NCBI RefSeq assembly: GCF_003268005.1
Contig: NZ_CP014213.1
Coordinates: forward strand, 2,563,501 to 2,627,500
From: Methanosphaera sp. BMS
Lineage (GTDB): Archaea; Methanobacteriota; Methanobacteria; Methanobacteriales; Methanobacteriaceae
Length of the DNA stretch: 64,000 nucleotides
Direction of reading: 5' to 3'
Shown: piece by piece, positions 1 through 64,000 of the stretch
Position numbering within the stretch: position 1 is the first letter of the stretch
Layout: each line of letters starts with the position of its first letter
Made by a program: the position numbers and the translations under genes
Notes under the pieces: generated by a model
What the model saw: only the letters and a program-made list of their open reading frames with translations
Databases searched by the model: none
Told to the model about the DNA's origin: nothing

Positions 1-739
1 GTATTTGAGTCACATCAACAATTCTATGATCAAAATCATAAATGTTCATCCTATCAAAACTGTCATGGCAACCGCACATCAATGCAAAAAACCATGTTGT
101 AGCCCATTGACAGGATATACTGATATCACATAGGAATATGTGCTTTGATTTATGGTGGGGTGGCCTGTTGTATACCAAGTTGATTAGATGTCCGCCGTTT
201 TTAAGATTTTTCCTGATTGTCTTTGGAATATTGATTTTATGGGAGAATTCCTCTTTTTTTCTAAGGCTTCTATGGTTTGCTATTTTCTTGCTGAACTTTT
301 GACATAATGAATATACCCTATAATCAATACTGTCCAATGTGGATAGCTTATCATCTAAAATACTGTTGTCCACTAGTTTTTTATGCTCCAGCCTTCTTCG
401 AATAATGGTTTCACGGGTTGTATCCTCACGGGGACCGTTTTCACTGGCTGTTTTGGTATACTGTTGGTTTTCCTTTATATCCAACGGAACATAATCGGCC
501 TTTCTGTTTTTAGTATCTCTATTGTATATGAATACATTGTTAAAGGCCCTTTCATACTTGGGAAGGTCTTCCTTATTTTTCACATAGACACTTTTCAAAG
601 CATCCTTCAATTCAGTTAATGTTAGCTTACTTTTATATTGGTCCCATATGACTGTTGCGGTTATGCTGCTACGTATACTGACATCCATGCCTTCTCTTCT
701 TAAAAAATAGGATAACGTTAAAATCTTCTCATAATTCAT
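1..739 (-). CDS. VWA-domain (CoxE-like) protein, C-terminus cut by window edge
   Basis: The minus strand is open without a stop from an ATG near 739 (an in-frame ATG lies 9 nt further upstream) to the window edge, giving about 245 residues of an incomplete protein. The last part reads FLCDISIS..., a DxSxS metal-ion-dependent adhesion (MIDAS) motif followed by the WATTWFF helix. This is the layout of CoxE-like von Willebrand A proteins, which usually work with a MoxR-type AAA+ ATPase; no such ATPase is visible here. The N-terminal 180 residues are basic and charged, as expected for the domain before the VWA fold. It lies about 30 nt downstream of trkA on the same strand, so co-transcription is likely. 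Substrate unknown. Confidence 0.7.
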   Translation of the reverse strand, partial: MNYEKILTLSYFLRREGMDVSIRSSITATVIWDQYKSKLTLTELKDALKSVYVKNKEDLPKYERAFNNVFIYNRDTKNRKADYVPLDIKENQQYTKTASENGPREDTTRETIIRRRLEHKKLVDNSILDDKLSTLDSIDYRVYSLCQKFSKKIANHRSLRKKEEFSHKINIPKTIRKNLKNGGHLINLVYNRPPHHKSKHIFLCDISISCQWATTWFFALMCGCHDSFDRMNIYDFDHRIVDVTQI

Positions 740-770
740 ATTAATCATCAAAATAATGGGAGGGAGAGGA

Positions 771-1424
771 TTAATCATTTTTTGTAAAAAAATGACGTAC
801 TTCTTTAATGTAATCTCGTTTTACCAGCACTACAATCCGGTCATCATAACCCAGTTCCGTTTCGTTTGTAGGTATTATCTCTTCATTTCCGGAGTATATT
901 GTTATAATTATAAACTTGTCCGTATTGTTTTCTATTTCTTTAATTGGGGTAAATAATATGTCTTTGTTTCTTACCTTTATCTCTAATATTTCAGCGTCTC
1001 CTTTACCCACTGAAACTAAGCGTTGTGCTGTTGGACGGATGATATTTCGCACGATGTATCTTGTGGCACTTCTTTCGGGGTTAATAAATGGTATGTCCAG
1101 TTTGATGAATATGTTTCTGTGATCTACATTGTTCAGTCTGGAAATAACCTTTTTTACTCCATGGTCCTTAGCATATACTGATGATAGTAGGTTAACCTCA
1201 TCATTGGCTGTAGCGGCTACGAAAAAGTCGGCTTTGTCTATGTCTGCCTCTTCAAGTAATTTTGTATTGGTTGCAGTGCCGTGAATGATATAACAGTCCA
1301 ATAAGTTTGCTATCTTTTCACATTGTGCTTTGTCTTTATCGATTAATGTAATGTCATGCTTTTCGGACATTGCTAGTGCCAAGTTATATCCTATACGTCC
1401 AGCACCTACTATTATGCCTATCAT
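771..1424 (-). CDS. trkA: TrkA-family potassium uptake regulator (NAD-binding RCK protein)
   Basis: A 217-residue cytosolic protein. It begins with a Rossmann NAD(H)-binding motif GAGRIG (residues 7-12) and an acidic residue (Asp29) ending the second beta strand, as in TrkA_N/RCK domains. The last 75 or so residues look like a TrkA_C ligand-binding domain. Family role: gating of a TrkH/KtrB-type K+ channel in response to nucleotide binding. No TrkH gene is visible in the window. The VWA gene follows it on the same strand. Confidence 0.88.
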   Translation of the reverse strand: MIGIIVGAGRIGYNLALAMSEKHDITLIDKDKAQCEKIANLLDCYIIHGTATNTKLLEEADIDKADFFVAATANDEVNLLSSVYAKDHGVKKVISRLNNVDHRNIFIKLDIPFINPERSATRYIVRNIIRPTAQRLVSVGKGDAEILEIKVRNKDILFTPIKEIENNTDKFIIITIYSGNEEIIPTNETELGYDDRIVVLVKRDYIKEVRHFFTKND

Positions 1425-1543
1425 AGAAATACCTCAATTGTTGTTATTATTTAATATTATCATTAAATTAATATAAATAGTACTGTCTTATAATGTTTGC
1501 TGTAATGTATAGAAATTATAGTAAAAATAGTTTTAAAAGGTAT

Positions 1544-1619
<76 letters not shown>

Positions 1620-1629
1620 ATGTGAATAA

Positions 1630-1703
1630 TGCAACGACCGGGATTTGAACCCGGGTCACTACCGTGGCAGGGTAGAGTCTTAGCCAGCCTGGACTATCGC
1701 TGC
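1630..1703 (-). tRNA. tRNA-Gly (anticodon GCC)
   Basis: A 74-nt cloverleaf on the minus strand. The acceptor stem GCAGCGA/TCGTTGC is complete with one G-U pair. The anticodon stem CTACC/GGTAG encloses loop CTGCCAC, giving anticodon GCC. The T-arm is GGTTCAAATCC. It is the promoter-proximal member of a tandem tRNA-Gly pair. With the UCC tRNA it would read all Gly codons except possibly GGG by strict pairing. Confidence 0.94.
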
Positions 1704-1756
1704 ATATGTATCGTTATTAGTTCTTTACTAACAACTATATAGTACTTTATTTGATG

Positions 1757-1770
1757 TTATATATAAACCT
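1757..1770 (-). promoter_or_regulatory. TATA box/BRE for the tRNA-Gly pair
   Basis: Read on the minus strand, AGGTTTATATATAA is a good archaeal BRE plus TATA element. It lies about 55 nt upstream of the tRNA-Gly(GCC) 5' end, so initiation about 25 nt downstream would leave a short leader before the mature tRNA. Confidence 0.55.
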
Positions 1771-2177
1771 TTTGGATTAATTAAATTATTTTTTATCAAA
1801 TCCTTTCAAAAAGTGTTAATAATCTATTTAAAAGTATTATCGTTTATGTTATACTCTTTTTTTTAATACTTATCCGCTAATTATTTATTATTGATAAAAT
1901 GGGTATAATCCTATTCTTATTTGATTAATAACTTTAATAAGTGTCTTTTTTTAATTGTACTTATTTTACATAACTTCTATATATAATAAGGTATATAAAT
2001 AATAACAATAATATGGAATAATGTATTATTGTAAACCAAAGTAAAATATTAAATAAAAAATAAGGATTCTTTTAACATTAACTGTAATTTTATTTAACTA
2101 ATCTTGATTTAATTATGGGGGGTTATTGAAAGAATAATTGTTTAAGTATTTTTTAATTTACTATAGGAGAGATTGTT
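1771..2177. other. AT-rich intergenic region upstream of nikR
   Basis: No gene seen. The DNA is extremely AT-rich, with TATA-like stretches around 1979-2000 (plus strand) that could drive nikR with a long leader. No clear dyad of the bacterial NikR operator type was recognised. Confidence 0.5.
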
Positions 2178-2603
2178 ATGAGAATAAGTATGTCTTTACC
2201 TAACAAACTTCTCAATGAATTTGATGATGTTTTAAGGGATAGAGGTTATCAATCTCGTTCAAAAGGTATACGTGATGCATTAAAAGATTACATTCTAAGA
2301 TATCAGTGGATGAATGATATGGAAGGTGAACGCGTAGGAGTGTTAGCCGTAATCTATGATCATCATTATGTTGGCGTAATGGAATCATTAACCGATATTC
2401 AACATGACTATCGTAATCAAATTAATGCAAGTCTTCATATACATATGAATGAAAAATATTGCCTTGAAGTAATCATAGTCAAAGGCGATGTGATTTACAT
2501 AAGAGACTTAACCGAAAAAATCATGAGATTAAAAGGAGTCGAACATGTAAAACTAACCAGTGCAGGAACTGGTGAACTTGAGAAAGTAAAACAAGATAAT
2601 TAA
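2178..2603 (+). CDS. nikR: NikR-type nickel-responsive transcriptional regulator
   Basis: A 141-residue protein with an N-terminal ribbon-helix-helix DNA-binding domain (about 1-50) and a C-terminal ACT-like metal-binding domain. The four residues that bind high-affinity Ni(II) in E. coli NikR are present at the same numbering: His76, His87, His89 and Cys95. The start is an ATG after AGGAGA. Expected role: Ni-dependent repression of nickel uptake. Nickel is central to methanogens (F430, hydrogenases, CODH), and a hydrogenase maturation protease lies about 1.1 kb downstream. No nickel transporter is visible nearby, so targets are probably elsewhere. Confidence 0.92.
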   Translation: MRISMSLPNKLLNEFDDVLRDRGYQSRSKGIRDALKDYILRYQWMNDMEGERVGVLAVIYDHHYVGVMESLTDIQHDYRNQINASLHIHMNEKYCLEVIIVKGDVIYIRDLTEKIMRLKGVEHVKLTSAGTGELEKVKQDN

Positions 2604-2909
2604 ATTTAAATAAAAATTTTTATACCCACATATTTTTTATAAATTTATTATCTTCATAACAATTTATTCAATCTCATTTTTCAAAAAAACTTTACAAAAT
2701 CCCATAATCCTATTTTTCCAAGTAATATTTCTATTTTTAACCTAACATTAAATGCATTTTGCTCTATAAATGACCGTCAAGCTACATAATTTCTATAAAA
2801 CAAAACGCTATAATTCCAATGAAATCCCGATAAACTTTTGCATATACATAATATTTCAACAATTTTTTTTATAACAAATTTTTTTAGAATCCATCAACAT
2901 ATAAAATAT

Positions 2910-3674
2910 ATGATGACATATTACGATGATTTAGATAATGACGAAAAAAGAGTCACCGCTTTTTTCAAAGCCATTGAAAAGAAAGTTCATGGAATCTGCT
3001 ATGACTTAGGGACAGGTTCGGGAATACTTGCCAAAAAAGCAAGTAAATATGCCGATTATGTCTATGCAATAGAACAAAATCCGTTAATAGCAGATAAAAC
3101 AAGAAAAAATCTGGACAAATATGATAACATTAAATTCATACAAGCTGATGCAACAGAATATCAATTTATGGAAAATATTGATGTTGTCATATGTGAAATG
3201 CTTGACACTGCTTTAATAGATGAAGAACAAATACCCGTAATCAACAATGTAATAAAATATGCCGCTGATAATACGGAATTTATTCCAATGGCAGTCTATT
3301 CTACAATCGAATTAATCAATTCCAAAATCATGGGAATATGTTACTATGAAGACGAACATCCAAAATATACCTCACTGTCAGATGAAGTAAAATATGGCAT
3401 GATTAAACTAAATCAATATAATAAACCAGAATATGAAGAGGATATACAGATAAAAGTCAAAAATGGCGGATTATTGAACGCCATAAAAATAACCACATAT
3501 ACAATACTGACTGATGAGGTAATACTGGAGCCAACACCAATGTTAAATCCACCACTTTTAATACCTGTTGAACAGTTGAATGTGGATGAAGGTGAAACTA
3601 TTACAATAAACCTAAAATATACGATGGGGGGTGGATTAAATACTATCCAAACAACAAGAAGATACAATAAGTGA
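2910..3674 (+). CDS. Class I SAM-dependent methyltransferase (protein arginine methyltransferase-like)
   Basis: The SAM-binding motif I, DLGTGSGIL, lies near the N-terminus, followed by an acidic motif II (AIEQNP) and a CEMLDT motif IV segment. This arrangement is reminiscent of archaeal proteins related to arginine methyltransferases. The C-terminal half is beta-rich. I prefer the ATG at 2910 (or 2913): a TTG at 2838 would add 24 residues with no methyltransferase similarity and no ribosome site. No Shine-Dalgarno is seen before 2910, so translation may be leaderless. The substrate is unknown. The stop lies 31 nt before the protease ATG. Confidence 0.7.
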   Translation: MMTYYDDLDNDEKRVTAFFKAIEKKVHGICYDLGTGSGILAKKASKYADYVYAIEQNPLIADKTRKNLDKYDNIKFIQADATEYQFMENIDVVICEMLDTALIDEEQIPVINNVIKYAADNTEFIPMAVYSTIELINSKIMGICYYEDEHPKYTSLSDEVKYGMIKLNQYNKPEYEEDIQIKVKNGGLLNAIKITTYTILTDEVILEPTPMLNPPLLIPVEQLNVDEGETITINLKYTMGGGLNTIQTTRRYNK

Positions 3675-3705
3675 ATTTATAGCAGGCTACGATAAGCTGC
3701 TGATT

Positions 3706-4140
3706 ATGGGAATAGGAAATACCCTGCGGGGAGACGACGCAACAGGACCAAAGATAATAGACATAATCTATGAAAAATTAGTAAACTCCGATGTTGATTC
3801 AGACAATATCTATCTGTTAAATGCGGCAACAGCACCGGAAAATCATACAATAGAAATAAGAGAAATAAATCCCTCACACCTAATCATAATAGATGCGGTG
3901 GAATTTTCTGATAAGCCGGGATCATTTATCATAGTTGATAAAAAACAGATAGATACATTCAACTTCTCAACACATACCATGCCAATATCCTTCCTGATAA
4001 ACTACCTTGAAGACAGTGTGGGATGTAAGATTTTAACACTGGGAATACAGCCGAAGGATATGACACTCGTGGATACAATATCGGATGAAGTAAACAGCAG
4101 TATTGAAGAATTGGCAGAAACAATAATCAAAAATATATGA
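3706..4140 (+). CDS. hycI: HycI-type hydrogenase maturation protease
   Basis: The 144 residues start directly with the family motif GIGNTLRGDD. They contain the IDAVEF and STHTMP segments that supply the Asp and His nickel-sensing ligands of HybD/HycI endopeptidases. The expected job is cleaving the C-terminal tail of a [NiFe]-hydrogenase large subunit after nickel insertion. The N-terminal beta strand expected before GIGN (here KLLIM) is encoded upstream of the only ATG, in an open frame reaching back to a TAA at 3637 that holds no ATG, GTG or TTG. The true start is therefore uncertain. It overlaps the next gene region by ATGA. Confidence 0.82.
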   Translation: MGIGNTLRGDDATGPKIIDIIYEKLVNSDVDSDNIYLLNAATAPENHTIEIREINPSHLIIIDAVEFSDKPGSFIIVDKKQIDTFNFSTHTMPISFLINYLEDSVGCKILTLGIQPKDMTLVDTISDEVNSSIEELAETIIKNI

Positions 4141-4151
4141 GGTGCATTCAA

Positions 4152-5306
4152 TTGAAAATATTATTTATAGGATCACGATTATTTGATGACATATCTTGGT
4201 ATACAAAAGAAAAAGGAATAACAAGTATCATCACTGAATCAAATGAACACGCTCCCAACATTGACTTGGCAGACAAACATTACATAGTAGAACGGGGAAT
4301 GGATAAACCCGGGGAAATTGCTTTAAAAGAAGATGTAGATGCTGTAATCCCACTTATAGGGATAGATAAGCCATTGGTTGATGTAGGTTTGTTAAAGGAT
4401 AAGTTGGAATCAGAAAATGGAATACCGGTTGTTGCCGCAGGTTACGATTGTGCCAAGCTGGCAGCGGACAAATATCAAACAAAAGAATTGCTCCTGGAAA
4501 ACGATATTAAAACACCCCTCTTTAGAAAAGTAGATGAAAAATACAATACTGATGAAATCAAAAAAGAACTACCTATAGTACTTAAAACACCCGAAGGACA
4601 AGGTGGATCAGGAGTAAAAATAGCACTAAATGATGATGATGTGGAAGAGTTCATCAAAGACAAGGATAATGTTTTTACCGAAGAATATGTTGAAGGATTT
4701 GAAGCATCAATTGAAGTTCTAAGATGGAATAACCAGGAAATTTCACTGGCACCAATCTACAAGGGAATAACTACAACCGAAGGAACACATCCTCTTGCCA
4801 AGATAAAACAGGGTCCCTTGGATATTGGGGGATTGGATAACAACTCACATAACAAAGCCTTAAGAAGCCTTGCCGAAAAACTGGCCCAACTTGTAAATGT
4901 AGAGGGTACAATGGACATAGACATACTTCATGATACGACAAAAAGTGAAGATTATATAATAGAACTAAATACAAGACCGAGCGGGACCCGATACATGACT
5001 GCCGCTACAACCGATGTATATCCACTATGTCAACTGGTAGACATGGCCTGTGGTAAATGGACAGCCAAAAACGTTGAAGGAAAGATGAATAACTATTACA
5101 GTGCCGAACTGCCTGTAGGAGATTTTCCACAGGATAAGAAAATACCGGAAAACAAGGTATTCGATGGAGACGTATCATACGTGGTACATGGGCCGGAACA
5201 CTATCAAAGACTAACGCTCAGGGCACCTACAAGGGACTTGCTAAATAAATTAATCTATGAATTAGTACCAGGATATGCAAAGGAAAATGATATTCAATTT
5301 CAATGA
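4152..5306 (+). CDS. ATP-grasp superfamily protein, carbamoyl-phosphate-synthase-like
   Basis: About 384 residues. An N-terminal preATP-grasp Rossmann-like domain begins LKILFIGSR. It is followed by an ATP-grasp core with the glycine-rich loop PEGQGGSGVK and the Mg-binding ExN motif in IIELNTRPSG. The family ligates a carboxylate to an amine or thiol through an acyl phosphate; the substrate cannot be told. I chose the TTG at 4152, which sits 7 nt after GAGGTG; the ATG at 4137 overlaps the upstream stop and lacks its own ribosome site. A group II intron starts 32 nt after its stop codon. Confidence 0.72.
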   Translation: MKILFIGSRLFDDISWYTKEKGITSIITESNEHAPNIDLADKHYIVERGMDKPGEIALKEDVDAVIPLIGIDKPLVDVGLLKDKLESENGIPVVAAGYDCAKLAADKYQTKELLLENDIKTPLFRKVDEKYNTDEIKKELPIVLKTPEGQGGSGVKIALNDDDVEEFIKDKDNVFTEEYVEGFEASIEVLRWNNQEISLAPIYKGITTTEGTHPLAKIKQGPLDIGGLDNNSHNKALRSLAEKLAQLVNVEGTMDIDILHDTTKSEDYIIELNTRPSGTRYMTAATTDVYPLCQLVDMACGKWTAKNVEGKMNNYYSAELPVGDFPQDKKIPENKVFDGDVSYVVHGPEHYQRLTLRAPTRDLLNKLIYELVPGYAKENDIQFQ

Positions 5307-5337
5307 ATATTAATCAATTGCATTATCATTACTTTTT
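5284..5337 (+). terminator. Possible hairpin plus T-tract serving as terminator and intron target
   Basis: AATGATA (from about 5286) and TATCATT (ending 5330) can pair across a long loop spanning the ATP-grasp stop codon. They are followed by CTTTTT at 5332-5337. The T-tract is also IBS1 of the group II intron. The hairpin is weak because of its long loop. Confidence 0.3.
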
Positions 5338-6163
5338 GTGTGACAGGCACTTGTCTTTAATTTGTTCTCACCTTAAACTATGCTTTAGGCGTGTTAGTAT
5401 TATATTCGTTTAGGGTGTATTTAACATGGTTATATGGGTTATTCTCCCTTGAACTGCACTACTGGTAACAATGGGTGGATTACATTATAGGTAAAGCCTA
5501 ATATTACTTCTAGCATCTATGAAGTAGTGGGTGAGAGAAAGACTAAGATCTCTAATAATAAATGAACTGATATAAGCATCGTAATAATGAGCCAGTAATG
5601 TGGGATGATTAAAGGATGTACTGTGATTGCAGATAGGCAGACGAAGTGAAAAAGGACATCTATAGATTACAACCCATATATCCGTCGGTGTAATGGGAGA
5701 GCCGAAGCTATATCGTATCTAATAAAAGATAAACCTGGGAAGCCTGGCAAAGTCCAGTAATATGTTACTGGTAGGTTTTTGTGAGGAGTATCTAAGACCT
5801 TGTTAGGTAAAGGATGTTAAGAAAGCTAATGCCACATTGTCATTAAGACAGAGGATTTTAACAAAATTGAACTACTGTGGATATGCTGACTCTAACAGGC
5901 AAATAACATGTTCATAAAACGAAAAGTATTTCAGATATGTAATTGGAATATGATGAAAGACATAGAAAAACACACAAATATTTTATGCTGTTGTGCATCA
6001 TTATATAAAATGGTATATAATATACGTATTTGATATATAAAATCGGATATAACATGCCAGTATTTTACTTTGGATAACTAATTTACTTGAGCCGTATGTA
6101 TTGAAAGGTACGCGTACTGTTCTGAAGGGAGCAAGAGAGAGCAACCTCTCTAACTTATCTGAC
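5338..6163 (+). mobile_element. ORF-less group II intron
   Basis: The left end is GTGTGAC, matching the GUGYG 5' splice-site consensus. Near the right end, 6089-6122 folds as a 34-nt domain V: GAGC... pairs with ...GUUC, with a GAAA tetraloop, a 2-nt bulge and the AGC triad. A domain VI hairpin with candidate branch A near 6153 follows, then a 3' end in AC. Exon pairing is exact: IBS1 CTTTTT (5332-5337) with EBS1 AAAAAG (5649-5654), and IBS2 TCATTA (5326-5331) with EBS2 TAATGA (5585-5590). One C-U mismatch sits in the lower domain V stem. There is no reverse transcriptase reading frame, so any splicing or movement would need a maturase from elsewhere. It lies in the intergenic region after the ATP-grasp gene. 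Confidence 0.85.
6089..6122 (+). ncRNA. Group II intron domain V (catalytic hairpin)
   Basis: A 34-nt hairpin. The lower stem runs from GAGC to GUUC and includes one G-U pair and one C-U mismatch at its fifth position. A CG bulge at positions 25-26 separates it from an upper stem capped by GAAA. This is the most conserved part of group II introns and the main basis for the call. Confidence 0.88.
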
Positions 6164-6471
6164 TAGGGTATCTTTGTAATATGACTTCAAATCATGTAGT
6201 TATCAGTTGAGGATTAACTTATTTTTTTGGTTGATGATTAATTTTTTAAAATTCTTTAGATTGCTTATTTTCTGATAAAAACATTTTTAATCAATAATAA
6301 AAAATTCATGCTGGTTGATGATTATGGTTGGTGATTGGGATATGCTATTATTAATCTGGATAACTTATTTAAATTAGTCGCTTCGTGGATATTCATTCAG
6401 GGATATGCTTTTTTCAATATTAATTTCCCATATGATTCATTTTTTAAAAAAAAATAATAAGAAAGTGTGTG
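6164..6471. other. 3' exon flank of the intron, non-coding
   Basis: AT-rich and without a gene. The 12-mer GGTTGATGATTA occurs twice (about 6230 and 6314). The MFS gene ends convergently at 6472. No second splice junction or transposase remnant was seen. Confidence 0.45.
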
Positions 6472-7845
6472 TTATATGCTCTCCTTCAATCCGATAAACG
6501 ATATAACCGCACCAATAAATACGAATGCGACTGCAAGTATCATTATTGTATTACAACTATTTAGGAGTAAATCATAGTACTCTGGTACTATTGCTACATT
6601 GCCCATTACGATTGCAAATACTGTTGTAAATATTCCGAGACTTACGGTCTGTCCTATCAGTCTTGTGGCTGAAAGGGATGCTGATGCCTTTGATGATTCC
6701 TCTTCAGGTACCGTTGTGGTAATAAGCACGGTATTGGGTGATGAAAATAATCCATAGCCTATACCATGTAATGTCATGGCTATTAACAGTACGTATAACG
6801 GCGTGCTGCGTGATAGGAAGCACATGAGTATAAATGCAACACACAAGATTAATAAACCACAGCCTGTCAGAATCTCCCCTCTAATCTTCTTAATCATCCA
6901 ACCTGATATGACACTCATCACTACCATTATAAGTGGTGTGATAATAAGGTACATTCCGGCTATCTGGGAATCCATACCCATGATGTACTGCATGTGATAG
7001 TTATAGACGTAGGTTGTCATGAATGTTGCAAAGTAGCTGAACAGACATGCAAGGTTGGCTGATGCAAAGCGTAGATTTTTAAACAGTCTCATCTCAAATA
7101 TCGGATTTTTGCTTTTCAGTTCCCAATATCCAAAGCATATCAGCAGAATTATTCCAACAAGTGTAATGACTTGACCTGTCAACTCCAATATTCCAGTAAA
7201 TCCATAGATAAACAATATTATTCCCATTGAGTATAGAATGGTACCTGTCATGTCAAAGTTATATTCATCCTCATGGATCCATTCTCCTTTAATCTTGCTT
7301 ATAAGATAATAGTTAATTATGATAACAGGTAATGTTGCAAAAAACAGGCTTTGCCATCCATAGTTAAATATCAGACTTCCACCGAGTATCGGTGCAAGTG
7401 CAATTCCTATATAGACTGTTGCCACGGCAATACCTATTGCAGGTCCTTTTTTATCATCACTCATGGATTCGACAATTAATGCTATGGATGCAACGTTTAA
7501 TATGGCAGATGCTATTCCAAGAACTACTCTAAATGCAAGTAGCATATATGCATCCTGTGATAATCCCGTTCCAAGTGTTCCTATAAAGAAGATTATAATT
7601 CCAAACTTCAATACCTTTTTTAAACCATATTTTTGACATATCTTACCGCATGGAATGCTCAGTACTGCTATTGACAACAGGTATATCGTGTCAACCCAGT
7701 TTTGCAATACATTATTCATTGCAAATGCCTTGGCAATTGATGGCAATGCTACTGGTGCAGCATTTAATAGGAATGCAACTATAATTGTTGCAAGACTTCC
7801 AGCGGTAATTATATACTTTTCCTCTATTGAATACATTTTTTTCAC
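6472..7845 (-). CDS. MFS transporter, DHA2/EmrB-like drug:H+ antiporter family
   Basis: 457 hydrophobic residues with about 13-14 predicted membrane spans. The major facilitator loop 2-3 motif appears as GKICQKYGLKK. A motif C-like segment, GIALAPILGGSLIFNYGW, marks antiporters. Probable role: proton-driven export of a small toxic compound from the cytosol. It is a single gene with no adjacent regulator on its strand. Such transporters are common in gut bacteria, so acquisition by transfer is possible but not shown by the sequence alone. Confidence 0.83.
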   Translation of the reverse strand: MKKMYSIEEKYIITAGSLATIIVAFLLNAAPVALPSIAKAFAMNNVLQNWVDTIYLLSIAVLSIPCGKICQKYGLKKVLKFGIIIFFIGTLGTGLSQDAYMLLAFRVVLGIASAILNVASIALIVESMSDDKKGPAIGIAVATVYIGIALAPILGGSLIFNYGWQSLFFATLPVIIINYYLISKIKGEWIHEDEYNFDMTGTILYSMGIILFIYGFTGILELTGQVITLVGIILLICFGYWELKSKNPIFEMRLFKNLRFASANLACLFSYFATFMTTYVYNYHMQYIMGMDSQIAGMYLIITPLIMVVMSVISGWMIKKIRGEILTGCGLLILCVAFILMCFLSRSTPLYVLLIAMTLHGIGYGLFSSPNTVLITTTVPEEESSKASASLSATRLIGQTVSLGIFTTVFAIVMGNVAIVPEYYDLLLNSCNTIMILAVAFVFIGAVISFIGLKESI

Positions 7846-8233
7846 CGTTAAATTTTAATTTATTTTATTAGATTAAAATCAACTATTTTTTAAATTATTG
7901 ATTATAGATTTTTTTTAAGTAAAAACATTGGTGTTTTCAGTAGATATTTAACCCATTATGTACTTAATATATCTTGGTTTAAAAATAATTGAAAAAACAT
8001 TGTTAAAATTCATATTTTTTGATTATCAGATTTTCTTTATTCATATGCTCTTTATTTAAGTAATCTTGATGTAAATGTTATATATTAAATTCATTATAAG
8101 ATAATATAAAACGAAATAATTATTTAAATTAAAATTTGGTAGATTTTTAAAGTATTTTATTCATATTTTTTGATAAAATATTTGTTTGTAAAAATTTTCA
8201 TTAGAAAAGCAATTGATTAAGTGATGTGATAAA
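7846..8233. other. Divergent promoter region, MFS gene / ubiD cluster
   Basis: About 390 bp of very AT-rich DNA between divergent genes. It should hold promoters for both. No RNA gene, long dyad or conserved operator was recognised. GTGAT just before the UbiD GTG is the likely ribosome site. Confidence 0.45.
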
Positions 8234-9604
8234 GTGTCAAAGCAAGATTGGAGAGACCTACTTAAAAAGTGGGAAGATGATGGTGAAATAAGACACGTAC
8301 CTGATGAGGTCAAAAAGGAATATGAAATCAGTACGCTGATGATGGACTTGGAAAAAGAACATAGGTATCCTATAATGCAATTTGATAATGTTGAAGGCAG
8401 TGACATACCAGTTATAACAAACACTCTCGGAACAAGAGATCGTTTTGGTGATGCAATGGGAGTTGATGGAAAACATGTGGCAGAAGAATATGCAAAGCGT
8501 GTTAAAAATAGGATAGAGGAACATACACTAATTGAAAACCCGCCATTCATGGCAAACTCCATGTATGGTGGTGATGTTGATTTATACAAACTGCCTATAA
8601 TAACACATTTTCCAATAGATGCGGGAGCATACCTTACAAGTGGGCATGTAATAGCAAAGGATCCTGAAAGTGGTGCTGAAACGGTAGGATTTCATAGAAT
8701 GCAACTAAAGGGTAAAAATAAACTTGGTATAAGCCTACACTCCAGGCAAAGGTTATGGGAGTACTTCCGCAGAAGCGAAGAAAAGGGTGAAAACCTGGAG
8801 GCGGCTATTGTAATAGGTGTGCATCCAAACATATCCCTGGGTTCCCAGGCAGCCATCCCCTATGATAAGGGTAAGTTTGCTTCAATAGCAGGCCTATTCG
8901 GTGAGTCCTTGGAGATTGCCGACTGTACGGAAATAGATATTCAGGTACCTGCCTATGCAGAGTTTGTAATAGAGGGGGAAATACTTGCAAATGTCAGGGA
9001 AAAGGAAGGACCCTTTGCTGAATTTACCAATTATGCATGTCACAGAAGTACTGAAAACGTCTTTAATGTAAAGGCTATTCACTACAGACAAAATCCAATA
9101 TTCCATGATTTGACGCCAGGTTATAGTAGTGAACATATAACAGTCGTTGCAATCCAACGAGAGGGGGATTTGTTGAATGCATTAAGAAATACCTTGCCTA
9201 ACGTTAAGGCAGTACATTCACCATTATCCGGCTGTGGAATATTTCATTGTTTCATTTCAATGAAGAAGATTGCCGAGGGCCAGGCAGCTCAGGCAATATT
9301 CGCGGCATTTGCCGTTGATCATAACCTTAAGATGGCGGTCGTAGTGGATGAGGATGTTGACGTATTCAATGAACAGGAAGTTCTATGGGCTATGGCTACA
9401 AGACTTCAGGCAGACCGTGACATTTTCATAGTACCACAGAGTATGGGAATGGGTGAAACGCTTGATCCGTCAACTGATGAATTAAGCCGTACAGCCAAAA
9501 TGGGAATAGATGCAACAAAACCGCTTGAAGGCTTTTCACCTAAAATAGAAATGAATCATGATGTAGAAAAAGCAGTTAAAAGATTGCATAAATATACAAA
9601 ATAA
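8234..9604 (+). CDS. UbiD-family (prenylated-FMN) decarboxylase
   Basis: 456 residues, a normal length for UbiD enzymes. The catalytic Glu pair lies in EGPFAE (Glu258 and Glu263), spaced as in fungal Fdc1. A FHRMQ segment supplies the expected Arg (about 155). The family needs prenylated FMN made by UbiX and reversibly (de)carboxylates unsaturated or aromatic acids. The start is GTG after GTGAT. It is the first gene of a four-gene run with HyuA, HyuB and an LpdD-like chaperone, suggesting a dedicated carboxylase/decarboxylase pathway rather than housekeeping. An alternative is the decarboxylase of the archaeal mevalonate route, but that would not explain the neighbours. Confidence 0.85.
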   Translation: MSKQDWRDLLKKWEDDGEIRHVPDEVKKEYEISTLMMDLEKEHRYPIMQFDNVEGSDIPVITNTLGTRDRFGDAMGVDGKHVAEEYAKRVKNRIEEHTLIENPPFMANSMYGGDVDLYKLPIITHFPIDAGAYLTSGHVIAKDPESGAETVGFHRMQLKGKNKLGISLHSRQRLWEYFRRSEEKGENLEAAIVIGVHPNISLGSQAAIPYDKGKFASIAGLFGESLEIADCTEIDIQVPAYAEFVIEGEILANVREKEGPFAEFTNYACHRSTENVFNVKAIHYRQNPIFHDLTPGYSSEHITVVAIQREGDLLNALRNTLPNVKAVHSPLSGCGIFHCFISMKKIAEGQAAQAIFAAFAVDHNLKMAVVVDEDVDVFNEQEVLWAMATRLQADRDIFIVPQSMGMGETLDPSTDELSRTAKMGIDATKPLEGFSPKIEMNHDVEKAVKRLHKYTK

Positions 9605-9629
9605 TCTAAAATCAATAGGGGTAATTATC

Positions 9630-11690
9630 ATGTTAGATATTGCAATAGATACCGGTGGAACATTCACCGATTATACATCCATCGGGTCATTAAATGATGA
9701 TGAAGAAAAGAAAATTTTCATAAAAAATCCTACAAATCACGAAAATCCAACACAGGGAATAATTGAAGGATTAAAACAACTTGCAGACAGTTGGGGATGT
9801 GATTTAGGGACGTTGCTTGAAAACACCAATAAGATAAGTCATGGAACAACACTGGCATTAAATGCACTTCTTGAGAAGAAAGGTGTTAAAACGGCACTCT
9901 TTACAACGGAAGGATTCAGGGATGCATTGGAGCTAAGACGTTCAAGGCTAGATAATCAATGGGACATAAGGGCAATAACACCTCCCGTACTTGTACCGAG
10001 AAGATTAAGACTTCCAATAACTGAACGTGTGAATTACAGGGGGGATGTTATCACAAAGTTAGATGAGGATAGTGTAAGGGCAGCTTGTAGAATCTGTAGA
10101 AAAAACAACATCAAATCCATAGCGGTATGTTTCTTGTTTTCATTCATGAATCCATCGCATGAACAGAATGTACGGGAAATAATCAATGAGGAACTACCGG
10201 ATGTCTTCGTATCATTGTCAAGCGATATATCACCACAGATACGGGAATATGAAAGGACAAGTACAACGGTTATCAATGCATCAATAACTCCAATAATATC
10301 CACATACTTCGACAGACTTAAAAGTGAACTGGCAAGATATGGATGGACAAAACCGATACATATAATGATGAACAGTGGAGGATTATCAGATGTTGCCACC
10401 ATGAAAAAAATAGCTGCAAAGTCATTACTATCAGGGCCGGCCGGTGGCGGTGTAGGAAATGAAAATCTAAGTAAAATTCTGGATAAAAAACATATGATAC
10501 TGGCGGATATGGGTGGAACAAGTTTCGACTTACATATAATCGATAACAACAAGACGCAATTGGTTCCGGAGTCCAGAATAGGATCATATCCCATCACACT
10601 TCCTATGATGGACATCAAATCCATAGGAGCCGGTGGAGGAAGTATTGTGAGGGTGGATGAATCAAAAAGAGTTCATGTTGGACCGGAATCCGCCTCATCA
10701 GTTCCGGGGCCTGCCTGTTATAACTTAGGAGGGGATGAGCCAACAATCACTGATGCATTACTTGTACTTAATTTAATAAATGAAAATAACTTCCTCGGAG
10801 GAAGATTAACGCTATCCAAAGATAAGGCAATAAAGGCCATAGAAGAAAAGGTTGCAAAACCGCTGGACATATCCGTTATTGATGCTGCGGTACTTATTTA
10901 TATGGTTGCAAGTCAATTGATGGCAGATGCATTAAGACTTGTAACGACCAAAAGGGGTAATGATCCAAGGCAGTATTCACTGGTAACCAGTGGAGGGGCA
11001 TTCGGATTATTTGCATGCAATATAATGGACACATTAAATATGGATGAGGTTATCATTCCAGTGCAGGCACCGGTATTCTGTAGTTGGGGAATGCTGGGAG
11101 CTAAGCGTAGATATGATGGCACTCAAAGTTTTTTTATGGAAAAAAGTGCATGGGATCATGCACGATTAAACAAACAGGTAGATAAAATGCTTAAAGAGGC
11201 CAATATTGAATTGGATAAGTTGAACGTTTCAGAGGATAACAGAAAACATGAACTGATACTGGAGATGCGATATATCGGCCAGCATCATGAAATTAGCATA
11301 ATGTTAAATAAGCTTCAATTTGAAGCAGAATCAGTCAATGAAATAGACAAACTATTCCATGATACGCATAATGACATTTACCAATATTCTCAGAAGGAAA
11401 ATGACTGGGAAATAATGAACTTAAGGCTTGAAAGTTATGAAGAGAATGTGGATAATGAATTGTTTGAATTTGATGCTAACAAAAGGGATAGCTACAAAAT
11501 CAATCTATCAAGTAAGATTGTCAACACTAAAGAGGATTCACAGGTAACTGTATATCATGAATGTGATTTAAGTGAGGAAATTGCCGGTCCTGCATTGGTG
11601 GAATTTGATTATACCAGCGTATTGATACCGGAAGGTTTTACTTCAAAAATTATGGATGATGGATTGTTAAGTATTATGAAAAATAAGTAG
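9630..11690 (+). CDS. hyuA: Hydantoinase/oxoprolinase A-type subunit (HyuA)
   Basis: 686 residues. The N-terminal DIAIDTGGTFTDY is the ASKHA-type phosphate-binding motif of HyuA/AcxA. Further acyl-phosphotransfer motifs are NSGG and, near residue 292, MGGTSFDL. The glycine-rich GAGGGSI follows. The family uses ATP to activate amides, ketones (acetone, acetophenone carboxylases) or 5-oxoproline, always with a B subunit, which follows 11 nt downstream. It starts 25 nt after ubiD. The substrate cannot be read from sequence. Confidence 0.88.
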   Translation: MLDIAIDTGGTFTDYTSIGSLNDDEEKKIFIKNPTNHENPTQGIIEGLKQLADSWGCDLGTLLENTNKISHGTTLALNALLEKKGVKTALFTTEGFRDALELRRSRLDNQWDIRAITPPVLVPRRLRLPITERVNYRGDVITKLDEDSVRAACRICRKNNIKSIAVCFLFSFMNPSHEQNVREIINEELPDVFVSLSSDISPQIREYERTSTTVINASITPIISTYFDRLKSELARYGWTKPIHIMMNSGGLSDVATMKKIAAKSLLSGPAGGGVGNENLSKILDKKHMILADMGGTSFDLHIIDNNKTQLVPESRIGSYPITLPMMDIKSIGAGGGSIVRVDESKRVHVGPESASSVPGPACYNLGGDEPTITDALLVLNLINENNFLGGRLTLSKDKAIKAIEEKVAKPLDISVIDAAVLIYMVASQLMADALRLVTTKRGNDPRQYSLVTSGGAFGLFACNIMDTLNMDEVIIPVQAPVFCSWGMLGAKRRYDGTQSFFMEKSAWDHARLNKQVDKMLKEANIELDKLNVSEDNRKHELILEMRYIGQHHEISIMLNKLQFEAESVNEIDKLFHDTHNDIYQYSQKENDWEIMNLRLESYEENVDNELFEFDANKRDSYKINLSSKIVNTKEDSQVTVYHECDLSEEIAGPALVEFDYTSVLIPEGFTSKIMDDGLLSIMKNK

Positions 11691-11701
11691 GAAGGTGTTT
11701 T

Positions 11702-13429
11702 ATGATGACAACGGATGACATAATTAACCGTACAGTAATTGCCAATAGGTTGGATAATATTACCGAGGAAATGGGAATATCCCTTGAACATTCTGCTCAT
11801 TCGCCAATATTTGCAGAAGCATGTGACTTTGCATGTTGTATATGTGATTCTAATGGGGATTTAGTATCACAATTGGAGGGAATACCAATACTGGCTACAG
11901 CAGGTTCATTCAGCGTAAAAAAAGTAATAGAAAAATATGGGGATGATATCCATGATGGTGATGGATTTATCTTAAATGATCCCTATTGTGGTGGAAATCA
12001 CCTGCCTGATATAGGAATTATCACCCCAATATTTTATGATGATGAACTGATGTTTTTCTGTGTAAGCAGAGCTCATCATGGTGATATTGGTGGTTCAACT
12101 GCCGGTAGTTATAATCCTAAGGCAACCGAGATATTCCAGGAAGGAATAAGGATACATCCAACAAGAATAATACAAAACAATCAAATTATAGAGGATATAA
12201 TGAGCTTAATTATCCTTAATACTCGTAATCCATCAATGATTAGAAGTGATCTTCTTGCACAGATGGGTTCCAATAAAATAGCAAAGAAAAGGTTAACTTC
12301 CATGATTGATGAGTATGGAACGGACGTCGTTAAAAAAGCAGTTGGGGATAACTTATATCTGGCACAGGAATTGACCAAAAAAAGAATACTTGAAGTACCC
12401 GACGGGGAGTATACTGCAGTAAATTACATTGATGATGATGGATTCCAGGAGGAACCCATTAAAATACAGGTAACAGTTAAAGTTAAGGGGGATAATTTGA
12501 CAATTGATTTTACCGGAACTAATAAGCAGGTAAAGGGTTTTGTAAATACATCCGTAGTCACGGCTACTGCAGCATCGGGTATTGCATCATTATGGTTTTT
12601 AGGTTCTGATATTGCACGTAATGGTGGGGCTTTTAATGTTATTGATGTGGTTCTTCCAAAGGGGTCACTTGTCAATCCACATGAAGGGGCTCCCATGACG
12701 TTATCAACACTTATTCCCGCCAGTGAAATAATCGGTACCATATTCATGGCATTTAACAAGGCAATCCCTGATAGATTGCCTGCAGGTTATGGTACATATC
12801 TTGGACCGTCATTCTATGGAACAGATCCGCGTAATGGACGATATTACATCGGTTTTACATTCTGTTCACTGGCTTCAGGTGGTGCAATGAAAGGAATTGA
12901 CGGTAAGCCATACATGTCACCGATGTCCAATTATGGTGGAGTAAAAACTCCGAACATCGAGTCAAATGAGGTACAGTATCCTCATATAACGTTGGTTCAT
13001 GAAATGGAATGTGACACTGCAGGTGCCGGTGAATATCGTGGAGGGGCAGGTATAAAGTATGCCTTCCAGAATTATGATGACGGCTGTGAAATAGTAATGT
13101 ACGGTGACGGGGTTAAAATTGCACCATATGGATTGAATGGTGGAAGTACCGGTTCGCTTCAAGTGCCTCTTGTAAGACAGGACGGCGAGTGGATTCAAAC
13201 CGAGTCCAAGGAGTATCCTAGAAAAATCTCTGACGGAGACATAGTATACATACATTCCGCCGGCGGTGGAGGTTATGGAAATCCATATAAACGTGATGTT
13301 AAAAGGGTACATGAAGATTACATTGATGGAATAATATCACGTGAATCTGCTTTAAATGATTATGGTGTTAAAATCAATGAAGATGGCAAAGTGGATATGG
13401 ATGCCACTAGCAAAATAAGGGGAGTTTAA
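11702..13429 (+). CDS. hyuB: Hydantoinase/oxoprolinase B-type subunit (HyuB)
   Basis: 575 residues matching the hydantoinase B fold throughout. Features include EHSAHSPIFAEACDFACC near the N-terminus, DPYCGGNHLPDIG with its metal-binding-like His/Asp, and the C-terminal SAGGGGYGNP. It forms the partner of HyuA in ATP-dependent hydrolases and carboxylases. Its stop is 1 nt before the next ATG, so translation of the four genes is likely coupled. Confidence 0.88.
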   Translation: MMTTDDIINRTVIANRLDNITEEMGISLEHSAHSPIFAEACDFACCICDSNGDLVSQLEGIPILATAGSFSVKKVIEKYGDDIHDGDGFILNDPYCGGNHLPDIGIITPIFYDDELMFFCVSRAHHGDIGGSTAGSYNPKATEIFQEGIRIHPTRIIQNNQIIEDIMSLIILNTRNPSMIRSDLLAQMGSNKIAKKRLTSMIDEYGTDVVKKAVGDNLYLAQELTKKRILEVPDGEYTAVNYIDDDGFQEEPIKIQVTVKVKGDNLTIDFTGTNKQVKGFVNTSVVTATAASGIASLWFLGSDIARNGGAFNVIDVVLPKGSLVNPHEGAPMTLSTLIPASEIIGTIFMAFNKAIPDRLPAGYGTYLGPSFYGTDPRNGRYYIGFTFCSLASGGAMKGIDGKPYMSPMSNYGGVKTPNIESNEVQYPHITLVHEMECDTAGAGEYRGGAGIKYAFQNYDDGCEIVMYGDGVKIAPYGLNGGSTGSLQVPLVRQDGEWIQTESKEYPRKISDGDIVYIHSAGGGGYGNPYKRDVKRVHEDYIDGIISRESALNDYGVKINEDGKVDMDATSKIRGV

Positions 13430-13430
13430 A

Positions 13431-13760
13431 ATGGATGAGTATGAAATTTCCACTCCCAGAACATCCATACACCTAAAAATAACAAAGGTGGGGGATGATA
13501 TGGATGTCATTATAGCCGGTGGAAAAGAACATATAGGATGCGTTGGAGTAATATCCAACAACTCCTATACTATAAATACAATCAAAAATCACCGCGAGGA
13601 TGATATTGTTCTACCAATAGCAAAGAAATTATCTGCTCTGACAGACAGGACAATCGTTATAAAAGCAGGCATACACGTTGATAATATAACAAAAGCAGAA
13701 ATCAAATCAATACTTGGAAGTATTGAAAAAATGCTGGACATTATAATGGATTACTTATAA
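13431..13760 (+). CDS. LpdD-like prenylated-flavin chaperone / gallate decarboxylase D-type protein
   Basis: 109 residues. The order of segments is VIIAGGKEHIGCVGV, then HREDD, then IVIKAGIHVDNIT. This fits the small LpdD proteins encoded beside UbiD-type decarboxylases such as gallate decarboxylase, which are thought to help prenyl-FMN loading or enzyme maturation. It overlaps the hyuB stop closely and closes the operon. Its presence supports that the UbiD enzyme here uses prenylated FMN. The assignment rests on remembered family features. Confidence 0.7.
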   Translation: MDEYEISTPRTSIHLKITKVGDDMDVIIAGGKEHIGCVGVISNNSYTINTIKNHREDDIVLPIAKKLSALTDRTIVIKAGIHVDNITKAEIKSILGSIEKMLDIIMDYL

Positions 13761-13972
13761 TCCCCTTGATATATTCATATGTCTCGTTTTCAAAAAACAA
13801 AATTTAAATATTTTCAAAAATATAACATCAAATAGTTTATAAAAGTTTTCAATATAATTTTAATAAATTGTTTAAAAATAATTAATGTGTATAACAATTG
13901 CTTATTTATATTATATATAAAAAAAATTTTGTTGAAAACGATAATTAACTATAAAATATAGGAAATGATAAT

Positions 13973-14758
13973 ATGGCCGATAAAGTAATTTTAGTCGTAA
14001 GTTTTGGAACTTCATATAATAATAACCGTGACCTCACAATTGGTGCAATTGAAAATGATATAAAAGATCACTTCCAGGATTATGAAATCAGACGAGCATT
14101 TACAAGTCAAATGATAATAAACAAATTGAAAAAACGAGACAACCTAGAAATCGATAACGTTAAGGAAGCTTTGGAAAGAGCAGTAAATGATGGAGTTAAA
14201 ACACTCATTGTTCAGCCAACACATATGATGGACGGAACAGAATACCATTATAAAATTAAAGATCATTTGGATAATTACCAAGATAAATTCGATACGCTAG
14301 TACTGGGTGAACCACTAGTTAAATATGATGTGGATTATGATGACCTAATCGATTGCATTACGGCTACAGAGTATGATGATGACACTGCCGTTTGTTTCAT
14401 GGGCCATGGAACTCCAGCCGATTCAAACGTAATATACACAACGTTACAAAGTAAGTTAACCTCTAGAAATTATAAAAATTATTACATTGGAACAGTTGAA
14501 GCGGAACCTACCTTTGATGATGTTTTGGCAATGATTAACAAAGGAGAATACAAAAAAATTATTTTAAAACCTTTAATGGTAGTAGCAGGAGATCATGCTC
14601 AAAACGATATGGCCGGTGATGAAGAAGATTCATGGAAATCCATGTTTGAATCAAACGGATATGAAGTTGAATGCGTAATAGAGGGATTGGCCCAGTCAAA
14701 AGACATTAGAATGATGTATATTAAACATTTAGAACAATTAATCGAAAGCTTAAACTAA
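13973..14758 (+). CDS. cbiK: CbiK-type sirohydrochlorin cobaltochelatase
   Basis: 261 residues. His145 in FMGHGTP and His208 in GDHAQNDMAGD correspond to the metal-inserting His145/His207 of Salmonella CbiK. N-terminal VVSFGTSY is typical too. It inserts Co2+ (or another divalent metal) into sirohydrochlorin in early anaerobic cobamide synthesis, and possibly Ni2+ in F430 synthesis. Most methanogens use the short CbiX/CfbA enzyme; the long CbiK form is mostly bacterial, so transfer is possible. Monocistronic, ATG start. Confidence 0.88.
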   Translation: MADKVILVVSFGTSYNNNRDLTIGAIENDIKDHFQDYEIRRAFTSQMIINKLKKRDNLEIDNVKEALERAVNDGVKTLIVQPTHMMDGTEYHYKIKDHLDNYQDKFDTLVLGEPLVKYDVDYDDLIDCITATEYDDDTAVCFMGHGTPADSNVIYTTLQSKLTSRNYKNYYIGTVEAEPTFDDVLAMINKGEYKKIILKPLMVVAGDHAQNDMAGDEEDSWKSMFESNGYEVECVIEGLAQSKDIRMMYIKHLEQLIESLN

Positions 14759-15098
14759 TCTTTCAATGAATAATCCTCTCCCTTTTCATTTTTATCTTGA
14801 TTTTATTATTTTTAAAAGTCTTGCACCAAGGATTATTGATTTTTTGACATAATAAGTTAAAAACTATTATTTTTTTGGATAATTGTTGTGTGTTTAATTA
14901 TTCATTGTCACATACACCAAAAGGATTCATATTAACTCACCCATTTATAAAAATTTAAGAAAATATGTATTCCGCTAACAATTTACTATTGCTGAAATAT
15001 GACAAAATTAGTCTAAAAAAAACATTATCTATTTTAATTTAAAAAAATAGAAATAATATTATTATAAATAATCTTTTAACTTTTAGGGGGTTAAAATT
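14759..15098. other. Intergenic region upstream of the pseudomurein cluster
   Basis: About 340 bp, AT-rich, with no gene or clear structured RNA. GGGGGTTAAAATT before the next ATG is the ribosome site region. Confidence 0.45.
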
Positions 15099-16181
15099 AT
15101 GTTAGGTCAAGTGGATGTAATAATATTTATTATCACACTCATAGTCACGGCATTATTCACGGCATTCGTACGCCGTGAATTGATAGCAGCGGACATTCGT
15201 GATAATCCAATAGTATCAGAACATAGACAGAAAAGTGGAACACCAACAATGGGAGGATTTGGAATTCTCTTGGGTGTTATCCTAATGGCACTTTTCTTAT
15301 TCAACCAGCCATCAAATAGTTATCTTATAATAACAGTACTTATAATGGTGGCTGCAGGATTCTTTGGAATGTTTGATGACCTTTTAGGTTTTAAAGTCAA
15401 AGAATATCAGAAGGTGGTCTTAAACGATGGTGACACGCCAGTCAAAATTGGTCTATTGACACTTGCTCCGGGTGAAGAGGCAAGAATAGCTTCTCCAAAA
15501 GCTAAAGAGGATTATGCTCAAATAGTAGAAAAAGAACATAAACTAAAAGTAGTTGATGAAATACCGATAAAAAGTGAAACAACGGAAACAGAAAAAATAA
15601 TCATTCAGTTTGTTGTCGCATGTTTCATAGTTATTCCGGGAGTACTGCAAAGTAACATCATGGGAATAGAGATAGGTATCTTGATGATTCCACTGGCAAT
15701 ACTTGCTGTAATTGGTTCTATTAATGCAGTAAACCTCATTGACGGTATGGATGGACTTGCTGCAGGTATCATAGCAATAGCATCCCTTGCTTCAGCATTC
15801 TTTGCAAGCATGACTACGGGAGCAGTTGCTTCATTACCATTTGTAGTACTATCCGGTGCATGTGTAGGATTTTTGGTTCTAAACCATTACCCTGCAAAGA
15901 TATTCATGGGAGATACCGGTTCATTTGCATTAGGGACTGGATATATGGTAGCCGCATTACTTGGAAATACATTAATATTCTCAATAATAGCACTGGCAGT
16001 ACCGATAATATCGGTTATAATCAGTCTAATGCACAGGGCACATATTATAACACTGCCTGTTGAACCGTTGCATCATACATTAAACTATCATGGAATGAGT
16101 GAACAGAAAATCATATTATTATATTGGGCTATAACACTTGTAGTATCAATTGTTGCTTTATTCATATTTGGAGTATTCTAA
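15099..16181 (+). CDS. MraY-like glycosyltransferase 4 family phospho-sugar transferase (pseudomurein lipid I step)
   Basis: 360 residues, integral membrane, about 9-10 spans. MraY landmarks are present: Asp-Asp at residues 93-94 (FDDLLG), NAVNLIDGMDGLAAG and FMGDTGSFALG. It is expected to attach a UDP-linked peptide-sugar to undecaprenyl phosphate on the inner membrane face. A charged stretch of about 65 residues (99-166) between two spans is longer than in bacterial MraY and looks lineage-specific. Three Mur ligases follow on the same strand, supporting a role in pseudomurein rather than protein glycosylation. Confidence 0.83.
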   Translation: MLGQVDVIIFIITLIVTALFTAFVRRELIAADIRDNPIVSEHRQKSGTPTMGGFGILLGVILMALFLFNQPSNSYLIITVLIMVAAGFFGMFDDLLGFKVKEYQKVVLNDGDTPVKIGLLTLAPGEEARIASPKAKEDYAQIVEKEHKLKVVDEIPIKSETTETEKIIIQFVVACFIVIPGVLQSNIMGIEIGILMIPLAILAVIGSINAVNLIDGMDGLAAGIIAIASLASAFFASMTTGAVASLPFVVLSGACVGFLVLNHYPAKIFMGDTGSFALGTGYMVAALLGNTLIFSIIALAVPIISVIISLMHRAHIITLPVEPLHHTLNYHGMSEQKIILLYWAITLVVSIVALFIFGVF

Positions 16182-16195
16182 TTTAGGTGAGAAAT

Positions 16196-17662
16196 TTGAA
16201 AAATAGTATTAAAGCTTCAGAATTAACCAAAATCATTGAAGGTAAATTATACGGTGAAGATACCGATTTGAATGGATTATTTACATTTTTAAATAAAGCA
16301 TCCCGTAATGACATGGTTATACGTCATTGGATTAATGCTAAGGGAATCCAAATTGCCAATGATAAAAATGTTTCCTGTGTAATAACACAAAATCCACAGG
16401 ATGATGCAATAGAAACGGCAGAAAGATTACACATGGCATTAATAGTCACTCAAAAGATTGAATTGGCAACAGCATATGCCATCAGTATGGCCGTTGAAGA
16501 ATATGCACCCGGTGCATTTAAAATGGCCGTAACAGGTACAAACGGTAAATCAACCACCTCTCACCTACTTTATACTATTTTTAAGGATTTGGGTTTTAAT
16601 ACATACACCAATACTGATGCGGAATCTGAGGGAAACACCCTGATAGATCCACGTGTAGCGGTAGAATTGGCAGAGTTTCATGCTTCCAACGCTTTGATTG
16701 AAGCAATATCTCTTGAAGTATCTGAAGTGCAGGGATGGGATGACAGAATTATGAAAGATCACGCCTATCAAATGATAAGTGCATTAAATACTGACGTGTC
16801 CATCATAACCAATGCATCGGCGGATCATATGAATTTGGTGGAATCATTTGATGACTTATTGAATGAAATCGGCGGAGCAGCACGTGCATTACTTAACAAT
16901 CAAAAGGATTCTTTACTTGTACTCAATTATGATGATGAAAATATCCGTAAAATGGATAAAATAGTGAAGAATCATGATAACATAAAGGTAATGTATTTCG
17001 GTGAATTTTCCACAGACTCTTCTCTGGATATATGTTATAAGGAAAATGATGCCATCTATGCAAATAATCAACTCTACATTAAGTATGAGGACTTGCCGTT
17101 TACTTCAAAGCATTTTATACAGGATATAATGGCTGCAATAGCAGTATGTGTATATAAGAACTTAGACAGGGAAAAAGTGGTTGAATCATTAAGAAACTAC
17201 AAGGCATTATCCCGAAGATTCATTAAACTAAGGGACAACCCAGTTGTTATTGATGACTTTGCACATAATCCGTCAGGCATAAAGTTAACGATTGAAAACG
17301 GTGCAAAGTTAGGCGATAGGCTATTTGTAGTGGATGCTATAAGGGGAAGCCGTGGGGATGACATAAACAAAGAGATAGCTGAGGCACTGGTTGAATCATT
17401 ACAAAACGAGGAAGACTATACATTACTTCTAACATGCAGTCGTGATGTCGTAAATGAATTAAATACTGTAATCGACTCCGAACTGGAAGTATTCACTACT
17501 ATACTGGATGAAAATCACATTGAATACACGTTATTTGATAACCTGGAGGATTCATTATTAAATGTTTTCGATATTGCAGATGAAAATGATGTAATCCTAT
17601 TATTGGGAGCTCAGGGTATGGATCCTGCCAGCAAACTACTTAAGAAGAATAATCTCATATAA
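16196..17662 (+). CDS. Mur ligase family protein (pseudomurein peptide ligase)
   Basis: About 488 residues. The ATP P-loop TGTNGKST lies near residue 115. The central domain has ALNTDVSIITNASADH and the C-terminal domain VIDDFAHNPSG, the MurE/MurF-like three-domain order. It would add an amino acid to a growing UDP- or nucleotide-linked peptide in the cytosol. I chose the TTG at 16196, 5 nt after AGGTGA; a GTG 9 nt upstream is inside the ribosome site. It follows mraY by about 14 nt, so they form an operon. Confidence 0.83.
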   Translation: MKNSIKASELTKIIEGKLYGEDTDLNGLFTFLNKASRNDMVIRHWINAKGIQIANDKNVSCVITQNPQDDAIETAERLHMALIVTQKIELATAYAISMAVEEYAPGAFKMAVTGTNGKSTTSHLLYTIFKDLGFNTYTNTDAESEGNTLIDPRVAVELAEFHASNALIEAISLEVSEVQGWDDRIMKDHAYQMISALNTDVSIITNASADHMNLVESFDDLLNEIGGAARALLNNQKDSLLVLNYDDENIRKMDKIVKNHDNIKVMYFGEFSTDSSLDICYKENDAIYANNQLYIKYEDLPFTSKHFIQDIMAAIAVCVYKNLDREKVVESLRNYKALSRRFIKLRDNPVVIDDFAHNPSGIKLTIENGAKLGDRLFVVDAIRGSRGDDINKEIAEALVESLQNEEDYTLLLTCSRDVVNELNTVIDSELEVFTTILDENHIEYTLFDNLEDSLLNVFDIADENDVILLLGAQGMDPASKLLKKNNLI

Positions 17663-17663
17663 T

Positions 17664-17695
17664 TCCCCTTTTTACCCATATTTTTTTTAAATAAC
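17664..17695 (+). terminator. Poly-T terminator after the first Mur ligase
   Basis: CCCCTTTTT and TTTTTTTT tracts follow the stop codon within 35 nt, typical of archaeal intrinsic termination. A 225-bp AT-rich gap with its own promoter potential then precedes the next ligase. Confidence 0.4.
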
Positions 17696-17888
17696 ATACT
17701 AAATTAATCAATATCCTGATAATTCATTTTAAATCTCTTTTTTCATTCATTTGACATTGCATATTTTTAATTTATTATCTGTAATTTTCACTTATTTTTA
17801 TAACTTATTAAAAACATAACTAATTATTATTAGATAGTTTAATTTGAATTATCATCAGATATTAATTTAACGATAGGAGTTGTAGTTA

Positions 17889-19334
17889 TTGGAAATAAAG
17901 AAATGTCTTGTAATTGGTGCAGGTAATGCGGGAAGGCCAGTAGCAAAAATATTAAATCATGTCGGCGTTGAAGTGGTAGTCACAGATACCAAAAAAATGG
18001 AGCAATTCACTCAAAGATTCCAGGGTTATCTGGAAGATATGAAATCGATGGGAATAACGTTATCTCTGGGAATAAATGAACCTGACGTTACAGGTTTCGA
18101 TTCCATCTATTTGGCTCCGACAATTCCTCAATCAGCACCCATAAGAAAATTGGCTGAAGATAACAATTTGAAAGTGTTAAGTCATGAATATATCAGTAAG
18201 ATAATCGAAGATATGCTTGATATGGATAAGATAGGAATCACAGGGTCATTCGGTAAAACCACCACCACTACAATGATAACAAACATATTCCAACAAGCCG
18301 GATATAGGGTATATTCATGTTCATCCATGAAACAAAACCTTGTAAGTGAGGCATTGGTAAATGACATCATAAACGGTGAACATATCGGAGCAGATATTGC
18401 AATTTTAGAATTGCCCCACGGTACCCTAGGATTGCTCAGGGGACTGAAACTTAAAATAGGTATCATAACAAATGTTCTGTCGGAACACTTATCCGAATTT
18501 GGGGGATCTCTGCAAAAATATGCTGACAGAAAAGCCATGATGATGGATATGTGTGACACACTGATAGCAAACTGTCAATGTGGGGATATATTAACATATA
18601 AAAGAAAAGATACAATTTACTACAACATGCAAAGTTCCTATTCAAAAGATTTTGACACCGATAAATATCCTCCTAAGTTCACATCATACTTTAAAGATGA
18701 CATATTCCACGTTAATTATGAGGAAAATGGAACAATTATGGATGAAACATTTAAATTGGACAGCATTGCCAATTATAACTATGAAAACCTAACAGCCGCT
18801 GTAGCCGTTGGAATCACATATGGTTTATCAATCAACGATATCAAGAAGGGTATAAACATGTTTGAATCCGTTGGAGGTCGAATGGAATATCTTGGAAATT
18901 ACAACGGTGCCGATGCATATTATGATGCATCATTCGGTCCAAGTATAAGACAGGCACTTGAGGCTGTTAAGGACAAGAACATAATCGTTGTCTTCGGATT
19001 TTTGGATACCACCACCATTAGGGATAAGAAAGAAAACGGTAAGATAGTTGGGGAATATGCAAACATGGTTATAGCAACAGGTTATGCCGAATTAATGGGC
19101 GAGCTTAACATGGACAACGCACTTGAATTATTAAATGCAATAGAAAACAAGGATGTAATAAAATTGGCTGTATGTGACGTGGAAGAAGCATCGGAACTAG
19201 CAGTCAAATACGCAAAAGAGGGCGACATCATAGTGCACTTAGGTACCGGAGCATCAAATTCATACCAGGAAGTCAAGGATAAGATGCTTAAGGGATTAAC
19301 TGAAGGAAGTAAACGATATGCTAGACGAGATTAA
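17889..19334 (+). CDS. MurD-like Mur ligase (pseudomurein peptide ligase)
   Basis: 481 residues. An N-terminal Rossmann motif GAGNAGRP is followed by a P-loop that is TGSFGKTT (about 118-125) rather than TGTNGKTT. The substrate-binding region has ITNVLSEHLSEFGG. The start is TTG, 5-10 nt after AGGAG. The family forms amide bonds via acyl phosphate in stem peptide synthesis. It overlaps the next ligase gene by 17 nt, so translation is coupled. Confidence 0.82.
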   Translation: MEIKKCLVIGAGNAGRPVAKILNHVGVEVVVTDTKKMEQFTQRFQGYLEDMKSMGITLSLGINEPDVTGFDSIYLAPTIPQSAPIRKLAEDNNLKVLSHEYISKIIEDMLDMDKIGITGSFGKTTTTTMITNIFQQAGYRVYSCSSMKQNLVSEALVNDIINGEHIGADIAILELPHGTLGLLRGLKLKIGIITNVLSEHLSEFGGSLQKYADRKAMMMDMCDTLIANCQCGDILTYKRKDTIYYNMQSSYSKDFDTDKYPPKFTSYFKDDIFHVNYEENGTIMDETFKLDSIANYNYENLTAAVAVGITYGLSINDIKKGINMFESVGGRMEYLGNYNGADAYYDASFGPSIRQALEAVKDKNIIVVFGFLDTTTIRDKKENGKIVGEYANMVIATGYAELMGELNMDNALELLNAIENKDVIKLAVCDVEEASELAVKYAKEGDIIVHLGTGASNSYQEVKDKMLKGLTEGSKRYARRD

Positions 19335-20850
19335 AACCGACGCAGTATTTGGTGTCATAGGAGTATGCGGAATCAATGGAAATCTAATTGCACGCATATT
19401 ATCCGATAATGGCTACAAGGTAATTGCTAATGATACGTTAAGTAAAAAAGACTGCAAATACTCCTCTGCATTAAATGATTATCCTGACATAAAGGTTTAT
19501 CATGGAGATATTCCCGAGTCATTCTATGAACAAGTGGATTATGTCATTCTTCCAATGGCACTAATCAAGTCAAAGTCTTCATTATATAAGAAGATAACAT
19601 CACTTGATATTCCCGTATTGACCGTGTATGATATCTTTGATTATTTTGAACCAACACATCCCGTCATATGCATAACAGGAACAAACGGGAAGACAACTAC
19701 AACCACGCTTCTTAAGCATTTGGCATATCATGACGGAATCATACCCGCCGAACATAACCTGGAGGGTATGCAGGGAAATGCAGGTGACATTCCAGGATTG
19801 CAGGCAAGACTAAAATCTGATGTAACAATATTGGAGACGGGTACGGCCGGTGTTAAGGGCAGTCTGACAGAACTTGCCTCCCCATGCAGACCTGATGTGG
19901 GACTCATTACAAACATCACCCCCGATCATTTGAACGAGAGTTCAGACTTCATAGCGTATGCAAGAGTAAAGGGAGAATTAATAAACCTCCTCCAGGAAGG
20001 AACACTGGTGGTAAATAGTGATGATCCATTGGTGATGGCATTAATAGATGAAATGGCCTATGATGGAAATCTCATAACTTTTGGAATTGAATATGAATCT
20101 ACACAAAAATCCAAAAAGGAATGTTTATGTGGAAACTTCACCGAAATTGATGAATATATATCAGGAGTGGGTATATATGAATGCGGTTGTGGAAATAAGT
20201 ATAAAAAACCGGATTATCGGGCATGCAATATCAACGATTCCCATGACAGGTTCACACTCAAAACACCATTTGAAGAGGTTGAATTAAAACTTGCCATAAC
20301 GGGATTGCATAACATATACAACGCTACCGGTGCAATTATAATAGCACATGAAATACTTGGAATATCCTACGAGTCCATCAAGGAAGCATTGCTCACATTC
20401 GGTGGTGTAAGCGGAAGAATGGAAAAAATAGCACACCTAAACAATAAGGACATAATGGTGGATTATGCACATAACCCGGCAGGCATTACCACAGTACTTA
20501 AGGAGCTTAAGAATCATTATGGAAGGGTAGTTAACGTTATCACAACCTCTTCGGAGTCAGGAATCGAAGGTGATAAGCAGATTATGCAGAGGGCACTCGA
20601 ATATGCGGATGTTGTCATTCCCGCCTCGTACAATTCATTTGTATGTGCCAAAGAATTGGCAAGGGATGATGAATATGCAAACAAAATAATATTGCCTGAA
20701 TATATGCCTGAATCAACAAAAGTGGGAACATTGGGTGCTACGCTGGAGCAGGTTTTGATAGGATTTAACGAATCATTGGATATTGATGCCGATTTAATAG
20801 TTTGTACTGGTGAGGCGGCATTTAAATATAAGGATAAATTACTTAATTAA
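19318..20850 (+). CDS. Mur ligase with a cysteine-rich insertion (pseudomurein peptide ligase)
   Basis: 510 residues. P-loop ITGTNGKTTTTT lies at 119-130, NITPDHLN follows and the C-terminal domain has VDYAHNPAG. Between them, Cys269, Cys271, Cys289, Cys291 and Cys303 form a CxC...CxC...C insertion, recalling the zinc ribbon of bacterial MurT. That feature is uncommon in ordinary MurC/D/E/F. It overlaps the preceding ligase. It probably acts in the same pseudomurein peptide pathway; an amidating MurT-like role is possible, but no GatD partner is seen here. Confidence 0.8.
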   Translation: MLDEIKTDAVFGVIGVCGINGNLIARILSDNGYKVIANDTLSKKDCKYSSALNDYPDIKVYHGDIPESFYEQVDYVILPMALIKSKSSLYKKITSLDIPVLTVYDIFDYFEPTHPVICITGTNGKTTTTTLLKHLAYHDGIIPAEHNLEGMQGNAGDIPGLQARLKSDVTILETGTAGVKGSLTELASPCRPDVGLITNITPDHLNESSDFIAYARVKGELINLLQEGTLVVNSDDPLVMALIDEMAYDGNLITFGIEYESTQKSKKECLCGNFTEIDEYISGVGIYECGCGNKYKKPDYRACNINDSHDRFTLKTPFEEVELKLAITGLHNIYNATGAIIIAHEILGISYESIKEALLTFGGVSGRMEKIAHLNNKDIMVDYAHNPAGITTVLKELKNHYGRVVNVITTSSESGIEGDKQIMQRALEYADVVIPASYNSFVCAKELARDDEYANKIILPEYMPESTKVGTLGATLEQVLIGFNESLDIDADLIVCTGEAAFKYKDKLLN

Positions 20851-21001
20851 CTTTCTTTTTCTCATTTTTCTTTTAATTTTAAAAATATTAAATAGTATAA
20901 AAAAGATAATTATATACAGATTAATTTAATATAGCATTATTTAATGTATAATATACATTTAATTTATGTTAATGAAGTCATGATTTAAGAGGTGAAATCT
21001 T

Positions 21002-21490
21002 TTGTTTATAAAAGTTAGAAGGGATACTTTAATTATTTTAATTTTAGCATTCATCTTAATAGTTTCAGGACGTGCAATGGCATATGTAGCCTTTTCAGCC
21101 TCAGATAATATGGATGAGCAAGTACCTATTGCCGGAGTAATGGTCAAAGGAAATGATGTTATCTCCACAGGCGTAATAAAATCTTACGTGGAATCAGCCG
21201 GTTTTAGGGACGGTAGTTATATCAAAGGAAATACATTAATTACTTCACAAAGACAATTGCTGCTGTCGGATGCTATACAGAATGCCGAACAATTGGCTAA
21301 GCGTTCTACAATTCCGGGTACATCCATAGCTCCAATCAATGCTGTTGATGTGCAAGTAGATACGAGTACTGGAAACGTTGTTGTAACAGTTGTTGAAGAC
21401 TTTTCTGCTATTCCTCTTGATGAGTCAGTTATCAAAAATGCTACGACAACAAATCATTCGAAAGTTGAGGTAAATAATACAACAGGATAG
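21002..21490 (+). CDS. Membrane-anchored extracytoplasmic protein, POTRA-like
   Basis: 162 residues; TTG start 6 nt after GAGGTG. One transmembrane segment (about 10-30) is followed by an external domain of the pattern VMVKGNDVISTGVIKSYV...VDVQVDTSTGNVVVTVVED. This strand-helix-helix-strand rhythm resembles POTRA domains such as in FtsQ, but I cannot prove it. The C-terminus is Asn/Thr-rich. It sits between the Mur ligases and a secreted protein, suggesting a role in wall assembly or surface display. I do not recognise a named family. Confidence 0.6.
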   Translation: MFIKVRRDTLIILILAFILIVSGRAMAYVAFSASDNMDEQVPIAGVMVKGNDVISTGVIKSYVESAGFRDGSYIKGNTLITSQRQLLLSDAIQNAEQLAKRSTIPGTSIAPINAVDVQVDTSTGNVVVTVVEDFSAIPLDESVIKNATTTNHSKVEVNNTTG

Positions 21491-21498
21491 GTGATACT

Positions 21499-22761
21499 AT
21501 GAATAGGTCAAAATTATCTAAATGTGCATTATTTATGGTTATTTTGCTGATGTTTTCTTCAGTGGCATCAGCAACAATGAACGTTGCTGTAATTACTGAT
21601 CCTACGGGTAAAGATCCTAATGGATGTGCAGCCGGAAGTCAATCATTTGCTATAAACATGTTCCAGTCAACATTCATATTTTCACAGGAACATAAAATGG
21701 CACTGCTATCCGGGGGGGAAGGTACCTCTAATGTAAGGGTTGTAGCGGTTATCAACGCTTTAACTTTGATACAGTCAAACAAAACTCCCGCCGAGGTTGT
21801 AAGTGTTGCACAGAATTATGAGGGTATCCGTCTGATGGCGGTAAATCCGACACAGGGTATTGCAGTAGGTGGAGACTTTAAGGTATACATGGTTACAGTG
21901 GACAATAACAATACCATCAGGGTTCAAGCCGCCAGTGGTGGAGTAGCAACTATTCCTGCAGGAACCCGAGGAGCAATGATACACTTGCGTAACTCCGAAG
22001 GTAACCCTAAATCCGGTACGGCAGATACCGTAAGGTTACAGACAGCCATCAATATGGGTAAAATGATTAGGGATGGATATCCAGCAACCACAATTGTTTC
22101 GGAAGCCTTTGGTGAAGTGGCCAGGGATTCTGGTGAAGACCATGGTGGAGGTGCAGTTAACCTAATTTCCGGTGTTACCACTGGGGATATGTTCACTCCT
22201 CAGAAACTGAATGATATTGGTTATCCAATGGAAAAACCATACAGTAAGGTAAGTAGTTCCGGTTGGAGTGTAGGTTATCCTGAAGCAGAAAACTATCAGG
22301 TATCACCGGTAGATGGAAGCCCATTAACCGACGTATATGCATATGAGGCATTAAAAAATGCAATAACAGTATCTAACGATAATCCGTCAGTATCTGTATA
22401 TGGATCTGATAAGAAAGGTTTGTCCGAAGCAACATCCTCTGTAGTGGTATCATCCGTGCAGAGAAATGGTTATGATCCCGTGAAAATAGCTAAGGACATC
22501 AACAGTGCTATAGATGGTAGTATTATTGTTGGTGTAGAGCATGTGGATGCTTCAGACTTAAATGTTAAAGAGAATATTAAGGCTGTCGGTGTATATTATA
22601 CTGCAGCACCAAATGGTAGAACATCACCTTCATGGTCCTTGCCTATAGACGCACAGGTATTTGATGTTCTTGCAAATATCCAAAGCCTAATTGGTATTCT
22701 ATTGATACTATTGGCTTTATTTAGAACTTCATTAACTAAGTCATTCTTCAGAAGAAGATGA
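21499..22761 (+). CDS. Secreted, C-terminally membrane-anchored protein of unknown function
   Basis: 420 residues. A signal peptide (about 1-26, ending SSVASA) and a C-terminal transmembrane helix (about 390-413) followed by the basic tail FFRRR place the main body outside the cell. The body has alternating beta and small residues and a GEDHGGGAVNLISG segment. It starts 8 nt after the POTRA-like gene, so the two are co-expressed. The location behind the pseudomurein ligases hints at a wall-associated job, not shown by sequence. Confidence 0.6.
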   Translation: MNRSKLSKCALFMVILLMFSSVASATMNVAVITDPTGKDPNGCAAGSQSFAINMFQSTFIFSQEHKMALLSGGEGTSNVRVVAVINALTLIQSNKTPAEVVSVAQNYEGIRLMAVNPTQGIAVGGDFKVYMVTVDNNNTIRVQAASGGVATIPAGTRGAMIHLRNSEGNPKSGTADTVRLQTAINMGKMIRDGYPATTIVSEAFGEVARDSGEDHGGGAVNLISGVTTGDMFTPQKLNDIGYPMEKPYSKVSSSGWSVGYPEAENYQVSPVDGSPLTDVYAYEALKNAITVSNDNPSVSVYGSDKKGLSEATSSVVVSSVQRNGYDPVKIAKDINSAIDGSIIVGVEHVDASDLNVKENIKAVGVYYTAAPNGRTSPSWSLPIDAQVFDVLANIQSLIGILLILLALFRTSLTKSFFRRR

Positions 22762-22795
22762 TTTACTTTTTTTATTTTTTTTAGGTAGTGATTTT

Positions 22796-23146
22796 TTGTC
22801 ATTAATATTAATAAGAGCAATAAATAAGAAAAAAGCATTAAATGCATTGGCCGATATTGAACGTCATGCAAAGTTATCCATAGATGGAAAGCCCAGAGTA
22901 ATTGATGTTGAAGATGTTGAAGATATCACAAGAAGAATACTTAAGCAAAAACCGAAATCAGATATTAAATTGGCGATTCTTGTCAGGACATCGGAATCAA
23001 CAACGAAAAGTATTATGAGCATTAAAAAAATTCATCCACCCGCTCATCTAATAGTTATCAGTGAAGAATATCCTGAATATGAAGGATTAAATAAGAAATT
23101 CTCAACATTGAAGGTATTCCAAGGTTATTATTCAATGAAAAAATAG
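22796..23146 (+). CDS. Conserved-looking small cytosolic protein of unknown function
   Basis: 116 residues, TTG start. There is no signal peptide or membrane span. The N-terminal part (KKKALNALADIERHAKLSIDG) is helical and the second half alternates strand and helix. It follows the secreted protein by about 35 nt and is probably the last gene of that unit. I do not recognise a domain. Confidence 0.55.
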   Translation: MSLILIRAINKKKALNALADIERHAKLSIDGKPRVIDVEDVEDITRRILKQKPKSDIKLAILVRTSESTTKSIMSIKKIHPPAHLIVISEEYPEYEGLNKKFSTLKVFQGYYSMKK

Positions 23147-23147
23147 A

Positions 23148-23185
23148 TTCCTTCTCTTTTTATATATTTTTTTCAATTTTTATTT
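23148..23185 (+). terminator. Poly-T terminator downstream of the 22796 gene
   Basis: Runs of T (CTTTTT, ATTTTTTTC, ATTTTTA) directly follow the stop codon. The next gene, MBF1, converges from the other side. Confidence 0.4.
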
Positions 23186-23255
23186 GTCAGATATTGTTTT
23201 TTGCGGAGGTTAATTAACTGAAAGTCGTAAAATATTCAAAAAAAAGTAATGGAGA

Positions 23256-23768
23256 TTATTTTCTCTTTATACGGGCAATATCTCCAATGGTAGCTTCTTT
23301 ATAACGTCCAACATCCTTAAATTCTTGAACATCGGATTCTACCTTTTCAACAATCTTAATATTTAATAATTTTTCAAGTTTTCTTGCAATTTTAATTTCC
23401 GGAATCATCTTACCAGATTCAATGTGTGAAATCACTGATTCTCTTTCATATATCTTTTCACCGAGTTTTTTCTGGGTGAGGTTCTTTTCTTCTCTGGCTT
23501 TCCTGATTATTGATCCATAATCTTCCACAATCTCATATTCCACATCTGGTTTTCGTGTATATGATTTGTTGGCTGGTCTCTGATTATATGAATTGTTTCT
23601 CATATTGTTTTTGTTGCCTTTTTTGATATTCTTATTTACTTTAGGTTGTGGCTTTCTTTGAACTTTACCATATCTTGAACATTCTTTGCAAGTAATCATT
23701 AAAGAATTATCAATTTTTGTTTTGTACGGTTCACCTTTAATTTCAGTTCCACATATTTCACAGTTCAT
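23256..23768 (-). CDS. Multiprotein bridging factor 1 (MBF1) family transcription factor
   Basis: 170 residues. An N-terminal zinc ribbon (Cys3, Cys6, Cys27, Cys30) is followed by a basic Asn/Lys/Arg linker and a Cro-type helix-turn-helix (about 96-135; LTQKKLGEKI...VISHIESGK). This is the standard archaeal MBF1 layout. Such proteins bind ribosomes and/or the transcription machinery. It is divergent from the PAN gene, across a 260-bp AT-rich promoter region. Confidence 0.88.
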   Translation of the reverse strand: MNCEICGTEIKGEPYKTKIDNSLMITCKECSRYGKVQRKPQPKVNKNIKKGNKNNMRNNSYNQRPANKSYTRKPDVEYEIVEDYGSIIRKAREEKNLTQKKLGEKIYERESVISHIESGKMIPEIKIARKLEKLLNIKIVEKVESDVQEFKDVGRYKEATIGDIARIKRK

Positions 23769-24030
23769 CTTAATTCACTTATTATAATTCTACTACTTAA
23801 TATCTATTTTTATTTACTTATATGTTATGTTTATATATGATTTTTAAATAAAAATTTTTAATTACTTTAAGTATCTAAATACAATAATATTAATATTAAG
23901 AAGTACAATAAAATATAATGTAGTAGTTTGAAAATATAGATTTAATATAAAATTAAAGATTGTGGAAAAAATAGTTGAAAATAATTATTTAACGAAATAA
24001 ACTCCATATATGTGAAAGGAGGTTGAATAC

Positions 24031-25245
24031 ATGGACGAAGTCGGTCCAGTAAATACAACAAGCAGAGATCAGGAGATTTCTGATTTAATAGATAAACATG
24101 AAACTATCGAACGTAATTTAACATGGGAAGTAAGAAAACTTGAAAAAGACAAGGTCTTACTTGAAAATGAAAACTTACGTTTAGATAGGGAAGTCAAATC
24201 CTTAAAAACTGAAATTAACAGGTTTAGAACACCACCATTGGTATTGGCAACAGTTTCAGAGTTATTGGATGATAACAAAACCGTCGTTAAAAGCAGTACG
24301 GGACCATCATTTTTATTAAAATACTCTGATAAGGATGCTTCCAAAATGGAGATTGGTGCAAGAGTAGCTCTAAATCAACAAACATTCAGTATTGTAGAGG
24401 TAATCACGTCCGAAAAAGATCCATTAGTATCCGGTATGGAAATTGATGAAAAACCGGACATAAGCTACGATAAGATTGGTGGACTAAAAGAACAAATAAG
24501 AGAAACCATAGAAACAGTGGAATTACCACTTAAAAATCCGGAAATATTTGAAAAAGTTGGAATTACACCACCAAAAGGTGTACTTTTCTATGGACCACCA
24601 GGTACTGGAAAAACATTACTAGCAAAAGCAGTTGCACATGAAACGAATGCCACATTTATAAAAATAGTGGCTTCAGAGTTTGTGAAAAAATATATAGGAG
24701 AAGGATCCCGTTTGGTACGTGGAGTATTCGAATTGGCTAAGGAAAAAGCTCCTGCAATAATATTCATTGATGAAATTGATGCAATTGCGGCAAAAAGATT
24801 ACAAGGTTCAACAAGCGGGGACCGTGAAGTTCAAAGAACACTCATGCAGTTACTTGCAGAGATGGACGGATTTGAATCACGTGGTGATGTAGGAATAATA
24901 GCAGCTACAAACAGGCCGGATATACTTGACCCTGCACTTGTAAGGCCAGGTCGATTTGACCGTATTATCGAAGTACCTGTTCCTGATGAAGAAGGAAAAC
25001 TGGAAATACTTAAGATACATACAAGGGACATGACATTGGATGTTGATGTTAACTTGGAACAAATAGCTCATGAAGCCAAAGAAGCATCCGGTGCAGACCT
25101 AAAGGCAATATGTACCGAAGCAGGTATGTTTGCTATACGTGATGAAAAATACAGCGTTTCACGTGAACACTTTGAACAGGCAATGGACAAAGTGATGAAT
25201 AAAAATAAGAACAAAGAATCCACCGATGGAGTAATGTTCGGATAG
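24031..25245 (+). CDS. pan: Proteasome-activating nucleotidase (PAN), AAA+ ATPase
   Basis: 404 residues. An N-terminal coiled coil (about 15-65) precedes an OB domain, Walker A GPPGTGKT (188-195), Walker B IIFIDEID (about 244-251) and a second-region-of-homology Arg finger segment (RPGRFDR). It unfolds substrates and feeds them to the 20S proteasome. The C-terminus is MFG, a hydrophobic-aromatic-X ending that deviates from the canonical HbYX gate-opening motif by having Phe. ATG start after AAAGGAGGTTG. Confidence 0.95.
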
Positions 25246-25274
25246 ATTATAACCCAATCTATCCTTTAATTTTT

Positions 25275-25335
25275 TAGCCAGTGATGAACCCTATGAGCTC
25301 TGATATGATGATGAATGATGGGCGATCTGAGGCTA
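25275..25335 (+). ncRNA. C/D box guide sRNA
   Basis: TAGCC and GGCTA form a terminal stem. Inside lie box C GTGATGA (25281-25287), a 12-nt guide ACCCTATGAGCT, box D' CTGA (25300-25303), box C' ATGATGA (25308-25314), a 12-nt guide ATGATGGGCGAT and box D CTGA (25327-25330). Both guides have the canonical archaeal 12-nt length. It should assemble with L7Ae, Nop5 and fibrillarin to direct 2'-O-methylation of rRNA or tRNA. Targets were not identified. It lies just after PAN and may be processed from its 3' UTR. Confidence 0.85.
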
Positions 25336-25727
25336 ACTTTTATTAAAACTTTTTTTTTAAATTAAATTTTTCTTTTTCTTTGAAATTTTCTAAATGAACC
25401 TTTCATTAAATTCTTTCATTAATTTTAAACTAATCTTTGCTTTTAACTGGAACATAAACAGTAATATTAATCTTGAAAACCCTTATTAAATCAGCTACTA
25501 TCAAAAGATATGTGAAATGATAAGCATAAACATTACAGAATCCGTATTGTCCACAATAGTACAACCCGAATAATTGGAAGATATTTAACCTAAAGAATAA
25601 CCGCCAGTTTCAAAGAGCAAACCCTTTTTGAATAAAAAACATAGGATATTAACTCAATACTTTATTACACTTAAAATGAAACTGTTTTGATTTAAAAAAG
25701 AAGTTGGGGAGGTTAACAATCAATGGT
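25336..25727. other. Non-coding gap between the C/D sRNA and cbiJ
   Basis: About 390 bp with T-tracts near 25350 that could end the PAN/sRNA transcript. Nothing else was recognised. Confidence 0.45.
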
Positions 25728-26501
25728 TTAAATAATTTTCTCTAACTCTTCAATTGAACGTACAACGTCATGATTTTCCAATTCTTTTATTTCCGGTCGC
25801 AGTACTAAAATTGTAGGAATATCTAATTCCAAGGCGGCATTTATCTTAGTTTCAGCTCCTCCACTTTCACCACTTTCTTTTGTAATGATTGCCGATACAT
25901 TGTATTCCTTCATCAATGCCATGTTGAGTTCTTTGCTGTATGTTCCCTGCATTGCTATGATGTTTTCTGCCGGTACGCCACATTCCAAGGTTTTGGTTAT
26001 GCTGAAGTTGTTTGGAAGTACCCTTGCAATGACCTTGTTTGCATCTATTTGGTCTACCGTGGTTTTTAATCTCATTACACCAGCCAGGTGCATAATCTTA
26101 TCCTCTTTGTTTACAAGTAACTCTTTTGCCTTTGCGGCGGCATCCTCAAATGTAGCTACTTTTATAATCAAATCAGATTCGGGTAGGATTGTTGATGCTC
26201 TTTCATATCTGATGTATCTTATGCCTGCTTTTTGACAGCTGGAAATCGCGGTTTCAGTTGCGACAGATGCAAATGGGTGTGTAGCATCAATTAAAGCTTC
26301 AATATTTTTTTCACCTATAACCTTTATGAAATCTTCCTCTCTCAATGCTTTTGATATGACTTCATTTGCACCAGCGGATTTTGCTATTTCTGCTCCATAG
26401 TCAGTGACTGTTGTAGCGATAATGTAATTATTTTTATCCTCATGTAAAAATTTAATAACTTTTGTCGCATCAGATGTACCGGACATTACCATGTATCTCA
26501 T
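25728..26501 (-). CDS. cbiJ: Cobalt-precorrin-6A reductase
   Basis: 257 residues. Starts MRYMVMSGTSDA, the N-terminal nucleotide-binding motif of CobK/CbiJ, and has IDATHPFA, the family signature. It reduces cobalt-precorrin-6A with NADH or NADPH in anaerobic corrin ring synthesis. Single gene; the downstream region converges on the PAN/sRNA unit. Other corrin genes lie elsewhere in the window (cbiK, cobA, cbiC, cobS). Confidence 0.9.
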   Translation of the reverse strand: MRYMVMSGTSDATKVIKFLHEDKNNYIIATTVTDYGAEIAKSAGANEVISKALREEDFIKVIGEKNIEALIDATHPFASVATETAISSCQKAGIRYIRYERASTILPESDLIIKVATFEDAAAKAKELLVNKEDKIMHLAGVMRLKTTVDQIDANKVIARVLPNNFSITKTLECGVPAENIIAMQGTYSKELNMALMKEYNVSAIITKESGESGGAETKINAALELDIPTILVLRPEIKELENHDVVRSIEELEKII

Positions 26502-26638
26502 TTTAACACTCTCGTTTAATTTTTATTATATATAGATATATAACTTGATTTTATTTAATCTATGCTAAGATTTCGTTGATTTATTATAATTCTTTTTTTC
26601 TAAAAATATTCAAATCCATTTCATTTTTTTAGTTAACA

Positions 26639-27052
26639 TTAATAATCTGATTTGCTCATCAAATAAAATACCTCTTTTTTATAATTAATTAATTTGAATC
26701 TTGGCTTGATTTTAAAGGATAACTCTTCCGAAGAAAATGGTTTCAATATGCAATCACATTCAACCGCTTTTGCCACATTGGATATGGGTCTTTGCAGTTC
26801 TTCAGGTGGTCGTATCGAATAGATCAAGTCCGCATTTTCATATATTTCATAATTGGGCTTTGTGATGTCATCCTTAATGATGTCATCATTTGTGGGTTTT
26901 ATGTCAACGCATCTTACGGTGGCATTTTCTAATTTGTCCTTCAGTATATTGCTGGGATCGAGTATGCTGCCAACACCCACCTCTATTATTAATGATGCAT
27001 CTTCATAGTTGTTTATGATATATTCAGTAAAGTTATCCCAAACATCGCTCAT
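26639..27052 (-). CDS. UPF0146 family protein
   Basis: 137 residues resembling a truncated class I methyltransferase fold: IIEVGVG near residue 22, VRCVDIKP, and ADLIYSIRPPEELQ. These segments match the archaeal UPF0146 group, which lacks a proven function. The fold suggests SAM or nucleotide binding, but no activity is established. It stands alone. Confidence 0.75.
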   Translation of the reverse strand: MSDVWDNFTEYIINNYEDASLIIEVGVGSILDPSNILKDKLENATVRCVDIKPTNDDIIKDDITKPNYEIYENADLIYSIRPPEELQRPISNVAKAVECDCILKPFSSEELSFKIKPRFKLINYKKEVFYLMSKSDY

Positions 27053-27421
27053 TTTATCGCCTGTAACTCTTATATTGATTTAATTGAATTTTTTTTTTAA
27101 TTGTTTTTCAGTCATGATTCTTTATTTGAAGTAATTACAAATGCTGTGGTCATGTCTTGTTTATTCATATGTCTTTTTCTTTAAATAAGTTTAACTTTTG
27201 CTATGATGATATAATCGGTCACGGATAACAATAGTAACGTTTTTATTTCATCAACACTTATCATTTCAAAATAAAACTTTTTTCATTTGATTATTGTATA
27301 AATGTATTTATATATGATTTAGTCATAGATTTAAATATGCTTTTAAAATATAACATCCACTCAAATGTTTAAAATGGGTGTAATATTTGAAAAAACTTAC
27401 AATTAATGGGAGTGGTAATGG
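27053..27421. other. Intergenic region before the small secreted protein gene
   Basis: About 370 bp, AT-rich. The only recognisable signal is the TATA-like element at 27307-27315, listed separately. Confidence 0.4.
27307..27315 (+). promoter_or_regulatory. TATA box upstream of the small secreted protein gene
   Basis: TTTATATAT is an archaeal TATA-like element about 107 nt before the ATG at 27422, predicting a leader of about 80 nt. Confidence 0.4.
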
Positions 27422-27874
27422 ATGAAGTATAAATCTTTTTTCATTTTGCTATTGCTTCTTGTAACACTTTGCAGTATCTCAGCAATCTATGCAGATACAT
27501 ATGTGATTAGAAATTCATCCTTCAGTTTGCCTGACGGATATACCCTTTCAGAAAAGAATAATCAAACGGTACTGTATAACGATGAGTATGTTCTCACTAT
27601 GTATGAAGGTCCAATTCTAAGTACTCAGGAAGCAAAAAATAATAGAATCAACCTTGGTTACAAGTTTATCGGTGAAAGGGATTATGAATTTGATGGAGTT
27701 GAGATAAATCAACAAAATTATAATTATAATGGTATAAATACCTGTGTATATACCTTTGAAAAGAACAATCAAACTTATATCATTACATTGAATTTATTTG
27801 AAAATCAAGATGTACCCGAATATGCAGATAATCCTGTAACTCAAATAATTGATACATTAGAGACAGTTAACTGA
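27422..27874 (+). CDS. Small secreted protein of unknown function
   Basis: 150 residues. A clear Sec signal peptide (KYKSFFILLLLLVTLCSISAIYA) is followed by about 125 residues rich in Asn, Tyr and Glu with predicted beta structure (SFSLPDGYTL, YVLTMYEGP). There is no lipobox or C-terminal anchor, so the protein is released or held non-covalently at the wall. ATG after GGGAGTGG. Methanobacteriales of the gut encode several such proteins; the function is unknown. Confidence 0.6.
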   Translation: MKYKSFFILLLLLVTLCSISAIYADTYVIRNSSFSLPDGYTLSEKNNQTVLYNDEYVLTMYEGPILSTQEAKNNRINLGYKFIGERDYEFDGVEINQQNYNYNGINTCVYTFEKNNQTYIITLNLFENQDVPEYADNPVTQIIDTLETVN

Positions 27875-28173
27875 TGATAACGGACGTATTGATGGAAATT
27901 TCATTCTAATGATTGAAAATTCATTATCTTAAATTCCTTAAGGACATCAGTCAAAAAATCCCCTCTATTTTTATTTTTTTAATGATGAAAACAACCTATT
28001 TTTTTAACATATCCCATAATGTCCTAATCTGCAGGGGATATAGATTATCCCACATTTTTCAAATCAAAATATCATGAATTTATCGTGTCCTGAATGATAC
28101 TAATAATAATATATATCTTTTCAAATAAAATTATTATATGAGATATAAGATAATTGTTATTTAATGAATGTGA
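27875..28173. other. Intergenic region before rimI
   Basis: About 300 bp, AT-rich. A C-box-like ATGATGA occurs near 27980, but no matching D box was found, so no RNA is called. Confidence 0.4.
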
Positions 28174-28182
28174 GTGTTTAAT

Positions 28183-28620
28183 GTGGATATTAGAAATTTT
28201 CAAATCACTGACTTGGATGACGTGTTAAGAATCCAATTTCAATCCTTTGATGATCCATATCCTGTGGGTATTCTTCTTGAGTTATTCAATAGTGGAGCAG
28301 GATTTTTAGTTGCCCAGGTAGGTAGATCAGTAGTCGGATATATAATTTTCTGGATCAGGGAAGGTTCAGGTCATATAATCGCCATAGCGGTTGATGAACG
28401 ATTTCGCTCTATGGCAATCGGGTCAATGCTGCTTGATAAAGCAATAGGACTCATCAAACAAAATGATATCTTCACGGTAAAGTTGGAGGTAAGAAAATCC
28501 AATATCACTGCAAGAAAATTCTACCTAAAAAAAGGATTCAAGCAGGTTAAATATTGTAAAAAATATTACAGTGATGGTGAAGATGGTATAATAATGCAGT
28601 ATACAATCACCAATAACTGA
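28183..28620 (+). CDS. rimI: RimI-like N-terminal acetyltransferase (GNAT)
   Basis: About 145 residues covering one GNAT domain: a central strand with IIAIAVDERFRSMAIGSMLLDKAI (acetyl-CoA pyrophosphate loop RSMAIG) and C-terminal NITARKFYLKKGF. It acetylates protein N-termini, comparable to ribosomal protein S18 alanine acetyltransferase or archaeal Ard1. Two GTG starts are possible; the one at 28183 lies 8 nt after GTGAG and is preferred over 28174. Confidence 0.8.
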   Translation: MDIRNFQITDLDDVLRIQFQSFDDPYPVGILLELFNSGAGFLVAQVGRSVVGYIIFWIREGSGHIIAIAVDERFRSMAIGSMLLDKAIGLIKQNDIFTVKLEVRKSNITARKFYLKKGFKQVKYCKKYYSDGEDGIIMQYTITNN

Positions 28621-29113
28621 TATTTCTTTTTATGGAGTTATCTTTTATAAGTGATAACACATTGATATTCTATAATTATTTTTAGATTTTTCGATAAAAG
28701 TTGGAATTTTCATAGTTAATTTTTTTTATTATTAATTACTATATATTATTATTAGGAATGAACATTAAATAGAATGCTGAAAAATCATATAAAAAACTGG
28801 TTTTTTAGCTATATTTTTAGAAAATAAATATGCATACTTTTTAAATAATTTTTATTTATTATGATAAGACTTATAATTGATGAATTTTATTATTTAAAGG
28901 TTATTTGCTGTAAAATATTTTTTAAAAAATTTTATTTAATAAATAATTCAGGATTTATTTGTAATATTTTATATTTCTTAAAATATGCGAGTATTTTATT
29001 TTTTTGTTCATTTATCTAACTGTTAAACATACAAATAACTTATCGGGTCAACTATCCGTTTAAAAAAAATGGATAAAACCCAATAACATATAAATAATAA
29101 TCGGGGTTAAAAC
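28621..29113. other. Long AT-rich leader region upstream of carAB
   Basis: About 490 bp with no gene. The composition is almost entirely A and T. No pyrimidine-responsive attenuator or RNA motif was recognised. A short dyad (CCGTTTAAAAAAAATGG, near 29056) lies about 55 nt before the carA GTG. Confidence 0.4.
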
Positions 29114-30202
29114 GTGGTAAAGACTGCAAAATTAGCATTGGAAGATGGTACAATTCTCATTGGTGAGGGTTTTGGAGCAGAAACTATTAAAACTGGGGAA
29201 ATTGTATTTTCAACCTCAATGGCCGGTTATGTTGCAGCATTAACAGATCCTTCCTTCAAAGGTCAAATATTAATGTCAACATATCCATTAGAGGGAAATT
29301 ATGGTGTTTCCAAAGATTGGTATCAATCAGAGGACATTAAAGCAGAAGCATATATTGTAAGACAGGTATGTGATGAACCTTGTCATCCAAAAAGTGAACA
29401 ATCATTATCTGAATTTTTAATGGATAATGACGTTCCGGGTATAAGTGGAATCGATACTCGTGCATTGACAATTAAAATTAGGGAAGTAGGTTCCATGAAG
29501 GCAGCAGTTGCAAATACTGATATAGCCGATGAAGAACTACTTAAAATAGTAGCCGAACAGCCTGGTATTGAAGATATGTACTTGGTTGACAAAATCACTA
29601 CAAAAGAACCTAAATACATCACGGACAAAAAAGACTATAACATAGCAGTATTGGATTGTGGTGTCAAAAAGAACATCCTCACAAATCTCATCTATGATGA
29701 TGTGGGCGTAGTGGTAATGCCGGCAGACAGTACCGCTCAAGAAGTCATTGATATGGACGTTGATGGTGTATTGGTCTCCAGTGGTCCGGGAAATCCGGAA
29801 AACGTTGATAAAATCCAGGATACAATCAGGGAATTATCCGTAAAAATGCCTATTGCAGGTATATGTTTAGGTCAGCAAATAATTGCTCTGGCATTCGGTG
29901 CAAAGATATATAAAATGAAGTTTGGACATCGAGGTTCAAATCAACCAGTCAAAGACTTAAAAACAGGACAGGTATATATTACATCACAGAATCACAGTTT
30001 CTCAATAGATCCGGAGTCAATCGAAGGCACTGATTTGGAGATTACGCAGATAAACTTAAACGATGGTACGCCTGAAGCTATTGTTCATAAAGAATTACCA
30101 ATATCATGTATTCAATATCATCCAGAAGCGGGACCTGGTCCTCATGATACAAGAGAATTCTTTGACAAATTTGTAGAAGCTATCAAGAATAACAAAGCAT
30201 AG
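29114..30202 (+). CDS. carA: Carbamoyl-phosphate synthase small (glutaminase) subunit
   Basis: 362 residues, GTG start. The N-terminal CarA domain begins LALEDGTILIGEGFG. The C-terminal class I glutamine amidotransferase has nucleophile Cys in GICLGQQ (about 252) and the His-Glu pair in YHPEAGPGP (about 334). It supplies ammonia from glutamine to CarB for carbamoyl phosphate, feeding pyrimidine and arginine synthesis. carB follows 27 nt downstream. Confidence 0.96.
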   Translation: MVKTAKLALEDGTILIGEGFGAETIKTGEIVFSTSMAGYVAALTDPSFKGQILMSTYPLEGNYGVSKDWYQSEDIKAEAYIVRQVCDEPCHPKSEQSLSEFLMDNDVPGISGIDTRALTIKIREVGSMKAAVANTDIADEELLKIVAEQPGIEDMYLVDKITTKEPKYITDKKDYNIAVLDCGVKKNILTNLIYDDVGVVVMPADSTAQEVIDMDVDGVLVSSGPGNPENVDKIQDTIRELSVKMPIAGICLGQQIIALAFGAKIYKMKFGHRGSNQPVKDLKTGQVYITSQNHSFSIDPESIEGTDLEITQINLNDGTPEAIVHKELPISCIQYHPEAGPGPHDTREFFDKFVEAIKNNKA

Positions 30203-30229
30203 ATTATAAATTTTATAGGAGTTTAAATA

Positions 30230-33200
30230 ATGCCAAAGGATGAAAATATAAATAAAGTATTAATAATTGGTTCTGGACCAATACAAATCGGACAAGCAGC
30301 TGAGTTTGATTATTCTGGATCACAAGCATGTAAATCATTACGGGAAGAGGGCGTTGAAACAATTCTCGTAAACAGTAATCCAGCAACAATACAGACAGAT
30401 ATAGATTCAGCAGACAAAGTATATGTTGAACCGTTAACGGCTGAAATAGTCGCAAAAATTATAGAAAAAGAAAAAGTCGATGCAATATTACCTACAATGG
30501 GTGGACAAACAGGACTTAACATCGCAGTTGACTTGGATAAAATGGGAGTACTTGATAATATTCAAGTATTGGGTTCTCCAATCCAAACAATCAAGGATGT
30601 GGAAGACAGGGACTTATTCGCAGAATTCATGGACAGATTAAATGAACCTATACCAAAATGTCATGCAGTAAACTCATTGGAAGAAGCATTTGACGCAGTA
30701 CAAGATATAGGCTATCCTGTTATTGTAAGGCCAGGATTTACCCTAGGAGGTACTGGTGGTGGAGTTGCCAACAATAAGAAGGAATTCGAGGAAATCGTAA
30801 CTCACGGATTGGACATGAGTTTCAACAACCAGGTATTAATCGATGAATCCGTATTAGGTTGGCAGGAAATAGAATATGAGGTAATGCGTGATAAAAACGA
30901 TTCCTGTATCATAGTATGTAACATGGAAAACATTGATGCAATGGGAATACACACCGGTGAAAGTGTAGTAGTAGCACCTACCCAAACATTATCCGATGAT
31001 GATTGTCAAAAACTAAGAAACGCTTCAATAAAAATCATAAGAGCTCTCGGTATTCGTGGTGGATGTAATATTCAATTTGCTCTGCATCCTATTACAAGAG
31101 AGTATAAGGTAATTGAAGTAAACCCAAGGGTAAGTAGAAGTAGTGCACTTGCAAGTAAGGCAACAGGGTATTCCATTGCAAAGGTATCCTCAAAAATAGC
31201 ATTGGGTATGACACTTGATGAAATAAAAAATGACATTACCAAGGAAACACCTGCATCATTTGAACCGGCAGTAGACTATGTAATTGCAAAAGTACCAAGA
31301 TGGCCGTTTGACAAGTTCAAGGAAAGTTCAGGTGAATTAGGTGTGCAAATGCAGTCAACCGGTGAAGTAATGGCTATAGGAAGAACAATCGAGGAAGCAT
31401 TACAAAAATCACTAAGATCACTGGATATCGATGAGGATTCATTTGAATATGTCAATTATACCGACTATGAACTGGAACACGCTACCGACAAAAGATTCCT
31501 ACAAATCTACTCTGCCATCAAAGATGGAAGAAGCGTTGATGAATTGGCTGAAATAACAAAAATCAGTCCATTTTTCATAAACAAAATCAAAAGCATAGTA
31601 GACTGTGAAGAAATGATTACAGAAAAAGGAGCAGACATCCTCAAGGATGAATATACCTTTAGAAAAATCAAACAATATGGATTTTCCGATAAAAAATTAG
31701 GTCAATTGCTAGCACTTAGCGAAGAGGAAGTATCCAAGTTACGTCATGAATTGAACATCCTTCCGGAATACAAGATGGTAGATACATGTGCCGGTGAATT
31801 CGAAGCAAAAACACCATACTACTATGGAACATACGATTCACCATCAAAACTTGAAGCCGGCAAAGAGAAAAAAATAGCCGTTCTAGGTGCAGGTCCTATC
31901 CGAATCGGTCAGGGAATAGAATTTGATTACTGCTGTGTACATGCGGCATTGGCATTAAAGGATGAAGATGTAAAAACAATACTTATTAACAATAACCCCG
32001 AAACAGTAAGTACTGATTACGACATATCCGATAAATTATATTTCGAGCCATTAACCAAAGAAGATGTATTAGCAGTAATAGAACAAGAAAAACCTGAAGG
32101 AGTAATTGTACAATTCGGTGGACAAACATCAATCAACCTTGCAGAAAGTCTAAACGATGCAGGAGTAACAATACTCGGTACACCATTTGAAAGCATTGAC
32201 ATGGTAGAAGACAGGGAACAATTCACCGAAGTACTCAATGAACTTGAAATACCACAAGCAGACTATGGTATAGCAAATTCATTCGATGAAGCAAGGGATG
32301 CTGCCCATTCAATAGGTTTCCCAGTACTTGTAAGACCATCATACGTTCTCGGTGGACGTGCAATGGAAATAGTTTATGATGACAGTGAACTGGAAGAATA
32401 TATGAAGGAAGCAGTAAGAGTATCAAAAGAACATCCAATCCTTGTGGACAAATTCCTGGAAGACTCCATAGAACTGGATGTGGATGCATTATGTGACGGT
32501 GAAGAGGTATACGTATGTGGTATAATGGAACACATCGAGGAAGCTGGTATACACTCAGGAGACTCCGCATGTGTAATACCACCACAATCAGTATCTGATG
32601 AAATCATAGCACAGGTAGAGGATTACACAAGAAAACTGGCATTAAGATTAGGAGTAAAAGGATTAATCAACATCCAATATGCCATAAAAATGGATCCCGA
32701 ACCAAAACTATACATCATAGAAGCAAACCCACGTGCAAGTCGTACAGTTCCATTCGTAAGTAAAGCAATTGGAATACCAATAGCAAAAATAGCTACAAAA
32801 ATAATGCTGGGCAAAAAATTATCCGACTTTGACTTGGTAAATTACGCTGATATTGAACATGTAGCGGTTAAAGAATCAGTATTCCCATTTATCAAAATAC
32901 CTGATGCAGACTCAGTACTTGGACCGGAAATGAAATCAACCGGAGAAACAATGGGTATAGATAAAAACTTTGGACTGGCATATTATAAGGCACAGCTATC
33001 TGCAGGCATGAACCTACCGACAGAAGGAAAAATATTCCTAAGCGTACGTGATATTGACAAACCAAAAATAGCTCCAATAGCTCAGAAAGCCAAAGAATTA
33101 GGATTTGACCTGATAGCTACAAAAGGAACTGCAGAAGCAGTACCTGAAGTTGACATTGAAGTCATTAGAAAAGTAAGTCAGGGTTCACCAAATATACGTG

Positions 33201-33412
33201 ATGCAATGATTAACGGTGAAGTGGCATTTGTGATAAACACTCCATCAGGTAAACAATCAGCTGATGACGGATATATCATAAGAAGATTGGCCATTGAATT
33301 GGGAGTTCCATATGTAACTACAGTTGCAGGTGCAAATGCAGTGCTCAAGGCAATTGAAGAAGCATCCCATGGAGAACTTAATGTCAAATCATTAAATGAA
33401 TATGCAATATAA
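30230..33412 (+). CDS. carB: Carbamoyl-phosphate synthase large subunit
   Basis: 1060 residues, full length in one gene (unlike some methanogens where it is split). Two homologous halves each have a preATP-grasp motif (GSGPIQIGQAAEFDYSG and GAGPIRIGQGIEFDYC) and an ATP-grasp domain with EANPRASR / EVNPRVSR. A C-terminal MGS-like regulatory domain closes the protein. It makes carbamoyl phosphate from bicarbonate, ammonia and two ATP. Operon with carA. Confidence 0.97.
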   Translation: MPKDENINKVLIIGSGPIQIGQAAEFDYSGSQACKSLREEGVETILVNSNPATIQTDIDSADKVYVEPLTAEIVAKIIEKEKVDAILPTMGGQTGLNIAVDLDKMGVLDNIQVLGSPIQTIKDVEDRDLFAEFMDRLNEPIPKCHAVNSLEEAFDAVQDIGYPVIVRPGFTLGGTGGGVANNKKEFEEIVTHGLDMSFNNQVLIDESVLGWQEIEYEVMRDKNDSCIIVCNMENIDAMGIHTGESVVVAPTQTLSDDDCQKLRNASIKIIRALGIRGGCNIQFALHPITREYKVIEVNPRVSRSSALASKATGYSIAKVSSKIALGMTLDEIKNDITKETPASFEPAVDYVIAKVPRWPFDKFKESSGELGVQMQSTGEVMAIGRTIEEALQKSLRSLDIDEDSFEYVNYTDYELEHATDKRFLQIYSAIKDGRSVDELAEITKISPFFINKIKSIVDCEEMITEKGADILKDEYTFRKIKQYGFSDKKLGQLLALSEEEVSKLRHELNILPEYKMVDTCAGEFEAKTPYYYGTYDSPSKLEAGKEKKIAVLGAGPIRIGQGIEFDYCCVHAALALKDEDVKTILINNNPETVSTDYDISDKLYFEPLTKEDVLAVIEQEKPEGVIVQFGGQTSINLAESLNDAGVTILGTPFESIDMVEDREQFTEVLNELEIPQADYGIANSFDEARDAAHSIGFPVLVRPSYVLGGRAMEIVYDDSELEEYMKEAVRVSKEHPILVDKFLEDSIELDVDALCDGEEVYVCGIMEHIEEAGIHSGDSACVIPPQSVSDEIIAQVEDYTRKLALRLGVKGLINIQYAIKMDPEPKLYIIEANPRASRTVPFVSKAIGIPIAKIATKIMLGKKLSDFDLVNYADIEHVAVKESVFPFIKIPDADSVLGPEMKSTGETMGIDKNFGLAYYKAQLSAGMNLPTEGKIFLSVRDIDKPKIAPIAQKAKELGFDLIATKGTAEAVPEVDIEVIRKVSQGSPNIRDAMINGEVAFVINTPSGKQSADDGYIIRRLAIELGVPYVTTVAGANAVLKAIEEASHGELNVKSLNEYAI

Positions 33413-33495
33413 TTTATTAATTTAAACTCCTTATTTCTCTTTTTTTCTTCACTATTAATTATTATTCTATTTAAAAATTACCGGAGGACAATTTT

Positions 33496-34638
33496 ATGAT
33501 AACAATAAAAAATGGTTTGGTGCTATGTGGATTTAACCTTCAGGCAGTTAAAACAAATGTCATCATAAACGATGAAGGACGTATCATTAAATTATCACCT
33601 CATGATGAAAGTGGTGAAATAATTGATGCTACAAATTGTATAGTGATGCCTGCCTTCCTAAATGCACATACTCACATAGCCGACTCTATCCTAAAAGATG
33701 TTGGGGATGGATTGACAATAAGTCAACTGGTAGAACCGCCAAACGGACTCAAACACAAAATGCTAAATGAGGCCACAGATGAACAGTTAGTAGAATCCAT
33801 GCACGAGGAAGCCAAAGAAATGCTATACTCGGGAATATCAACCTTCATAGACTTCAGGGAAGGCGGAATTGAAGGAGTTAAATTACTTAAAAAAGCAGTA
33901 TATGACCTTCCAATAAACGCCTGCATACTTGGAAGATGTAATGAATACTACGACCCTAAAACAACAGTCGAAGAGGCAAGACTACTTACAAGAGAACTGC
34001 TGCAATACTGTGATGGAGTAGGACTAAGTGGAGTTCAGGACGTGGATTCGGAGATAATAATGCAGATAGCACAGGTATGCAATGATGAAGATAAGCTGGC
34101 AGTAGTACACGTGGCAGAATACTATGACCTTCAGGAAAAATCAATACAACTTACCAACCAGACAGAAATAGAAAGGGCATTACGTGCGGGATTTACCACA
34201 ATAGTGCATGCAACCCAACCCGTACTTCAGGACTTGGACCTTCTTGTGGAAAACAGTCCCTTCATAGTGGCATGTCCACGATCAAATGGAATGCTATCAA
34301 CGGGAATACCACCCGTATCGGTATATAATGAGGTAGGATTGGACGTGGCGTTAGGTACGGATAACGTGATGTTTAACAAGCCGGACATGTTCAGGGAGAT
34401 GGAATATACACTAAAAGCCATGCGTGGAACATATCAAAACAAGATAACCGCTAGGGACATACTGAAGATGGCTACTATTAATGGGTTTAAAATACTTGGT
34501 AAGGATATAAGCATAAGTGAGGGAAACGTCTCCGATATACTCGTGATAAAACAAAAATCAGAAGACCCGTACCTGTCAGTCGTTAACAGGTCATCTGCTG
34601 AGGATATAGTAAACTTCATAATGGGAAATCAGATGTAA
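33496..34638 (+). CDS. Amidohydrolase family protein (deaminase/chlorohydrolase type)
   Basis: 380 residues. Metal ligands are in NAHTH (His58 and His60), VVHVAE, HATQ and the late GTDN Asp, the order of the cytosine deaminase / TrzN-AtzA branch. It probably deaminates a nucleobase, nucleoside or SAH-like compound using one metal. ATG after GGAGGAC. The substrate is not predictable. It sits 83 nt after carB. Confidence 0.8.
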   Translation: MITIKNGLVLCGFNLQAVKTNVIINDEGRIIKLSPHDESGEIIDATNCIVMPAFLNAHTHIADSILKDVGDGLTISQLVEPPNGLKHKMLNEATDEQLVESMHEEAKEMLYSGISTFIDFREGGIEGVKLLKKAVYDLPINACILGRCNEYYDPKTTVEEARLLTRELLQYCDGVGLSGVQDVDSEIIMQIAQVCNDEDKLAVVHVAEYYDLQEKSIQLTNQTEIERALRAGFTTIVHATQPVLQDLDLLVENSPFIVACPRSNGMLSTGIPPVSVYNEVGLDVALGTDNVMFNKPDMFREMEYTLKAMRGTYQNKITARDILKMATINGFKILGKDISISEGNVSDILVIKQKSEDPYLSVVNRSSAEDIVNFIMGNQM

Positions 34639-34672
34639 CATCATAACTAAAAAATAGATTAAAAAAAATGGA

Positions 34673-35158
34673 TTACAAGTCAGATTCGATGTAATCTGTC
34701 TCATCCATGTTCTTCTTATTTTCATTCATCTCCTTTTTATTGTTTTTTTCCAGGTTTTCTTTTGTAATGTAATGTTTCTCTAGCTTTTCACGAATATCCT
34801 CGGGGATAGCCACACTGCTTTGTCGTATAAAGTCAAAGTATAGCATGGTACAGCTACCGTTGGCACGCAGTTGTCCATTCTGCCATGCTTCATGGATAAG
34901 CGTTAGTGATGTTTTGCCAATTTTGGATACATACGTCCTGATTTCCACGTCATAGCCATAGTAGATGGGTTTCAGGTAATTGAAGTCACAGCGAATCATC
35001 ATGAGGTTCCATTTCTTATACGTTAACTCGAGTGTCGGATTAAATATCTCAAATATGGGGTTACGTGCAGTTTCAAACCATAGGGGTAGTGCGGTATTGT
35101 TGATGTGTCTTAAAGCGTCGGTATCTCCGATACGTGGTGTTATGATAGTTTTATACAT
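34673..35158 (-). CDS. Acyl-CoA thioesterase, 4HBT hot-dog fold
   Basis: 161 residues. A single hot-dog domain (about 1-130) begins TPRIGDTDALRHINN, the 4HBT active-site segment with Asp. It is followed by a charged Asn/Glu/Lys tail of about 30 residues. The family hydrolyses acyl-CoA thioesters. As archaea do not make fatty acids in the bacterial way, the natural substrate is unclear, and a bacterial origin is possible. Confidence 0.75.
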   Translation of the reverse strand: MYKTIITPRIGDTDALRHINNTALPLWFETARNPIFEIFNPTLELTYKKWNLMMIRCDFNYLKPIYYGYDVEIRTYVSKIGKTSLTLIHEAWQNGQLRANGSCTMLYFDFIRQSSVAIPEDIREKLEKHYITKENLEKNNKKEMNENKKNMDETDYIESDL

Positions 35159-35347
35159 GTTAAACTTCCTTTGTTGTTTTTATATGTTTATGTTGTTTTA
35201 ATTTATTGTTATTTATTGGTGGTGAAGATTTGAGATTCAATAATGATTGTTTAAATGATAACATAAATATTTTTAAAATAGAATCTGTTAGAAATGGATG
35301 AAAAGTAGGTGGGGGTGATTAAGGATTTTACAGTCAAGAATATAGTA

Positions 35348-35725
35348 CTATCTCTGTAATCTGGTAGAAGTTTCATTGGAATTTGTACTACTACTCCTAT
35401 TACGATTGTTATTACTTCCACTACTTGAACTGCCATTACTACTATTTGACGTTGTATTGTTGGTAGTATTTTTCTTAGTATAGTTTGTAGTTACCTTCTT
35501 CTTTTGTTGTGGTTGTTTTATGGAAACGTTGTACATTGTTGTATTTGTCTCTTTAATCGGCTTTATCATATCATCCGATGAGGTGAGGGATGTTGGAATC
35601 AGCTGTTCGCTGTATTCCTGTCCCACATGAAAGCTTCCCACTACGCATCCTACAGCAAATGCAAGCACGGATACTACTGCTATAACCATTATTGCTGCTT
35701 TTGGATTGTCCACCATTCTAATCAC
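35348..35725 (-). CDS. Single-pass membrane protein with an Asn/Ser/Thr-rich tail
   Basis: 125 residues. One hydrophobic helix (about 10-30, AAIMVIAVVSVLAFAVGCVVG) is followed by an external region that becomes almost pure Asn, Ser, Thr and Lys with many Asn-X-Ser/Thr sequons. This low-complexity tail would be a dense N-glycosylation or spacer region. It starts 13 nt after glmS on the same strand and is probably co-transcribed. No known domain. Confidence 0.55.
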   Translation of the reverse strand: MIRMVDNPKAAIMVIAVVSVLAFAVGCVVGSFHVGQEYSEQLIPTSLTSSDDMIKPIKETNTTMYNVSIKQPQQKKKVTTNYTKKNTTNNTTSNSSNGSSSSGSNNNRNRSSSTNSNETSTRLQR

Positions 35726-35738
35726 TCATTATTATCTT

Positions 35739-37511
35739 TTATTGTACTGTTACGGATTTTGCCAGGTTTTTAGGTTTATCTGGGTCTATTCCTTTTAATA
35801 TGCTGATGTAGTATGCCAGTAACTGAAGGTCTATTATGTACAGTAACGGTGCAAGTATTTCATCAATCACCGGGTTGAAGAGGAGTTTATCCTCTATCAT
35901 GTCTATCTGCTTATCATCCTTTGAACCAAGGATTATCATATCCGCTCCTCTGGATATGATTTCCTGTAGGTTGCTGAATGTTTTTGCATAGCTTGGGCCA
36001 GGTGGGAGAAGTCCGACTACGGGTATGTTGTCTTCTATCAATGCAAGTGGGCCGTGTTTAAGTTCTCCGGCTGCATATCCTTCACCGTGTATGTATGTTA
36101 TCTCCTTAAGTTTCAATGCTCCTTCCAGTGCTGTAGGGTAGTTGAATCCACGTCCGATGTAGAAGAAGTCTCTTGCGTACTTGTATTTCTTGGAGATTTC
36201 CTTGATCTGTTCTTCTCTTGTAAGTAGTTCCTCTGATAGTTCAGATAGTTTTCCCAGTTTTTCAAGTAGTTCATTGTTTTCTGCCATGTGTGCTACTAAT
36301 AGGTAGATACAGATTAACTGGCTGAGGTATGTTTTTGTTGCGGCTACACCAATTTCCGGTCCTGCTCTGGTAAATATTACGTGGTCTGCCTCACGTGTTA
36401 TTGAACTTCCCACAACGTTTACTATTGCAAGGGTTTCTGATTTTTCCTTTGCTATTTTAAGTGCTTTTAATGTATCTGCGGTTTCACCGGATTGTGTTAT
36501 GAATATTACTAATGTGTGGTCATCCAATGTCTTCTTGAAGAATTCGAATTCTGATGCCAGTATTACCTCTGTTGGTATGGCAAGTTCCGTTTCTATTAGG
36601 TATTCTCCGATAAGTGATGCATGGTAGCTGGTTCCGCATGCAACAAAGCATATTCTGTTAAAGTTTTTGAAGTTTGAAACGATTTCATTAATTTTATTGG
36701 ATTCGGATAGTGTGTCTTTGATTACCTGTGGTTCTTCATGTATCTCCTTTAACATGAAATGGTCATATCCACCTTTTTCAGCCATTTCTGGACTCCATGT
36801 AATGATGTCTATGTTCTTTTCCTTTTTATTTAATTCCAGGTCCATTATGTCAACGTTGTCCTGTGTCAGGACTATTATCTCTTCATTATCCAGGTAGATT
36901 ACCTTGTTGGTTTCTTTTAGTATGGCCGGTACGTCTGATGCCAGGAAGTTTCCATGATCTGCAAGTCCCACTATCAGTGGGCTTTCATTTCTTGCACCTA
37001 TTATTTTTCCAGGCTCGTCCTTTGATATTATTGCAAGGGCGTAGGAACCTTTTAATCTTTTGATTGTGGATTGAACCGCAACTAAAAATTCCTGTCCTTC
37101 TTTCATGTACTTTTCTATCAGATGTGGTATGACTTCAGTATCGGTATCTGATTTGAAGATATGTCCTTCTTCGAGTAGCTGTTCTTTCAGTTCCTGGTAG
37201 TTTTCGATGATACCGTTATGCACTACGCTTATTTTTTCATCACAGTCACAATGCGGGTGTGCATTTTCCTTTGTTGGTATTCCATGGGTAGCCCATCTTA
37301 CATGTGCTATTCCAGTATTTCCGTCAATATCTGTTAGATGAATTTCATTGTTAACATCTTTTATTTTTCCACTACCTTTTTTCAGATTTATCTTATCCGT
37401 AACGGTTGCTATTCCAACAGAATCATATCCCCTATATTCCAATTTCTTTATTGATTCTATGATTGTCGGTGCCGCCTTTTTATCCAATACACATCCTACA
37501 ATTCCACACAT
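35739..37511 (-). CDS. glmS: Glutamine:fructose-6-phosphate aminotransferase
   Basis: 590 residues. The N-terminal class II amidotransferase has the nucleophile as Cys2 of MCGIVG. Two SIS sugar isomerase domains have the segments CGTSYHASL and TQSGETADT, and the C-terminus ends LAKSVTVQ. It makes glucosamine-6-phosphate, the entry to UDP-GlcNAc and UDP-TalNAc-type sugars for pseudomurein and glycoproteins. ATG after GGAGAA with an AT-rich promoter. Confidence 0.96.
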
Positions 37512-37704
37512 TCTATATTCTCCTGATAAAATTATATAATATAAAACTTGTTTTTATCAATCATATTATTAGATTTTATTTATACTATTAGGTTTCTATT
37601 TCATATATTATAATAGTTATTATTTACAAATAATATAATATAGTTAATAAAGGAAATCTATGTGAATGTAGATATTTCCTAATAAAATTTTTGTGGAATT
37701 TATT

Positions 37705-38457
37705 ATGAGTCAAATAGCTAAAGAATTACTATATACAGGTAAAGCAAAGGATGTTTATAAAACAGATAATGATGATGAATATATTATTAAGTTCAGAGAT
37801 GATATCACCGCCCTGGATGGCGGCAAGAAGGATACCTTGTCTAAAAAGGGAGTCTACAATGCATTGATATCTACAAAGTTATTTGAAGTGCTTGAAGCTG
37901 AAGGTATCAAAACCCAGTATATCGAATTGTTAAGTCCTGATGAAATGTTAACCATGTCACTTGACATGATACCTTTAGAGGTTATTTGTCGTAATATAGC
38001 AACGGGCAGTCTTGTCAAAAAGTACCCGTTCCCTGAGAAAAAGGAATTAAATCCACCTATTATTCAATTTGATTATAAGAATGATGAATATCATGATCCG
38101 ATGTTGAATGACAGCATTATCCTGGCGTTGGATATTGTCAGTCAGGATGCACTTGATGAAATCAGGCAGATAACCCTTAAAATTAACAGGGTATTGTCCG
38201 ATTTTCTTAAATCCAAAGGATTATTGTTGGTTGACTTCAAGTTAGAGTATGGATTTGATAAGGACGGTAACATCATATTGGGTGATGAGATAAGTCCGGA
38301 CACTACCAGATTATGGGATGTGGATACACTTGAAAACTTCGATAAGGACATATTCAGAAAAGGAGAAGATGGTGTAGTGGATGCATACAGAAAAGTGGTT
38401 GATTTGATATTGACTGATGATGAAAAAGATAAATGGAATGTTAAAGATATAGAATAA
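37705..38457 (+). CDS. purC: SAICAR synthetase (phosphoribosylaminoimidazole-succinocarboxamide synthase)
   Basis: About 250 residues. Features are [23 protein letters not shown] and the [13 protein letters not shown] and DFKLEYG motifs of PurC. It couples CAIR with aspartate in IMP synthesis. The ATG at 37705 is preferred over a GTG 12 nt upstream, which lacks support. purS and purQ follow. Confidence 0.94.
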
Positions 38458-38486
38458 ATAATGATTGCAAATAGGATGTTGTTTAT

Positions 38487-38735
38487 ATGAATTATGATGT
38501 AGAAGTAAAAATAAGTTTAAAAAAAGGTATGTTGAATCCGGAAGCATCTACAATAGAAAAAGCTTTATCATTACTTAACTTCAATGTTAAAAATACTCAG
38601 ACAATTGACATTATTAAATTTACGGTAGAAGCTGACAGTAAAGATGACGCAGAAAGTCAAGTGGATGAGATGTGCCAGAAATTATTATGTAACCCTGTTA
38701 TCCATGATTATGAAATAGTTATATGTGGGGAATAA
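38487..38735 (+). CDS. purS: FGAM synthase subunit PurS
   Basis: 82 residues, the usual PurS length: strand-rich start [19 protein letters not shown], then the conserved segment SLLNF and the end [10 protein letters not shown]. It bridges PurQ and PurL in formylglycinamidine ribonucleotide synthesis. It overlaps the purQ region. PurL is not in the window. Confidence 0.9.
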
Positions 38736-38737
38736 TA

Positions 38738-39403
38738 GTGACTAATTTAGAAGATGTAAACGTTGGAATAATAAGATTTCCCGGTACAAACTGTGACAGG
38801 GACATTGAGTATGCCGTAGGCCTAGCCGGTGCATCCTCACAATATATCTACTGGAATGAGACCGACCTTTCCAAACAGGATGTTGTGATAATACCTGGTG
38901 GATTTTCATATGGGGATTATCTCAGGGCAGGTTCAATAGCAGGTATAACTCCTATCATAGATTCCATTAAGGATTTTGCAAAAAAGGGAAATCCGGTACT
39001 TGGAATATGTAATGGTGCACAGATTCTCGGTGAAATTGACCTGGTTCCAGGAGTATTTATTGAAAATGAAAATGCTAAATTCATTTGTAAAAGCAAAAAG
39101 CTTAAAATCAACACTACAAGAACACCATTTACAAAGTTATACAAGAAAAACCAGATAGTTGACATGCCTATTGCTCATAAAGAAGGCCGATATTACACGG
39201 ATGATTTGGATAGTGTCATCGATAATGACCAGGTTGTATTAACCTTTGAAGACGGTAATCCTAACGGATCTTTAGCTGATATAACTGGTGTATGTAACCT
39301 TGAGGGTAATGTAGTGGCGGTAATGCCACATCCTGAAAGGGCTGTGGAGCCACTGTTAAGGTCTACAGATGGATTGGATTTCTTCAAAAGCTTCTTGGAT
39401 TAG
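38738..39403 (+). CDS. purQ: FGAM synthase glutaminase subunit PurQ
   Basis: About 221 residues. The class I glutamine amidotransferase has Cys in GICNGAQ and PHPERA near the end. It delivers ammonia to PurL. GTG at 38738 after GGGG is preferred to an ATG at 38723 that would overlap purS. Confidence 0.93.
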
Positions 39404-39598
39404 CATTATAATCCATTCTCCTTTTTTTATTTTTCAAGCATGATTTTCTTTCTTTTTGTAAATTATTATTATTCATGAATATTGCTTTATTTTAATTCAA
39501 CTTTTTTAGTGATGATATTTTAATATGATGGAATTTATAAATAATAATATTAGAAATAAATAAAACAATTATAAAAAAATTATTATGATGTGATACTA

Positions 39599-40324
39599 AT
39601 GACAGTTTATATGATAGGGGCAGGTCCTGGAGATCCTGATTTAATAACAGTAAAAGCGGTAAAATTACTAAAGAAAGCGGATGTTATATTGTATGATAGC
39701 TTGGCAAATGATGAACTGTTAAGCTATGCGCCGGATGATGTGGAACTTATCTACGTGGGAAAACGTGCCGGTGAACACTACCGTAAACAGCCGGAAATCA
39801 ATGAACTTCTTGTAGAGCAGGGTAAAAAGCATGAAAATGTAGTAAGACTTAAAGGTGGAGATCCATTCATATTCGGTCGTGGAGGCGAAGAGGAACTTGC
39901 ACTTCTTGCAGAGGGAATCGACGTTGAATTCGTGTCTGGTATCAACTCCGCTATAGGGGCAGCTACCATGTTGGGTTTGCCGTTAACACACAGGGCAGTT
40001 TCAACAAGTCTGACATTGGTTACAGGACATGAAGATCCGGAAAAAACCGAAAAACAGGTAAACTGGGATTATACTGCAGATACGCTTGTTGTATTTATGG
40101 GAGTAGGCTTACTTAAAAAATATGTTCCAAAGCTACTTGAATATCGTTCTCCTGATACGCCTGTATGTGCCATTGAAAACGGAACACTTCCTAATCAGAA
40201 GGTTATAATGGGTACATTGGCAGACATTACCGAGAAGGAAATTAGGCCACCGGCATTAATTATCATAGGTGATGTGGTCAACGTCTACAAGGAATGTCTG
40301 GAATTAAGGAGTAAATTCGAATAA
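39599..40324 (+). CDS. cobA: Uroporphyrinogen-III C-methyltransferase
   Basis: About 241 residues. Motif [14 protein letters not shown] at the N-terminus, [17 protein letters not shown] and GLPLTHR identify the SUMT family. It makes precorrin-2, the branch point for siroheme, cobamides and F430. The ATG at 39599 is preferred over 39590. hemD starts at the last base of its stop (TAATG), so they are coupled. Confidence 0.95.
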
Positions 40325-41103
40325 TGACAACCGATAAATTAGAATCCAAAAAGGTTGTAATTACCCGTCCAAAAGAAAGATCCATGGTATTGGCTAAGCT
40401 GATTGAAGAAAACGGTGGAGTACCCATAATAATTCCAACATTGGAATTGCAGCTGGTCAAATCCCCTGAATTGATTAAGATAGCCGAAGATATTGAATCA
40501 TTCGATTGGATTATATTTACTTCTCCTGCCGGGGTAAGATCCTTCTTTGAGGTCTATCCTTCAAGGACTGTTCCGTGTAACATAGCCGTAATAGGCATAA
40601 AAACCGAGGAAGTATTGAATGAATATGACAATACTCCAGATATAGTGCCTGAATCATTTACGGCTGAAGGATTGCTTGAATCATTCAAGGATATTGATTT
40701 AAAGAATAAGAACGTGGCTCTTCCAAGAACCTTAAGTGCAAGAGAAGTACTTCCTGATGGATTAACAGAATATGGGGCTAATGTATTGGTTGCAGAAGCT
40801 TATACATCCGGAGTTCCAAAGGACAAAACTCAAATACTGGAATTATCCGACTTGATATTGAATAGGGATATAGATATTATAACATTTACCAGTCCGCTAA
40901 CAGTTAAAAATCTATTGGATGTAATAAAAGAGTATAAGGCGAATGAATATGAGGAAGTCTTAAAGGCGTTACGTGAAGATATTACAATAGCATCAATTGG
41001 ACCGATAACCGGAAAAATGTTAGCACAATACAATCTTAAAGCAATAGAACCTAAAAAATACACAGTTAAAGACATGATAGAATCATTAATAGAAAGTTTA
41101 TGA
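40324..41103 (+). CDS. hemD: Uroporphyrinogen-III synthase
   Basis: 259 residues. The bilobed HemD fold is suggested by VVITRPKER at the start, DWIIFTSPAGV and the later ITFTSPLTVKNLL, SIGPIT. It closes hydroxymethylbilane to uroporphyrinogen III, the substrate of CobA next to it. Confidence 0.88.
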   Translation: MTTDKLESKKVVITRPKERSMVLAKLIEENGGVPIIIPTLELQLVKSPELIKIAEDIESFDWIIFTSPAGVRSFFEVYPSRTVPCNIAVIGIKTEEVLNEYDNTPDIVPESFTAEGLLESFKDIDLKNKNVALPRTLSAREVLPDGLTEYGANVLVAEAYTSGVPKDKTQILELSDLILNRDIDIITFTSPLTVKNLLDVIKEYKANEYEEVLKALREDITIASIGPITGKMLAQYNLKAIEPKKYTVKDMIESLIESL

Positions 41104-41113
41104 GGTATAAAAT

Positions 41114-41401
41114 ATGAAAACAATAATTTGGCCAGTATACATAAATTCAGAACATACTCGTGGAGAAGGTCGCAGATTATCAATTGAAGAATCGGTTAAA
41201 GACCCTAAAGTACGTGAAATAAGTCAAGTTTTAAGAAAACAAAAGATTGAACACCAGGTGGAACATTCAAAATCATATCCGGGCTCATGGTGGGAAAATT
41301 CAGGTTATATCATAGCCGAAAGAGATGACATGACAAAAATTGAGTTTTTACGCATGATTGCTAGGCTGGTTAAATCATCCAGAATAACGGATAAAAATTA
41401 A
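41114..41401 (+). CDS. srp19: Signal recognition particle 19 kDa protein
   Basis: 95 residues. IIWPVYINSEHTRGEGRR and SYPGSWWENSGYI match archaeal SRP19. It binds SRP RNA to help SRP54 assembly. It is 10 nt after hemD, so is probably part of the cobA-hemD transcript. Confidence 0.92.
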   Translation: MKTIIWPVYINSEHTRGEGRRLSIEESVKDPKVREISQVLRKQKIEHQVEHSKSYPGSWWENSGYIIAERDDMTKIEFLRMIARLVKSSRITDKN

Positions 41402-41402
41402 T

Positions 41403-41432
41403 TTTACTCTTTAAAACTTTTTTTTTAGTTTT
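41403..41432 (+). terminator. Poly-T terminator after srp19
   Basis: A run of eight to nine T residues (CTTTTTTTTTAG) lies a few bases after the srp19 stop. Confidence 0.4.
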
Positions 41433-41466
41433 AACTATTTTTTTAAACATTTGAGGTGAATATTTT

Positions 41467-42894
41467 TTGAAGGATACAAGTGAGCAATTTCAACAATCAC
41501 GCGGTGAAATGGAATTATTATTAAACAAGGCTCGAGATAAAATAATGGAAGCAGAGGACGTGACAATATTTACCCACACCGATTGTGATGGTATAACAGC
41601 AGGGGGTATATTGTCTTCAATACTCGATAGGCTTGAAATAGACCATAGCGTAAATTTCGTTGAAATCAATGAAGTGGAAGAATTGAATACGGATACTGAC
41701 TTAACCATTATCTCTGATTTGGGTGCTGGCCAGGATATTTCCCAACTGTGCAGGTCATCATCCAACTCCACAATCATACTTGATCATCATCCTCCCATCA
41801 GAAAGCTGGGAACACAATACAAGGGGGATTTGGTAGAAATCAACCCTAACTATTATGGCTTGGATGGTTCATATACGATTTCCGGTGGGGGATTATCCTA
41901 TCTTTTGGCTAAGACCATGCATTATTATGACTACAGCTGGATGGGCATACTCAGTGCAGTGGGTGATATGCAAAACAGCATGACCGGAAGACTTAGGGGT
42001 TTGAACACTGAAATATTGAATGACGGTGTTGAAGTGGGCTGTGTAAATTATATAAATGATTTGCTCCTCTACGGTAGAAATACCCGGCCTTTGTTCGTGG
42101 CCTTGTCATACTTCGGTGATATTCACATTCCATTGACTAACAATAGGAACGAGTGCATACACTTTTTGGAAAGCTTGGATATTCCGGTAAAAAATGATAT
42201 GGGAACGGTCAGATGTCTATGTGATTTGTCCATGGATGAAAAGTCAAGACTATTTCATGAACTGCTTAAGATGATGACCAGGGAAGTGCCCGACCGTTAC
42301 ATTAAATACATACCTAAATTGATTTCGGGTCAATCCTACGAGTTTACCTTTGAAAAGGAATACACTCCCTATAGGGATGCCAGTGAGTACAGTACCGTTA
42401 TAAATGCATGTGGACGTAACGGTAGGCATGAGCTTGGAATGGAGGTAATCAAGGGAAATCGTGATAAGATATCATCCCAGTTGGACGTGCTTGTAAAAAG
42501 TCATAAGAGATATCTTGCCCAGAGCATGTCAAGAATCCAGGAGGATAACAGCGTTGAATTTCTGGATAATCTGCAATATTTCTATGGAGAGGGAATCAAG
42601 CCTAGTGTTGTGGGAACGGTTGCCGGGATGTTACTTAGCAGTTATGATTGGCAAAGACCCATAATGGGTTATACTCATATTGACGGTGATGAACCGGGTT
42701 TCAAGGTATCTCTCAGATGTTCCAAATTATTGGGATATGAGGGTATACATTTCGGAAATCTTGTACGTGATGTTGCTTCCAAATGTGGCGGCTCCGGTGG
42801 AGGTCATAGTGTAGCTTGTGGGGCATATATTCCAGAGGATAACATTGATGAATTCATTCATCTATTAAATAATTCAATTAATTTTAATTTCTAG
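41467..42894 (+). CDS. DHH-family phosphoesterase, RecJ/GAN-like nuclease
   Basis: 475 residues, TTG start after GAGGTGAA. The N-terminal DHH domain has THTDCDGITAGG and the ligand triad IILDHHPP. The C-terminal DHHA1 domain has CGGSGGGHSVACGAYIP. Archaeal members act as single-strand-specific exonucleases, some bound to GINS in the replisome. Which paralogue this is cannot be decided from sequence alone. Confidence 0.85.
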   Translation: MKDTSEQFQQSRGEMELLLNKARDKIMEAEDVTIFTHTDCDGITAGGILSSILDRLEIDHSVNFVEINEVEELNTDTDLTIISDLGAGQDISQLCRSSSNSTIILDHHPPIRKLGTQYKGDLVEINPNYYGLDGSYTISGGGLSYLLAKTMHYYDYSWMGILSAVGDMQNSMTGRLRGLNTEILNDGVEVGCVNYINDLLLYGRNTRPLFVALSYFGDIHIPLTNNRNECIHFLESLDIPVKNDMGTVRCLCDLSMDEKSRLFHELLKMMTREVPDRYIKYIPKLISGQSYEFTFEKEYTPYRDASEYSTVINACGRNGRHELGMEVIKGNRDKISSQLDVLVKSHKRYLAQSMSRIQEDNSVEFLDNLQYFYGEGIKPSVVGTVAGMLLSSYDWQRPIMGYTHIDGDEPGFKVSLRCSKLLGYEGIHFGNLVRDVASKCGGSGGGHSVACGAYIPEDNIDEFIHLLNNSINFNF

Positions 42895-43138
42895 GTTTTT
42901 TCTTTTTTCTTTATTTCCTCTTTTTTTAAATTATTATTGTAGTATATTGTGTTTTAATTTAAAATTATTTTTTTAAAGGTTTTTTATTGATATAACTTCA
43001 TTAAATATGATTTATTTCATGTTTGATTCTTGTTTTTGATTTTTCAATATTCAACTAAATTGTAAAAATATAAATATTATCCTACTTAATATAATATTAT
43101 AGTTATGAAAATTATACATTGATTTTAGAGGGTGCATT

Positions 43139-43930
43139 ATGAGAATATTCAAAAACAAAGGTGAATTTACAAAATTTCAAATACTAGCAAAAATTGCTCA
43201 ACAAGAGCCTCATCTCAAACAGAAAGATATTGCAGATGAATTAGGTATTACAGTACAGGCTGTTTCAGAGAATATCAAATCTTTAGTTAAGGAAGGTCTA
43301 GTGGAAACAGGAAGTTCAAATTTCAGATACAAAATAACTAAATATGGTATTGATAAGGTTAAAACAGAAGCCATCAATCTCAAGTCATATTCTGATATGG
43401 TTTTAACTACCATGAATGGATATAAATCAATCTGGCCTGCTATTGCAGCCGAAGATTTACATCAGGGGGAACAGGTATGGTTGAATATGGAAGATGGTAT
43501 ATTGTATGCAGATACCGAAGATAAGTCCGGGGCATATGCTGAAGTATTTAATGATGCTTTAGAAGGTGAAGACGTAACATTAATTAACCTCGGTGGAGAA
43601 ATAGATTTGGTTCCTAAAGATGTAGTGATTGTTAAAATACCTCCAATAGCTGAAGGCGGTTCACGTGCATGTGACATGGAAAAAATCGAAGAAATATTCT
43701 CTCAAGAGTTTGACAGAATTGGTGTATTAGGTACAAGTGCAAGAGCTATAACAAATCATTTGGAAGTATACCCTGACTTTGAGTTTGCTACGGCCGAAGC
43801 CACATGTAGTGCTGCAGAAAAAGGTCTACGTGTACTTGTATTTTCAGTAGGTAAAATGACCAATAGAATAATCAATAAATTAGAAGAAAAAGGTATCGTT
43901 TACTGTATTGAGGATGTTAAAAAAGTATAA
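43139..43930 (+). CDS. Winged-helix DNA-binding regulator with a C-terminal ligand-like domain
   Basis: 263 residues. The N-terminal winged helix (about 15-75; [30 protein letters not shown]) resembles MarR-type regulators. The remaining 180 residues are conserved-looking and of mixed alpha-beta character, with [19 protein letters not shown] after GAGGGTGC. The target and ligand are unknown. Confidence 0.72.
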
Positions 43931-44122
43931 TTACATTTAAGTAATTATCACTATAACTTTTTTTATATAAGTTTTATTATTTGTTTATTTTTTCTTGTTT
44001 TGGATGGATTTATAATTGTGCTTGTTTTTATTTAACTTCTGTCTATGAATGTATTTTTCTTTGAAACTTTGTACTCGGATGTCTATTTGCCGGAGTTCAT
44101 CTTTTTAACGATATGCTATTTT

Positions 44123-45004
44123 TTACTCAAGAAATTTTATTCCGCTAGTATTCAATCTTGTTACCCGGCATTTGTCAACCTGTGTATCCGGTGAGTATGA
44201 TAGGGCAAAAGCAGTATTTCCAAGCATTGCCATTGACGCTCCAATCGAGTCTTCATTCAATTGTTGAATTACCTCTTCTAGTTGGGGATTTATTAGCTGA
44301 GTATTTCTGCTAAATCTGTCGGATAATTTTATGAAGTTTTCAATGCTAGGATTCTTCATTAACTGGTTAAGTAAAAGACTACCACTATTGTTTATTCTTA
44401 TTTGGTGGGTTGGATTTTCAATTATCGTACTGGTATCTAATGAACCCAAGGTTTTTGTAATAACATATATAGGTTTCGTGATTTGAATTTTATCAATTAC
44501 TGCATTTACAGGTGTACCCTCCTTGAGTCTGACCACACAGCCGCCATACATCTCGGATATAACATCCCCCAATCCGCTTGATAATGAAACTTCAGCCAGA
44601 TGTGCAATTTCACCGGCTTGTTTAAACGTAATGTCCACACCAAGTAAGGAAGGTAGTGAAGAGCTAACGCCCAATGCAAAACTTGCACTGGTACCAAAAC
44701 CCGCCCCAATTTCTAGTCTAAGATCATGATTTATGTTGATGTCATAACATCCTAAATCCACATTGTATCTGTCTGTAATGATATCTATCGTTTTCTTGGT
44801 AATGGTATTGAATTTATTGTGTTTGCCATTAACGGTAATTTTTAAATTTCCATTTCCATCACAAACTTGACATGTAGTGATAACACCTTCATCCAATGTA
44901 ATGCCTGCACCTTTTGAGCCTTTAAGCAGTGGATTTGTGTTTTGGATTATTTCAAAAAATCCCGTAATATGTCCGGGTACAAATACTTTAACTTCATTAA
45001 TCAT
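44123..45004 (-). CDS. Pantoate kinase (GHMP kinase)
   Basis: 293 residues. Starts VFVPGHITGFFEI, with the phosphate loop EIGAGFGTSASFALG (near residue 100), the GHMP signature. Archaeal pantoate kinases phosphorylate pantoate to 4-phosphopantoate in CoA synthesis, replacing PanC/CoaA. It is divergent from the PHP-domain gene. Confidence 0.85.
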   Translation of the reverse strand: MINEVKVFVPGHITGFFEIIQNTNPLLKGSKGAGITLDEGVITTCQVCDGNGNLKITVNGKHNKFNTITKKTIDIITDRYNVDLGCYDININHDLRLEIGAGFGTSASFALGVSSSLPSLLGVDITFKQAGEIAHLAEVSLSSGLGDVISEMYGGCVVRLKEGTPVNAVIDKIQITKPIYVITKTLGSLDTSTIIENPTHQIRINNSGSLLLNQLMKNPSIENFIKLSDRFSRNTQLINPQLEEVIQQLNEDSIGASMAMLGNTAFALSYSPDTQVDKCRVTRLNTSGIKFLE

Positions 45005-45086
45005 ATAATAATATATATAACTACAAATTCATATAATATTATAAAAATTTTTAACATAATACAAATAAATAATTTTAGAGGATAAC

Positions 45087-45761
45087 ATGTCTGAAAATAA
45101 AAGAATAGATTTACATACTCATAGTATATTTAGTGATGGTGAATTATTACCGTCAGAATTAGCACGTAGGGCAGAAGTACTTGGCCACTCCGCTTTAGCA
45201 ATAACAGATCACGTTGACGCTTCAAACATCGAGGTAGCATCCAAAATAGCCGAAGCAGTAAATGACATACGTGACAACTGGGATATTGAAGTAATTCCTG
45301 GAGTGGAAATAACACACACCCCTGTAGAAGTAATAGACAAGCTAGCAAACAAGGCCAGAAGTTTTGGTGCAGAAGTAATTGTCGTACACGGTGAGACAAT
45401 AGTCGAACCGGTCCGTCCGGGTACAAACCGTGCAGCAGCTGAATGTCCGGAAATCGACATATTGGGTCATCCTGGTTTGATAACGCCTGAAGAAGTTGAA
45501 ATTGCAATAGACAATGACGTATCGCTGGAAATCAGTGGTAGAAAAGGACACTGTTTCGGAAACGGTCACGTCGCAAAATTAGGACTGGAATACGGTGCCA
45601 ACTTGGTATTGGATAGTGATACCCATGCACCTGATGATCTTGTTTCATATGACCTGGCTGTAAGAATCGCAAGGGGAGCTGAAATTCCTGAAAATGAACT
45701 GGATAATCTTTTAAAATATAATCCACAAAAAATATTAAAAAAAATAGGAATTAACTTATAA
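45087..45761 (+). CDS. PHP-domain phosphoesterase, histidinol-phosphatase family
   Basis: 224 residues. Metal ligands in [17 protein letters not shown], the Glu in PGVEITH, DILGHPG and a late DSDTHAPDD follow the PHP order. Activity could be histidinol phosphatase or another phosphoesterase. ATG after AGAGGAT. The first residues LHTHS are typical of small archaeal PHP proteins. Confidence 0.82.
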
Positions 45762-45812
45762 TCCCTCATCTTTTTCTTTTAACAATCAAAAAAAAGCTTT
45801 TTTTAACTTACT

Positions 45813-46460
45813 CTAGTATAATACGTTATACTCAATAACAATATCATTATCCAACTGATAATAATCCTCTATTTCCAGTTTAACACATTCCTCTTTATCA
45901 AAACCCTTTCCATCAACCAATGTAACCGAATCCTTTCCCCCGAGTATCTTGGAACCTATACATACCGATATTTTATCAACTAACCGTTCTTCAAGCATCG
46001 AATAGTTAAGCGTGGCACCACCTTCCAGTAAAATGGAAGAAATGCCCATTTCATATAACTTATCCATCGCTTCGGCCAGGTTGACTTTATCATCTCCAAC
46101 GGAAAAAACAATGGCCTTCTTTGATAATCGTTTGATATCCTCTTTTTCTGCCTTATCTGACGTTATTATTATGGTATCCGCGTCATCATTCAACACCTTT
46201 GAATCAAGGGGAGTACGTGCCGAACTATCAATAACGATACGTGTTGGATTATCCTCCTTTTTGGAATCGATCTTATGGATGCTCAGACGAGGATTATCTA
46301 TCAGTATGGTGTTAATTCCCACCATAATGGCATCGTATTTTTTTCTCAGATTATGCACACGTATCAGGTCATCATGGCCTGATATCTTAAGGGTTGAATC
46401 CTTTGTAGCTATCTTACCATCAGCGGTCATGGCAGAATTCAAGTGTATATATGGTTTCAT
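45813..46460 (-). CDS. arfC: 2,5-diamino-6-ribosylaminopyrimidinone 5'-phosphate reductase (ArfC/RibD-C type)
   Basis: 215 residues. Starts YIHLNSAMTADGKIATKD, the RibD C-terminal reductase segment. Then comes LRKKYDAIMVGINTIL, and later LLEGGATLNYSML. It reduces the ribosyl side chain in archaeal riboflavin and F420 synthesis. The enzyme for the preceding deformylation (ArfB) is also in the window at 53.9 kb. Confidence 0.88.
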   Translation of the reverse strand: MKPYIHLNSAMTADGKIATKDSTLKISGHDDLIRVHNLRKKYDAIMVGINTILIDNPRLSIHKIDSKKEDNPTRIVIDSSARTPLDSKVLNDDADTIIITSDKAEKEDIKRLSKKAIVFSVGDDKVNLAEAMDKLYEMGISSILLEGGATLNYSMLEERLVDKISVCIGSKILGGKDSVTLVDGKGFDKEECVKLEIEDYYQLDNDIVIEYNVLY

Positions 46461-46513
46461 GCTTTCACGGTCAATGTTCGTTTACAAAAAAAATGATTGG
46501 TTCTCATATGAAT

Positions 46514-46897
46514 CTATTCATAATTCAAATCCAATGCTTTAAGGGTATTTATGATATTTTCACCATTTCTAACGGCATTAATCAGGACTTCCTGAAATCC
46601 CTTTTCAATAATGTTCGCATTTTGAATAATCCACAATATCAAGTCAGGATGATCAGTCAGCCTAAGGTTCTCTAATGCTATAAAATCATCCATGGCTTCC
46701 GTTTTTATCGCTATATGTTTGACGTCATCCATTTCTATGGCCTTAATTGTGATGATGTCCTCATCACTTTTAATGCTGAAGTAATCTCCAACCTCACACA
46801 GGTCATAAACCTTTTCTTCAATCTTCTTCAAATCCGATGAAATCTTTTCCTGATATTTCCTTCTTTTTTGGATATATATCTTAATCATGTCTTCCAT
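46514..46897 (-). CDS. Small protein of unknown function
   Basis: 127 residues, cytosolic, no membrane span. The N-terminus (IYIQKRRKYQEKISSDLKKIEEKV) is predicted coiled coil and the C-terminus is helical. It lies 12 nt downstream of the TatD gene on the same strand, so is co-transcribed with TatD, UppS and MtxX. No domain recognised. Confidence 0.55.
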   Translation of the reverse strand: MEDMIKIYIQKRRKYQEKISSDLKKIEEKVYDLCEVGDYFSIKSDEDIITIKAIEMDDVKHIAIKTEAMDDFIALENLRLTDHPDLILWIIQNANIIEKGFQEVLINAVRNGENIINTLKALDLNYE

Positions 46898-46909
46898 AAT
46901 AACCTAACC

Positions 46910-47668
46910 TTACAAATTATATACCTTGATGGCATTTTTTTCAGTCACATGTTCTATTTCGTCAAATTCAATATTTTTTGTTCTTTCAATTCTTTCAATG
47001 GTTTTTCTGATATTCAATGGCTGATTAGGCTCACCCTTGACCGGTGATAGGTAGGGACTATCGGTCTCAGTCAGCATGTTTTCAAGGGGCACTTTTTTAA
47101 TGTTCTGTTTGTGCTTTTTGGAAAACAATGCATTGGTGGCAAAGGATATGTAGTATCCATAATCCACGGCTTCGACGGCGGTTTCTTTTTTTCCGCTGAA
47201 ACAGTGGAATATTACATCGGGTAGGTTGGTGTACTTTTTGACAATGTCCAGTGCATGCTGTTCTGCTTGTCTTACATGTAAGACTATGGGCATATCATAT
47301 TCACATGCAAGTGTTAATAATTGATGGAATACATTGTGCTGTCTTCTAAGTTCATCTTCTGGTCGGGGCGTAGCAAAATCCAATCCGATTTCTCCAATGG
47401 CATGAATATCATCCAGATTATCCACTATTTGATTCAACGTATCATTGACTCTTTCTTTATTGTCCACTCCCGCATATATGGGATGATAACCAATCGTTGA
47501 CATGATGAAAGTAGGGTATTGTTTACTCAATGCCAGTGATCTTATATTTCCCTCTATACTGGCACCACAGTCAACTATGTATTTGAATTCCTCTTTTGAT
47601 TTTTTAATGATGTCCTCTCTGCTATCGTTAAACTCTTCAAAGTTTAAATGACAATGTGCATCTATCAT
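46910..47668 (-). CDS. tatD: TatD-family metal-dependent hydrolase
   Basis: 252 residues. Metal ligands in IDAHCHL at the N-terminus, IGEIGLDF, VLHVRQAE, FHCFSG and TETDSPYL are in TatD order. Family members are 3'-exonucleases or deoxyribonucleases in DNA repair. It follows uppS by 10 nt in the minus-strand operon. Confidence 0.9.
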   Translation of the reverse strand: MIDAHCHLNFEEFNDSREDIIKKSKEEFKYIVDCGASIEGNIRSLALSKQYPTFIMSTIGYHPIYAGVDNKERVNDTLNQIVDNLDDIHAIGEIGLDFATPRPEDELRRQHNVFHQLLTLACEYDMPIVLHVRQAEQHALDIVKKYTNLPDVIFHCFSGKKETAVEAVDYGYYISFATNALFSKKHKQNIKKVPLENMLTETDSPYLSPVKGEPNQPLNIRKTIERIERTKNIEFDEIEHVTEKNAIKVYNL

Positions 47669-47678
47669 AATCTAACTC

Positions 47679-48455
47679 CTATCTTCCAAATCTTCTTTTT
47701 CTTTCAGTATATGAGCGTATTGCTCTTAAAAAATCTACTTTTCTTAATTCAGGCCATAAACTATCTGTAAAGTATAACTCTGAATATGATGATTGCCATA
47801 ATAAAAATCCGCTTAAGCGTTCTTCTCCACTTGTTCGGATAATAAGGTTAGGATCATCCAGTCCCGCGGTGTACAGGTTATCGTTTATCAATTCCTCATT
47901 TATGTCTTCTGCCTTAAGTTCTCCCTTTTCAACCTTTTTGGCAATCTTTTTGAATGCGTCAACGATTTCCACCCTACCGTCATATCCCATGGCTATGTTA
48001 ATCTGGTGCTTACTGTAATTTTTAGTGGACTCTTCCGCATCAGATATTGCCTTTCTGACATCTTCGGGGAATAATTCCAATTTACCAACAGCCTTTAGTT
48101 TAACTTCATGTTTTCTAATCTTTTTATTGCTGCTAATACTTAAAAAGCTTTTAACAAATAAATCCATCAAGTCCTTAACTTCTTCGGGAGACCTGTTGAA
48201 GTTTTCAGTACTAAAAGCATAAACGGTCACAATCTCTATTCCTAAATCAACACACCATTCCAGAACATTTTCAAGCGTATCCACACCACGTTTATGTCCC
48301 TCTATAGCCTTCAGGTTTCCCTGCATCTTGGAATAGCGTCTGTTTCCGTCCATGATGATTGCAACATGCTTCGGCATTTTGGTCTTATCCAAATTTCTTG
48401 AAATATACCATTCATATAATGAGTATAATGGTTGTAATAAAATCAAATTAATCAT
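47679..48455 (-). CDS. uppS: cis-Prenyltransferase (undecaprenyl diphosphate synthase type)
   Basis: 258 residues. The catalytic [11 protein letters not shown] segment (Asp of DGNRR) and the C-terminal [24 protein letters not shown] define the UppS family. It makes the C50-C60 polyprenyl carrier for lipid-linked sugars, which the MraY-like enzyme at 15.1 kb would need. It is in the TatD/MtxX operon. Confidence 0.93.
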
Positions 48456-48480
48456 CCTTCTATATTATTTTTTTTATTTG

Positions 48481-49185
48481 TTAATCAAGCTTCTTTTTGG
48501 AATTGATAATGCTTATGAGTAATCTAATCGAATTAACATATCCCTCTACAGATTGTGATCTGGACGTGTCAATAAATAAATTTGGTTGTTTTAATGTTAA
48601 CGCACCATAACTTTTGATTCCGGCAACCAATACGAGACTTCTAAAAATAATGTTTCCTATTATGCCGTCAGGTGCAATTATTATGTTTGCATGATCTTTA
48701 ATAGCCTCCTCTATAAGGATATAATCATGCTTGATATTGTATTCATCTTTTAAATCATTCACTACCTGTTCACATTCCTCTATGCTCTGGTCAATTTTAG
48801 GACTTCTTCCCTTGTCTTGTTTACGTCCTCCCGATAATAATGCAATCTTCGGTTTATATCCTGCCAATTCAACGATGCGTGAACATTCCTCTACAATGAC
48901 CTTCTTTGCACGGATGGTATCACATTCATCAATACCTACCGGTGCTAGCATAAATTTATGGTTGTCAATTTCAAGAATTGATGCTCTGAATATATGAGGG
49001 TACTCCTTTTTTAAATCCATAATGATATTCGATTCCAATGAACCTCTTATCACACCATCGATTTCGGAATCATGGAAGTAATCCAACAATTCTTTATTAG
49101 TACGTGCAACCTTTATTTCAATGGGAAATTTTTCAATCGCTTCTAATACGTTTTCATTTTTACCTAAACCTATTGCTATCTTCAT
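48481..49185 (-). CDS. mtxX: Methanogenesis marker protein 4 (MtxX)
   Basis: 234 residues resembling the phosphotransacetylase fold: ALLSGGRKQDKGRSPKIDQS in the middle, and IIAPDGIIGNIIFRSLVLV. The Mmp4/MtxX group is confined to methanogens and was proposed as a subunit or modifier of methyltransferases, with no proven activity. It is the first gene of the minus-strand unit mtxX-uppS-tatD. Confidence 0.85.
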   Translation of the reverse strand: MKIAIGLGKNENVLEAIEKFPIEIKVARTNKELLDYFHDSEIDGVIRGSLESNIIMDLKKEYPHIFRASILEIDNHKFMLAPVGIDECDTIRAKKVIVEECSRIVELAGYKPKIALLSGGRKQDKGRSPKIDQSIEECEQVVNDLKDEYNIKHDYILIEEAIKDHANIIIAPDGIIGNIIFRSLVLVAGIKSYGALTLKQPNLFIDTSRSQSVEGYVNSIRLLISIINSKKKLD

Positions 49186-49352
49186 GTAAGTGACCCTGAT
49201 TTAAAAGTTTATTATATAATAATATATTTTTTATTATAATTAATATTAAAATTTATCTAATAACTACTCTTGTCTTAAAAATGGAAAGTTCTTGTTATTG
49301 GGAGGATAAATTAAATTTAAATTATCTTAACAAAAAAATAGTAAAAGGAGGG

Positions 49353-50618
49353 TTATAATTTTTTAAGAGCTGTTTCCATGGCATCAAATGTATTGTCAAG
49401 GTCTTCTGTAGTATGTGCTGAAGATAGGAAGATACATTCATATTGTGATGGTGCGATAAACACTCCATTTTCAAGTAATGTGTGGAAATATTTGTCAAAT
49501 GACTTTGTATCAACATTTTTCACTGATTCATAGTCAATAACCTCATTTTCCGTAAAATATACTTCCGTCATTGATTCAACACCCGTAACCTGGTAGTTTA
49601 TTTTCAGTTTGCCTAAAACATCTTCAATACCCTTTCTGAAGTATTCTCCTTTGTCATGCATGTCTTTATAGAATTTGTCCGTTAATATGTCCATCGTAGC
49701 AAGCCCTGCACTTATGCTCATTGGATTACCGCTGAAGGTACCTGCCTGGTAGATTTTTCCACTAGGTGCAAATTGTTCTATGAACTCTCTTTTACCTGCA
49801 ATGGCACCAATAGGGAATCCGCCACCCAATATTTTACCGAAGGTAACCAAGTCCGGTGTAACGTCATAGTACTCCTGGGCTCCGCCCTTTGCAATTCTAA
49901 AGCCTGTGATGACTTCATCAATTATGAATATTATTCCATTTTCTTCAGTTATTTCTCGTAGGAATTCTAAATAACCTTCCCTTGGCGGTATGCATCCTAT
50001 GTTTCCCATTATCGGTTCAACGATAATACATGCTATTTCATCCTTATTTTCATTTATGAGTTTGCGAATGGATTCTTCATCATTAAAGCATGCAAGAAGT
50101 GTGTTTTTTGCAGCGTCCTCTGGTATACCCGGACAATCAGGTAGTCCTGCTGCACCGGAGCCTGGCTTGACCAGTACGGTATCATGTGCTCCATGATATG
50201 CCCCTTCAAATTTAATGATCTTGTCCCTGCCTGTTATACCTCTTGCAAGACGTATGGCACTCATGGTCGCCTCGGTACCGCTATTACAGAAACGTACCAT
50301 TTCGGCACATGGCACCCTTTTTACAACCTCCTTGGCAAGTTCAACTTCCTGCTGTGATGGAACTCCATAATCGGTACCTAATTCCAACTGCATTTTTGAT
50401 GCTTCAACGACTTTGTCATTTGCATGACCCATTAAAATTGGACCATAACCCAGACAATAATCGATATACTCATTTCCATCAACATCATATAACTTGGAAC
50501 CCTTAGCCTTTTCGACAAAAAATGGATAAGGTTTAAATGCTCTTACAGGTGAATTAACTCCTCCTGGTAAGTAATTTACTGCTTCTTCATATAGTTTTTT
50601 TGAATTATCTAGATTCAT
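49353..50618 (-). CDS. hemL: Glutamate-1-semialdehyde 2,1-aminomutase
   Basis: 421 residues. PLP-dependent class III aminotransferase fold: [36 protein letters not shown] and the Lys in [15 protein letters not shown]. It forms 5-aminolevulinate from glutamate-1-semialdehyde, the start of all tetrapyrroles (F430, cobamides). It starts 11 nt after cbiC on the same strand. Confidence 0.96.
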
Positions 50619-50629
50619 GTTATCCGCTC

Positions 50630-51256
50630 TTATTTTTTTCTAATGTTAAGTAATGAATTTACAACGGCTACTGCTATAGGCGTTCCGCCTTTAGGTCCGG
50701 TAGTAATTGTATATGGGATATCCGTCTGGGATAATGCTTCCTTACTGTCGGCTGCACCCACAAATCCTACAGGTACGCCAACAACTGCACGTGCATCCAT
50801 TTGGTCTTCTTCAACTAACCTCATTACTTCAAACAATGCGGTTGGTGCATTACCTATTGCAACAACGCCCTTAAATCCATCTTCAGCCGCAACTCTCATG
50901 GCCGCTGCAGAACGGGTAATCTCCTCTTTTTTAGCGAGTTTTATTGCTCTTTCATCACGGATATAACACATGACTTCTCCATCATAACGGGTTATACCTG
51001 ACTTAACCATGTTGATGTCTGTAAGAATGTCCTCTTTCTTGTCAAAACAGTCAAGTGCAGTTTCAACAAATGTTGGTGATATCTTAACTAATTTGGCATA
51101 TTCAGGGTCTGCTGTAGAGTGAACCACACGTTCTACAATGTCCCTTTCCTCATATGTCAAATCCTTGGTGTCATCATCAATTAATGATTTTATAATTTCT
51201 CTACTTTTATTTGCAATATCATAACCTGGTTTGGTTGATGCTCCCATATTGTACAT
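50630..51256 (-). CDS. cbiC: Cobalt-precorrin-8 methylmutase
   Basis: 208 residues. Starts with the loop used for substrate binding ([26 protein letters not shown]) and ends [13 protein letters not shown], the CbiC/CobH pattern; the family His is in [14 protein letters not shown]. It moves the C-11 methyl to C-12 in corrin synthesis. Operon with hemL. Confidence 0.93.
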
Positions 51257-51413
51257 GATTTCATCCTCATTAATTAAATTATATTAAATTTATTTTTTTC
51301 TATATTTCTGTCATTTTCTACAATAATTAATTATTTACTTTTAGAAATATATATATTGATTAAAGGTTAATTTAATTTTGATTAATAAATTATAAAAATC
51401 GCATTTTGATAAC

Positions 51414-53918
51414 ATGATAATACTAAGAAGAAATAAAAAAATCGTGGAATTATATCCAATAGGACCAGCAAAAGGTGCATTAAACTCTAAACGTGTACCT
51501 TTATTTTACAGCTACTTCAAATTACAGGAAGTTGATGGAAAAATAAGACCGTACCGTTTTATCATTAGACAGGATAATGTGGAAACAATAAAGATGCCAA
51601 AGGAAGCAATAAAAATTATGAGAAAGCAAAATGTTCTGCTGGCCACAAAGGATGAAAACATAGAAAAAATGCTTGATTCACTAAACATAGCATATAAGTA
51701 CACTCACATCTGCAGACACTGTACATTTGAGGGCAACATTACATTACTTAAAAAGTCGGCATCATACAAACTTTACGACGAATACATATGCAAATCATGT
51801 GCAGAGGATGAAATACATCGTATAATGAAGTTACGTGGCTATAAAGAAGCGACATTTCCAAATTTTAAAAAGTTACTTAACAAAACACACAACTTGGAGA
51901 AGGTACTTAAGGTATTTGACCCGAAATTCAATCCCATTCAAAATGAAGATTTAACATTATACGATAAGATAACAGTCAAAAAACACAAATATCCCCGAAT
52001 CAATGTAAATACCCTTAAAATTCCAAAAAGATTCAAGGCCATTCTATCAAAGAAACTAAAACATCTTCTTCCTGTACAAATCCTGGCACTCAATGCGGGT
52101 CTATTGGAAGGTGAAAACTTGCTTGTCGTATCGGCTACGGCATCAGGTAAGACATTGGTTGGAGAGCTGGCCGGAATACCAAAGGCCATGAATCACAAGA
52201 AATTCATCTATCTTACACCACTGGTTGCCCTTGCCAACCAAAAGTACAGAGACTTTAAAAAACAGTACAAGGATTTGGGTCTAAAGGTAGCCATCAAGGT
52301 GGGATCAAATAGGATAAAGGCAAAAAATGAGCTGACCATTGCAAACAAATCCGCAAAGCATGCCGATATAATCGTTGCAACATATGAAGGACTGGATTTC
52401 ATGTTACGTTCTTCCAGGTATGATGAATTAAAAAACATTGGATGTGTCGTAATCGATGAGATACACATGCTTGATGAACAGGAAAGAGGTCCAAGATTAA
52501 ACGGATTGGTTAACAGGTTATTAACGATTTTTCCGGATGCTCAGCTAATCGGGTTATCCGCTACAGTTAAAAATTCAAAACAAATAGCAAGCAACTTCAA
52601 AATGAAACTGGTTGAATATGACCAAAGACCGGTACCGTTGGAACGTCATTTGATATTTACAAAAAATGAGTACGAAAAGAACTCATTGCTGGCAAGTCTG
52701 TCAAAAAAGGAATTCAACACATTATCCTCCAAGGGTTATCATGGACAGACGATAATTTTTACAAATTCACGTAGGAAAACACATTCAATAACACAGCAAA
52801 TACAAAAAAGAGGACTGACCGCAGCGGCATACCATGCTGGATTATCCTATTCCAAAAAGGTAAAGATAGAAAAGGATTTTGCAAATCAAAATATATCCAC
52901 CGTTGTGACAACGGCAGCTCTTGCAGCAGGTGTGGACTTCCCGGCAGCACAGGTACTGTTTGAAACATTACGTATGGGAAACAAATGGCTTACAAACAAT
53001 GACTTCTCGCAGATGCTGGGACGTGCAGGCAGGCCATCCTACCATGACCGGGGAAAGGTATTCTTACTTCCGGAAATCTCCAAGGAGTACGATAATGAAT
53101 CTGAAGAGGAAATGGCTATAAAGTTACTTGATAGTGATGTGGACGATATCAACGTGGAATACAGTGAACTTGACAGCTACGAACAGGTACTGGCTGATAT
53201 CTCATCAATCAGGAATGCAGATATCAGAAACATGGAATCCAGTTATAACAAGTTGGAAACACCTCTGCTATTTGAAGAAGTGATAAATGTGCTCCATGAT
53301 AGAAAACTGATAATGCATCACAATAATAATGAATCGGTTCTTCTTCCAACAAAATATGGACGTGCAGTTTCAATGTCATTTTTGGAAATACCCAAGGCAG
53401 AATACATTAAAAAACATATCAATCAGGATCCATTGTTGATAGTAGAGTCAATCGAGCCATTTGACAGTGCATATATCAGTAACCGCTTGGTAACACGGGT
53501 GTCCAAGGCACTTAAAACAAACGTCAGCACGAGGCTGTTTGCAGATTCCACCCGTACAATATTGACATCGGGAGAAGTTCTTGCCAAGTTGGATTCACAA
53601 TATGCAGATAAGTTACTTGCTATGCAGATAGATTTCATGGACTGTAAATGTAAGGAAAGACCATTCTGTTCGTGTCTTGAAAGAAATATCTCTCATAAAA
53701 TTATCAGAAGAAGACTTCAGGGTTGGAATCCCAATAGAATAAGTAAGGAGTTCATGTCATTATATGATATACATATCTATCCGGGGGATGTATTCACCTG
53801 GCTTGACCAGGTAATCAGAACATTAGAGGCAATATCCCGAATAGCAAACGCATTCAACAATAAAAAAGTCAGAGATAATTGTAATCGTCTAATTAAAAAG
53901 ATAGAACAAGGTAAATGA
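51414..53918 (+). CDS. Ski2-like archaeal DEAD/DEAH helicase with zinc-binding segments
   Basis: 834 residues. An N-terminal domain of about 200 residues has a Cys4 pair (CRHCTFEGN and CKSCAED). The helicase core carries Walker A SATASGKT (about 240), DEIH (about 348), GLSATV and the motif VI QMLGRAGRP. A C-terminal region has CKCKERPFCSC. The layout fits the archaeal ASH-Ski2 group rather than Hel308. Role in RNA or DNA metabolism not settled. Confidence 0.82.
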   Translation: MIILRRNKKIVELYPIGPAKGALNSKRVPLFYSYFKLQEVDGKIRPYRFIIRQDNVETIKMPKEAIKIMRKQNVLLATKDENIEKMLDSLNIAYKYTHICRHCTFEGNITLLKKSASYKLYDEYICKSCAEDEIHRIMKLRGYKEATFPNFKKLLNKTHNLEKVLKVFDPKFNPIQNEDLTLYDKITVKKHKYPRINVNTLKIPKRFKAILSKKLKHLLPVQILALNAGLLEGENLLVVSATASGKTLVGELAGIPKAMNHKKFIYLTPLVALANQKYRDFKKQYKDLGLKVAIKVGSNRIKAKNELTIANKSAKHADIIVATYEGLDFMLRSSRYDELKNIGCVVIDEIHMLDEQERGPRLNGLVNRLLTIFPDAQLIGLSATVKNSKQIASNFKMKLVEYDQRPVPLERHLIFTKNEYEKNSLLASLSKKEFNTLSSKGYHGQTIIFTNSRRKTHSITQQIQKRGLTAAAYHAGLSYSKKVKIEKDFANQNISTVVTTAALAAGVDFPAAQVLFETLRMGNKWLTNNDFSQMLGRAGRPSYHDRGKVFLLPEISKEYDNESEEEMAIKLLDSDVDDINVEYSELDSYEQVLADISSIRNADIRNMESSYNKLETPLLFEEVINVLHDRKLIMHHNNNESVLLPTKYGRAVSMSFLEIPKAEYIKKHINQDPLLIVESIEPFDSAYISNRLVTRVSKALKTNVSTRLFADSTRTILTSGEVLAKLDSQYADKLLAMQIDFMDCKCKERPFCSCLERNISHKIIRRRLQGWNPNRISKEFMSLYDIHIYPGDVFTWLDQVIRTLEAISRIANAFNNKKVRDNCNRLIKKIEQGK

Positions 53919-54626
53919 TTAATTATCTCTCAACAACCTTTTTATATCCTCTATGATGCTATCATATGCATCATTTAATAGTTTTTTGCCCAATTCTTCA
54001 TCGATAGTCATGCCGTGGTTTTCAATGTAGTCGGCCTCTTTGTCAATGATTTGGTTATTGCTTCTTGCCATTTTTAATCCAATCATACCCACTTCGGGGT
54101 TTTTGGAGTAATCCTGATGAACATCCATCTTAGTATCGTCACAGAAACCAAGAACGCTTCCCATTGATAACTCACCGGTACATGCATGTGGTCCCTCATT
54201 TTCTATAATCGAATTGTTGAAGATGACATTCAATTTACATCCATCTTCTATTGTGTCAATTTCATCCAAAAGCAAATTGTTTCCGCCATGACCGTTAACT
54301 ATAATCACACTTTCCAAATCAAGCAGTTTACGTGCATTATCTAACTGGGGGATAATCTGATTACAAATCAATTCATCCTTATCCAGATGCCATCCGTGTT
54401 TAACGTAATCATACTCCGTTGCTGCATAGAATATGCCCAAGTATGTAGCACCGGTATCTGTAGCCACCTTTAATGTCACGTTGGATGCTATCTTTGAATC
54501 CGTATCGATTGGAAGACAACTTCCATGATTTTCTCTATGGGAACCCAGGGCGATTAATCCGATTTTATGTATCTCTTCAGATAAGACGTTACCTGATGAA
54601 TACTTCATTTTAATGCTTTTGTCCAT
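53919..54626 (-). CDS. arfB: 2-amino-5-formylamino-6-ribosylaminopyrimidinone 5'-phosphate deformylase (ArfB, creatininase family)
   Basis: About 235 residues of the creatininase fold: LIALGSHRENHGSCLPIDTDS (metal ligands Glu, His, Asp), VIIVNGHGGN, and GPHACTGELSMGSV. It removes formate in the second step of archaeal riboflavin/F420 synthesis, before the ArfC reductase at 45.8 kb. I chose the ATG at 54626, 4 nt after AGGTGA, over 54653. The start region overlaps the end of the PUA gene. Confidence 0.86.
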   Translation of the reverse strand: MDKSIKMKYSSGNVLSEEIHKIGLIALGSHRENHGSCLPIDTDSKIASNVTLKVATDTGATYLGIFYAATEYDYVKHGWHLDKDELICNQIIPQLDNARKLLDLESVIIVNGHGGNNLLLDEIDTIEDGCKLNVIFNNSIIENEGPHACTGELSMGSVLGFCDDTKMDVHQDYSKNPEVGMIGLKMARSNNQIIDKEADYIENHGMTIDEELGKKLLNDAYDSIIEDIKRLLRDN

Positions 54627-54634
54627 CTGTTCAC

Positions 54635-55114
54635 CTAGATTTTCAAGTCCCATATTTCATCTCCGACATAGTGGAGATTTTCTATTGCTTTGCCTTTGTC
54701 GTTTTCAATCATTTCTTCACCAGAAATGAGGCTGATACCAATTGCCAATGGTTTTTTATGGCTTTCTTCAATTACGATGATGGTTTCTCCGGGTTGTATG
54801 CTTTTATCCGCATCAACTATTCCCGGTGACATGATGTCTGCTCCTTTAATAACGAAGTTTATGGCACCCATGTCTACCATGGCATATTTTTCGCTAATCT
54901 CTTTATCAACAACTGCCTTTAATGTTGGAATTACCCTATCCTCTGTCTGCATTACTAATGGTTGATTGTTTACAAGCAATATGTCGGGCATATCTTCTAT
55001 CTTGATAAATTCCACTTGTGCCTTTTTAGGGATAATGTCCTCATAACTGCCTAATTCCTTCTTGATTTCCTTAATCTTTTTATTTTTCAGAAAATATCGT
55101 TGTTTGGTTTTCAT
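54635..55114 (-). CDS. PUA-domain RNA-binding protein (MCT-1/Tma20-like)
   Basis: 159 residues. A basic N-terminal part (KTKQRYFLKNKKIKEIKKEL) is followed by a C-terminal PUA domain: YAMVDMGAINFVIKGADIMSPGIVDAD. This matches the archaeal relatives of eukaryotic MCT-1/Tma20, which act in translation. It is the first gene of the unit with arfB, close to a 300-bp divergent promoter region. Confidence 0.83.
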   Translation of the reverse strand: MKTKQRYFLKNKKIKEIKKELGSYEDIIPKKAQVEFIKIEDMPDILLVNNQPLVMQTEDRVIPTLKAVVDKEISEKYAMVDMGAINFVIKGADIMSPGIVDADKSIQPGETIIVIEESHKKPLAIGISLISGEEMIENDKGKAIENLHYVGDEIWDLKI

Positions 55115-55673
<559 letters not shown>

Positions 55674-55863
55674 GCATGTAAAAGGACACCTTAGTAGTAA
55701 CATCTATTAATTAATCGTCCTTATTTTAAATTGTTTTTCAACTATTTTTTTGTTGAATGTACGTAATTATTTTGAATAGATTTTAATCTATTCTCTCTTT
55801 TTTACCTTTTTCATAAAAGGATTTTCTATTTATTATTTAACATAATCATTGGAGGAATTATAC

Positions 55864-56049
55864 TTGAAAGGAACACCATCATTTGGGAAACGTAATAAGA
55901 AAAATCATATCAGATGTAGAAGATGTGGAAGAAACGCTTACAACCCAAATAAAAAATTCTGTGCTTCATGTGGATTCGGTAGATCCCGTAGATTAAGAAG
56001 ATACAGTTGGCAAAATAAAAAACCTGTAACAGGTAAAAGATTAAAATAG
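55864..56049 (+). CDS. rpl37e: 50S ribosomal protein L37e
   Basis: 61 residues counted from the TTG at 55864, which lies 8 nt after TTGGAGG; an upstream start would have to lie inside the ribosome site. The zinc finger Cys pairs are in [10 protein letters not shown] and FCASCGFG, and the C-terminus is basic. Typical archaeal L37e length. Confidence 0.93.
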
Positions 56050-56266
56050 ATATACATTTATCTAACAATCTTTTTTTTCACATCCAATACTACTTTTAAT
56101 TATTTTAGATTTTTAAGCATTTTAACATGACTTGTATTTTTTCACTATAAAAAGTCAAAGATTAAACTAATATATTACTTTGAAGAAATATATATAATAT
56201 AAAATAGTATAATGGATAAAAAATTATCATTTTAATAAAATTAACAAAAAATTAGTAGGTGGCATA

Positions 56267-57973
56267 ATGGCAAAAGTGAAAATAATTGAAACCGCATTAC
56301 GTGATGCTCATCAATCATTAATCGCTACTAGAATGCGAACAGAGGACATGCTTCCAATTATTGAAGAAATGGATAAAGTAGGATATTTTTCATTAGAAGC
56401 ATGGGGAGGAGCAACTTTCGATTCATGTATTCGTTTTTTAAATGAAGACCCATGGGAAAGACTTAGATTATTCAAAGAAAACGTAAGCAAAACACCATTA
56501 CAAATGTTATTAAGAGGACAAAACCTCGTAGGATACAAACACTATGCAGATGATGTTGTAAAGGAATTCGTTGAAAAATCCTATGAAAACGGTATAGACG
56601 TCTTCAGAATATTCGATGCATTAAACGATTCCAGAAACATGGAAATGTCAATCAAAACAGCTAAAGCACAGGGAGCCTATGTACAAGGAACAATAAGTTA
56701 TACCATAAGTCCCGTTCATACCATAGAATCATACGTTGAATTTGCTAAAAAACTTGAAGCTATGGACTGTGATGCAATAACAATCAAGGACATGGCAGGA
56801 TTAATAACTCCTATAATGGCAAAAGATTTGGTAACAGCATTAAAAGAACAAACCAGCTTAGACGTAAACTTACACAGTCACTGTACTAGTGGATTAACAT
56901 TAATGAGTTATCAGGCAGCAATTGAGGCAGGAGTAGACCTAGTAGACACTGCAATATCACCATTTTCCGGTGGAACCGCTCAACCACCAACCGAAAGTGT
57001 GGTAGCAGCATTACAATCAACCGAATATGATACGGGCATCGACCTAGCACAATTAAACATAGTCAAAAATTACTTTGCAGAATTGGCTGAAAAATACCAG
57101 GGACTAATCGATCCATTAGCATCCAAAGTGGATACTGACGTGTTAAGATATCAGGTACCCGGTGGAATGTTATCAAATCTAGTATCTCAACTAAAACAAC
57201 AAGATGCAATAGACAAATACGAAGATGTTCTAAACGAAATACCACATGTAAGAAAAGACTTAGGATATCCACCATTGGTAACTCCAACAAGCCAAATTGT
57301 AGGAGTACAATCTGTAATGAACGTACTGATGGGTAAAAGATATGAAAACATCACCAAAGAAGTAAAAGAATACTTAAAAGGAGCATACGGAAGAGCACCA
57401 GCTGAAATAAACATTGATTTATATAAAAAAGCATTAGGTGATGAAGAACCAATAACCTGCAGACCTGCAGATTTATTAGAACCAGAATTGGAAGCAGCAC
57501 GTAAATATGTCAAAGAAAACGATTTATACACCAAAGAAGAAGATGTTTTAACATATGCATTATACCCAACAGTAGCTGAAAAATTCCTCAAAGGCGAAGC
57601 AGTAGCAGAAGAAATACCAGAACCAAAAACCAACTTCACAGCATCAAACATACCAAACTCATACGATGTGGAAGTAGACGGTGAAGTCTTCAACGTAAAA
57701 GTACTTCCTACAGGTTATATGGAAATGGAACCAGGCAGCGGTAAAGTAACATCCGCAGTAGAAAACGGATTACACTCCTCCATGCAGGGAATGATTGTAA
57801 AGCTCAAGGTAAAAGTTGGCGACAACGTTGAAGAAGGAGATACAGTAGCAGTTCTCGAAGCCATGAAAATGGAAAACGATGTAAAAACAGATAGAAGTGG
57901 AAAAGTAACTGAAATACTAATCTCTGAAGGGGATACAGTAGAAAAAGGATCAGTTTTAATGGTAATAGAATAA
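56267..57973 (+). CDS. pycB: Pyruvate carboxylase subunit B (biotinylated, carboxyltransferase)
   Basis: 568 residues. The carboxyltransferase domain has TALRDAHQSL at its start, YTISPVHT and DLHSHCTSG-like NLHSHCTSG metal-binding His. The C-terminal biotinyl domain carries the target Lys in EAMKMEND (about 536). With PycA (biotin carboxylase, not in the window) it makes oxaloacetate from pyruvate for the incomplete TCA cycle. ATG after GTAGGTGG. Confidence 0.95.
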   Translation: MAKVKIIETALRDAHQSLIATRMRTEDMLPIIEEMDKVGYFSLEAWGGATFDSCIRFLNEDPWERLRLFKENVSKTPLQMLLRGQNLVGYKHYADDVVKEFVEKSYENGIDVFRIFDALNDSRNMEMSIKTAKAQGAYVQGTISYTISPVHTIESYVEFAKKLEAMDCDAITIKDMAGLITPIMAKDLVTALKEQTSLDVNLHSHCTSGLTLMSYQAAIEAGVDLVDTAISPFSGGTAQPPTESVVAALQSTEYDTGIDLAQLNIVKNYFAELAEKYQGLIDPLASKVDTDVLRYQVPGGMLSNLVSQLKQQDAIDKYEDVLNEIPHVRKDLGYPPLVTPTSQIVGVQSVMNVLMGKRYENITKEVKEYLKGAYGRAPAEINIDLYKKALGDEEPITCRPADLLEPELEAARKYVKENDLYTKEEDVLTYALYPTVAEKFLKGEAVAEEIPEPKTNFTASNIPNSYDVEVDGEVFNVKVLPTGYMEMEPGSGKVTSAVENGLHSSMQGMIVKLKVKVGDNVEEGDTVAVLEAMKMENDVKTDRSGKVTEILISEGDTVEKGSVLMVIE

Positions 57974-58124
57974 AACTTCCTTCTCTACCTATTTTTTGAA
58001 TACTTATTTTTTAAATTTTGAAATTTACTATTCTTGCTTATTTTCTTAAATTATGTTCTAATTATTATATAATCCGATTTAAATATTAAAACTCTATTTT
58101 TTCTAACATCAATTAACATTAGAA

Positions 58125-58691
58125 CTACTTTTCATCCAGGCTATAAAGCAATGATGATAGATTATTTAAATATTTGGGTAATTGGCCTTCAATCAGTAAC
58201 AATTCAATGTCAAACAGATCCTTCAATATCTTCTTGCTATCCATGCCTAAGGATGCAAGGGAAAAACGTCTGATTTCCGGATGAATACATTTATCATACT
58301 TGTTTTTACAATCAGCAACACAATTATTGCACGGACCGGTAATGCTCTCGGCATGATTAAAGGTTTTTTCCCTTTCAACTATTTCATCAACGGTCTTTTT
58401 TCGTTCCTGATAATAAGAACTGTTTAAAACTTCATTAAGTTCTTCCTTGGTGTAATCCTTCTCGTAATCCTCAATCTTAAAGAATAACTGGGTAACTGTA
58501 ATGTCAATAAAGTCATAATCCAGGATATACTCCCTGATATTGATGTCCAATGGTGAACATGAATAATTGGTATCATATCTGGGGCACTGTTTACAATAAC
58601 CCTGTACCAAATCGAAGTTTGAAAACCTATCATAGAATTCACCGGTCTCAAGGGTTTTTGTCATTCTTTTAACTTCATAATCAATATCCAT
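58125..58691 (-). CDS. DUF2284 predicted metal-binding protein
   Basis: About 188 residues with two Cys clusters: CKQCPRYDTNYSCSPL (residues about 30-50) and CNNCVADCKNKYDKC with a following HPEIRR. This is the DUF2284 pattern, expected to bind a metal or iron-sulfur centre. No activity is known. ATG at 58691 after GATGAGTTGAT. It follows queC by about 14 nt and so is in the larC-queC operon. Confidence 0.75.
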   Translation of the reverse strand: MDIDYEVKRMTKTLETGEFYDRFSNFDLVQGYCKQCPRYDTNYSCSPLDINIREYILDYDFIDITVTQLFFKIEDYEKDYTKEELNEVLNSSYYQERKKTVDEIVEREKTFNHAESITGPCNNCVADCKNKYDKCIHPEIRRFSLASLGMDSKKILKDLFDIELLLIEGQLPKYLNNLSSLLYSLDEK

Positions 58692-58704
58692 AACTATCAA
58701 CTCA

Positions 58705-59388
58705 TCAATTCAGGTATTCTGTAGGATCATCCATATTTGCCTGTTGGAATGCTCTTTTTCTACGTTTACATGATTCACATACACCGCAATGTTTACTTGT
58801 TCCATTATAACAGGAATAACTAATATCCATAGGAGCATTAATTTCATTACCTTTTTCAACTATTTCCCTTTTGGTCATGTCAATGAGGGGTGCCTTAATT
58901 TTAATATTATCAAACGATCCATATTCAATTGTCTTATTAAAGGACTCAAGATATTCTTTAGAATTATCCGGAAAGGTAACAGCCTCCTCATAATCCCATC
59001 CAACTATTATAATTTCCGCATTGATACTTTCGGCATAACTTAATGCAATACTGCAGAAAACCGTGTTTCTGGCTGGAACCCATACGCTCTTTGCGTTTTC
59101 CAGGGATTTTTCATCGTCATCCAATTCATCCAAACTAACCTCAGGAACATTCTCATCATTATTTAAGCTAGAATTACTTATTTTATCCAGCCATGGAAGG
59201 TCAATAATCACATGTTTCATATGGAATTGTTCACATATTTTCCCGGCGGCCTTAATCTCTTCATCCAAACTTTTTTGATTATAGTTAAATGTTATTGCTG
59301 TTATATCGTAGTCGTCCTTGTATATGCTCGTTGCAACACAACAATCAAGGCCACCTGACAAAACAGCAATCGCCCTTGCTTTACTCAT
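58705..59388 (-). CDS. queC: 7-cyano-7-deazaguanine (preQ0) synthase QueC
   Basis: 227 residues. The PP-loop is LSGGLDCCVA, with Cys where bacterial QueC often has Ser. The C-terminal zinc site is in CYNGTSKHCGVCESC. It converts carboxydeazaguanine to preQ0, the precursor of archaeosine in tRNA. It overlaps larC by 8 nt. Confidence 0.9.
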   Translation of the reverse strand: MSKARAIAVLSGGLDCCVATSIYKDDYDITAITFNYNQKSLDEEIKAAGKICEQFHMKHVIIDLPWLDKISNSSLNNDENVPEVSLDELDDDEKSLENAKSVWVPARNTVFCSIALSYAESINAEIIIVGWDYEEAVTFPDNSKEYLESFNKTIEYGSFDNIKIKAPLIDMTKREIVEKGNEINAPMDISYSCYNGTSKHCGVCESCKRRKRAFQQANMDDPTEYLN

Positions 59389-60601
59389 TCATATCATCTA
59401 TTATATATTTGTTCTTGAGGTATTCATCCAAATCCTTTATAGGAATATTTGTTTTTTGGGATATCATTTTAACATCCTCATATTCCGGACGGCAGGTGAT
59501 AAGCTTATTTCTAATATAGCCCACCTTATAATGAACTTCAAATTCATCGGAGTTAATAATGACATTTCTTGAAACTATCTCCCTTCTAGCTACTGATCGG
59601 TGTATCTGTGGAATGATTCTGATACCCAGGGAACCGGTCTCCTGCATTAAAACATCACATAGGTGTTCAACATCATTGTTCTTTGCTATGACCTTGATGA
59701 TATGTCCAGGCCTGTTTTTTTTCATGATTGTTGGAGTGATACTTACATCTCTAGCTCCTTCATCCATTATCTTTTCAAACAAACTTCCAAGTACTTCACC
59801 CGTCAATGTATCGACGTTGGTCTCAAGAATTGAAATACTGTCCTTTTGGGTTAGACTATCGGCTTTAATTAATCTTAATGCATTTAACACTTCAAGATCT
59901 TTTGTACCTGAACCGTAACCAATTTCCTTATGGTAAATCAACGGCATTGATTCAACGTATTCATCCGTTATGTTAACAAGTATGCTGGAACCGGTGGGAG
60001 TGGCAATTTCACAGTTGGCAAGTCCACCAATCGTAGGAACATCCTTCAATATGTTACAAACAGCCGGGGCAGGTACTGGTAATATTCCATGGCTGGTTTT
60101 CACGGTACCTGAACCCACAGCTACCGGTAGGGAGTATACCTTTTCTTCATCCAGATTTAATAAGTGAAATGCATATGAGGCACCAATAACATCCGCCACG
60201 GCATCGGCACATCCCACTTCATGGAAATGAAGTTCATTCAGTTTCATTCCATGAACGTTTGATTCGGCAACGGCTATTGTTTTGAATATTTTTTTGGCTA
60301 ATAATACACTATCCTTTACAGTCTTATCGCCAGGATATTTATTTTTGGTTATTTCATCTATCTTATCCATCAATTCATTATATTTCCTATGTTCATGATC
60401 TGTTGTCTGAATATTAAAATAAGTGGACATAACCCCATTTTTAGGCTTTTTTTCTACATTTATGGAGATATCTCCAAATTCACATGCATAATCCTCTATA
60501 ACCTTTATAATCTTATCTTTATCTGCTCCTAAATCAACGAATGCACCTATAAACATGTTGCCTGCAATTCCTGATGTTTGAGCATCTATAATTAACACCA
60601 T
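59381..60601 (-). CDS. larC: LarC-type nickel-pincer cofactor biosynthesis protein
   Basis: About 406 residues in one uninterrupted frame. Starts VLIIDAQTSGIAGNMFIGAFVDLG, then FHEVGCADAVADVIG and the mid-protein GIGYGSGTKD-like EIGYGSGTKDLE. LarC inserts nickel into the pincer nucleotide of lactate racemase-type enzymes. LarB and LarE are not in the window. ATG at 60601 after AAGGTTGAT is preferred over a TTG 9 nt upstream. Some bacteria split larC by frameshift; this one is intact. Confidence 0.85.
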   Translation of the reverse strand: MVLIIDAQTSGIAGNMFIGAFVDLGADKDKIIKVIEDYACEFGDISINVEKKPKNGVMSTYFNIQTTDHEHRKYNELMDKIDEITKNKYPGDKTVKDSVLLAKKIFKTIAVAESNVHGMKLNELHFHEVGCADAVADVIGASYAFHLLNLDEEKVYSLPVAVGSGTVKTSHGILPVPAPAVCNILKDVPTIGGLANCEIATPTGSSILVNITDEYVESMPLIYHKEIGYGSGTKDLEVLNALRLIKADSLTQKDSISILETNVDTLTGEVLGSLFEKIMDEGARDVSITPTIMKKNRPGHIIKVIAKNNDVEHLCDVLMQETGSLGIRIIPQIHRSVARREIVSRNVIINSDEFEVHYKVGYIRNKLITCRPEYEDVKMISQKTNIPIKDLDEYLKNKYIIDDMNE

Positions 60602-60610
60602 AATTATCAA

Positions 60611-60940
60611 CCTTCCTTAATTGTATTAATTTTTATTTTTCTTTATTTTTAATTCTTTCAATTATCCATAGCCAATGAATATAATTTTCAAATTTTGTAC
60701 TCAAGATAAAAAATAGGATACGGATGAGTGAAATTTTTTCATCAGGTCTAATTTTACATATTGATATAAACATTAATAATTTAAGCTATTAAATACATAT
60801 CTAATTAATGAAGTATAATTACGTAAATAAAATTGTATAATAAGATTTAATATTTATCATGATATTATTTTATTAATTATCAATAATTTAAGGGGATTAT
60901 AACTTAGTAAACTTTAAAAATAATAAATAATGGTGATTTT
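60611..60940. other. Divergent promoter region larC / cobS
   Basis: About 330 bp, AT-rich. No RNA or operator recognised. Confidence 0.4.
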
Positions 60941-61729
60941 ATGGATAACAATCTGGATCAACATTCAACTCATAAATTAAGGCCTTCTGTCAACGGTCTA
61001 TTGGGAATTATCTCATTTTCCACTAGAATACCCATTACACGCTACATTACCATTGAACAGATGCAGGGATCCGTAATGTTATGGCCTTATGTTGGCATGT
61101 TTATCGGATTTGTCGCGATGATATTTGCTTATGTGTTAATGTACATATTTCATTTTACACCGCTTTTAACATCAGCACTTGTATATGCATTCATATTATG
61201 GTTTACCGGATTCAACCATCTTGACGGTGTATTGGATATGGGTGACGGACTCATGGCTCATGGTGATGCCAAAAGACGATTGGAGATTATGAGAGATTCA
61301 ATGGTAGGAACCGGTGGAATAAGTACCTTCTTCCTGGTAGCTGCAATTACAATAGCCGCATATTCATCAATAGATTATTCCCATCTGCTGGCCGTTATTG
61401 TACTGGCAGAAACATGCAGCAAATATTCCATGATAACAAGTATGTTATATGGGGATGATGATTCAAAGGGTATTGGCAGACAAATAAAGGATGGTATGAA
61501 CATTAAGATACTATTGGTAAATTTAATACTCATATCAATTATAGGCTACCTGTTAATAGGTATTGCAGGTGTTGTAGTTGCATTTGTTGCAGTGTTTACC
61601 GGTTTTATGATGTCATTTATTGCACAGAGAAACTTTGGATGTGTAACCGGTGACATAATGGGTGCTACAAATGAATTGTCAAGAACAATTACATTAATAG
61701 TTTTAGTGATATTATTCAATATTTTATAG
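60941..61729 (+). CDS. cobS: Adenosylcobinamide-GDP ribazoletransferase (cobalamin synthase)
   Basis: 262 residues, 5-7 membrane spans. Conserved HLDGVLDMGDGLMAHGD near residue 95 and the RRLEIMRDSMVGTGGI stretch are CobS landmarks. It joins the lower ligand nucleotide to GDP-cobinamide, the last step of cobamide synthesis, at the membrane. ATG after TGGTGAT; aTrm56 follows by 10 nt. Confidence 0.92.
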   Translation: MDNNLDQHSTHKLRPSVNGLLGIISFSTRIPITRYITIEQMQGSVMLWPYVGMFIGFVAMIFAYVLMYIFHFTPLLTSALVYAFILWFTGFNHLDGVLDMGDGLMAHGDAKRRLEIMRDSMVGTGGISTFFLVAAITIAAYSSIDYSHLLAVIVLAETCSKYSMITSMLYGDDDSKGIGRQIKDGMNIKILLVNLILISIIGYLLIGIAGVVVAFVAVFTGFMMSFIAQRNFGCVTGDIMGATNELSRTITLIVLVILFNIL

Positions 61730-61739
61730 GAGTTATTAA

Positions 61740-62270
61740 ATGATTACAGTTTTAAGATTAGATCATAGAGTTGGTAGGGATACAAGAATAACAACACATG
61801 TATGTTTGACATCCCGTGCCTTTGGAGCCGATAAGGTTATTCTAAGCGGACAACAGGATAATCATATCATTGAATCCGTAGAGCGTATAGTAGATAATTG
61901 GGGAGGAAACTTCCAAGTCGAATACAATAAAAATTTCAGACAAGTAATCAAAGAACATAAGGATAATGGATTTGAAGTAATACATTTGACAATGTATGGA
62001 AAACAGGTATGTGATGTCATACCAACTATACGGGATAACGGCAAGGATAAGCTCATAATAGTTGGTGGAGCCAAGGTGCCTACGGAGGTTTACGAGGAAT
62101 CCGATTGGAACCTCAGCGTAACCAATCAGCCTCACTCCGAAGTGGCCGCACTTGCCATATGTCTTCATTATATCATGGACGGTGAGGAATTTAATACGGT
62201 CTATTCTGATAGTAAAATGGAGATTATTCCAAACAATGAATTTAAAGAAGTTATTAATAAGAGAAAATAA
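61740..62270 (+). CDS. tRNA (cytidine(56)-2'-O)-methyltransferase aTrm56
   Basis: 176 residues. SPOUT fold with LRLDHRVGRDTRITTHVCLTSRAFGA at the N-terminus, and LIIVGGAKVPTEVY and NQPHSEVAALAICLH in the knot region. It makes 2'-O-methyl C56 in archaeal tRNA. ATG after AGGAG. Shares the cobS transcript. Confidence 0.9.
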   Translation: MITVLRLDHRVGRDTRITTHVCLTSRAFGADKVILSGQQDNHIIESVERIVDNWGGNFQVEYNKNFRQVIKEHKDNGFEVIHLTMYGKQVCDVIPTIRDNGKDKLIIVGGAKVPTEVYEESDWNLSVTNQPHSEVAALAICLHYIMDGEEFNTVYSDSKMEIIPNNEFKEVINKRK

Positions 62271-62739
62271 ACTTCATTATTACTTTTTTTTATTCAATTT
62301 CTATTTGATTAATATATTTATTCTATTTAATCGTTCATAATCCATTTGCATTTCTAACATACTTATAGATGTTGATTTAATATCCTGATTTTAGACTCGA
62401 TACTCTCAATAAAATGCTTGATTTGATTATATTTAATATTTTTGTGTTTTTGTTTATTTTTTATTGGAAAAGATTGATTTTTTATTTTTTAGTATTTGTT
62501 GTGTTTTATAGTTAGTTTGTTTACTGTTTATTGGTGTTTGTTGTTGGTTTGTTTATTTTTGGTGGTGTGTTTTGGGTTGTTTTGTCGTATATTAATATAA
62601 TATGCGAACAAAAAATCATAGAAAAATGGAATATGATACAGGAAATAAAGTTGTAAAAAAATAGTCGTAGTTACTATATGAAATGTAGGTATATCCGTAT
62701 CCTTATCTGTTAACTATTGTTTATTAAATGAATTGGAGG
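62271..62739. other. Accessory-zone non-coding DNA with a C-poor G/T-rich tract
   Basis: About 470 bp without a long gene. Roughly 62437-62585 is nearly free of C on the plus strand and made of T and G. A short open frame of 20 codons begins ATGCGAACAAAAAATCAT near 62602, after a TATTAATATA palindrome. I cannot show it is a gene; it could be the truncated start of a lost one. Confidence 0.4.
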
Positions 62740-62835
62740 TTAACATTTAATAACTTTGTATAAAAGAATTATTTCTCTTATTATTTCAAATATTAGTAAA
62801 ATGATTACTAAAACCTGATAAATGACGGATAGCAT
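62740..62835 (-). CDS. 31-residue hydrophobic membrane peptide (type I toxin-like)
   Basis: ATG at 62835 is preceded, 5 nt away, by AAAGGAGGTG, one of the best Shine-Dalgarno sequences in the window. The 31 codons begin MLSVIYQVLVIILLIFEI, a single transmembrane helix, then a short charged end REIILLYKVIKC and stop. The size, hydrophobicity and strong ribosome site recall type I toxin and holin-like peptides. The leader can pair with the start region (see the inverted repeats). Function not proven; an AT-rich random frame is the alternative, but the ribosome site argues against chance. Confidence 0.62.
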   Translation of the reverse strand: MLSVIYQVLVIILLIFEIIREIILLYKVIKC

Positions 62836-63100
62836 ATTTTCACCTCCTTTAATAGTAAATAGTGTTTGAAAGATAATTTAAGTGAGTAATTATCAATCAA
62901 GCAAAAAGAGGATCTTCATCTATACCTACAAGTATAATGTCTATAAAAAATAATATAAAAGATTTGTTAAAATTGAAAAATATCTTTAAAATGTGATTTA
63001 TTAGAAAAACGAGTACATACTTTTAAATGCTATGTTATAAGAATCTATAAATAGATTCTAACATAGACATTCCACTTAATTACTATGCTTCCGTCATTTA
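62818..63100. repeat. Long-range inverted repeat over the small peptide start
   Basis: Minus-strand AUGCUAUCCGUCAUUUA at the peptide start (62835 down to about 62819) matches plus-strand ATGCTTCCGTCATTTA at 63085-63100, with a single-base indel. On a minus-strand RNA that starts upstream of 63100, the two arms are complementary and would sequester the start codon. Confidence 0.6.
63030..63066. repeat. Near-perfect inverted repeat (hairpin)
   Basis: CTATGTTA pairs with TAACATAG (8 bp) and GAATCT with AGATTC (6 bp), with a 3-nt bulge and a 6-nt loop. It lies in the leader of the small peptide and could be an RNA hairpin, terminator or protein-binding dyad. Confidence 0.6.
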
Positions 63101-63185
63101 CTGAAAGTCATTAGTATGGTTAATATTATCTAATTTATTAATATATATACTTATCTCAAATAAATTCATCAAATAAAAATAATAA

Positions 63186-63383
63186 AAAAATACCACATGC
63201 TATTCGGAAAATCTAAAACCACACAACCTACGACACACATTTGCAATAGAAGCACTAAAAAACAATGAAATAAACTACGTAAAAGAATTCCTAGGGCATG
63301 AAAATATAGCAACAACACAGATATATACTAATTTAAAAGAAAAAGATGTAATTGTCAGATTTAAAAAATTAGAAACAATATAA
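63186..63383 (+). pseudogene. Tyrosine recombinase remnant (C-terminal catalytic part)
   Basis: An open frame of 65 codons from just after a TAA reads PHNLRHTF (second catalytic Arg), FLGHENIATTQIYTNL (LGH His and nucleophile Tyr) and ends at TAA 63383. The N-terminal half and the first catalytic Arg are absent, as is a start codon and ribosome site. It is the tail of a XerC/XerD/phage-integrase-type enzyme, left by deletion of a mobile element or a recombination module. Confidence 0.85.
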
Positions 63384-63410
63384 ATATTTTCAAAATAAAA
63401 AAAATGTGTT

Positions 63411-63430
63411 GTGGAGAGTGTTATCTCCAC
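63411..63430. terminator. Bidirectional hairpin terminator between the recombinase remnant and the adhesin gene
   Basis: GTGGAGA-GTGTTA-TCTCCAC forms a 7-bp stem (8 with a flanking A-T pair) with a 6-nt loop. It lies between convergent frames, with A-rich DNA on the left. Confidence 0.6.
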
Positions 63431-63525
63431 ATCAAACTAATTATTTCATAGTCTATTATTAAGTTATATCCACTATAATTAAAAGGATGATATGTTGTAA
63501 ATTGCTTGTATGAGTGTATATTTTT

Positions 63526-64000
63526 TTATGATTTTACAACAGTCATCGTAGTATTATCTGTTAATTTTTCATAACCTGAGGCTGTAAATACAGCTTCAAT
63601 GTTGTAAGTTCCTGCTTTGAATGATTCTGGTATGGTGTAGTCTACACTTACCTCACCATTAGCATTTACCTTAGCATAGATTACTTTTCCATTTTCATCT
63701 TTAACGGTTTTACCGTTAATTTTAAAGACAATTTTACCGGTGGTGATTGCTTTGTCACCAATTGCTACTTTAGCCTTAAGTGTTACTGTGCTTCCTGTTT
63801 GTACGTCACTTGTTATTGGTGTTATGGTGATTTTTGCTTCAGGTGCTGTGACAGTTGTAGTGATTGTTGTGGTTTCTTTGTTGTATTTGCTTGTTCCAGT
63901 GTATACTGCTGTAATGTTAATGTCTTGTCCGCCAAGGTTTTCCGGTACAGTGTATTGAGCGGTTGCTACTCCGTCAACTACTTTGGCATATACTACTTTA
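63526..64000 (-). CDS. Adhesin-like surface protein with Ig-like repeats, C-terminal fragment
   Basis: The minus strand is open from the window edge to a TAA at 63526-63528. About 157 residues cover Ig-like beta domains with recurring segments such as GKIVFKINGKTVKDENGKVIYAKV, ending TVVKS. The preceding copy has VVYAKVVDGVATAQYTVPENL, so the domains repeat with the same order. This is the pattern of the very large adhesin-like proteins of gut methanogens, which display repeats outside the pseudomurein wall. The N-terminus lies beyond the window. No C-terminal anchor is seen. Confidence 0.78.
   Translation of the reverse strand, partial: KVVYAKVVDGVATAQYTVPENLGGQDINITAVYTGTSKYNKETTTITTTVTAPEAKITITPITSDVQTGSTVTLKAKVAIGDKAITTGKIVFKINGKTVKDENGKVIYAKVNANGEVSVDYTIPESFKAGTYNIEAVFTASGYEKLTDNTTMTVVKS

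What the first reader, a model, noticed from the sequence alone, without database searches (positions are those of the whole stretch)
5326..6163. ORF-less group II intron with perfect EBS1/EBS2 pairing to its site
Seen in sequence: GTGTG 5' end, 34-nt domain V with GAAA tetraloop and 2-nt bulge, domain VI, AC 3' end. IBS1 CTTTTT pairs 6/6 with AAAAAG at intron nt 312-317. IBS2 TCATTA lies immediately upstream and pairs 6/6 with TAATGA at intron nt 248-253. Two independent 6-bp matches in the canonical order are unlikely by chance. Yet there is no reverse transcriptase frame, and domain V has one C-U mismatch. Group II introns are known in Archaea mainly from Methanosarcinales; an ORF-less copy in a Methanobacteriales-like genome would be notable. 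It may depend on a maturase encoded elsewhere or be decaying. It sits just after a gene on a T-tract, a site that would do no harm.
Basis: partly seen in the sequence, partly recalled or inferred. Interest (0 to 1): 0.85.

Follow-up and report, generated by a model that had tools for sequence, protein, structure and literature searches.

The report
Decaying ORF-less archaeal group II intron
This is a genuine group II intron (a self-splicing mobile RNA element) in a methanogen of the genus Methanosphaera that lost its own protein gene but shares a genome with four protein-coding relatives; it is a new example of a known kind and shows signs of decay.

Summary
Window 5338-6163 (826 nt) is an ORF-less group II intron: Rfam RF00029 at 6087-6163 (45.3 bits, above cut-off), 5' and 3' ends shared with homologues, and about 80% identity over DI-DIII to three copies in the same genome that carry an intact reverse transcriptase/maturase frame. 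EBS1/IBS1 and EBS2/IBS2 pair 6/6 as stated. Across 13 copies the homologous EBS2 loop matches each copy's own site (0 of 20,000 permutations as good), so the pairing is real. Nineteen genus relatives lack the intron at this gene.

It is not a rarity in its clade: 32 of 139 Methanobacteriaceae genomes have RF00029 hits, and ORF-less copies from a different deletion occur in sister species. The maturase is probably CL-type (closest solved relative TeI4h), with no endonuclease domain found.

The ribozyme looks worn: 12 of 77 base pairs invariant in relatives are broken, and domain V has a mismatch. I read it as inserted by retrohoming at a terminator-like T-tract 31 nt after an ATP-grasp gene, ORF lost, now decaying. 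Residual splicing with a maturase in trans is not excluded. New member of a known kind.

The parts
4137..5306 (+). upstream host gene, ATP-grasp protein of 389 aa; stop ends 31 nt before the intron
   Evidence: Pfam ATP-grasp_3 50 bits; distance
5326..5331 (+). IBS2, TCATTA
   Evidence: 6/6 with EBS2; best of 13 introns for this site and best of 13 sites for this intron
5332..5337 (+). IBS1, CTTTTT, in a terminator-like T-tract
   Evidence: 6/6 with EBS1
5338..6163 (+). ORF-less group II intron, 826 nt
   Evidence: homology and shared ends with copies A-D; RF00029
5338..5910 (+). domains I-III
   Evidence: 80.6-81.1% identical to A, B, C; consensus fold with covariation
5585..5590 (+). EBS2, TAATGA (intron nt 248-253)
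5649..5654 (+). EBS1, AAAAAG (intron nt 312-317), in the loop of a hairpin with one C-A mismatch in its stem
5911..6086 (+). domain IV remnant without ORF; similarity to the lost ORF region not significant
6089..6122 (+). domain V, GAAA loop, 2-nt bulge, one C-U mismatch
6123..6163 (+). linker and domain VI with a bulged A at -7 (from the consensus pairing) and 3' end AC

Best explanation
A probably CL-type group II intron of the lineage that still has intact copies A, B and C in this genome inserted by EBS1/EBS2-guided reverse splicing into the T-tract just after an ATP-grasp gene (shown: homology, ends, EBS2 tracking, empty sites in relatives; inferred: the reaction). Its maturase gene was lost from domain IV (shown: absent; when it was lost is unknown). 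Because it lies between a stop codon and the next gene, splicing is not needed for a protein, and the ribozyme is now losing base pairs at a near-neutral rate (shown: broken pairs; inferred: inactivity or low activity).
For: RF00029 hit. Three copies of the lineage and a fourth, diverged one with stop-free maturase frames in the genome. EBS2 loop tracks own site, 0 of 20,000 permutations. No intron hit beside the orthologous gene in 19 relatives. Decay: 21 of 138 consensus pairs broken in W against 0.8-3.0% in A, B, C, G010a, G010b, G010c and G009; 12 of 77 invariant pairs broken; substitution rate 0.122 at conserved columns, 0.090 at variable ones. Terminal branch 0.16 against about 0.01 for A, B, C. 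DV-DVI canonical fold -14.4 kcal/mol against -26.9 in A.
Against: W has more both-side compensated changes than random placement of its changes gives (11 against 2.7 relative to A), so its lineage was under selection for structure for part of its history. The catalytic AGC, GAAA loop, bulge, branch A, EBS1 and EBS2 are intact. The conserved/variable rate comparison is also near 1 for A, so it is a weak test on its own. D and G005a, themselves diverged or truncated, break 15% and 10% of pairs.
Confidence: 0.65

Rival explanations
1. W is still a working ORF-less intron, spliced and possibly mobilised in trans by the maturase of copies A, B or C, as in Thermosynechococcus elongatus.
For: Maturases of the same lineage in the genome; catalytic motifs kept; perfect EBS/IBS; excess of compensated changes; a sister species holds ORF-less copies sharing one deletion at two sites.
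Against: Many broken core pairs, weakest domain V-VI of the copies compared apart from fragment F, no second copy of W.
Confidence: 0.3
2. The motifs are a chance resemblance and there is no intron.
For: Whole-element folding energy is not unusual (z -0.70); single EBS matches are only 1-2% events.
Against: RF00029 above cut-off, 80% homology with shared ends to maturase-coding introns, EBS2 tracking.
Confidence: 0.01
3. The element has been kept for a host role, for example as part of the 3' end or terminator of the ATP-grasp gene.
For: Sense orientation 31 nt after the stop codon.
Against: Relatives have T-rich runs at this place without the intron; little sign of constraint in W.
Confidence: 0.04

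Closest known systems
Thermosynechococcus elongatus TeI3 ORF-less introns with TeI4 driver maturases (PMC2882425)
   Same: related maturases (best PDB match 6me0); ORF-less copies beside ORF-bearing ones; EBS sequences differ between copies and fit each site
   Different: TeI3 is 17 introns from one deletion, with mobility assays; W is a single copy with its own domain IV and looks decayed; the Methanosphaera proteins show no endonuclease domain in Pfam
ORF-less and RT-encoding group II introns of archaebacteria (Dai and Zimmerly 2003, as cited in PMC4424553)
   Same: archaeal ORF-less introns beside RT-encoding ones
   Different: its title reports homing into related intron ORFs; W sits on a T-tract after a gene. 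Known here only by its title
Group IIC introns at bacterial intrinsic terminators (described in PMC4424553)
   Same: no endonuclease domain, insertion at transcription terminators
   Different: here the protein is nearest to TeI4h, EBS1 and EBS2 are both used, and the sites are T-tracts; whether a hairpin lies upstream was not tested

Membership tests
group II introns | domain V/VI covariance match | tested here: met
   RF00029 45.3 bits, cut-off 40
group II introns | GUGYG 5' end and AY 3' end | tested here: met
   GTGTG at 5338, AC at 6163
group II introns | DI-DIII fold supported by covariation in homologues | tested here: met
   38 of 145 consensus pairs have double changes; W itself breaks 21 of 138
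group II introns | EBS1/IBS1 and EBS2/IBS2 pairing | tested here: met
   6/6 and 6/6; permutation test
group II introns | splices and ligates exons | not testable with these tools
   needs RNA
ORF-less group II introns acted on in trans | no ORF, related maturase in the same genome | tested here: met
ORF-less group II introns acted on in trans | maturase acts on this RNA | not testable with these tools
   needs biochemistry
subclass IIB / CL lineage | CL-type maturase in sister copies; EBS3-IBS3 pairing | tested here: inconclusive
   RVT_N plus best match TeI4h maturase; no protein tree was built and EBS3 was not assigned
group IIC | class C maturase | tested here: inconclusive
   the protein scores 277 bits with the TeI4h maturase against 114 with GsI-IIC RT, which argues against class C; no protein tree was built

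The most novel reading that the evidence does not exclude
Methanosphaera carries a CL-type, endonuclease-less group II intron family whose homing sites are archaeal T-tract terminators just after genes, with a fast-changing EBS2 loop retargeting copies, and ORF-less members such as W still mobilised in trans: a convergent parallel of bacterial IIC terminator targeting.
Probability: 0.25. Interest if true: 0.6.

Novelty: new member of a known kind. Interest (0 to 1): 0.42.

Why it matters
A 2022 survey (PMC8919778) found archaeal group II introns concentrated in Halobacterota, with some in Thermoplasmatota and none in most other phyla; here RF00029 is found in 32 of 139 Methanobacteriaceae genomes. 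One genome shows intact, ORF-less, fragmentary and domain-V-less stages side by side, a good setting for asking how group II introns lose their proteins and decay.

Tried and rejected
Folding energy of the whole element was uninformative. Rfam gave no match to the part of W upstream of domain V up to E 1. A deletion shared between W and the ORF-less copies of sister species was rejected: those keep the start of the maturase gene with one common junction, W keeps no significant remnant. An early impression of IIA-type delta pairing was dropped in view of the maturase type. Trans-mobilisation of the domain-V-less mini-elements was considered and disfavoured because they lack EBS1 and EBS2. The 2008 ORF-less intron paper (PMC2525955) is not held. 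Literature searches for group II introns in Methanosphaera or Methanobrevibacter gave nothing on the subject.

Full report
The host. The window is 64 kb of a single-contig 2.87 Mb genome. The genus is Methanosphaera: the genome search places G017 in the same genus, and its contig C105 (52,949 bases) has the same length as SUTR01000014.1, titled Methanosphaera stadtmanae SIG25.

What is there. Window 5338-6163 is 826 nt. Its last 77 nt match RF00029 from end to end (45.3 bits). Its first 573 nt are 80.6-81.1% identical to the corresponding part of three copies, A, B and C, in the same genome, and 67% to a fourth, D. A, B and C are 2290-2292 nt and D is 2289 nt between the same terminal motifs. 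The maturase is 514 aa in A and 520 aa in D; the RT match lies in a stop-free frame in all four. The A and D proteins match RVT_N, RVT_1, GIIM and TIGR04416, and A has the TeI4h maturase as best solved match. Proteins of the kind occur in Methanosphaera, Methanobrevibacter and many Bacillota, which fits a bacterial origin; no tree of the protein was built.

The pairing. EBS1 and EBS2 are at intron nt 312-317 and 248-253. In 13 copies from this genome and relatives the homologous EBS2 loop pairs better with its own insertion site than with others (166 against 121, sd 8.5, 0 of 20,000 permutations). W ranks first both ways. Not every copy fits: A, C and G010b match their own sites poorly. The EBS1 test is weaker (2.5% of permutations as good) because most sites are T-runs. 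Copies A, B and C differ at 22 alignment columns, 6 of them in the EBS2 loop.

The site. The intron starts 31 nt after the stop of an ATP-grasp gene. Of 16 distinct sites of this lineage, at least 10 lie within 40 nt after the stop of a sense ORF of 100 aa or more; 18% of T5 runs outside ORFs in the window do (binomial 1e-4). The 16 and the 10 were counted by hand. The orthologous gene in 19 relatives has no intron hit within the flank held, and most show T-rich runs after the stop.

State of the ribozyme. With the structure taken from the other copies, W breaks 21 of 138 pairs; A, B, C, G010a, G010b, G010c and G009 break 0.8-3.0%, G018b and G005a 9.6%, D 15.3%. Of 77 pairs invariant in the others, W keeps 60 unchanged, changes 3 on one side and 2 on both while keeping them, and breaks 12. 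Domain V-VI in the canonical fold is worth -14.4 kcal/mol, against -26.9 in A and -23.5 in D. Against this, W has 11 pairs changed on both sides relative to A where random placement gives 2.7. I take this as a lineage once under selection, later relaxed. The W branch is 0.16 changes per column.

Distribution. RF00029 is found in 32 of 139 Methanobacteriaceae genomes, and DNA matches to W in 8 of 20 genus genomes including its own, one of them only 25 nt long. ORF-less copies G010a, G010b and G009 share one deletion junction that differs from W.

Limits. No RNA data were available. Sites and EBS regions were assigned by homology and by eye. Most relatives are draft genomes, and several copies end at contig edges.

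Noticed in passing
L025:941-3229 (own genome copy D); L109:1476-3761 (G010): These introns interrupt adhesin-like genes; removing the intron exactly leaves one frame open across the junction (370 codons with no stop to the end of the locus for D; 160 codons before and 413 after for the G010 copy). For D the unspliced frame stops at codon 66. This suggests splicing in vivo.
   Followed up: partly
L026:1066-1343 and L027:996-1273 (own genome): Two 278-nt elements, 9 differences apart, joining part of domain I to domain VI without domain V, EBS1 or EBS2, at unrelated T-tract sites; the same 3' flanks occur in G005, where the interiors look exchanged. Gene conversion is the likelier source; compare Euglena group III introns.
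   Followed up: partly
L022:1019-1381 and L023:1539-1644 (own genome): A 5' fragment and a 3' fragment of the same intron lineage.
   Followed up: partly
L091:1585-7165 (G010): Two ORF-less copies flank another intron of about 2.2 kb; the G009 copy has the 5' flank of one and the 3' flank of the other, as if recombined.
   Followed up: partly
L154 (Christensenella UBA3700 MAG): A maturase with a best segment 78% identical to the Methanosphaera one in a bacterial MAG; recent transfer or binning error.
   Followed up: no

Follow-up and report, generated by a model that had tools for sequence, protein, structure and literature searches.

Archaea need a UbiD-family enzyme for the modified mevalonate route, in which anhydromevalonate-phosphate decarboxylase belongs to this family. 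The structures closest to the UbiD described here are 6H6V/6H6X, which we take to be the furandicarboxylate decarboxylase HmfF, and AnInD, an indole-3-carboxylate decarboxylase (7P9Q). In a different context, CblT and CblS, an importer of alpha-ribazole and a kinase, constitute an ECF-type salvage system under the control of B12 riboswitches. The gallate decarboxylase of Lactobacillus plantarum is a pair of LpdC, a UbiD, and LpdD, a small chaperone that binds prFMNH2 and has the metal site H35/H61/D63 (PMC10865409). Relatives of HyuAB, furthermore, degrade lactams and hydantoins, and the metal residues of the reference subunit CapB are D41/H99/D102/H124 (PMC8453981).

The locus studied here lies in a 64-kb stretch of the Methanosphaera sp. 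BMS genome (the window). A UbiD and a small LpdD-type protein are common to this locus and the LpdC-LpdD pair, but the former adds HyuAB, and its bacterial forms also have ECF genes and a riboswitch. The genes concerned are as follows.

6472-7845, minus strand: MFS transporter (PF07690), divergent from UbiD
8234-9604, plus strand: UbiD, 456 aa, GTG start; prFMN-dependent (de)carboxylase family
9630-11690, plus strand: HyuA, 686 aa; ATP-binding subunit of an ATP-dependent lactam/hydantoin-type hydrolase
11702-13429, plus strand: HyuB, 575 aa; metal-site subunit and partner of HyuA
13431-13760, plus strand: LpdD-type protein, 109 aa; probable reduced-prFMN-binding chaperone for UbiD
13973-14758: CbiK

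The cluster from UbiD to LpdD (8234-13760) runs on a single strand, and the gaps of 25, 11, and 1 nt reported in a first-pass annotation were reproduced from the ORF coordinates. The clear motifs it had claimed for each product were found as well, both family and active-site signatures being present in all four. UbiD has the domains PF01977 (197 bits), PF20695, and PF20696 and the catalytic triad R171/E258/E263, which is invariant across 12 orthologues; unlike HmfF and AnInD, nonetheless, it passes only the general model TIGR00148 and no curated functional NCBIfam subfamily above the cut-off. HyuA is composed of PF05378, PF01968, and PF19278 with the phosphate motifs DTGGTFTD (residue 7) and DMGGT (residue 293), while HyuB matches PF02538 (486 bits), and its metal tetrad D42/H100/D103/H125 corresponds to that of CapB. 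The LpdD-type protein scores 86 bits against PF21758 (cut-off, 27) and matches solved LpdD chains (8p4w and others) with an E value of 4e-4; its H34/H54/E56 align at the metal site of LpdD, in which both His residues are kept but Asp63 is replaced by Glu. UbiX was not found within the 64-kb window, and GC3 of the module genes equals that of their neighbours, so that base composition gives no sign of recent transfer.

Of 20 Methanosphaera genomes, 6 have this UbiD, and the same 6 have HyuB (Fisher p = 2.6e-5, without correction for relatedness). The order UbiD-HyuA-HyuB was kept in five of these six carriers; in the sixth, G012, the genes are cut off by the ends of two contigs. HyuAB was linked to this type of UbiD wherever the UbiD was found, and this UbiD does not cluster with the mevalonate-route decarboxylase, so that neither outcome named in the first-pass annotation as fatal to the module idea was seen. 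The genes hence form a real unit that is gained and lost together, and the proposal that the four constitute one pathway is supported by this co-occurrence together with a gene order conserved in Methanosphaera relatives and in bacteria. That LpdD belongs to the unit is likewise supported, and the view that the module is not part of methanogenesis also gained support. CbiK was considered as a constant partner and rejected: the distribution of its strong hits does not follow that of the module, and in other genomes it lies away from the module. We also found no support for a replacement of ThiC/BzaF-type lower-ligand synthesis by the module; two ThiC-family genes occur in most Methanosphaera, with the module or not.

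Outside Methanosphaera, Acetobacterium and its relatives were the only source of close orthologues found (60-70% identity in UbiD), and the Methanosphaera UbiD is the sister of the Acetobacterium group (support 99/99; 100/100 for the whole clade). A HyuB tree was also built with G056 as the outgroup, the branch of which was far too long. The genes in these bacteria form an operon, ECF A-T-S-UbiD-HyuA-HyuB-UbiX(-LpdD), with UbiX included in most relatives and LpdD usually present. In one genome (G068), the operon is rearranged to HyuA-HyuB-S-UbiD-A-T, its intergenic gaps ranging from -53 to 17 nt, and this arrangement makes the transporter integral to the module. EcfA and EcfT exceed the cut-offs of TIGR04520/TIGR04521 and match PF02361, while the S component is a six-helix protein that matched no Pfam or NCBIfam family and whose homologues among 391 Clostridia were confined to module carriers. 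Its predicted model has an S-type fold (pLDDT 62.7; an earlier model had 53), and in a structure search with the 62.7 model, the top 18 matches were all solved ECF transporter components (Z 10.0-15.6), mainly vitamin S components such as ThiT (Z 15.6). The model thus points to a vitamin-type ECF transporter with a new S component, although the S fold itself does not give the substrate.

A full-length cobalamin riboswitch aptamer (RF00174, 92-111 bits), furthermore, heads all 10 distinct bacterial operons with an intact upstream region. It lies 45-300 nt upstream of the first gene in the nine operons measured, whichever gene comes first, and both gene orders, the rearranged one included, are led by it. 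As each genome has just 9-12 of these aptamers, a given gene start would have one by chance with a probability of about 0.0006-0.001. The regulon also includes genes for corrin synthesis and for the uptake of cobalt and B12, NrdD, a ThiC/BzaB-like gene, and a pair of an ECF S component and an AIRS-like protein that resembles CblT/CblS. In both this known system and the module operon, an ECF S component and a processing enzyme fall in a cobalamin-riboswitch regulon of Bacillota, and the CblT/CblS-like pair occurs in the same genomes as the module operon. The module differs, however, in that its S component falls in no family of Pfam or NCBIfam, that HyuAB and UbiD/UbiX/LpdD take the place of the kinase, and that the enzyme genes are also found in an archaeon.

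The reading we prefer, with a probability of about 0.5, is a B12-regulated module that imports, hydrolyses, and decarboxylates a small molecule, probably an N-heterocycle, for use in corrinoid synthesis. In the bacterial form, the dedicated ECF importer would take up a compound of vitamin size, probably a carboxylic acid, amide, or lactam with an N-heterocycle; HyuAB would then hydrolyse or activate it at the expense of ATP. UbiD, carrying prenyl-FMN that UbiX would make and LpdD hand over, would remove a carboxyl group, addition being less likely. Since the cobalamin riboswitch controls the operon, it is expected to be induced under B12 scarcity, and our leading guess is that the product would enter cobamide assembly as the base of the lower ligand or a precursor of that base. 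We infer the substrate class, the order of the reactions, and the cobamide-related nature of the product. The four enzyme genes are common to two domains, occurring in Acetobacterium-type acetogens and in Methanosphaera, both of which use methanol through corrinoid methyltransferases. An Rfam scan of the whole 64-kb window detected no RF00174 aptamer, and the 20 Methanosphaera genomes gave no hit for the ECF S gene; the link to B12 in the archaeon rests, therefore, on orthology, and the archaeal copy would keep the same role without the ECF genes or the riboswitch.

A more specific form of this reading, which we propose tentatively, is a yet undescribed salvage of a cobamide precursor: a new ECF S family would import an N-heterocyclic carboxylate or lactam, HyuAB would open it with ATP, and decarboxylation by the prenyl-FMN UbiD would give a cobamide lower ligand or precursor, under B12-riboswitch control in acetogens and with enzymes common to corrinoid-dependent gut methanogens. 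Against a role in cobamide supply, the CbiK and ThiC paralogues of Methanosphaera occur with and without the module, and Acetobacterium appears to have genes for both synthesis and salvage of lower ligands, so that an extra route may be redundant. Although UbiD, HyuAB, and ECF transporters are known individually, we found no account that unites them in one B12-regulated system; no paper combined “cobalamin riboswitch” and “UbiD,” and the titles and abstracts of the literature on UbiD or HyuAB-type enzymes described no such module. If the reading is true, prFMN chemistry and ATP-dependent amide/lactam hydrolysis would enter cobamide supply, ECF transporters would gain a new substrate class, and a cofactor pathway would link methanol-using rumen/gut methanogens to acetogens, with a bearing on corrinoid-dependent methane formation. 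The riboswitch also offers a point that can be tested directly in Acetobacterium strains, which grow in culture.

B12 riboswitches also control NrdD, a B12-independent ribonucleotide reductase that the same riboswitch class precedes in these genomes, and this speaks against cobamide supply and for a B12-sparing role. The module would then be induced at low B12 to make a metabolite of a cobamide-dependent enzyme without B12, or to salvage it, and an importer with two processing enzymes would fit such end-product salvage. We know of no cobamide-dependent enzyme, nonetheless, whose product needs ATP-dependent amide/lactam hydrolysis and prFMN-dependent decarboxylation, and the acetogen and Methanosphaera hosts both need corrinoids for their core metabolism; a B12-sparing role is thus doubtful, if worth keeping in mind.

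The first-pass annotation had suggested that the module could process a compound derived from host or diet; put more generally, a lactam, aromatic, or N-heterocyclic compound from outside would be catabolised as a source of carbon or nitrogen. This would agree with the breakdown of lactams and hydantoins by HyuAB relatives (PMC8453981), with an MFS gene beside the module in some Methanosphaera, and with distant UbiDs (~35% identity) that adjoin nucleobase-type symporters, amidohydrolases, and UbiX on rhizobial and Paracoccus plasmids; the plasmid search gave only such distant UbiDs, in other gene contexts. The MFS gene neighbours the module in three genomes (G000, G006, and G016) and is not adjacent to it in three others (G007, G009, and G012); it may serve the module as a transporter, though only in this sublineage. 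A cobalamin riboswitch leads the bacterial operons in both gene orders, however, carbon sources are not usually taken up by ECF importers of the vitamin type, and no downstream catabolic genes are evident in the loci. The riboswitch and the importer therefore indicate cofactor supply but not digestion of food, and we regard a catabolic role as unlikely.

HyuAB had also been taken as a ketone-activating, carboxylase-like enzyme, and indeed HyuA/HyuB have the same fold, ATP motifs, and metal site as acetone and acetophenone carboxylases; an ATP-dependent carboxylation, with UbiD acting on the carboxylated product, could be envisaged. The NCBIfam scores lean to the hydrolase side, however, with 546 bits for CapA (the best) against 334 for ApcC in HyuA, and 345 for CapB against 175 for ApcD in HyuB, although these reach neither the equivalog cut-off of caprolactamase (1000) nor that of the carboxylases (1500). 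A third carboxylase subunit was, furthermore, seen in no locus, Methanosphaera or bacterial. By these scores, HyuAB appears closer to two-subunit ATP-dependent lactam hydrolases, and the carboxylation is very improbable. The closest solved HyuAB proteins are also the caprolactamase CapAB of Pseudomonas jessenii (6YRA) and N-methylhydantoinase (7HK5), whose ATP motifs and metal tetrad are the same as in the window HyuAB (PMC8453981); the latter is distinct in its constant pairing with UbiD and, in bacteria, also with the ECF importer.

The same genome encodes a second UbiD paralogue, L002 (G000:C1, about 2166630-2167181), with 34% identity to the window UbiD. L002-type UbiD was found in nearly all Methanobacteriales searched, and in G057 it adjoins AcnX and an AcnX swivel gene. 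The two types form separate clades (100/100), and the window UbiD, while sharing the family with anhydromevalonate-phosphate decarboxylase, does not cluster with the mevalonate-route enzyme and has other neighbours; the mevalonate-route role belongs to L002-type UbiD and not to the window UbiD. A chance neighbourhood of a mevalonate-route UbiD and an ordinary 5-oxoprolinase, for which one might cite the archaeal need of a UbiD and the LpdD-like and UbiX genes that G057 has with its mevalonate-type UbiD beside AcnX, is contradicted by the tree, by the bacterial operons, and by the distribution, L002-type UbiD being near-universal but the window type patchy and always with HyuB, and we reject it as extremely improbable. 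A seventh Methanosphaera genome (G015) has only a damaged LpdD between the same flanks, with a metal-site His changed to Arg.

The four genes lie where the first-pass annotation had placed them, all on the forward strand, and Pfam agrees with each of the assigned products:

8234-9604, +, UbiD
9630-11690, +, HyuA
11702-13429, +, HyuB
13431-13760, +, LpdD-type protein (Pfam PF21758)

The Methanosphaera genome, a single contig of 2.87 Mb, carries these genes with gaps of 25, 11 and 1 nt. The catalytic R171/E258/E263 of UbiD, the DTGGTFTD and DMGGT motifs of HyuA, and D42/H100/D103/H125 of HyuB are intact, the last matching the metal site of CapB, the HyuB-like subunit of caprolactamase (PMC8453981), and H34/H54/E56 of LpdD occupy the positions of the metal-site residues H35/H61/D63 of L. 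plantarum LpdD (PMC10865409).

The genome encodes two UbiD proteins, and the second (L002), which adjoins a PurE-like gene, is of the mevalonate-route type present in nearly all Methanobacteriales searched. A check set beforehand asked with which type the window UbiD clusters; it shares only 34% identity with L002 and belongs to a different clade with full support, and its assignment to the mevalonate route is rejected. As a side observation, another genome (G057) has one cluster of an LpdD-like gene, UbiX, an L002-type UbiD, AcnX and the AcnX swivel subunit in this order (L056 7237-11077), the genes of the modified mevalonate route of archaea; this suggests that the mevalonate-route UbiD can also pair with an LpdD-type partner.

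Among 20 Methanosphaera genomes, window-type UbiD was found in six, and HyuB in exactly those six (Fisher p 2.6e-5, a value that ignores the relatedness of the genomes); HyuB was absent from every other member of the family, the order and the class in the set searched. The order UbiD-HyuA-HyuB is conserved in five Methanosphaera carriers, while in G012 the module genes reach two contig ends; LpdD follows in every Methanosphaera carrier except G016. G015 retains the flanks of the carriers, yet UbiD, HyuA and HyuB are gone and LpdD is left alone with Arg in place of the first metal-site His, the pattern expected if a whole unit was lost and left a remnant. The upstream MFS gene adjoins the module in just three genomes. 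The CbiK-type sirohydrochlorin cobaltochelatase directly downstream of LpdD (13973-14758) is likewise not a consistent partner, being patchy in Methanosphaera and uncorrelated with the module.

Besides Methanosphaera, close UbiD orthologues (66-70%) were found only in Acetobacterium and near relatives when 84,980 genomes were scanned for two conserved UbiD heptapeptides, a non-exhaustive scan in that the more divergent UbiD of the bacterial draft genome G068 lacks both peptides. An order-wide search gave 16 carriers among 67 genomes, and a class-wide draw of 391 genomes no further ones. Acetobacterium-type loci on long enough contigs encode a two-domain ECF ATPase of ~500 aa, a CbiQ-like T component and a membrane protein of ~185 aa, followed by UbiD-HyuA-HyuB; UbiX and LpdD are usually also present. 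The membrane protein matched no family in Pfam or NCBIfam, but the top 18 structure matches of its AlphaFold model (pLDDT 62.7) are all ECF components (thiamin, riboflavin, pantothenate, biotin, folate and metal systems), the best being ThiT (Z 15.6, 2.9 A across 158 residues). Among 391 Clostridia, homologues of this S component were found in module carriers alone. In G068 the genes run HyuA-HyuB-S-UbiD-ATPase-T and overlap or lie no more than 17 nt apart, so that the S component is integral and no passive neighbour. A second ECF ATPase/T pair in G068 (L197 5731-8509) follows two divergently oriented cobalamin riboswitches, on a contig that stops short of any visible S component.

A full-length cobalamin riboswitch aptamer (Rfam RF00174, 92-111 bits) heads all ten distinct operons with an intact, scanned upstream region (L062, L064, L066/L109, L067, L069, L079, L081, L105, L107 and L108); these loci all stem from a single bacterial order and do not count as independent, whereas the two gene orders do. 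At the nine loci measured, 45-300 nt separate the end of the aptamer from the first gene, be it that for the ECF ATPase or, as in G068, that for HyuA. In G068 a near-consensus promoter lies upstream of the aptamer. With 9-12 such aptamers per carrier genome, the chance of one preceding a given gene start is ~0.0006-0.001. Other aptamers head genes for CbiM (cobalt uptake), a BtuF-like binding protein, precorrin-6A reductase, a ThiC/BzaB-like protein, the anaerobic ribonucleotide reductase NrdD, and a second ECF S component with an AIRS-like partner, a pair resembling CblT/CblS. The bacterial module is therefore a member of a B12 regulon; this riboswitch class normally shuts genes off when corrinoid is plentiful.

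In the UbiD tree, Methanosphaera is sister to the Acetobacterium group inside one clade with G068 outside both, a topology consistent with inter-domain transfer. From the wider presence in Eubacteriales we infer the direction from bacteria to archaea, and the transfer does not look recent, since the GC3 of the module genes equals that of their neighbours. No homologue of the S gene was found in the Methanosphaera genomes and no cobalamin riboswitch within the 64-kb window; a B12 role of the archaeal module would follow from orthology. Methanol use in both groups depends on corrinoid methyltransferases, a common reliance that could account for a benefit to both.

The substrates of UbiD enzymes are (hetero)aromatic or alpha,beta-unsaturated acids. 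HyuAB is nearer to ATP-dependent lactam/hydantoin hydrolases than to the acetone/acetophenone carboxylases to which it had been likened, and none of the loci showed an additional carboxylase subunit. The most likely chain would comprise import of a compound, ATP-driven hydrolysis of an amide, lactam or imide, and decarboxylation, the latter two in either order, with LpdD, which binds reduced prenyl-FMN, aiding the loading of UbiD (PMC10865409). Given the B12 regulation, a cobamide precursor is the simplest reading of the product, with a lower-ligand base as the foremost candidate. The chief alternative is a B12-sparing pathway, in line with NrdD in the same regulon. Catabolism of a host- or diet-derived compound, as first proposed, is less likely given the riboswitch and the vitamin-type importer of the bacterial operons.

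DUF2284 (PF10050) genes run divergently from the module in G007 and G015 (L048 5226-5822 and L054 7859-8455, both minus strand), and G009 and G012 encode similar proteins. In roughly half of the Acetobacterium-type loci, the gene for a larger fusion, O-methyltransferase-type/DUF2284, runs divergently from the operon (L105 14381-15946, L108 14491-16053). At 6087-6163 of the window, between the MFS gene and a pseudomurein-type ATP-grasp gene, Rfam gives a match of 45 bits to RF00029, a group II intron domain. The module itself is set amid pseudomurein synthesis genes (Ddl-like ATP-grasp, MraY-like and a Mur-ligase-like ORF; window 4137-5306 and 15099-17662), two of which score above curated NCBIfam cut-offs.

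Follow-up and report, generated by a model that had tools for sequence, protein, structure and literature searches.

Peptide frame and putative small RNA at the locus

The window, a 64,000-nucleotide stretch of the Methanosphaera sp. BMS genome, carries on its minus strand a 31-codon open reading frame (ORF; 62835-62740) with AAAGGAGGTG five nucleotides 5′ of its ATG. A preliminary description of this DNA had singled out the frame, a single hydrophobic helix encoded by it, an imperfect inverted repeat over the start codon, a second hairpin, and a recombinase remnant and adhesin gene alongside, and all of these are present. The repeat pairs TAAATGACGG-AAGCAT (63100-63085) with ATGCTATCCGTCATTTA (62835-62819) through 16 pairs with one bulged base. 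The second hairpin is wider than first noted, the recombinase remnant matches an integrase family, and the neighboring open frame with repeats (63526-63999) is adhesin-like as read from its sequence. The predicted messenger extends past the 3′ limit (62740) of the region first described. The features are listed below.

63200-63382, plus strand: C-terminal remnant of a tyrosine integrase, divergent from the small RNA (PF00589, Phage_integrase, E 7e-11)
63141-63155, minus strand: TATA-like promoter element of the small RNA, GATAAGTATATATAT (ATATATA core invariant in 18 of 18 aligned small RNA units)
63020-63125, minus strand: small RNA, putative antitoxin, ~105 nt with two hairpins and predicted 5′ and 3′ ends (covariance-model match 63020-63155, 127.5 bits; stem covariation)
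63081-63119, minus strand: small RNA hairpin 1, with the antisense element as its apical loop (folding, covariation)
63085-63100, minus strand: antisense element (site 1), TAAATGACGGAAGCAT, complementary to the AUG and codons 2-6 (duplex energies, permutation)
63073-63079, minus strand: small RNA linker TTAAGTG (site 2), complementary to the 5′-UTR hairpin loop (permutation)
63026-63071, minus strand: small RNA hairpin 2, followed by a terminator-like T-run at 63009-63005 (folding, covariation)
62655-62930, minus strand: predicted peptide messenger, ~275 nt, its 5′ end placed at the start of the conserved element (conserved element, RNAfold)
62908-62930, minus strand: 5′ element, TGTAGGTATAGATGAAGATCCTC, long-distance partner of the 3′ element; its CCTC alternatively pairs with the Shine-Dalgarno sequence (RNAfold, P ~1.00; RNAalifold)
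62866-62900, minus strand: 5′-UTR hairpin; its apical loop, CACTTAA (62884-62878), is the predicted site for the small RNA linker (contact 2 analysis)
62841-62847, minus strand: Shine-Dalgarno sequence (SD) GGAGGTG (sequence; an SD in nearly all copies)
62740-62835, minus strand: ORF of 31 aa, MLSVIYQVLVIILLIFEIIREIILLYKVIKC, hydrophobic amphipathic helix, putative toxin (profile and pN/pS)
62735-62741, minus strand: anti-SD AACCTCC straight after the stop (81.7% of cells paired in 10 copies; P up to 0.75 in the window copy)
62684-62704, minus strand: 3′ element, AAGGATACGGATATACCTACA, partner of the 5′ element (RNAfold; compensatory change in G032)
62655-62677, minus strand: terminator-like hairpin ATAGT..ACTAT, then seven T (sequence, window copy)

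The minus-strand features make up a conserved module of ~450 bp, in which a putative two-hairpin small RNA (~105 nt) and a messenger for the peptide (~275 nt) are encoded on the same strand. Its order on the one strand, 5′ to 3′, is TATA box, small RNA, T-run, A+T-rich spacer, 5′ element, 5′-UTR hairpin, SD, ORF, anti-SD and 3′ element. About 13 copies occur in the genus Methanosphaera, and one more belongs to another genus of the Methanobacteriaceae (G032). The BMS genome has three peptide copies, at 349 kb, 520 kb and 2626 kb (the window), and the peptide with its leader is also present in six other genomes of the genus. Because 150 genomes of the order yielded no further carriers, we consider the distribution patchy. 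The preliminary description had suggested searching for homologues of the peptide and of the repeat arms with conserved pairing; frame, inverted repeat and both hairpins recur in ~13 loci and the arms covary, more than chance would give. Weak peptide-profile matches in G026, G081 and G159 were taken as chance, as were pattern matches in bacterial genomes.

Across the modules, the peptide has 30-32 residues, mostly 30-31 (32 in G032), and the consensus MxSxxYQVLTxILLLLEIIREIISLYKxxKE. Mean hydrophobicity is positive, and the C-terminal half is amphipathic with a polar stripe, one helical face holding polar residues 17, 20, 21, 24, 27 and 31. The peptide is under purifying selection: pN/pS is 0.49 over codons 8-30, with pN below pS in 36 of 36 pairs, and the looser codons 2-7 give 0.72. 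We found no credible match in Pfam, NCBIfam, PADLOC, PHROGs or PDB sequences, and family-model searches revealed no sequence similarity to known type I toxin families (Hok, TisB, TxpA, Fst, AapA and others). One copy (L047, G004 C48) has a divergent 3′ part, with a frame of 60 aa and no 3′ long-distance element, and yet keeps the small RNA match. A hairpin inside the ORF (window 62761-62782, minus strand, AATAAGAGAAATAATTCTTTTA) is preserved by compensatory changes between copies (columns 163-176 and 164-175 of mRNA alignment A3), so its codons may face both RNA and protein constraint.

The stems of the small RNA covary. Counting a named structure recovered both of them: double changes filled 24 cells, compared to 8.1 ± 2.3 after shuffling (0 of 500 shuffles as high), and sliding the alignment destroys the pairing. 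RNAalifold on the default alignment gave only the tip of hairpin 2, since bulges shift the arms. No Rfam covariance model, antitoxin RNAs included, matched the small RNA up to E = 1.

Predicted pairing between the small RNA and the messenger

The 63100-63085 arm of the inverted repeat is the apical loop of small RNA hairpin 1, facing the start codon and codons 2-6. In each intact copy, this loop complements the first codons of its own ORF (contact 1). The loops differ nearly throughout (TAAATGACGGA, TGATAACGGAA, TAGGTGGG, AACGGTAGGA, GTAGTAGAAGT, TACGTGGTAGA, TATGATGGGAA, GATAGTAGAGA and TACAGTAAGGAT), and each is matched by its own ORF start. Among ten non-redundant modules, duplex energy averaged -28.8 kcal/mol for self pairs versus -17.2 kcal/mol for cross pairs, and the longest exact run was 10.3 versus 5.2 nt; sums as extreme as those observed did not arise in any of 100,000 permutations. 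Common descent alone, with no coupling between loop and ORF, would not leave loops matched in this way.

A best-complement search over the whole messenger brought out a second contact. Here, the linker between the two small RNA hairpins complements the 5′-UTR with 5 to 11 nt exact, and the target lies within the apical loop of the UTR hairpin in 13 of 13 modules. Self pairs again exceed cross pairs (7.9 versus 5.4 nt and -11.9 versus -6.5 kcal/mol in nine non-redundant modules), with 4 (run) and 1 (energy) of 100,000 permutations as extreme. Sites 1 and 2 are antiparallel and collinear, so a single small RNA might hold the messenger to either side of the ribosome site. We consider it almost certain that the leader RNA regulates the peptide through RNA-RNA pairing.

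The messenger is also predicted to fold end to end. The conserved 5′ element sits 93-100 nt before the ATG in nearly all copies, and its complement, the 3′ element TATACCTACA, lies ~147 nt after it. RNAfold closes the two with P ~1.00 in 9 of 12 mRNAs and predicts the SD to be paired (P 0.43-0.99), but pairing of the anti-SD after the stop is absent from the prediction for some copies. The whole mRNA structure is 87% paired, compared to 39-57% when slid. G032 keeps the long-distance pair by an A-U to G-C change (TGTGGGTATA with TATACCCACA), although covariation within the mRNA alone does not exceed shuffles, the long-distance helix varying too little. RNAalifold offers an alternative fold in which the CCTC of the 5′ element pairs with the SD. 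In cofolding, which ignores pseudoknots and kissing loops, small RNA binding is predicted to gain more energy on the 3′-truncated than on the full-length mRNA in 9 of 9 modules, and with one full-length mRNA there was no gain. We looked for a clear TATA box at a fixed distance from the messenger and found none, so the messenger could derive by processing from a longer transcript.

Stand-alone small RNAs and the genomic setting

Nine small RNA units occur without a peptide, two in the BMS genome (519.65 kb and 1866 kb) and seven in G006, and most keep the TATA box and stems. In G006 C129, two tandem stand-alone units precede a complete module. Tandem units ~180 bp apart, with differing loops and their own TATA boxes, are seen in G006 on C129 (L112:11601-12094), C120 (L111:9844-10164) and C35 (L117:175-496); some tandem units in this genome have no peptide gene at all and form small arrays of orphan antitoxin-like RNAs. 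The orphan loops include CAGTAAAACGACGGAAAGC, and some of the orphan loops fit toxins encoded elsewhere. The 519 kb orphan pairs with the window peptide start at -28.8 kcal/mol, compared to -31.4 kcal/mol for the cognate, and its linker is identical. Additionally, in the G001 C88 copy the frame is interrupted by a stop at codon 7 and the SD is damaged, with the small RNA intact. Loss of the toxin with retention of the antitoxin, as in the orphans and G001 C88, is the trace that a toxin-antitoxin history would be expected to leave. A weakly matching, degenerate small RNA-like remnant (46 bits; L065:1501-1636, G013 C39:10048-10183) lies near an adhesin-like gene in a genome in which the peptide was not found.

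The surroundings bear out the mobile-element setting that had been suggested for the locus. Integrase fragments diverge from the small RNA at four loci (the window, 520 kb, G006 C120 and G006 C129), and one copy resides on plasmid pNP174 of Methanosphaera sp. ISO3-F5 (G007 C2; 174,118 bp), in an unannotated gap at 87376-87776. An MNT-type nucleotidyltransferase is encoded within several kb of the 520 kb locus, and adhesin-like genes, as read from their ORFs, flank several copies. Around an orphan small RNA pair and integrase fragment in G006 C120 (L111:7899-12720), we observed ParE, Zeta toxin and Bro-N, a mixture of type II toxin-antitoxin and phage-related genes. We also considered viral carriage and rejected it: IMG/VR and phage records held no related copy, and two viral pattern matches (L109 and L110) had no module around the pattern and no match to the small RNA model.

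Downstream of the window messenger lies a near-palindromic 32-mer, TTTGTTCGCATATTATATTAATATACGACAAA (62612-62581, minus strand). It has three sites in the BMS genome (the window, 520 kb and 1707 kb) and one in G006 C129, and three of the four adjoin a module. It is possibly an integrase core site, an idea for which support did not extend beyond a few loci. Past the palindrome, at 62400-62580, runs a long tract that is A/C-rich on the minus strand (T/G-rich on the plus), and tracts like it are seen after the copies at 520 kb and on G006 C129.

A type I-like model and its alternatives

We consider it probable that the module represents a type I-like toxin-antitoxin family of archaea through which mobile elements are maintained. 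In its folded state, the messenger would have paired ends and a hidden ribosome site, leaving the primary transcript largely inert. Upstream on the same strand, the small RNA would be made from its own promoter and would meet the messenger at two places: its linker would touch the loop of the 5′-UTR hairpin, and its hairpin 1 loop would block initiation by pairing with the AUG and codons 2-6. If the element were lost, the supply of small RNA would stop, the messenger, presumably processed at its 3′ end, would be translated, and the peptide would harm the membrane. The element would be kept because of this harm. The comparative evidence, in the form of module copies and covarying contacts, strongly supports the type I toxin-like idea of the preliminary description. 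The plus-strand antisense RNA for which it proposed to look is not needed, because the putative antitoxin lies on the same strand as the peptide.

Some of this evidence could also be accommodated by control in cis only, in which a single transcript carries small RNA and peptide frame, and translation is switched by the leader folding back onto the start codon. This is close to the self-sequestering leader first proposed, of which the complementarity to the start stands and the cis mechanism is probably wrong. The two parts are adjacent on one strand, the messenger is without a strong separate promoter, and intramolecular pairing would yield equal covariation. However, the nine peptide-less units, some in tandem and most with TATA box and hairpins, speak against a leader bound to its ORF, as does the poly-T after hairpin 2. 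The long-distance pairing, moreover, begins at the conserved 5′ element well past the small RNA, suggesting that the messenger has its 5′ end there. Because it has its own TATA box, two hairpins, a poly-T run and tandem stand-alone copies lacking the peptide, we read the leader as an autonomous gene, probably a separate small RNA unit rather than a mere cis 5′-UTR. That its RNA acts separately and in trans appears highly probable, and control in cis only is unlikely.

The peptide might instead be RNA-controlled and non-toxic, serving as a regulator, signaling peptide or stress modulator. Membrane peptides of 20-40 residues include non-toxic regulators, and toxicity here is predicted. Such a role sits poorly with the predicted multilayer silencing and with the decay of the peptide while the small RNA persists (G001 C88), and a toxin would better account for the patchy distribution and for carriage on a plasmid. 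We regard a harmless peptide as improbable and a toxic one as highly probable. A mobile repeat or structured DNA element (MITE-like or integrase-bound, for instance) with an incidental ORF would explain why dispersed copies adjoin integrase remnants and why the palindrome is common to the downstream side of three copies, but not the purifying selection on the peptide, the distant segments that covary in register with the start codon, or the SD in nearly all copies. This explanation is very improbable.

The type I-like model has several bacterial counterparts. TisB bears a charged stripe, which the polar residues on one helical face of our peptide resemble, and Orz/Zor paralogues are discriminated by sequence. 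In the Escherichia coli systems tisB/IstR-1 and zorO/OrzO, 29-residue membrane peptides are controlled by nearby, non-overlapping small RNAs of limited complementarity, and the primary zorO mRNA has a masked ribosome binding site (PMC8309996). The module shares with them the small membrane peptide and the nearby, non-overlapping small RNA. IstR-1 and OrzO act on the standby or EAP region, which precedes the ribosome binding site, whereas the main site here would be the AUG and codons 2-6, with an additional site in the UTR loop. The module also differs in that the antitoxin RNA lies upstream on the same strand, in its domain, Archaea, and in having no sequence similarity that we could find.

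In aapA/IsoA of Helicobacter pylori and in hok/Sok, the messenger ends pair over long range and mask the SD, an alternative anti-SD near the 5′ end could act during transcription, and several diverged chromosomal copies exist; metastable anti-SD hairpins are reported for aapA3 (PMC6733600). Our module resembles these systems in its predicted end-to-end pairing, its diverged copies, the predicted stronger binding of the small RNA to 3′-truncated mRNA and the alternative CCTC-SD pairing, which recalls the aapA3 hairpins. Unlike the cis-overlapping IsoA and Sok, its small RNA gene has no overlap with the messenger, and 3′ processing is assumed. Fst/RNAII of pAD1 combines a plasmid-borne small membrane peptide with an antisense RNA that has separated complementary segments and hides the start codon (PMC8309996). 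These traits have parallels here, although the Fst/RNAII genes are convergent with shared repeats and terminator and ours are in tandem on one strand. The module thus appears to work like a bacterial type I system with a non-overlapping small RNA (tisB/IstR-1, zorO/OrzO) to which the long-distance lock of hok/aapA has been added.

In haloarchaeal CreTA, CreT is an RNA toxin repressed at transcription together with CRISPR-Cas. That system shares with ours an RNA-based antitoxin in archaea and sequence-specific base-pairing, but the putative toxin here is a peptide and the pairing is with its mRNA.

As in type I systems, the predicted toxin is a small (<60 aa), hydrophobic, helical peptide, and the putative RNA antitoxin is complementary to the toxin mRNA, through two covarying sites by which repression is predicted. 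However, the type I antitoxin is described as encoded on the opposite strand (PMC12390103, a 2025 paper), and small RNA and ORF share a strand in all copies here. With toxicity predicted and separate transcripts likewise deduced, we call the family type I-like and not a certified type I member. Until that paper's cyanobacterial case, the only phyla with known type I systems were Proteobacteria, Firmicutes and Tenericutes (PMC12390103, 2025), and we found no report of an archaeal one in the literature searched. More tentatively, and with some doubt, we suggest that this could be the first archaeal type I family, with a same-strand small RNA and two covarying loop contacts whose specificities diversify in step, and with tandem toxin-less small RNAs serving as an anti-addiction memory against toxins of plasmids and integrated elements.

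If confirmed, the family would extend RNA-controlled peptide toxins to the second prokaryotic domain, in methanogens of animal guts. Its hypervariable yet matched loops offer a natural set of about ten small RNA-mRNA pairs for probing recognition rules, and the module is a candidate plasmid-maintenance system for methanogens, in which genetic tools are scarce.
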